Below are positions 1 through 23,500 of a stretch of DNA of 23,500 bases, in pieces. The notes beneath the pieces are model-generated. The model was not told the DNA's origin. It searched no databases and saw nothing but the letters and a program-made list of their open reading frames with translations. The position numbers and the translations under genes are program-made. This DNA comes from a virus. The DNA is taken from the IMG/VR virus record IMGVR_UViG_3300033144_003863, positions 1 through 23,500 of that record, one strand, 5' to 3'. Each line of letters begins with the position of its first letter. The first letter of the stretch is position 1.

Positions 1-568
1 GCCGTTCAAAGGTGATGTTTCCCCAGAGCGCGATATTCTCACCGAACTTGGAACCCAGTTCACTCGTTGAACCAATGTCACAGGTGACAAAGCCACCCGT
101 CGCGTAGCAAACCTCGCCCTCGGTGAGTGTGCCGACTTGATCGGTGATGTGTACGCCATCTGCGATGCTCGAACCCAGCGCCGAGTTTAGAGCCGCGAGG
201 TTGGCGATGTCGCAAACGACATTGGCTCCGTCGCCATTGCAAATTGAGTTGTTGGTAACCAACCCTACGGGATGGGTGATGCTACCAATTTCAATGTCGA
301 GCGTGTCGGTTCCGCTGCCTTCAATGGTGATGCTGTTATCGGTTGAAATGAAGGTCATCGTGTCGGTGCCAACAGCAACGAGATTGCTACCCGTTATGGG
401 AACCCACGTTTTGAAGGTATCGGTGGCTGAGCCCGCAACGATATCGAGGACTTCTTCATTGAAACTGGTGTGGTTCCAGCTTGAGATACCGTAATGCCAG
501 GTGTGCCCCGCGTGGGCGGGGGCAGCAAAGATGAAGACCAACAGGAGGGCAAGCAGAGCGCGTCGCAT
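1..568 (-). CDS. Partial gene: secreted-type protein after the tail fibre, C-terminus missing
   Basis: An uninterrupted frame of 189 codons starts at ATG 568 and runs off the left edge. The start lies 8 bases after the tail-fibre stop, and that stop is part of a purine-rich AGGGGGAG ribosome site. The N-terminus is a textbook Sec signal peptide: MRR, then a hydrophobic run LLALLLVFIFAAP, then AHA as the likely signal peptidase I site at residues 18-20. The mature part is rich in Thr, Ser, Asn, Gly and Asp, as in beta-structured phage appendages. It has two cysteine units, near residues 108-119 (C-x8-C-D-I) and 152-161 (C-x7-C-D-I). Position suggests an accessory fibre, spike or host-surface protein. 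A signal peptide is not expected on a virion protein assembled in the cytoplasm. The function is not recognised; I am confident in the gene, not in its role. Confidence 0.8.
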   Translation of the reverse strand, partial: MRRALLALLLVFIFAAPAHAGHTWHYGISSWNHTSFNEEVLDIVAGSATDTFKTWVPITGSNLVAVGTDTMTFISTDNSITIEGSGTDTLDIEIGSITHPVGLVTNNSICNGDGANVVCDIANLAALNSALGSSIADGVHITDQVGTLTEGEVCYATGGFVTCDIGSTSELGSKFGENIALWGNITFER

Positions 569-576
569 GGCTCCCC

Positions 577-2325
577 CTATACGGTGATCTCCGCGTCGGC
601 GGTGTAGTGGATCGTGATAAGGTCGCTGCCTTGGATTGCAGTAACCGAGGCATGGAGCAGGTACACACTGGTATCGCAAAGCCCTTGCGTCGTGACCGCG
701 CCCCCATCAGCGTTGTCGGTCACTTCTCGCCACTGTGCATTATTGGCTGACGGGTTGTAGTAGACCATGCTCGGCGTTGCGCGTAGTGGGACGCGGAAGA
801 CCACCTGGACTCCGACTTGTCGATTTACTCCGGTCCAAGCCCCGCTGACTACCGCTCCCGCTTCACCCTTGTTTTGGCCCGGTTCCGTGGCTTGCGGAAA
901 AGTTTTCTGGAAGAAGCGTTGGCAAGCGTCGTATTCGTTTTGGAACGTCGGGCGTGAGTGAGGCGCAAGGTCGGCCCCTTCATTTACCCAGATGTCGCCC
1001 AAGTAGAACTTATCGGTTGAGGCTAGGAGGTCCGTATCATCGCACCAGATGAATAGCGCGAGATTTTGGGTCGAAGCCGTGTCGATGGCAATGTTGGTGA
1101 TCGTTTTTTCTGCCCACGATGTTCCGGTCAAGAACTCTGCGCCGCCGCCTTCGTATGTCCATGCCCCCGTAAGCGAGGGCAGCACGGTTTCCGCTGCCCA
1201 GGCTGCATCAGCAACGGGGTCGGCCAATGCATCTGCACTTCCTTGCCATGAAATGATTTGCGCTCGAAGGTTCCGAACACCGGAGGATGCCTTGTGCTTG
1301 AAGCGAACAGAGCAAACACGATCATTCCCAGCAGAAAGAAGAGAGGCCGACTGAGCAGCGTCGAGCGGGAAGATGAGCCCGATTTTCTTGCTGTTGATTG
1401 CCGAGTTGATCTCAAAACAGTGGCTTGCCCCATCGGGAGCATCGGCGGTGTTCTGTACAACTGTGCAGGCGACATCAGTATCGCTCGCTACCAGAACGTG
1501 ATCGAGGCAAAAGCCAAAGTCAGCGCTCGGGAAAGTTGAGCCCGAGTTACAGGTAACGCGCTGGTTGATCTGCGCGCTCCCGTTGATGATGAGATTCGGC
1601 TTGACGGTGGTTGCCTGCGAAGCGCTCATCAGCAGCCAGGTGTTCGTCACCTTGCAGTAGTAAATCTCCAGCGTGTCATCGGTAAAGTAGATGTCGCCAG
1701 CAGCGGGAGTGGCGCTCTTTGCCGCGTTGGTTCCGTGGAAGACCCTCAGATTGTTTCGCGCCAGGAGTGCGGTGGCGAAGTTCACCCATGCTGTCCCGAA
1801 GGCAGAATGGGGAATCGAAACCAGATCAACGTCCGTGGGATTGACCGCTGTGATTTCACCCAGCGCATCCCATTGGAGAATCTTGCTGGCTCGGGTTGCG
1901 AGGTCTGGCATTGCCAAGCCGGTTGGGTCGATCTCGCCCTGGTCGGCTTTGACCGATCGGGTCGAACTGTCGTCTGTATCGAGCAGGAGCATGACGAGCC
2001 GGTCGAGGGCTTCCTCAATCGCGCTCGGGAGAATCGTTCCCTGGTTTTCCAAGTCGATCTCTTGGGTTTGCGGCATGGCACGCACCACAACCCAATTGGA
2101 ACTGGCAGGAAGGAGGTTGAGATTGGTGAGCGTCCCTCCGCTTCCGGTGCCGCCGCTCAGTGTGTAATCCACTCCGAGAACCATCGGCGTTGTGACGCCA
2201 GCCACCTCCTGTTCAATTACCAGATCTGTTGGATCGTAGAACGGAATGATGACGGCCATGTCCGTGTCGGCGGCTTGGTTACTGGTGATGAACACCTGCC
2301 GGGTGGTTTTCTCTGTGATCGTCAT
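577..2325 (-). CDS. Tail fibre protein (T7 gp17-type N-terminus)
   Basis: This is a 582-residue receptor-contacting fibre. Residues 28-125 match the T7 tail-fibre N-terminal domain that anchors the fibre to the tail: an IPFYDPTDLVI segment, a VDYTLSGG turn, a VVVRAMPQTQEIDL segment, and an IEEALDRLVML helix. Residues 247-256 (INGSAQINQR) begin a carbohydrate-binding-like region common in phage fibres. FQNEYDACQRFFQKTF at 461-476 is the usual lead-in to a C-terminal beta module, probably the receptor-binding tip. The start ATG overlaps the stop of the upstream ejection-protein gene in an ATGA junction and has a strong GGAGG site 7 bases upstream. The order, right after the gp16-like gene, is that of T7-type tail clusters. 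The trimeric state and the receptor are not visible in sequence. Confidence 0.92.
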   Translation of the reverse strand: MTITEKTTRQVFITSNQAADTDMAVIIPFYDPTDLVIEQEVAGVTTPMVLGVDYTLSGGTGSGGTLTNLNLLPASSNWVVVRAMPQTQEIDLENQGTILPSAIEEALDRLVMLLLDTDDSSTRSVKADQGEIDPTGLAMPDLATRASKILQWDALGEITAVNPTDVDLVSIPHSAFGTAWVNFATALLARNNLRVFHGTNAAKSATPAAGDIYFTDDTLEIYYCKVTNTWLLMSASQATTVKPNLIINGSAQINQRVTCNSGSTFPSADFGFCLDHVLVASDTDVACTVVQNTADAPDGASHCFEINSAINSKKIGLIFPLDAAQSASLLSAGNDRVCSVRFKHKASSGVRNLRAQIISWQGSADALADPVADAAWAAETVLPSLTGAWTYEGGGAEFLTGTSWAEKTITNIAIDTASTQNLALFIWCDDTDLLASTDKFYLGDIWVNEGADLAPHSRPTFQNEYDACQRFFQKTFPQATEPGQNKGEAGAVVSGAWTGVNRQVGVQVVFRVPLRATPSMVYYNPSANNAQWREVTDNADGGAVTTQGLCDTSVYLLHASVTAIQGSDLITIHYTADAEITV

Positions 2326-5300
2326 GCCAACCCCTCCGCTTGCGCTGTAAGGTACTTCACCATTCCCGGCGCGCCGCCCCTGTCACTCGCTCCCTTGAGC
2401 GCAGCAAGGTTCTGGGGGTTGAACCCAGCGCGGAGCCGTTGCCTGATCTGTGGATGGAACTTGAAGCGATTGCCGTGGAGGAACTCCATGCGCTCTTCAA
2501 GGAAGTCGAGCATTCCATCGGTGCCTTCGTCCTCGAATTTCATCTCCATGAAGGTGTAATCGCCACGCTTCAAGTTTTCCGTGTTTCGCCGTTTCGGATC
2601 AACCCGGCGCTCTTGCTTGCGCCGCTCAAACTTGGCTTGGCGCTCCTTCTTGATCTCCCGGCGCTCGCGGAGAAACCGTCGGTTCAGGGGCTTGACCGCG
2701 ATGGACTCCAAAACCTGTGTGAGATAAAAGAGTGAGTACGGAGTCGAGAGCTTCACCGCAGCCCGAATCTCGCTCTCGCGGATCTGGCTGCTGTTGCCGC
2801 GCGCTGCCTTCGTCGCGCCGCTGAATGCCTTACCAAATGAGCGCAACGTCCCGCGCGTCGGCCCCATCAGAACATCGGAGAAATCCTTTTCGGTCCACTG
2901 GTAGCGGTTGTGACCACCGAAGATCAGTTGGCCCGGAGCCAGCGCCCCCCGTGACGCCAGCCCCAGGCTTTGGTCGATGTCTGGGATCATTCCGAGAAGG
3001 CCAGAACGATCAATCGCAGACAGCAACAGCTCACGGGTGTCCCCAACCCCGTACCCGTATTGTTCGGCTTTGAACTTCGCCACCAGCATTCCCATTCCGA
3101 TAGCGAGCAAGGCTCCGTTCATGTTGGCCCTGTCCCGCCATTGCAGGCCGGAGAGGGCGACGAACTTCGTTGCCGCCATGCCGAAGCGCTTGAACTGGCC
3201 CACGAATCCTCCCACCTGCGTATTGATCCACAGTGAGACATCGCCAGGGCCAGGGGTAATGATCGTGGCGTCTACCTGCTTGCCCAGCGCGAGCCGGAAA
3301 GCGTTTTGGGCTTCGAGGTCCGTCCACTTCGGGGTATTGAGGATCGTCAGGCCGCGCTCGACTGGCTGCTTTGCCAGTTCCGCGTCGATCCGCTTCACGA
3401 TTCCGAAGTCGCCAAAGCCCCAGGCTGCAAGCTGCTCGATCATCTCGGGTGAGGCGTCGCCGGCTGCCCAGGCTCGGATGTGGTGGGCGAAGTTCTGGCC
3501 CGAGTAGATCGCTGAGAACTGCTTGAGCGTGTCGTTCCAGACCGACAGGCCACTCAGGTACGAAAAGCGGTCAGAAACCGATCTCATGCCCTGTTCTATG
3601 TTCGTCATGCGCCCGTAGTCGGTCCCGAGGTCCATGATATTCGATGCGCGCCGGTTGAGGATCGTTTCCATCCCAACCCCAGCCCAGACGTTTTCCACCC
3701 GTAGCGCGGCCTTGGTCGCCTCGGGCAAGCCCATGTAGGCGAGCTGGGTCCGAAAGGTGTTCTCGAGTCCGTTCATTGCAACTATGCGTCCCAGATCAGG
3801 AATCGAGGACACCATGAAGCCCCCGCCCATCGTCCAGTAATTGAACTGCTTGAGTACCCTCATGCTGACATAGGCAGCGTGTTCCGGGTTTGCAGGGACA
3901 GCGTATTGGCCCCGGAGAATGTCCCGCACGGCGGCGATGTCTCGAATCCCTTGCCGCGCCTTCCGCTCGTACCTCAGGATCTTCTCGGACTCTTGGCCCT
4001 CTTCGGTCATGCGCTCCACACGGCGCTTGATCTTCTCATCGAGGTTCCGAAGCGCTGCGGTCGCGTTGGGATCGCCGACCCATTGCCGCCGGCCAGCGTT
4101 TCCGATCTCTTTGCCTTCTGTGGTTCGGACCATCAGTTGAGGCTCGGTGGATTTGAACTTCCGGTGGTTGGCCTCACCCATGATGCGCGTCTCTGCGGCC
4201 AGCCGAGTTTCCGTCCCCTTCTTCGCATGAAAGGTCTTCTCGTCCACGTTCCACCAGCCAGGGCCGTTGAGTTCATCGTCGCCCTCCAACTTCTTGTCGA
4301 GCGCGTTGCGGACGTTCGATTGCTGCTCACCCTTCGAAGCCAGGTCCTTGAGGGTGTTTCCTCCGGCTTTTATCTGGCCGGTTTTGGCGCTCTTGAAGGC
4401 CGGGAGAACGTGCCCCCCATGCGTGTCTTGGAGACCCTTCGGGAACGGTGTGAACGAGAGCCCTTCGATCTCGAAGCGCCCGAAGTTCTTGGCGATCTCG
4501 ATGTCGGCTACGGCAGAGCGGTGGATGTGGTGAGTGATCCGCAAGATGTCTGGCTCCAACCATCGCTCGATGGAAACATCCATGACGTCCAGCGTTCGCG
4601 GTCGGACCATTCCAGGCAATCGGTTCTGGTCAAGATCCGGCTTGGAGAAGACTTCGGAGAAGACCGGGATGTGAGTCTCGGGCACCCGACCAGACGGAGT
4701 AGCGAGGATGTTGTCTCGCGCTTGCTTTGCGGCGAGGATGAAGGTGTCGATGTCATCCATGCCGTAGTAATCGGTCCAGTCCTTCACCACCTGTTCGACC
4801 CACAGTCTCTCTTCTTCCGGGCGCGAGAGTAGTTTCTTCAGGTAGATCCGTTTGACATGCGAGTTCCCAGTAACGCGGCCCTCCGGTGAGAAAACCTGTG
4901 TGGTTGGCTCGCCGGTCGCGGGATCGGTTCGGTCGATCCGATTCATCAACCCCACTTCCTCCAGGGCATCGGCAACCTTGTCGTCATAACGCCGGAACGC
5001 CTTGACGGAATTCATAATGTCGGGATCGGAAGAACCGGGCTCGCCCGCCTTGTCTCGTCTGGCAGCGTGAGTGACTTCCATGCGAAACGCCTGTTCGGTG
5101 AGTTCCCCTTCGGGTGGTCCCTTCGTCATGTTTTTGAGCGCGGCGATGTTTGCCTCGATGCCTTGGAATCGCATCGGCTTCTTGCCCGAGAGCCTTCGCC
5201 GGTAGTTGAGGTAATCGTTTTGGTAGGTCTGGACGAGTTCACCCAGATCCTTATTCCAAAGCCGGATTCCAGACTGAGCGCTGCGAGGATCGGAGATGCC

Positions 5301-8207
5301 GTCTTTGAACTTCTCCTTGCGAAGCCCAATGTCGATCATCTTCGGCATGACCTGTCGCACTTGTAGTTCCGGGTTTGTCGCCGCCCTGGTCGCGGGAAAC
5401 CACTCTTTCACGAGATGTTCAAAGCCGAGCGCGCCCACAATCTCTTCGCTCGTCGCTTCAACGTCGGGGTTGTAGGTTCCTTCGGTGTCCATCCTCTCTG
5501 CTTTGGCAGAGACACCCACGCGCCCGTCTGTGTGGTAGCCACCGGGAACCGTGTCGCCTTCGTTCAGGATGTCTTCATTCGTGACGATCTTGCACGGAGA
5601 ACTACAGGTGATCGAGCGCTCCAGCGTGTAAGCGGTCTTCCCGTCGATCCCATTGAGCCGCCCAAGGGAAACTGCCTTCGGGACTTTGCCTTTTGGGAAC
5701 TTCACGAATTCATATTCTTTTCCGAGTAGTTGAACGTCCCCGCGCTTGGATGTCTTTACGGCAATGATTTCCACGGGTAGTTCGTGAATCAACATCCCTT
5801 CCATCGCATTGCCGACGGAATCTACTTGTGCATCAAAAGTCGCTGATCGACCGCTTTGCATTCCCTCCAGGGCTCGGACATGGGAGAGACTTTCTTCCCC
5901 TACAAAAGCCACCACCTTCATTTCCGCTTTCACATCGGGGGTTGCCCGTTTCGGATTGGTGATTTCCACATACAACCGAGGGCGGCGGAACTCCAGGGCG
6001 TTCGAGTTGGCGTGGGTTCTACCCTTGATGACTGTGATTACCTGCTGTTGGGTTTTATTTGTTGATAGACCACCGAGTTTCCCACGGATGTTCATAGAGA
6101 TAGTTTCGCCTTGGCCCTTAGAACGTTTCCCAGCTACTTCGCGGGTGACGAATTCTGCGCGGTCTACATCCCAGAAGCCGGAAGCGCGTTGCATCCTGCG
6201 GGCCTTGAGCATTAGGCCAGGTACTTCGTGGAGCTTTACCTTGATGTCTGGCTTGCCTTGCCCAAGCAATGCGCTGCTATCGAGTACGTCGATCTCTCGT
6301 TCAGTCACCAGATTGAAATGGAATGCCCCTCCGGTCTTTACTTCACCGCTCGCCGGGTTTTTCCACGCGGTCATAAACTTGCCGGGGAACCGTTGCTTGA
6401 GAGTCTGGATCGCATCCAGATCCTTGATGCCTGTCGGGACATCGGAGATGATTTTCTCCGCTCCGATCTCACTCAGGATGCGATCCAGTTCCGTGACCGG
6501 CATGAACGTCGTAGTGTGAAGCGGCTCGCCGTTTCGTGTTCCCGTGCTGGCTGTCCACACCCAGGGATCAACTCCCTTCGGCGGGTTGCGAATGCCGAGG
6601 ATCGGGCGCTGTGGATTAACCACCGTGCCTTCGGCTGCGCTCATCAGGAACGAGGTCGAGATGAATTCCCCGGCTTCTAGATCCTCAAGAGCGTGCAGCT
6701 CTTTGTTCGCAACTTTGAATTCCGCAAGTGCCGCTTCGTGGGGTTCGTTTTCCTTAGCGATGCGAGCATCGTCATCGAATTTTCCCGCCTCAATCGCGTC
6801 GGCCAGGTCTTTCTTCGCGCCCGCGATTACCTCCGGTCCCATCTCGGCAAGCTCAGCTTCTTTGAGTCGCTTTCTCAATACCTTGATATTGTCGCCAACC
6901 GCTTTGCGCTTCTTGGCACGGGCGTTGTTTGCGTCGATTACAGCGATCCCGGCGACTCGTACTCGCGCCTCGGCTTTGTCGAGAAGACCCGTTCCCGTGC
7001 GCTCTTCCTTCGTTGAGCCCTTTCGGAAAAGCGTCTTCGGCGGGACATCCACCATGCCTTTGAGTTCAACCGCGTGGGCCTCGGGTCCGAATTTCTTGAG
7101 GACCGTTTTTTCTGCGGCACTCACATTCGGGCGGTTGCGTCCCTTGAACATCTGAGTCCTATGCTTAAACGCATCGCTGCGCGAGAAGAATTCCTGTGTG
7201 CGAGGATCAACAAATCCTTGTTCCCAGTCGTCCATGTTCTTCGGGAGCTTCCCGCCTTTGGCCTCGAACAGATCCAAGTGGCTGCGCTCTCCAACCCACA
7301 CCTCTCCGGTTTTCTTGTTCCGGTTAGCGACGAGCATTTGCCCAGAGAAGTCGCTCAGCTTTTCGCCTGCGGGTGTCACTTCGGTTTGTGGAACGAAACT
7401 GCCGTCATCGGCTTGGACAAGTTCATGCTTGACCGCGCCGCTTCGCAGATCCGTTTTCGCAATCGGCTTCTCTTCTCCGAACAGATCGTAAGGTCGCGCC
7501 TCTCGTGGGTAGGCATTACCGAAGTCGGCTTCCAAATCCTTGAGGACGCGAGCGCGCATGATTGCGGGGACGGCGGTAGCGGTTCCGATCATCGCGCCCA
7601 GGAGTGTACCCGCAGTGATGTTCAGGCCAGCTTGCTCTGCCGTCCGAAAGTCTTGGAGGGGATTCAGTATTCCTTCCGCTTGTGCGTTCCCGATGAGTCC
7701 CGCTTGTGCGCCGCGCTTGACTTGGTGCATTCCGAGTCGAAACGGCTTTCGGAATAGGCTTGCAGTTCGACCAATCGCACCCGCACCTACCGGCAGGAGA
7801 TTGACCAGATCGAAACCGCCGGCCAGGAGCATTGCTCCGAGTGCCTTGCCGCCTGAGTCCATGACCATCTGAAGGTTTCGCTGCTCGTTCTCTGCGCGTC
7901 GTAGCGTGATGTCGAAGTCCATCTTGTTGCTGACGCCGATCAGCAGCTCGGGGAAGTCCTCGAACAGAGTACCTTCAATCAAATCTTGGTCGAACGGATT
8001 GAAGTCGGGTTGGGGGGGTGCGCCCGAGAGCGGAAACTTCATCCGTTCTCGAACGGCACCCACGGTGTTCTCCAGGGCGAATGCCGCTGGGATCACCTGC
8101 CCCCAGAAGTCGGGTTCTTCTCGCCAGATCCTTCGCTGAATGTCTTTCGACACTTCCGTTTGCGAAAAGTCGTGGTAGCTCTCCAGGCGGGGTTTGCTAA
8201 GCGGCAT
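2322..8207 (-). CDS. Large internal virion/DNA ejection protein (gp16-like), 1961 aa
   Basis: Last and largest of three consecutive ejection-protein genes. It probably leaves the head first and helps build the channel across the host envelope. Hydrophobic Gly/Ala-rich stretches lie at residues 119-146 and 195-217. The C-terminal part has the block usual in podoviral gp16-like proteins: VGQFKRFGMAATKF then GLQWRD (about 1669-1692), followed by the hydrophobic NGALLAIGMGMLVAKF (about 1697-1712). A very basic segment follows at about 1843-1875. T7 gp16 is about 1318 residues, so this protein is some 640 longer. I see no lytic transglycosylase motif in it, although T7 gp16 carries one at its N-terminus. 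Most of residues 230-1100 cannot be assigned. The start ATG overlaps the gp15-like stop by one base (TGATG), so translation is probably coupled. Confidence 0.87.
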   Translation of the reverse strand: MPLSKPRLESYHDFSQTEVSKDIQRRIWREEPDFWGQVIPAAFALENTVGAVRERMKFPLSGAPPQPDFNPFDQDLIEGTLFEDFPELLIGVSNKMDFDITLRRAENEQRNLQMVMDSGGKALGAMLLAGGFDLVNLLPVGAGAIGRTASLFRKPFRLGMHQVKRGAQAGLIGNAQAEGILNPLQDFRTAEQAGLNITAGTLLGAMIGTATAVPAIMRARVLKDLEADFGNAYPREARPYDLFGEEKPIAKTDLRSGAVKHELVQADDGSFVPQTEVTPAGEKLSDFSGQMLVANRNKKTGEVWVGERSHLDLFEAKGGKLPKNMDDWEQGFVDPRTQEFFSRSDAFKHRTQMFKGRNRPNVSAAEKTVLKKFGPEAHAVELKGMVDVPPKTLFRKGSTKEERTGTGLLDKAEARVRVAGIAVIDANNARAKKRKAVGDNIKVLRKRLKEAELAEMGPEVIAGAKKDLADAIEAGKFDDDARIAKENEPHEAALAEFKVANKELHALEDLEAGEFISTSFLMSAAEGTVVNPQRPILGIRNPPKGVDPWVWTASTGTRNGEPLHTTTFMPVTELDRILSEIGAEKIISDVPTGIKDLDAIQTLKQRFPGKFMTAWKNPASGEVKTGGAFHFNLVTEREIDVLDSSALLGQGKPDIKVKLHEVPGLMLKARRMQRASGFWDVDRAEFVTREVAGKRSKGQGETISMNIRGKLGGLSTNKTQQQVITVIKGRTHANSNALEFRRPRLYVEITNPKRATPDVKAEMKVVAFVGEESLSHVRALEGMQSGRSATFDAQVDSVGNAMEGMLIHELPVEIIAVKTSKRGDVQLLGKEYEFVKFPKGKVPKAVSLGRLNGIDGKTAYTLERSITCSSPCKIVTNEDILNEGDTVPGGYHTDGRVGVSAKAERMDTEGTYNPDVEATSEEIVGALGFEHLVKEWFPATRAATNPELQVRQVMPKMIDIGLRKEKFKDGISDPRSAQSGIRLWNKDLGELVQTYQNDYLNYRRRLSGKKPMRFQGIEANIAALKNMTKGPPEGELTEQAFRMEVTHAARRDKAGEPGSSDPDIMNSVKAFRRYDDKVADALEEVGLMNRIDRTDPATGEPTTQVFSPEGRVTGNSHVKRIYLKKLLSRPEEERLWVEQVVKDWTDYYGMDDIDTFILAAKQARDNILATPSGRVPETHIPVFSEVFSKPDLDQNRLPGMVRPRTLDVMDVSIERWLEPDILRITHHIHRSAVADIEIAKNFGRFEIEGLSFTPFPKGLQDTHGGHVLPAFKSAKTGQIKAGGNTLKDLASKGEQQSNVRNALDKKLEGDDELNGPGWWNVDEKTFHAKKGTETRLAAETRIMGEANHRKFKSTEPQLMVRTTEGKEIGNAGRRQWVGDPNATAALRNLDEKIKRRVERMTEEGQESEKILRYERKARQGIRDIAAVRDILRGQYAVPANPEHAAYVSMRVLKQFNYWTMGGGFMVSSIPDLGRIVAMNGLENTFRTQLAYMGLPEATKAALRVENVWAGVGMETILNRRASNIMDLGTDYGRMTNIEQGMRSVSDRFSYLSGLSVWNDTLKQFSAIYSGQNFAHHIRAWAAGDASPEMIEQLAAWGFGDFGIVKRIDAELAKQPVERGLTILNTPKWTDLEAQNAFRLALGKQVDATIITPGPGDVSLWINTQVGGFVGQFKRFGMAATKFVALSGLQWRDRANMNGALLAIGMGMLVAKFKAEQYGYGVGDTRELLLSAIDRSGLLGMIPDIDQSLGLASRGALAPGQLIFGGHNRYQWTEKDFSDVLMGPTRGTLRSFGKAFSGATKAARGNSSQIRESEIRAAVKLSTPYSLFYLTQVLESIAVKPLNRRFLRERREIKKERQAKFERRKQERRVDPKRRNTENLKRGDYTFMEMKFEDEGTDGMLDFLEERMEFLHGNRFKFHPQIRQRLRAGFNPQNLAALKGASDRGGAPGMVKYLTAQAEGLA

Positions 8208-10912
8208 CAGGGTGGGTTGTCCTGAAGAAATTTGTCCCGGTCGAAGTCCGGTCGATCCACAAAGAATCTCGGTTTGGGACGACGCCCGCTGCGTTGGCCG
8301 CGCATCAAACCTTCGCTCAGCCTGTCTGTAAGATTCAGACTGTCTGTAATCTGAAATCCCTTCCAGACAGTTGCATCTTTGATTCCTGCTGCTGCAAGTT
8401 TTTGCTTTAGCGAGGCTTCGGTATTGCCCTGGCGCATCTCATGTCGCGCGAGTGAGGTCGCTTCCCGCATCAACTTCGCGTGATTGTCTGCTGCGAATTC
8501 CGGCGATGTATCCTTATCGAAATAAAACACTTTGTAGATTTGATCGAAGCCGGGGAGTTCGTGCCACGAAAGCCATGTTCCATCGTTTTGCTGAACCTCG
8601 ACGTTGTATCCCTGCACGGTCCAGTTGGGACGCTCTTCAGGCTCCGGTTTGTGGCGCATCAGCTCCGGTGTCGTACTCAATCGGATTTTCGGTCCATCGA
8701 GTTTGAACCACTTGTTGAAAGTGCTGGTAGAAAAATCCCGAGGATCGCCACCCGCATTCATCAGGGAACCGAGCGTTGCGATGCCGAGTTCCTTCACCGC
8801 GCCAGAGATTCCACCACCCGCAAGCACATTGGCAGGGTCGTCTGATTGAGCCGCGCCCAGGAGATCGCCGAAGCGGTCGAAGTAATCGAGCGTGTCATCG
8901 AGCCCGCCGAAGTCGGGCGTGTCATCAAGCAAGTTGCTCAAGTCTCGTACTGGTCTGAGCAAGTCGTTGAGTTGCGAGTTGGCGATTGCGATGATCTGTT
9001 CTTCACCCCACTTGATGCTGCCGTCGCTTGTTGGAACTAGACCCGGATCAAATTCGGGTGCCCCGAACATCCATCGAGGAACACCACCGAAGTTCGAGGG
9101 CTGGTAAGAGTTCATAAAACTCTTCAGCGCGAGTTGGCTGGCAGCTTCCATATTGTTCGTGGCGACAAAGTGCGCCCGAAGCAAGTTGTCGTAGAGAACC
9201 TTGCCTTCTTCTGGCATGAACAGGCTTGCCTTGTTTCCCTGCCCGATGTTTTGGAAGATTTCGCTGATCCCTCTGTCTTCCGTGGTGATGAGATTTTCAC
9301 CTCCAGTTTCAGAGAATCCTGCGGGTCTACCACCTGGCGTACTCGACAAAAGCCTGATGATGTCGCCAGCGATTCCCATTGAATTCAGTAGCCGTTCATC
9401 GGGGTCACGAATGCCGACATCTTCGGAGAATTCTTGGATGGTTTTATCGCCGAGTTCTCGGAAGCGGGTTGGTTCGTCTTGGATCGCGGCAGAAAACAAT
9501 TGGTCAGAAAGTAGTGGGTTCCCCGCGAGCTTCTTCGTGTAGATGAGATTCCGAGCCTGATTCTCTTCCGGCGTTGCCATACCGGCGATTCCAGAAACCA
9601 ACAACTCGTTTGCTTTCGGGTCCATCCCTCCGCGAGCAAAGAGATCCAAGAGAAACGCCTTAGTCCCGAGCCCCGGTATGGAGGCATCCATATCGTCATA
9701 CAAAGAGCGGTTTCCGCGATAGGCACGGAAGATCATGCCGGCTGCTGCAATGGCGGCTTCTGGATCTTGGCGGCTTTGGTGGATCACGCCCCATGCTTGC
9801 CGGTCCCAATGCTTCGGGATGATTCCTTCATACCGATCAATGTCGTCGGCACGCATCTCGTAAAGGGAAGAGGTGTCCGTGGCGTGTTCCGCAATCCTGC
9901 GGTCACGATTCGCTATCGCGTGCGCGGTGACGGCTTTTTTGTCGGCTGCGTCGCCGGGCATCAAGCCGGCTCCTGGCTCGCGGTTCCATGCGGCCTCGAC
10001 TCGTTCGAGGTCTACGCCTTCTCGAACCTTGGCGTCCGTCAAGCGTTGGTTGAGTGCAATGAGAGAGCGCACAGCAGATTCCGTCAGATCGTTTGCGCGG
10101 CCTTGGTCGATGATCTCCTTCTGTCGAGCCCGGTTTGCTCCACCGTTGATGAGGACGGCTGTCCAGTCCGTGAAGTTCTGATCCATTTTGTGCTTCTGGA
10201 TCGCGTTTCGAATCGGGACCATTTCGTCAGCGGGAATCGAAGGGAATTCTCCGTTCTCGATACGCCCGAGGATCATCTCATGCTCACCGTTGACGATGGC
10301 ATCATTGATGATCTGCTTCTCGATGACCGCGATGTTTTCCATGTTCCAGGCGTTCGCTTGCTCGCGCGTCATATCTCCGGTTTCGACAGAGGCATCGGTC
10401 GCGTTCTGGAACTGGTCTCGAATTTCCAACAGATTATCGGAGCTGCCATCGAGCGATGCGGATTGCAGCATCGCTTGAGAGAAGGCATCGCGTTGGGATT
10501 CGCTCTCCTGGCGCTCCATCTTCAGTTGGTGCCCGAGTACCGCCATCCGAGCGTTGCCAACAGACTTCGCTGTCTGGAAGTCAAAATCCTGCTGCAAGAG
10601 CGGGTTTTTGATCTTTGAGCGGATCGTATCGAAGTCTTCTCGCACGCCCGCGTTGAAGTTGTCGAGCATCGTGCGCGGATCATTCGAGCTGAGCGCTTCG
10701 AAGTTTCGGGAGTTGAGCGCGGTATTGGCAGAAACGATGTGTTCCTGATAATCCCGTCGCTCCCGGTCCTTGTGCATCATGTTGCCGAGTTCGGTCGTTA
10801 CCGATAGGGCTTGCGCGCCGAGGTTGGCAGCGAGCACGGATTTCGGTTGGACCCGAGGCATCTGTGTCTGTGCCTGGATCTGCCCCGGATGGCTTAGCGG
10901 GATGACACCCAT
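8207..10912 (-). CDS. Internal virion/DNA ejection protein (gp15-like), 901 aa
   Basis: Middle member of the gp14-gp15-gp16-type ejection cassette. In T7 the equivalent protein sits in the internal core and forms the periplasmic tunnel after ejection. The N-terminal half (about residues 35-230) is largely helical and highly charged, with Gln-rich segments such as NPLLQQDFDFQ and MERQESESQRDAF, as in gp15-like proteins. No signal peptide or transmembrane segment is visible, and no enzymatic motif. The length is a little above that of T7 gp15 (about 750 residues). The ATG overlaps the stop of the gp14-like gene by one base (TAATG). There is only a weak GGCGG-like site upstream, so re-initiation is likely. 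Assignment rests on composition and gene order more than on a diagnostic motif. Confidence 0.8.
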   Translation of the reverse strand: MGVIPLSHPGQIQAQTQMPRVQPKSVLAANLGAQALSVTTELGNMMHKDRERRDYQEHIVSANTALNSRNFEALSSNDPRTMLDNFNAGVREDFDTIRSKIKNPLLQQDFDFQTAKSVGNARMAVLGHQLKMERQESESQRDAFSQAMLQSASLDGSSDNLLEIRDQFQNATDASVETGDMTREQANAWNMENIAVIEKQIINDAIVNGEHEMILGRIENGEFPSIPADEMVPIRNAIQKHKMDQNFTDWTAVLINGGANRARQKEIIDQGRANDLTESAVRSLIALNQRLTDAKVREGVDLERVEAAWNREPGAGLMPGDAADKKAVTAHAIANRDRRIAEHATDTSSLYEMRADDIDRYEGIIPKHWDRQAWGVIHQSRQDPEAAIAAAGMIFRAYRGNRSLYDDMDASIPGLGTKAFLLDLFARGGMDPKANELLVSGIAGMATPEENQARNLIYTKKLAGNPLLSDQLFSAAIQDEPTRFRELGDKTIQEFSEDVGIRDPDERLLNSMGIAGDIIRLLSSTPGGRPAGFSETGGENLITTEDRGISEIFQNIGQGNKASLFMPEEGKVLYDNLLRAHFVATNNMEAASQLALKSFMNSYQPSNFGGVPRWMFGAPEFDPGLVPTSDGSIKWGEEQIIAIANSQLNDLLRPVRDLSNLLDDTPDFGGLDDTLDYFDRFGDLLGAAQSDDPANVLAGGGISGAVKELGIATLGSLMNAGGDPRDFSTSTFNKWFKLDGPKIRLSTTPELMRHKPEPEERPNWTVQGYNVEVQQNDGTWLSWHELPGFDQIYKVFYFDKDTSPEFAADNHAKLMREATSLARHEMRQGNTEASLKQKLAAAGIKDATVWKGFQITDSLNLTDRLSEGLMRGQRSGRRPKPRFFVDRPDFDRDKFLQDNPP

Positions 10913-11415
10913 TAGATTGCCGCCGATGGTCGAAGGGCAGCGGGAGTGCCGCCAGGAGTCGGAACCGGAGTGATCGGAGCCCTAACCGCTACGGTCTTCG
11001 TGGGTGTGGATTTTGTGAACAATCCTCGTTCGTAGGACTCAGCGAATCCCTTGCCGAGTGTGAACGCTGCATTCCCGAGCGCTTCATAAACCGCTGTGTC
11101 GCCCTGGTTGCGGTAGTAGGCTGCATTTACGTCGCCGTTGCTCAGGATGCGCTGCACACGCCTGTTCCCCTCGATTGCCAGTTGCGCGAGAATGTCGAGA
11201 TTCGCGGAGCCCGTGTTTTGAAGCGAGTTAGCGAGTGCTGTCGATGCCACCATGCGGTTGAGCCGCTTCTGGTCGGCTGCATCCATCTTTGCAATTCGCA
11301 TCGCGTTGTCGGCAAGCCCGTCATCGAATTTTTGCTGTTCGAGACCCCCTATGAGTTGCATACTGCTCAAAAGGGCCGATTCGATAATCGGAGCGTATTG
11401 CGTGAAGTCAGCCAT
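10912..11415 (-). CDS. Internal virion protein (gp14-like), 167 aa
   Basis: Small protein at the head of the ejection cassette. In T7, gp14 forms the outer-membrane part of the ejection channel. Residues about 8-120 are predicted helical with Ala/Leu/Asn-rich repeats (ADNAMRIAKMDAADQKRLNR, then ASTALANSLQNTGSANLDIL), much like other gp14-like proteins. The C-terminus is a Pro/Thr/Ala-rich tail. A TTG codon lies just before the ATG at 11415. I prefer the ATG because a GAGG site sits 7 bases upstream of it. The gene overlaps the end of the gp13-like gene by 8 bases and its stop overlaps the next start (TAATG). The family call is supported mainly by size, composition and position. Confidence 0.75.
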   Translation of the reverse strand: MADFTQYAPIIESALLSSMQLIGGLEQQKFDDGLADNAMRIAKMDAADQKRLNRMVASTALANSLQNTGSANLDILAQLAIEGNRRVQRILSNGDVNAAYYRNQGDTAVYEALGNAAFTLGKGFAESYERGLFTKSTPTKTVAVRAPITPVPTPGGTPAALRPSAAI

Positions 11416-11854
11416 CAATCAACCTCGACATCATCAGGTGGTCGGACTTGTCTGGACCAAACATCGGCATCAATCCATCAATCGTGAAGCCCATTACTCT
11501 GAGATAGTTCAGCCCACCTTGAAACTTGGTATCGCAAGTGGCTTGGAGTCTCCAAAAGCCAAACTTCGACTCCCCAATTTCCAATATCTGCCTTCCTGCT
11601 ATCACGAGTGTTTTTGAGTGCTTGTGTGCATCCTTGTCCACAAACCCGAAAACGTGTCCAACTCCTTCCCAGATTGGCTTTACTCCGATGACCGCGATTG
11701 GGCTGCCGTTCTTCTCCACCGTCATCGCGTGTCTACCGAACCATTCATCGCTCTCGAAGATCGTATCGGGTGCATCGAGCGTATAGCCCGGATCAAGGGG
11801 AACCTTCGTGATGTCGGCAAAACACGCCGCTCTGATGATTACCGTTGACTCCAT
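11408..11854 (-). CDS. GNAT-fold-like protein, T7 gp13 / DUF2833-like, 148 aa
   Basis: A compact alpha/beta protein between the tail nozzle and gp14-like genes, exactly where T7-type phages carry gp13 (internal virion protein A). The central part has the acetyltransferase-like strand pair at about 52-72 (SPIAVIGVKPIWEGVGHVFGF). The C-terminal FQGGLNYLRVMGF (111-123) resembles the last helix and strand of the GNAT fold. I do not see a clear R/Q-x-x-G-x-G/A acetyl-CoA loop, so catalysis is doubtful. Known relatives are needed for virion assembly but their chemistry is unclear. The start ATG lies inside the last codons of the nozzle gene (16-base overlap) with a GGAAGGG site 4 bases upstream. 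Confidence 0.75.
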   Translation of the reverse strand: MESTVIIRAACFADITKVPLDPGYTLDAPDTIFESDEWFGRHAMTVEKNGSPIAVIGVKPIWEGVGHVFGFVDKDAHKHSKTLVIAGRQILEIGESKFGFWRLQATCDTKFQGGLNYLRVMGFTIDGLMPMFGPDKSDHLMMSRLIDG

Positions 11855-14469
11855 TCGACCCTTCCAGTGAGTCCGATCACATCCAAAGGTACAGGCTTAT
11901 CGGAACCAATGTAAAAACTCTGATCGACGCCAACTCCGTGCGCTGTGAGGATATTGACGTCCTCTGTCGTCAGCGGCACCGGATCTTCTGCGACATCGAA
12001 AATCTCTCGTATTGGAATCTGGACCATTTCATCCAATTCCGCTCCAACTTGGACGTAATTGGTCTGGTGCAATCGCACCCAACTTTCGATAAGCCGCTTG
12101 GTTTTGTCGATGATGGAACCACCCGGCGCACCTTCCGCTTCCACCGGCAGCACCTTGATGTAGGAGTTGTAATTGAGTCCCACGATAATTTTGCTGGCTG
12201 GTGACGGGAGATTGATGGTTCCGCCAATGACTTCCAAATCGGCAATCCAAGCACCATCGGCCAGGGCGAAGATGCTCTCGCCTTCGAGATGATCGAGGCC
12301 CGTTACTTGTTGGATTGGCGGTCCATCGTAAGGGACGGGAGAGGAATCAAGGAACTCCGCATCTTCTAGTTTTGAATCGGTGTAGAAAGGTTTGGTGCTG
12401 AATTCGATGTATCGCTTCTGCTGGCCGTTGATTGTTCGTTCTACGATCATCCAAAGCTGGTCGTAATCCAACGTATCGTCATTGGCGGTAGCAACGGATT
12501 TGACCTTCACATCGGTTCCGCCCAGGTGGTGAGCGTGCCAGCCCAAAACCCGTTGTGTGCGCTCGTAGGTGCATCCGACCAGAAGCCCGTCATCGCGGCA
12601 TCCCCAGACAACCGAATGCGGCTCTTGTGCGTAGGCGAGTTGGATAATCCGCTTCTCTGTGAAGTGGTCGGCCAGGATGCTCAGGTTTTGCGGTACGAAA
12701 GCGTCACGCTCGAATTCAAAGCCCACGGCCAGTAACCGATGGGAGGATGCCGAGAGGTAGACAATCTCGTCAGACACCAGCACGGGCTTCAGCACGGAAG
12801 CTCCGATTATGGCCGTGGGCCTCGCATTGATGTTCGAGGACGAAATAGATTCGAGGTTCGAGGACGACTGGATCGGCCAGATCGCTCCGGTTGTGCCTAC
12901 GATCATCTGACGCACCGCAGCGATGAACGAGAATTTGTCCACCTGTCCTGCGCCCAGCGTGAAGCTGATTCCCGATGCGGGTGTAACCAGACGCGCCGCG
13001 TCGTCAAAGTCATCTACCCCGTCATCGGGTGCGAAGTTGGCGAAGTCGCCTACCTGCGAACCCCAGAGCGTGTTGGGTCGGCTTTGTGTCCCGGCGAACC
13101 AAAGCCGTTGCTCGTGGATTCCGCAAAACGCGGGGTAGTTGCCAGGATAGAACGCGCCAAGCCTCCACACGCTCGTTTTGATTCCCGACGCTTGCGCGCG
13201 ATAAACAGTCGTTACGCAATTTTTGCTGTCAGAGACAGATTCAATGACTCCCCAAGTCCAGTTGGGAGAGCCGGAAGCGTCGATCTCTGTTCGCCAACGA
13301 GCCCTGCGCTTGATATCCGTACTGGGAGAGTCCGTGTTGAGTGTCGCACCATCGAAGACGAGAGCATCACCGGACCAGCCGGTAAGGGTGTGAACTCCAG
13401 AACCGCGTGCGGTGATCGCAACAGCCGCGCCGCCCAATGTCGTAGAGAGTGAGAACTGATGCTTATTGATCCAGACGATGTAGTAAGTGGTCGGATTTGC
13501 CGTTAGTCCGGTAGGAAGAACACCCGTTGTTTGGATTTCCAGGGGACCGTCGCGGTCGTCGTACCCGTGGTTAGGAACCGTGATTGAGTTCGCAAGCGTG
13601 TCGCCCACGTTGAGCCCGATGTCTGCGGGCGCGAAGTCGTTGTGGTGCGCTTGAGTGACAGCGGGACCGTTACTCGGATCGACTCCGTTTTGCACCTTGA
13701 GGTTGAGTTCTTCCCACGGTCCATCTTGGAAAAAAACCTCACGCATCCGAAACCCATTGGCCGCCCTTCTTTCGAGTTGTCGCGGCGCGTGGTTCGGATG
13801 CGTGATGTAAAGGATGTCTCCACTGGGTACGAAATCCAGTTCGAAAAGCTCACTCTCGAGATATGGAGAAGTGACGCCCTGGATAATGCTCGTGGCAGGA
13901 GCGATCCCGTGTGTCCCGGTTCCTTTCGCAGAGATGTTGACCGCCGCGCCACCCGATGTGAGCGAAAGCGCAAAACTCGCGGCGCTTGCGTCTCCATCAG
14001 GGAGGACGATGTAGTAATCGGTTCCCTCCGACAGCCCGGTAGGTAGAGTCCCATCGGTAGTCAGCCGGTATGGACCGGAACCGTCCTCGTAGTAATGGGC
14101 ATCGGCAAGTCCGATTGTTTCTGCTGATAGGTCGATTCTGTCAGCATTGAAACTGTGGGTTGGTGGAAGCAACCACCCACCCACGCCCGTAGGAGTGAAG
14201 AGGCGGATTTGCTGATCGGCGAATTCGATGATGTAGGACGCGATGTTGCTGAAGCTAAAACCGATGAGCCGGCTTTCTTTGGAGGAATCGACAATCTCGG
14301 TGACGTATCGCGTGCAAGGACGTTTCACCACCGGACCTACCGGAGTTGGAATCATGTTCCGGCATTTTGCAAGTGCATTTTTGTAGGGCGCGGTGTCCGA
14401 CCGACCAATCGCAAGGGGGCTGATTTCGCCGCTATTGAACGAGTTTTGGATCAGAAGCGCTTGGGGCAT
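11839..14469 (-). CDS. Tail nozzle protein (tail tubular protein B-like) with two internal repeats, 876 aa
   Basis: Distal tail tube protein. The N-terminus has the family signature: NSFNSGEISPLAIGRSD (9-25), then a CRNMIPTPVGPVVKRPCTRYV segment (36-56). ILYITHPNHAPRQLER (219-234) is the second hallmark. Two copies of a module of about 70 residues lie at 118-189 and 297-364, each ending GGAAV-x-I-x-A-x-G-(T/S)-G-x-H. The frame is open further upstream to 14616, but that part would overlap the adaptor gene by about 150 bases and lacks family sequence. ATG 14469 overlaps the adaptor stop in a TAATG junction and gives the expected N-terminus. With gp11-like and gp17-like neighbours this is a short-tail nozzle. 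The function is inferred from family and order. Confidence 0.88.
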   Translation of the reverse strand: MPQALLIQNSFNSGEISPLAIGRSDTAPYKNALAKCRNMIPTPVGPVVKRPCTRYVTEIVDSSKESRLIGFSFSNIASYIIEFADQQIRLFTPTGVGGWLLPPTHSFNADRIDLSAETIGLADAHYYEDGSGPYRLTTDGTLPTGLSEGTDYYIVLPDGDASAASFALSLTSGGAAVNISAKGTGTHGIAPATSIIQGVTSPYLESELFELDFVPSGDILYITHPNHAPRQLERRAANGFRMREVFFQDGPWEELNLKVQNGVDPSNGPAVTQAHHNDFAPADIGLNVGDTLANSITVPNHGYDDRDGPLEIQTTGVLPTGLTANPTTYYIVWINKHQFSLSTTLGGAAVAITARGSGVHTLTGWSGDALVFDGATLNTDSPSTDIKRRARWRTEIDASGSPNWTWGVIESVSDSKNCVTTVYRAQASGIKTSVWRLGAFYPGNYPAFCGIHEQRLWFAGTQSRPNTLWGSQVGDFANFAPDDGVDDFDDAARLVTPASGISFTLGAGQVDKFSFIAAVRQMIVGTTGAIWPIQSSSNLESISSSNINARPTAIIGASVLKPVLVSDEIVYLSASSHRLLAVGFEFERDAFVPQNLSILADHFTEKRIIQLAYAQEPHSVVWGCRDDGLLVGCTYERTQRVLGWHAHHLGGTDVKVKSVATANDDTLDYDQLWMIVERTINGQQKRYIEFSTKPFYTDSKLEDAEFLDSSPVPYDGPPIQQVTGLDHLEGESIFALADGAWIADLEVIGGTINLPSPASKIIVGLNYNSYIKVLPVEAEGAPGGSIIDKTKRLIESWVRLHQTNYVQVGAELDEMVQIPIREIFDVAEDPVPLTTEDVNILTAHGVGVDQSFYIGSDKPVPLDVIGLTGRVEWSQR
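13378..13581 (-). repeat. Second internal repeat of the tail nozzle gene
   Basis: Encodes residues 297-364: VPNHGYDDRDGPLEIQTTG, VLPTGL, TYYIVWINKHQFSLSTTLGGAAVAITARGSGVHT. It has the same order of elements as the first copy. At DNA level the GGAAV part is still recognisably similar in both copies, so this is a diverged tandem-type duplication within one gene. Confidence 0.75.
13903..14118 (-). repeat. First internal repeat of the tail nozzle gene
   Basis: Encodes residues 118-189: Y/H-Y then GPYRLTTDGTLPTGL, DYYIVLPDG, FALSLTSGGAAVNISAKGTGTHG. It matches the second copy at 13378-13581 in the order of all its elements, with an extra short insertion. Similar modules in phage tail proteins resemble the FCCH domain of ubiquitin-activating enzymes in profile searches, from my memory of the family; this was not tested here. 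Confidence 0.75.
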
Positions 14470-15059
14470 TACCGCACCGACAGCCAGGTGAAGGATTCGA
14501 GTTTCTTCGGGCTCCCCTCTTGCCCGTCCGTCGCGCGAGCGCTTGCAAGCACCTGCTTGTAGAAATCGAGCATGGTCACTTTCAGATTCGCAGCCTTGAT
14601 GAGCGGTTCCACCCACTCCGAAGCGAGCTTGTATCCGAGTGCCTTCACGAACTCCGCATCGTATGTCGTGACGGCTTCATTGCGGAAGATGTATCGGATT
14701 TGCAGAGGCGCGGTCAGGTCGGTGACGATGCGACCGTTTTCAATCTGCCAGTCGTATCCTTCGCGGTAAGCGCCGCTGCTGCCGGTTTCTCCAAACACCT
14801 CCATGATGCGAAGACAATCGGCGGGCTGCTGGAATGCGTTATCGAATCCCCATTCGGGTGGTGTCCCATCGAGAACCAGGGAAGCGCGCTTCGTCGCGCA
14901 GTTCCAGGGATGAGCGCGTAGCACTTCATCTCGCGTGTCATCGTATCCGGTGCGTGCCAGGAGTGCTTCTTTTCCGGGATCATTAAAAGAGGCAATGGAG
15001 CGTGCGCCCAAGTGGACGGTCAATGCCATGTTCACGATGTCCACTTTGGACGATGCCAT
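14469..15059 (-). CDS. Tail adaptor/gatekeeper (T7 gp11, tail tubular protein A-like), 196 aa
   Basis: Forms the ring between the portal and the tail nozzle. The N-terminal part matches the family: IVNMALTVHLGARSIASFND followed by an ARTGYDDTRDEVLRAHPWNCATKRASL helix (about residues 36-62), where the 'R-D-x-x-L-x-x-H-P-W-N-x-A-x-x-R' pattern is characteristic. The second half has the short DCLRIMEVFGE strand and the usual C-terminal helical part with YKLASEWVEPLIK. The length is normal for the family (T7 gp11 is 196 residues). ATG 15059 has a GAGG site 5 bases upstream. An 81-base gap with a hairpin precedes it, and its stop overlaps the nozzle start by one base. Confidence 0.92.
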   Translation of the reverse strand: MASSKVDIVNMALTVHLGARSIASFNDPGKEALLARTGYDDTRDEVLRAHPWNCATKRASLVLDGTPPEWGFDNAFQQPADCLRIMEVFGETGSSGAYREGYDWQIENGRIVTDLTAPLQIRYIFRNEAVTTYDAEFVKALGYKLASEWVEPLIKAANLKVTMLDFYKQVLASARATDGQEGSPKKLESFTWLSVR

Positions 15060-15075
15060 TTCAACCTCTGGAAGC

Positions 15076-15119
15076 GCACCCGGTCCGCGTCACCCTCCAG
15101 GCTTATCGGAACCGGGTGC
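15076..15119 (-). other. 9-bp inverted repeat in front of the tail adaptor gene
   Basis: GCACCCGGT (15111-15119 on the transcribed strand) pairs perfectly with ACCGGGTGC (15076-15084) across a 26-base loop. It lies 16 bases before the adaptor ATG, without a U-tract and without covering the ribosome site. A run of G-tracts precedes it on the transcribed strand. It may be a processing or regulatory hairpin. Confidence 0.55.
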
Positions 15120-15140
15120 CCCCTCCCTCCCGTGGGATCA

Positions 15141-15686
15141 CTAAAACAGGGTCTCAACGACTACGGAAATCCGGCTGAGTGAATTTAGAACCTGATTCTG
15201 ATAGAGGAAGACCAGTTCCAACTCAAGGTCGGGGTCTTCGGTCCACGTTCCAGTCACCACACTTGCTACTTGCCACAAGGGATCACCAAAAACCTTGGGA
15301 TCAGGTGTAGTTGCCGCTTTCAAATAAGTTTCAGTTCCGAGTTTGTCGGAAAAGAGGTTTTGGGATTGGGCGATGATGTCGGTGTCGATAAGCGTGCCGA
15401 AGACGTCGGTATCGGAAGCGACATAGACACCAACGCCGAATACTCCAGAAGCAACTGAGTGCTGCTGGTCAAACCAAAACTTCATACTTGTGATGATTGC
15501 CGAGGAATGCAACGTCAGGAAGCGAACCCTGTCGTTTACCGCTTGTACCGACAGATCCCACTGACACAAATACCTACGTCCGTTGCCGCCGCCTTGCACA
15601 TTCGATGAAACTTTATTTCGCGGCGTGGGTAGGACTTGTTCATCCACTCCGCTGCCAACAAATTGATTGGAATAGTAATCTGCCAC
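15141..15686 (-). CDS. Head decoration/cement-like protein, downstream paralog, 181 aa
   Basis: I place the start at GTG 15686. A GAGG site (15693-15696) lies 6 bases upstream, and this start makes the protein 181 residues, collinear with its 178-residue upstream neighbour. The frame is open to 15785, but that start would lie inside the upstream gene. The two proteins align end to end: YYSNQFVGSGVDEQ against HYSDHFGTGVDIQ at the N-terminus, VRFLTLHS against CRLLTLKS, TDVFGTLIDTD against IDLFGAALDCD, and TWTEDPDLELEL near the C-terminus against TLTEDPLVEYDL. The alternating hydrophobic pattern suggests a beta-sandwich. A position right after the capsid gene fits a capsid surface or cement protein. 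The function is inferred; no family name is certain. Confidence 0.75.
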   Translation of the reverse strand: MADYYSNQFVGSGVDEQVLPTPRNKVSSNVQGGGNGRRYLCQWDLSVQAVNDRVRFLTLHSSAIITSMKFWFDQQHSVASGVFGVGVYVASDTDVFGTLIDTDIIAQSQNLFSDKLGTETYLKAATTPDPKVFGDPLWQVASVVTGTWTEDPDLELELVFLYQNQVLNSLSRISVVVETLF

Positions 15687-15692
15687 GCTTAA

Positions 15693-15696
15693 CCTC
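15693..15696 (-). promoter_or_regulatory. Ribosome binding site deciding the start of the second cement-like gene
   Basis: GAGG on the minus strand with a 6-base spacer before GTG 15686. It supports the 181-aa form, which aligns end to end with the 178-aa paralog, over a 214-aa form starting inside the upstream gene. Confidence 0.65.
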
Positions 15697-15703
15697 GGTG
15701 TCC

Positions 15704-15731
15704 GAGAGGGCGGGCCGAAGCCCACCCCCTC
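15704..15731 (-). other. 12-pair hairpin with UUCG tetraloop between the paralogs
   Basis: On the transcribed strand GAGGGGGUGGGC and GCCCGCCCUCUC pair over 12 positions (10 Watson-Crick, 2 G-U) around a C(UUCG)G tetraloop, an exceptionally stable RNA motif. It occupies over half of the 52-base gap. The next bases are GGACACC, so there is no U-tract. The tetraloop reads UUCG only on the minus-strand RNA, which fits a role in the leftward transcript. Confidence 0.75.
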
Positions 15732-15738
15732 AAATTGA

Positions 15739-16275
15739 CTATGCGCTGCTTGTGTATTCCACGATGACCGTGTGAAGTGCGCCAACGGTTACACCATTCA
15801 AGTAGGTGTAACAGAGGTCGTATTCCACAAGCGGGTCTTCCGTCAGAGTCGCGGCGTTGAGGTCGAGCAATTCCCACAGGGTCTTGCCGGTGTCCTCGTC
15901 AACCTGCGAGCCAGTCAGCACCCGCTCTGTTAGGGCATAGCCAACGTCACAATCGAGTGCCGCACCGAACAGGTCGATGTCCACCGCTGCGCCATCGTTG
16001 TTGTCTCCCGTCAGGTAAATTCCGAGATCCACGGTGGTCAACGCTGTGCCGGAACCGTCGCAAGCGTCCTTGATCGAAAAGATTCGGTCGCCACTCTTGA
16101 GGGTCAAGAGCCGACAAACCTCGCCGTCTGCAACCGTGGAGGCCCCCATGTCGATTTCCGCACGCGCAATGCGCTTGCTCGCGTGCTTTTTCCCTGCACT
16201 TGTGACGGTTCTGGGGTCAACAATCGCCTGAATATCGACGCCCGTTCCAAAGTGATCGGAGTAATGGACTGCCAT
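15739..16275 (-). CDS. Head decoration/cement-like protein, upstream paralog, 178 aa
   Basis: First of two tandem related genes immediately after the major capsid gene. The protein has no signal peptide and a beta-rich pattern. Its centre (GEVCRLLTLKSGDRIFSI, then LGIYLTGDN, then VDIDLFGAALD) is of a type often found beside podoviral and siphoviral capsid genes, with a strand-turn-strand layout. It is more acidic than its paralog. ATG 16275 has an AAGGA site 6 bases upstream. A 75-base gap with a strong hairpin separates it from the capsid stop, and 52 bases with a UUCG hairpin separate it from the paralog. Possible roles are cement protein, head fibre base or minor head protein. I am sure of the gene and of the paralogy, less of the role. 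Confidence 0.78.
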   Translation of the reverse strand: MAVHYSDHFGTGVDIQAIVDPRTVTSAGKKHASKRIARAEIDMGASTVADGEVCRLLTLKSGDRIFSIKDACDGSGTALTTVDLGIYLTGDNNDGAAVDIDLFGAALDCDVGYALTERVLTGSQVDEDTGKTLWELLDLNAATLTEDPLVEYDLCYTYLNGVTVGALHTVIVEYTSSA

Positions 16276-16301
16276 GCCGTTTCCTTGTGCTGCTTTTCAG
16301 T

Positions 16302-16346
16302 GATGAGAGAGGGGGGGCACGACACCGCGCCGCCCCTCACATCATC
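16302..16346 (-). other. Strong hairpin between capsid and first cement-like gene
   Basis: Starts five bases after the capsid stop. GATGA and GAGGGG on the 5' arm pair with CCCCTC and TCATC on the 3' arm (11 pairs, with a TGT/TC internal loop and an 18-base apical part). No U-tract follows on the transcribed strand. It could be an mRNA-processing site, a 3' stability element for the capsid message, or a weak attenuator. Confidence 0.55.
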
Positions 16347-16350
16347 AGTT

Positions 16351-17226
16351 TTACGCTGCCGCCAGATCTTCGTCGGCCTTGATCCGCACGATCCCGTTCG
16401 GGTCCATGCGTGTTGCGCCGATTCTCATGTCGTAGAAGACCTGAGTGCTGTACTTCTTCGTCGGCAACTCGGAAATCCGGCCACTCGGGTTGATCCCGAT
16501 TGCCAGCTTGATCGAGTTTTTCTGCCAACAGATGACGTCCCGGATGTTTCCCGAGTCGATGGGAGCCCGCTCGCCACGGATGAACGTGAAGCCGAGGAAT
16601 GTATCGACCTCACCCCTGACGAGTGCCTTGACCGCGTTGTAATCCGTGCTTCGGATGGTGTCTTCTCCGAGCATGGATTCGAGGTTGTCGGCAGACAGAT
16701 AGAGGAATCTGTCGTTTTCGGGAACTTCCCGTTGATCGAGCAACTTCTTCGCGCTGGTGATTTTCGCCACGGACAGGTTGGTCGTGCCAACGGCCACTTC
16801 GCGGTCAGCCGGGAAACCTTCATCGGTCGTACCCGTCTGGCCGGTCTTTGCTGTCCCTGTCATTGCTTCCAGGATGATGTCATCGGTGGTCCGTCCTGCC
16901 GCCATCGCAAAGGCTTGCGAATAGGCGTTCGTCGGGTCCGAAAGCATCTGCACGTTGTCGTCGCGGTCGAGCAGGTCGGCGATGTCCCACGATTCCAAGG
17001 TCACCATTCGTCTCAGGTGAGGCGTATCGGTGTATTCAGTATCGCCATGCCGGCTGGTGCGCTTGCTCATCGTGACTGCATCGAGCTGATTGTAATAGGC
17101 GCGGTCGCCTACCACCTTGGGATCTACGTCCACGCTTCCGCGAAGACGAGACATTCCTTGCTGTTGGAGTTGTGTGATTCCGTCCGTGAATTGCTGGACG
17201 AAATGTACGTCTACAGTTTGGGACAT
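16351..17226 (-). CDS. Major capsid protein (HK97-fold, Bbp17-type podoviral), 291 aa
   Basis: Main shell protein. The N-terminus (SQTVDVHFVQQFTDGITQLQQQGMSRLRG) is the usual amphipathic arm of this capsid group. It is followed by the YYNQLDAVTMSKRTSRHGDTEYTDTP region, whose charged loop corresponds to the E-loop, and by HLRRMVTLESWDIADLLDRDD. The second half has the YLSADNLESMLG helix, then VDTFLGFTFIRG and IGATRMDPNGIVRI, which match the usual P-domain/A-domain ending. The ATG has a very strong GGAGGGG site, the best in the operon, fitting the highest-demand product. The gene sits after the scaffold and one small gene, and lies in the only loosely spaced part of the block. A long antisense frame over it is a shadow. 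Confidence 0.9.
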   Translation of the reverse strand: MSQTVDVHFVQQFTDGITQLQQQGMSRLRGSVDVDPKVVGDRAYYNQLDAVTMSKRTSRHGDTEYTDTPHLRRMVTLESWDIADLLDRDDNVQMLSDPTNAYSQAFAMAAGRTTDDIILEAMTGTAKTGQTGTTDEGFPADREVAVGTTNLSVAKITSAKKLLDQREVPENDRFLYLSADNLESMLGEDTIRSTDYNAVKALVRGEVDTFLGFTFIRGERAPIDSGNIRDVICWQKNSIKLAIGINPSGRISELPTKKYSTQVFYDMRIGATRMDPNGIVRIKADEDLAAA

Positions 17227-17262
17227 AATCCCCTCCGTTCATCGTTTCAAATGAAGTCGAAG

Positions 17263-17284
17263 GGGTTGCCCGGAAACCGGACCC
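17263..17284 (-). other. RNA hairpin H2 in the capsid leader with GCA bulge
   Basis: On the transcribed strand the RNA reads GGGU CCGG UUU CCGG GCA ACCC. Eight base pairs form (ACCC/GGGU and CCGG/CCGG) with a three-base GCA bulge on the 3' arm. It lies 37 bases upstream of the capsid ATG and has no U-tract, so it is not a factor-independent terminator. It has the same bulged helix as H1 (17331-17355). This is a sequence observation; folding was not computed. Confidence 0.55.
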
Positions 17285-17330
17285 TCTCTTGCCTGTGCGT
17301 CGGCCTGCCGTCCCTACTTTCGGGCGAGCA

Positions 17331-17355
17331 GTTGGACCCTTACGGGTTGCCCAAC
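17331..17355 (-). other. RNA hairpin H1 in the capsid leader with GCA bulge and GUAA loop
   Basis: On the transcribed strand the RNA reads GUUGG GCA ACCC GUAA GGGU CCAAC: nine base pairs, a three-base GCA bulge on the 5' arm, and a GUAA (GNRA-type) tetraloop. It lies 4 bases after the stop of the 116-aa gene. No U-tract follows. The paired core (GG-GCA-ACCC facing GGGUCC) is shared with H2. Confidence 0.6.
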
Positions 17356-17359
17356 GGTA

Positions 17360-17710
17360 TTAAGTTTTGCGTGACGCCTTTTTCTTGGACGCTTTTGTCT
17401 TGCGCGTCACAGTAGTTGGTTCGGAAGGGATTGCGGATTGGGGTTCGAGGATTTCTTCTGGGAGAGGTCGTTCGATACGGTAGGCGGCTTCGGCATAGGC
17501 CAAGAGCCCTTTGGTTCGGATACTCGGCATTGCCTGGACGATTGATTCGACGATTGCAAGCCTGTAATCACCGTCCTCATCATTGTCTTCTTCGAAGACC
17601 CAGTTGAGAATGGGCGTGATATGCCCAAAGAGAAATGCGGGATCAGGGATTTGTTTCCCCTGAAGGCAAATTCTCGTTGCCGTCGTCAACGCTTTTTCAC
17701 GCTTGTTCAT
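17360..17710 (-). CDS. Hypothetical small protein between scaffold and capsid, 116 aa
   Basis: The start ATG overlaps the scaffold stop (ATGA), so it is probably translated by coupling to the scaffold. Residues about 1-85 look helical, with an acidic centre (NWVFEEDNDEDGDYRLAIVE). The C-terminal 20 residues are a Lys/Arg/Thr/Ser tail ending KTKASKKKASRKT. A basic tail like this suggests contact with DNA or with the acidic scaffold. I do not recognise a family. Given its place it may take part in head assembly, but that is inference only. Confidence 0.7.
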   Translation of the reverse strand: MNKREKALTTATRICLQGKQIPDPAFLFGHITPILNWVFEEDNDEDGDYRLAIVESIVQAMPSIRTKGLLAYAEAAYRIERPLPEEILEPQSAIPSEPTTVTRKTKASKKKASRKT

Positions 17711-18609
17711 GCCTGTTCGCCGCCTCCCATCGCGTACAGATCCATTCTCCGCTGGACCGCTGCATCATGTCCAGGGTGGCCCTTGTCTCCAAGTTGCTTC
17801 TGGAAAGTCTCATCATTTTCCAGTTTTGTCAACTCTGCCTTGGCTTCGTCCTTCGTGAGCGTCATTCGCTTGCGGGAACCCATGCCGTGAATGTCGTGTT
17901 CCGAGTAGTCCTCGCCGGCTCGCGCCATCGCCCTCACGAACGCTGGGCTCTGGCCGATCATCGTCCCATCCTTGAGTTCGAGTAGGGCAAAATCCTCCAT
18001 CGTGTCGCCGAAGATTTCCTGCATTGTGAGATTCGCCAAGCGGACCTTGGCGTCATACGCCGAGCCCCACTCTTGCTTCAGAACGCCAGCCGACTCCTTC
18101 TTGGTGTTCTGCATCCGTTCAATCGTGGACGTCTGGATGCCGTGTTGCCGCTCGATCTCGAATCCGAGTACGCCCGCGACTTGCCCTGGCGTGAGCTTCA
18201 ATTCGTGCATCTTGGCAACCATCGCGTTTTGCGCTTCGCCATCCCAGGGGAGCCCTTCGGGGATTTCCAACCCTGACGCAACGTCGTATTCGCCTGCGGT
18301 CTTGGGCACGCCGATGTGTTCGTAATAGGCGTCGATCTGATCTTGTGGGGCGTCATCGTTGGGGACGCGGATTCCCTGCGCGGAAAAGGATTTCTCGAGT
18401 TCTATGTACGAGGTGGCGAGCGCCGTTTCGTCCGCGAACTTTTGCAACCCTGGATGACCGGAAACCTCGCCGCCGAGCCTTTGGGAGAAGTGCGTATTGT
18501 CTCCACCACCCTCGCCGCCCTTTCCACCATCGCCGCCGCTTCCGCCGCCATCGCCTCCAGCGCTTCCCTGACCACCTTCGCCCTGTCCATCTCCGTCACC
18601 GTCGCCCAT
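17707..18609 (-). CDS. Scaffolding protein, 300 aa
   Basis: Assembly chaperone that guides the capsid shell and then leaves. The N-terminal 40 residues are almost only Gly, Asp, Glu, Ser and Gln, a disordered acidic leader. After that comes a mostly helical, charged body with the layout of podoviral scaffolds: GHPGLQKFADETALATSYIELEK near 52-74, a GVPKTAGEYDV segment, and a Lys/Glu-rich C-terminal helix (LTKDEAKAELTKLEND). The C-terminal part is usually where a scaffold binds the capsid. AAAGGA lies 7 bases before ATG 18609. It sits three bases after the Bbp19-like gene and overlaps the next gene by four bases. No protease motif is seen, so this is not a fused maturation protease. Confidence 0.85.
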   Translation of the reverse strand: MGDGDGDGQGEGGQGSAGGDGGGSGGDGGKGGEGGGDNTHFSQRLGGEVSGHPGLQKFADETALATSYIELEKSFSAQGIRVPNDDAPQDQIDAYYEHIGVPKTAGEYDVASGLEIPEGLPWDGEAQNAMVAKMHELKLTPGQVAGVLGFEIERQHGIQTSTIERMQNTKKESAGVLKQEWGSAYDAKVRLANLTMQEIFGDTMEDFALLELKDGTMIGQSPAFVRAMARAGEDYSEHDIHGMGSRKRMTLTKDEAKAELTKLENDETFQKQLGDKGHPGHDAAVQRRMDLYAMGGGEQA

Positions 18610-18612
18610 GAT

Positions 18613-18888
18613 TTAGTCCTTTCCCTGGTCTTTGAATTTGTCGATGATTTTCTCGATCTGCTCATCGGTCATTCTCAGAACCGCTTTGATGTGAAGTATC
18701 GCGTGTCTACGGCCAGTGAGATTTGCCGTGACATATGGATTCTCATTGAACAAATCCTTGCTCCACCCACAATGGTTGATGAGGTCGTTCAGGACGAACT
18801 GACCATCTTCGCTCTCGAACACGTTGACGTATGCGTCCCGTCGCCGCCATGTCCACCACTTGAACTTCTTGGGAGAGAGGAAAGCCAT
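18613..18888 (-). CDS. Bbp19-like small phage protein, 91 aa
   Basis: A short protein between portal and scaffold. The pattern VFESEDGQFVLNDLINHCGW (about 23-42), then a short linker with NPY, then TGRRHAILHIKAVLRM matches the small 'Bbp19-like' family found in podoviruses near the portal and scaffold genes. The role of this family is not established, to my knowledge. The start ATG has an overlapping GGAAGGA site 3 bases upstream. No signal peptide is seen, and the N-terminus is aromatic and basic (KKFKWWTWRRR), which may bind nucleic acid. A 24-base junction that includes the portal stop separates it from the portal frame. Confidence 0.72.
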   Translation of the reverse strand: MAFLSPKKFKWWTWRRRDAYVNVFESEDGQFVLNDLINHCGWSKDLFNENPYVTANLTGRRHAILHIKAVLRMTDEQIEKIIDKFKDQGKD

Positions 18889-18906
18889 TGATCCTTCCGT
18901 AAAGCG

Positions 18907-20556
18907 TTACGCTGCGGCGGAAGGTTGCACATCAATCCCCGCCTTACCAGCCATATCCGCGATGGCGGTTGCTTGCTCCAATTTCTGCGCCTCGGCTTGC
19001 TGTTGCGCGCGACCCTCGCGGATCGTTTCCGTATCCTGATCGGACCGAAGAATCTGAATCGGAGCGCCGCGAGACTCGTGGATGAGCTTGATCGAAGCGT
19101 CAGGGTCGAGCCGGTCGAGAACCTGTGGTGCGCCCGCTTGGGCAATCGTGACGGCTGCTTGCCAGACTTCCATTGTCGCCCTGGCCTCGGGGAGTCGTTG
19201 GCTCCGCAACACCGGGCTGTTGTACGAGACTTCGTAATCCGTACCTCGAAGCTGCTCGGGCATCGGCGGGAACTGCCCGCGCCTGAACATCAAAGAGAAT
19301 TCACGTTTCACCATTGGGTCAAGAAGCTCGACCTTCAAGCGCGAGAGCATCGGAGCCATCATTCGCTGTGCTTCAGCGGAGAGTTCCAGAACCTGCGTGG
19401 CCGTCATTCGTGGGTCACGGAAGAGCTGCATCAGCGTGGCGAAGAATGCTTCCCGAATGCTCTGCTGGTAGCGCTCGATGATCGCATCGGTAATGGGGAA
19501 GTTGGCCCCGGTGGGGATGACGCCGATTGGGTTGCCCCTTGTCTGCACGATCAAGTCTTCCCGAACGACGTTCATACCACCGGGACTCGTAACCAGTTGG
19601 GTCAGGACTCCATCATCCGGCACAGTCAGCGGCGGGTCGGCTGCTTTCTGTGCCATCTGCAAAGTCGTGCGGCCCATCTCGTTGAGCATCATTCCATCGG
19701 ACAAGGAGGTCATGCCCGGCCCGCGCCCGTAGGCTTCGCCTGCTTCTTTGCTCCACCTTGCAACGTGAATCGGTTGCTCGTAGTAGCCGCCTTCGGAAAC
19801 GATCTTGTTATCTTCCTCCATGACGTAGACGCTTCGCCAAGGCTTACGCTGTCCCTTCAAGAAGCCGGGTTGGGACAGAGGGTCGTCAACGTGATGAACC
19901 AAATGGACGAACCAGAATTTGTCGTTGTTCGCAGATTTATCGAGCGCGTCATCTAGAGCCTTGACGCCCGTTCGCTTTGGTGATCCCTCGCCCCATGCGA
20001 GCGCGGCTTGACGCGCGGTGTACTGGAAGCGGCGGAAGACCAGATCAATCCGCCCGAGATGGTCTTCATCCACATAGATTTCGCCCAGGGGTCTCGCGGA
20101 AAAATACGAGTAATCTCCCATATCTACGGTGAACATCGCGGAGGTTCCGAATCCGCCGATGTCGTAGAAAATCTCCGCCATGTTGACCGCGAATCCAGCC
20201 CGAGGTTGCGAGAATGAGCGGCGCATCCGTTTGGTGACTTCTTGGAACCATTCGATGATTGGACGTTGCTCGGCCAGGTCATCGTCAATGGGAAGAACTG
20301 AGAACCAGGGGGTTCCGGGATCAGCCATCAAGCCTTGGAGCCCACCCGCGAGTTGGATTAGCGACTGGCGCGCTGTGGTGTCGAGGATTTCGGAAGTTCG
20401 TCTGCGCCCTGGCTCGATCGTTTCGCCGCTGAATCCGTCCCGGCGACCGAAGAGGTTATCCGCGCATTGCTGCCATTCGCTTTCAAAGGTCGTCCGGTTG
20501 GCTTTCGTAAGATCGAAAGCCTCCATGATCTCCTTGCCTGTGAGAAGCCCCGCCAT
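18907..20556 (-). CDS. Portal protein (T7 gp8-type head-to-tail connector), 549 aa
   Basis: Forms the dodecameric portal through which DNA enters and leaves the head. Residues 21-40 (RTTFESEWQQCADNLFGRRD) and 53-88 (RTSEILDTTARQSLIQLA, GGLQGLMADPGTPWFSVLP) are the hallmark N-terminal part of the head-to-tail connecting protein family. Further conserved blocks are EIFYDIGGFGTSAMF (about 128-142) and the C-terminal helical barrel part. The length is about that of T7 gp8 (536 residues). ATG 20556 directly follows the TAA of the 80-aa gene and has only a weak ribosome site, implying coupling. A second ATG at 20526 has AAGGAG 3 bases upstream and could be an alternative start. Confidence 0.93.
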   Translation of the reverse strand: MAGLLTGKEIMEAFDLTKANRTTFESEWQQCADNLFGRRDGFSGETIEPGRRRTSEILDTTARQSLIQLAGGLQGLMADPGTPWFSVLPIDDDLAEQRPIIEWFQEVTKRMRRSFSQPRAGFAVNMAEIFYDIGGFGTSAMFTVDMGDYSYFSARPLGEIYVDEDHLGRIDLVFRRFQYTARQAALAWGEGSPKRTGVKALDDALDKSANNDKFWFVHLVHHVDDPLSQPGFLKGQRKPWRSVYVMEEDNKIVSEGGYYEQPIHVARWSKEAGEAYGRGPGMTSLSDGMMLNEMGRTTLQMAQKAADPPLTVPDDGVLTQLVTSPGGMNVVREDLIVQTRGNPIGVIPTGANFPITDAIIERYQQSIREAFFATLMQLFRDPRMTATQVLELSAEAQRMMAPMLSRLKVELLDPMVKREFSLMFRRGQFPPMPEQLRGTDYEVSYNSPVLRSQRLPEARATMEVWQAAVTIAQAGAPQVLDRLDPDASIKLIHESRGAPIQILRSDQDTETIREGRAQQQAEAQKLEQATAIADMAGKAGIDVQPSAAA

Positions 20557-20799
20557 TTATGTGCTGCCGATGAGGGTGCCGGTCGTGCGTTCCGCCCCGA
20601 TCTGCCCGCCAACCAGAAGATTGTTGCCCGCGAAGGTCTGGCGACCTTTCCGCTTCTGCGCGTCGATGAGTTCTTGGTCGATGTCGTTTACATCCAGCCG
20701 GCGTTGCTCTGGGAGTTTGGGAGATTTTGCTGATGCGATTCCGACAACGGTTGTCGCCAGACCGATAAGCGCGGGGAGTACGGGGAGAATTGCAGCCAC
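20557..20799 (-). CDS. Small hydrophobic-N-terminus protein between terminase and portal, 80 aa
   Basis: GTG start at 20799 overlaps the stop of the preceding gene (TAGTG) with GGGAG 3 bases upstream. Residues 2-24 form one hydrophobic segment (AAILPVLPALIGLATTVVGIASA). It could be a membrane anchor or a signal peptide with AxA at its end, and is followed by a polar, charged remainder. Similar tiny genes sit between terL and portal in several podoviruses. A holin-type or membrane-associated role is possible but the gene lies inside the packaging cluster, so a structural or packaging role is equally open. Not recognised beyond that. Confidence 0.65.
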   Translation of the reverse strand: MAAILPVLPALIGLATTVVGIASAKSPKLPEQRRLDVNDIDQELIDAQKRKGRQTFAGNNLLVGGQIGAERTTGTLIGST

Positions 20800-20990
20800 T
20801 AACTCCCACCTCCAATGAGCAATTGCGCGCCTATCGCGCCGACGTCTGCCACTGTAGATGAGGGGGCTACCTGCTTCCGGTTGACCGCGTTTTCCAAAGC
20901 GAGGATTTCGCCCAGCAACCCCTTCTTGCGCTTTCGGGGATCTGTAGCCAACGGAGGCCCGCTACTATTGTCCCCAAGGAAACTTGACAT
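20799..20990 (-). CDS. Very small hypothetical protein downstream of terminase, 63 aa
   Basis: ATG 20990 has a GAAGG site 6 bases upstream, which decides against the TTG one codon earlier. The product is rich in Gly and Ser with a basic patch DPRKRKKG at about 17-24 (63-aa numbering), then a helical region ALENAVNRKQ and a Gly/Ile/Leu C-terminus. It lies 9 bases after the large-terminase stop and overlaps the next gene by one base, so it is part of the operon. No family is recognised. Confidence 0.6.
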   Translation of the reverse strand: MSSFLGDNSSGPPLATDPRKRKKGLLGEILALENAVNRKQVAPSSTVADVGAIGAQLLIGGGS

Positions 20991-20999
20991 CAATTACCT

Positions 21000-22457
21000 T
21001 CAATGCCTGGAGGAATACGGGTCGAGAACATTATACGGCTTCACTGTCATTTGTCGCCCCGTGCCCGGATCGACGCGGAACTGGCGAAGCATCATAATTG
21101 CGATTCTGGTGGCGCTCATCAAGTCGTCATGCTCGGCCACGATGATGCCGTCCTTCCGGTGGTAGGTCCGGTATTCCTCCAACCACAGGTGGCAGTTGGA
21201 AAAGACCTTGAGCCGCCCGGTCGCAAAGCGTTCGTTCATCATCAAGATTCCGGGTTCCACCGTATAGCCGCCAGATCGGTAGGTGGCGTGTGTCCCCATC
21301 ATCCGAACACCCTTCTGCCGGTACATTTGGGCATAGGTGATTCCAGCGTTGGGCTCGTGCCTGCCAGCATCATGGGGGTACGCGGTCGGAGCCCATTGGG
21401 GGCCTCCGGTTAGGATCGCATCGGCATGGAGCGCAACCCGAATATCCTTGTTCCGGTAATCGTTGTAGATGTAAACGGTGTCTGTGTCGCGGTCGTGAGC
21501 TGCGTGAACCACAGCGGTAGGATGGTTGCCGTATCCGATGTCGAGTCCATTGGCCCTGGCGTAATGCCGGGGAATCTCGAACGGCTCCACAACGATTGCG
21601 CTTTCCATGTGGATGAACACTCGGCCCGAGCCCAGCATCGGAATGCCCTTGGTCCGTGCTTCTTTCTCGTGTTCTGGGTAGCGGTTGATGATCTTTGTGC
21701 GCTCTTCTTCTGGGATATGCTTTGCTTCGAAGATTTCCATCATTACCCACCAACGCTCTTCGGTGGACGGTTCCGGGTAGAAGAGTCGGACCACGTTACT
21801 CATACCAAGCAGGGGAGTAAAGGTGATTGCAATATGTCCTTGAGTGTTCGTAATGCGTGCGAGGCATTCGGTATGGATATCTTGAGGGGGCTCTTCGTCG
21901 AGCCATATGAAGTCTATCTCGTCGCTCGCCCAGGTCCCCAATTTCATTTCATAGCTTTTGAATACAAGGCGGGATACGCCGCCATCTTTGTGACGGATAT
22001 TCACATAGTCTACGAGCCCAGAAATTGCACGGTTCATTACTGGCTTACCGATAATTGATTCCCTGGGAATCATCCCGGTGCCCCAGTCGTTCTCGTCGCC
22101 GAGCAACATGACTTGAACGCGCTCGCGCGTGGCCTTGTTGGTAACTCCTGCCGCCCAGCAACGGATGGGTTTGTTGAACTTCTTTCCTTGCCACCATTCG
22201 GGGTAGTCGCCGGTCAGGTGGCATTGGGTTTCGTATCCACCGCAATACGTCTTGCCAAGCTGATTGCCAGCTAAGAAGAGTCGTTCCGGATGTTCCGCAC
22301 CCGCGTTGTGAAACGCGAGCTGCTTTTCATAGGGTTGATACAGGGTCCGAGTCTGGTACTTCAGCGACACTACTTGGCGTGCTATCTCCCGTAGTGCCTC
22401 CATCCCCAATTTCGGGTCTGCGTTCAATCCCACAGGCGGCTGCAAGTGCATCGGCAT
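21000..22457 (-). CDS. Terminase large subunit, 485 aa
   Basis: Motor and nuclease that packages DNA into the head. The N-terminal ATPase has Walker A AGNQLGKT at 63-70 and Walker B IDFIWLDEEP at 181-190 with the catalytic Glu pair. The C-terminal RNase H-like nuclease has the acidic residues of its three motifs in LDIGYG (D306), AYPHDAGRH (D363) and EHDDLMSATR (D444/D445). The layout is of the P22/Terminase_6-like type, different from T7 gp19. The start is uncertain: ATG 22457 (485 aa, AAGGGG 10 bases upstream), ATG 22403, or GTG 22370. All overlap the small-terminase gene, by 131, 77 or 44 bases, and the core begins only at residue 32. Confidence is high for identity, moderate for the start. 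Confidence 0.93.
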   Translation of the reverse strand: MPMHLQPPVGLNADPKLGMEALREIARQVVSLKYQTRTLYQPYEKQLAFHNAGAEHPERLFLAGNQLGKTYCGGYETQCHLTGDYPEWWQGKKFNKPIRCWAAGVTNKATRERVQVMLLGDENDWGTGMIPRESIIGKPVMNRAISGLVDYVNIRHKDGGVSRLVFKSYEMKLGTWASDEIDFIWLDEEPPQDIHTECLARITNTQGHIAITFTPLLGMSNVVRLFYPEPSTEERWWVMMEIFEAKHIPEEERTKIINRYPEHEKEARTKGIPMLGSGRVFIHMESAIVVEPFEIPRHYARANGLDIGYGNHPTAVVHAAHDRDTDTVYIYNDYRNKDIRVALHADAILTGGPQWAPTAYPHDAGRHEPNAGITYAQMYRQKGVRMMGTHATYRSGGYTVEPGILMMNERFATGRLKVFSNCHLWLEEYRTYHRKDGIIVAEHDDLMSATRIAIMMLRQFRVDPGTGRQMTVKPYNVLDPYSSRH

Positions 22458-22998
22458 CGAGATCGAGCCCCTTTATCCTGTCGGCTGCTTTCTGAATGAA
22501 GTCGATCAGTTGGTTTGGGTCAAGTCCTTCCAGCGTGTCGATCTTCCCAGTTTTCATTTCGCGGCGCTGGACGAACATGCCGTGTTCTTCAATCCCGATC
22601 ATCTCCAGGGCGCGGTTGCTCGCGGGGAGCCCGCCCTTCACCTGTCGTCCCAGATGCATGTTGGTCTTGAGTTCCTGAAGAATCTCACGCTTGCCCATGA
22701 CGTTTTCATCCTGCATCGCTTGGGCTTGCCGGTGCTTCAGGTACAGGATGCGGATTTTGGTGGCTGGGAGGTAGGCGATCTTGCAGCCCTGGCGCTTGGC
22801 CTGGACGCCGGTCGCCTTTCCACCGGCTCGCGTGTACGCCTCGCCGATCTGGTATCCCCCAAGAGCCCGGAACTGAGCGAACAGCTCATGCCTCGCATTG
22901 GAAAGAGGAACGCAGCCGTCTTCCGGCTCGTCTTCGATGCCGGACGGCTCCGCGAGCTGTTGCGTTTGGACATCTGCGGCCACGTCCGTATTATACAC
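22327..22998 (-). CDS. Terminase small subunit, 223 aa
   Basis: DNA-recognition partner of the large terminase. The region HELFAQFRALGGYQIGEAYTRAG, then a CKIAYLPATKIRILYLKHRQAQ helix, follows the small-terminase pattern of a helix-turn-helix (about 42-95), then helical segments for oligomerisation and a disordered acidic, Ser/Thr/Pro-rich C-terminus. I chose GTG 22998. GGAGGG (23004-23009) lies 5 bases upstream, whereas the TTG at 23040 that would extend the frame overlaps the divergent gene and has no site. A later GTG at 22983 is the alternative. It is followed directly by terL with a large overlap. DNA specificity cannot be seen from sequence. Confidence 0.8.
   Translation of the reverse strand: MYNTDVAADVQTQQLAEPSGIEDEPEDGCVPLSNARHELFAQFRALGGYQIGEAYTRAGGKATGVQAKRQGCKIAYLPATKIRILYLKHRQAQAMQDENVMGKREILQELKTNMHLGRQVKGGLPASNRALEMIGIEEHGMFVQRREMKTGKIDTLEGLDPNQLIDFIQKAADRIKGLDLDADALAAACGIERRPEIGDGGTTGDSTPSSVAEVPDSDPVSTL
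22967..22994 (+). promoter_or_regulatory. Candidate sigma70-type promoter for the rightward gene
   Basis: TGGACA at 22967-22972 (5 of 6 to TTGACA), then 16 bases, then TATTAT at 22989-22994 (5 of 6 to TATAAT). A start about 7 bases later would give a leader of about 22 bases with an AAGGA site before ATG 23024. It lies inside the N-terminal part of the small-terminase gene. The same AT-rich core reads TATAAT on the other strand, but there is no acceptable -35 for it at a normal distance, and transcription from it would start after the chosen small-terminase start. Confidence 0.5.
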
Positions 22999-23003
22999 AC
23001 ACG

Positions 23004-23009
23004 CCCTCC
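23004..23009 (-). promoter_or_regulatory. Ribosome binding site deciding the small-terminase start
   Basis: GGAGGG on the minus strand, 5 bases before GTG 22998. It is the only good site near the N-terminus and so selects this start over the upstream TTG at 23040 and the later GTG at 22983. Confidence 0.6.
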
Positions 23010-23023
23010 ACGCAAGGAAAGCC

Positions 23024-23500
23024 ATGCCGCAGGGTGTCAAACTCGCGCCGGATGATTTCGAGAAACCTCCCGTTTCCGTTGCCGTTGATGATCCCTCTGG
23101 CGAAGGTCAGCGGTTCGTTGTGCCTGGAGGCGAACAAGCTGTGATGATCGAGATGATTGAAAGCCTCGGGCTCGCACCAGACAGATCGAATAAGCCGCCA
23201 GTATCACTCACCGTGGACGACCCAGAAGGCAAGGGCTCCAAGTTCGTAGAACCCCCGACCAAGCCTCCCGTGACACTCTCCATGTTCGACACGGGTAAGG
23301 AGCCCAGTCACCCAAGCAACTTCAATGATTTCTACGTTGCCCAGCTCGATACCGAGAACTACCTGCCAATAGGTAGCGGTGGGCGGTTCTTCGTCATCCC
23401 GATTGTCCATCCGATCCAGCACCGGGAGATGGACCCCAAGGAAGCGCTCGGTTTCGCCACCGAACGCGGTTATCTCGGTGTCGGGAACGAAAAAGAAAAA
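23024..23500 (+). CDS. Partial rightward gene with repeated KPPV segments, function unknown
   Basis: The frame is open from ATG 23024 to the right edge (159 residues visible, no stop), preceded by AAGGA 5 bases upstream and by a sigma70-like promoter. It is divergent from the terminase operon. Residues 14-34 and 57-77 are two copies of KPPVS-x-x-VDDP-x-G-x-G-x-x-FV-x-P; a third, partial copy (KPPVTLSMFDTGKEP) is at 80-94. The rest is a polar region ending NEKEK at the window edge. No signal peptide or membrane segment is seen. Repeats with Pro-Pro-Val motifs suggest a flexible linker or binding protein. The family is not recognised, and the C-terminus is missing. Confidence 0.8.
   Translation, partial: MPQGVKLAPDDFEKPPVSVAVDDPSGEGQRFVVPGGEQAVMIEMIESLGLAPDRSNKPPVSLTVDDPEGKGSKFVEPPTKPPVTLSMFDTGKEPSHPSNFNDFYVAQLDTENYLPIGSGGRFFVIPIVHPIQHREMDPKEALGFATERGYLGVGNEKEK
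23063..23305 (+). repeat. KPPV repeat array in the rightward gene
   Basis: Three in-frame units start at 23063, 23192 and 23261. The first two share KPPVS-x-x-VDDP-x-G-x-G and then FV-x-P over 21 residues; the third is shorter (KPPVT then FDTGKEP). The spacing is 43 residues and then 23 residues. Confidence 0.75.

Follow-up and report, generated by a model that had tools for sequence, protein, structure and literature searches.

Why should the leader of one capsid gene carry the same short bulged helix twice, with its two strands in opposite order? This question is raised by the window (the whole stretch of DNA that was analysed, 23,500 nucleotides), in which the leader of the major capsid gene is flanked by the stop codon of a 116-aa ORF on one side and by the capsid start at 17226 on the other. 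The leader contains the hairpins H1, M1, M2 and H2 as well as a helix in which CCCCUUCG pairs with CGGAGGGG, the Shine-Dalgarno region (Table 1). As a whole it has a fold z-score of -2.83, and equally good folding was found in two out of 200 shuffles. The original prediction had described two hairpins in these 133 bases, both built from GGGCAACCC and GGGTCC, one with a GTAA and the other with a TTT loop. Sequence, coordinates and strand are as claimed, and the helix occurs in both orders with these loops. H1 is present but larger than the six pairs assigned to it, comprising nine (GUUGG/CCAAC plus ACCC/GGGU). The capsid protein itself scores 244.3 bits against PF19821, for which the Pfam gathering score used as cut-off is 25, and among named phages it comes closest, at about 43% identity, to pelagiphages such as HTVC203P and HTVC010P.

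Table 1. Position and basis of the features in and around the capsid leader.
Feature	Position	Strand	Remarks
Window			23.5-kb virus record; minus-strand genes for terminase, portal, scaffold, capsid and tail proteins
Whole element, structured leader of the major capsid gene	17227..17359	-	133 nt; alike in the close relatives L091-L093
H1	17331..17355	-	bulged helix in the order A-loop-B (GG-GCA-A... / ...U-CC), GUAA loop; sequence GTTGGGCAACCCGTAAGGGTCCAAC (17355-17331)
M1	17305..17331	-	hairpin CUGC-U-CG-CCC-GAAAGUA-GGG-A-CG-GCAG, first C shared with the end of H1; alignment A5 of the GC-rich subgroup (9 sequences)
M2	17291..17304	-	hairpin GCC-GACGCACA-GGC; window fold and related loops in A5, weakly supported
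H2	17263..17284	-	bulged helix of H1 permuted, order B-loop-A, UUU loop; sequence GGGTCCGGTTTCCGGGCAACCC (17284-17263)
Anti-Shine-Dalgarno strand	17258..17265	-	CCCCUUCG; first three C common to the outer stem of H2 (mutually exclusive); compensatory changes in A5
Shine-Dalgarno strand	17230..17237	-	CGGAGGGG, includes the Shine-Dalgarno sequence of the capsid gene; window sequence, fold and A5
Major capsid protein gene	16351..17226	-	PF19821; phrog_3437
116-aa ORF	17360..17710	-	lysine-rich C-terminus; poorly conserved; directly upstream of the leader
Scaffold / capsid assembly protein gene	17707..18609	-	phrog_3742, phrog_458

Looking at the window alone, the pair is mildly unusual: the same nine plus six letters in both orientations, forming a helix of equal size, turned up in 113 out of 3000 dinucleotide shuffles. 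The strength of the case rests on the comparison with relatives. Capsid loci were sampled by protein searches of IMG/VR (the best 80 loci of each of three alignment or profile scans) and from named phages. The 251 loci with a capsid match gave 239 leaders, as 12 were dropped for want of a start codon or of sufficient upstream sequence, and reduction at 85% identity left 109 non-redundant leaders. With fixed positions, 80 of these possess H1, 60 possess H2 and 50 possess both, compared to 1.09, 0.84 and 0.02 when the same leaders are dinucleotide-shuffled; in 100 rounds there was never more than one shuffled leader with both. Under looser rules, applied to 88 redundant leaders, the numbers are 75, 74 and 68 versus 3.2, 7.0 and 0.35 in shuffles. 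The shuffle control suggested with the original prediction speaks weakly against chance for the window alone and clearly for its relatives, which lie far above shuffled sequences. We are practically certain that the capsid-leader element is real.

In total 19 of the 109 non-redundant leaders have neither hairpin at the final threshold, including the close relatives L091 and L093. The H1 of L091 reads AUAA facing U and was counted under the broader letters of the looser rules, and L093 lacks, judged by eye, the Y base in both hairpins. In ten longer records a leader match of at least seven pairs was found in nine and none in G003, with scattered matches elsewhere in all ten. Around the capsid locus the motif matches peak at the capsid leader and at the scaffold start, and no other peak was accepted there. 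A small excess about 2 kb upstream was dismissed, since nine of its 18 matches belong to two recurrent look-alike stretches (by their position probably portal coding) and the rest are scattered. Extra H1 hairpins upstream of the usual one are seen in L013, L014, L029, L032 and L073; two or more H1 hairpins occur in seven of the 109 leaders.

Comparing the helices reveals which part of them is kept. The core of the module is GG-RYA-R facing Y-CC. If no letters are prescribed, the most frequent 4x1 internal loops of the leaders include ACAA/C, GTAG/T and ATAA/C; TAGC/G and GGTA/C, which also rank among the top leader loops, are GTAG/T shifted in register by one base. In 211 control stretches none of these five is found among the eight most frequent loops. 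If just the middle Y-A is prescribed, the fourth base of the loop and the base opposite are G/U in 57, A/C in 51, A/U in 11 and other combinations in 37 out of 156 helices, and never G/C, whereas in 605 control helices each of the 16 combinations is found 25 to 57 times. G.U and A+.C are isosteric wobble pairs, so that what is conserved appears to be the geometry and not Watson-Crick pairing. Both hairpins of the window are of the A-U form, with a GCA bulge. A kept GCA bulge, as originally expected, is thus not what the family conserves; the kept feature is R-Y-A beside a G.U, A.C or A-U pair.

The pairing was also examined by anchoring one strand and permuting the partners. All six H1 pairs are formed in 34 of 155 stretches, compared to a null mean of 2.2 and a null maximum of 8 in 1000 permutations; taken singly, four of the six H1 pairs exceed the null maximum and two do not. 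For H2, five of six size classes lie above the null maximum when all pairs have to be formed, and the class with an inner stem of 2 and a loop of 5 equals it; many single H2 pairs are not above the null maximum. The terminal loops vary while the internal loop is kept. Since the bulge module, the wobble pair and both permuted forms recur with covariation across the capsid family, the claim that the two helices are selected is borne out.

A search with DNA only, independent of the capsid proteins, leads back to the same place. The 17-base H1 pattern GGAYAACCGNAAGGCCC gave at least 121 matches in at least 120 loci of IMG/VR. Among the 121 matches listed, 101 lie 20-260 nt before a PF19821-type capsid gene, one lies at another distance, four are at contig ends and 15 have no PF19821-type capsid gene. 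Seven of these 15 are followed within 260 nt by the start of an ORF of at least 150 aa, namely five capsids of other families, one portal and one protein without match. The five capsids are assigned to PF20911/phrog_212 (L319), phrog_1357 (L342) and phrog_267 (L373, L291, L338). Because L291 resembles L338, they represent about four independent cases, and L373, which scores weakly against PF19821, is not wholly unrelated to that family. The H1 hairpin of L291 and L338 has five pairs, which is under the usual threshold. L319 has in addition an H2 of five pairs at -67 to -45, and no H2 is found in the usual place in L342, L373, L291 and L338. The best matches between these five leaders and those of the PF19821-type family (top five each) span just the 13-22-nt hairpin stretch.

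The H2 pattern precedes a PF19821-type capsid gene in 69 out of 106 matches; two are at contig ends and 35 have no such gene. For these 35 the scan covered ORFs of at least 150 aa starting within 260 nt, and none of the seven ORFs scanned is a capsid gene of another family. In seven isolates with PF20911 or phrog_1357 capsids (epsilon15, BPP-1, BcepC6B, Mel-JY33, Nsp-JY18, Pascal and ctQWt234) the gap between the capsid gene and the gene before it measures 3-28 nt; the motif is missing from six of them, and ctQWt234 has two matches within the gene before the capsid gene. Capsids of the L373 and L291 types have no match among the named phages. Upstream of the H1 hairpin and capsid gene of L291 and L338 there is, by eye, a strong hairpin followed by a T run, resembling a terminator. 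L397 (G017:C1:3740) shows an H1-like hairpin between a 523-aa ORF, by its position perhaps a portal, and a large ORF that looks SPP1 gp7/MuF-like by eye.

The second peak of the positional histogram, about 0.9-1.15 kb upstream, coincides with the start of the scaffold coding sequence. We sampled 91 scaffold starts, 77 of them non-redundant, and searched their first 57 nt for the module in either order (H1 or H2). It is present in 28 of the 77 non-redundant relatives, as compared to a mean of 0.65 and a maximum of 3 in 200 rounds of synonymous-codon shuffling and to 11 out of 1113 other CDS windows. The opposite strand of the scaffold starts has no module match. The 28 cases can be sorted into a small number of sequence types that recur, and so do not count as independent events. 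The scaffold start of the window has no module copy, and none is apparent by eye in L091 and L092.

Among eleven pelagiphage isolates, ten carry H1 at +11 to +38 of the annotated scaffold gene, the exception being Baldr, which has no module copy anywhere tested. Their capsid leaders possess H1 in 8/11 and H2 in 0/11 at the threshold used. In four other phages tested alongside there is no scaffold copy, and the leader has H1 and H2 in ct3Et533 and H2 in ct8d5349. In the scaffold copy of the isolates one stem pair is A-U, U-A or G-C, its 3' partner exchanging the encoded residue between V, E and A. In this small alignment it is the sole covarying pair, and one further pair is broken in 5/8. A second type of scaffold copy (A9, seven sequences) likewise has one covarying pair, with a score reached by 23 out of 500 shuffles.

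Near the capsid start the module meets a second structure. The minimum-energy fold of the leader omits the outer GGGU/ACCC stem of H2, and the C residues of this stem pair with the Shine-Dalgarno region; hence the drawn form of H2 and the sequestration of the Shine-Dalgarno region compete with each other. Compensatory changes are seen in the Shine-Dalgarno helix of the GC-rich subgroup (A5), and the 5' strand of this helix overlaps the outer stem of H2. Forcing H2 costs 6.1 kcal/mol of ensemble energy in the window, 3.8 in L092, 1.5 in L093 and 9.2 in L120, and shifts the accessibility of the Shine-Dalgarno sequence from 0.00 to 0.12, from 0.02 to 0.34, from 0.06 to 0.52 and from 0.00 to 0.11, respectively, so in the window it is freed only slightly. 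These model folds suggest two mutually exclusive states of the leader. The RNA-structure switch mentioned in the original prediction gains support as a possibility from the overlap of the H2 outer stem with the anti-Shine-Dalgarno strand. In the AT-rich marine relatives no Shine-Dalgarno helix is evident by eye. As only the GC-rich subgroup shows the helix, a switch cannot be a general step, and it is the module itself which represents the common denominator. In addition, H2 ends 26-49 nt before the start codon in the 60 leaders that have it, mostly beyond the ribosome footprint, and a translational effect there is not obvious.

What, then, could the module be for? The computations give the module and its permuted pair together with their conservation and covariation; they locate the module at capsid and at scaffold genes and show, for the subgroup, the Shine-Dalgarno helix. 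Going by these sequence comparisons, the reading we prefer, with a probability of roughly 0.55, is that of an undescribed cis-regulatory RNA which tunes capsid and scaffold translation via a shared RNA-binding factor. The capsid leader would be a cis-acting regulatory RNA presenting one recognition module twice, in opposite strand order. A trans-acting factor, most likely a protein, would read this module and set capsid translation from the leader. A shared factor is the simplest reading because the internal loop is kept at up to three places and in two strand orders while the terminal loops vary. In many relatives the factor might also set scaffold translation, via the copy which starts within or next to the ribosome footprint, just past the start codon, and binding there would be expected to block initiation. 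In the subgroup of the window, the second copy is in competition with the strand masking the Shine-Dalgarno sequence, so that a bound factor would presumably open the ribosome site of the capsid gene.

More tentatively, a single factor, widely conserved and probably belonging to the host, may read the module with its R-Y-A bulge by an isosteric G.U/A.C pair, and phages of different capsid families may use this module to mark and balance their capsid and scaffold mRNAs. We regard this as possible rather than probable. If it holds, the leaders that precede PF20911-, phrog_1357- and phrog_267-type capsids, dissimilar in other respects, would represent convergent uses. The 116-aa ORF was considered as a universal binder and rejected, since in ct3Et533, which has both hairpins, no ORF is annotated at this position.

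Other explanations have to be weighed against the preferred reading of a cis-regulatory RNA with a shared factor. That the pair is a composition-driven repeat without function, or a result of coding constraint, is suggested by the equivalent pairs in shuffles of the window alone, but in our reading the shuffle, permutation and synonymous-codon controls refute it for the family and leave it next to no chance. A more serious candidate is an autogenous operator, at which the free scaffold or capsid protein of the phage itself would bind the module and shut off its own translation and that of its partner. The same site is indeed found at both genes, in the capsid leader and in 28 of the 77 at the scaffold start, and the autoregulation of the P22 scaffold and the coat repression of MS2-type phages are precedents. 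The original guess of a capsid- or scaffold-binding element fits the scaffold copy as far as regulation of these genes is concerned. As to the binder, H1 also precedes capsid genes of other families (PF20911, phrog_1357, phrog_267), a net negative charge is carried by all nine scaffolds inspected, by the capsid and scaffold proteins of the window and by the HTVC010P capsid protein, and no RNA-binding family is among the Pfam and PHROG matches of the capsid and scaffold proteins. Weighing somewhat against this binder, these points make us consider an autogenous operator unlikely.

The hairpins could also stabilise or process the mRNA, serving as nuclease sites or barriers that leave the capsid message with a long-lived 5' end. 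Such a role would suit the strong folds, which directly precede the gene of the usually most abundant product, and the copies at two genes of one gene cluster. We give it a small chance: a sequence-specific bulge and an isosteric wobble pair are more than a mere barrier would require, and cleavage within the coding region of the scaffold would presumably destroy the scaffold message. Action at the level of transcription, on RNA polymerase, has a similarly small chance in our view. The model for it is HK022 put RNA, a cis-acting phage RNA with anti-pausing or antitermination activity, which would here stand ahead of the most expressed gene. According to PMC9378689, putRNA measures about 70 nt and comprises two stem-loops and a bulged loop, and the leader, if cis-acting as we propose, resembles it in having two bulged hairpins, which lie within about 100 nt. 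Yet put lies downstream of early promoters, whereas the copies found here are in mid-operon and inside the scaffold coding start; put is not known to be linked to capsid genes, and passages of that source do not present its stems as one module in two permuted copies. The coding strand of 16900-18700 shows no terminator-like site and a single promoter-like one (17773-17744), which lies about 390 nt upstream of the leader and is at chance level.

The operator of MS2-type RNA phages is a single hairpin whose conserved tetraloop and one bulged A are recognised by a coat dimer. It shares with the module the form of a short bulged phage hairpin, and the role of translational operator is that of MS2. 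It differs in that the terminal loops of the module vary while its internal loop is kept. MS2-like as well as kink-turn readings of the helix were dropped after comparison with the consensus. P22 scaffolding protein regulates its own synthesis post-transcriptionally and is not known to use an RNA site of this kind; a module common to capsid and scaffold is what we see here. Phages need the right ratio of coat to scaffold, and to our knowledge little is known about its setting at the RNA level in tailed phages. Here a single short RNA module is found at the capsid gene, and in many members at that of the scaffold too, across a large group including HTVC010P and related SAR11 phages, and several phages with other capsid types carry it as well. 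It offers a concrete site for testing, with copies in cultured isolates.

With Rfam 15 no match was obtained for the window, for 20 relatives at the gathering threshold, for window positions 17150-17450 at E<=5 and for six relatives at E<=1. This may be partly because tests which accept standard pairs only score non-Watson-Crick covariation as broken. The glutamine riboswitches described in PMC9004378 are structured control RNAs of marine phages whose bacterial hosts are streamlined; they share with the leader that they are structured phage RNA and are a different RNA, the leader having no Rfam match. In the literature searched, including passages of PMC2864571, PMC8632094, PMC11109978, PMC9004378 and PMC9378689, the element is not described, though a prior mention is possible. 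Its sequence gives it the look of a so far undescribed RNA site that controls the building of the shell.

Besides the module, M1 is strongly conserved in the nine GC-rich sequences of A5, with L120 as the deviant. Its sequence GCUCGCCCGAAAGYAGGGNCGG is strongly kept in this subgroup, and matches to the pattern were four viral contigs, all of them close relatives already found. The sole match in genome_contigs, in a Lachnospiraceae MAG, was put down to chance, as there is no adjoining capsid or scaffold match and it lies at an apparent ksgA gene (by eye). M2 is absent from the consensus-fold prediction of A5. Between portal and scaffold the window encodes a Bbp19-like protein (PF25181, unknown function; 18613-18888, minus strand), which has relatives at the same place in the aligned named phages. 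A protein of 1961 aa (2322-8207, minus strand) finds its best matches, within residues 1376-1834, in internal virion proteins with endolysin domain.
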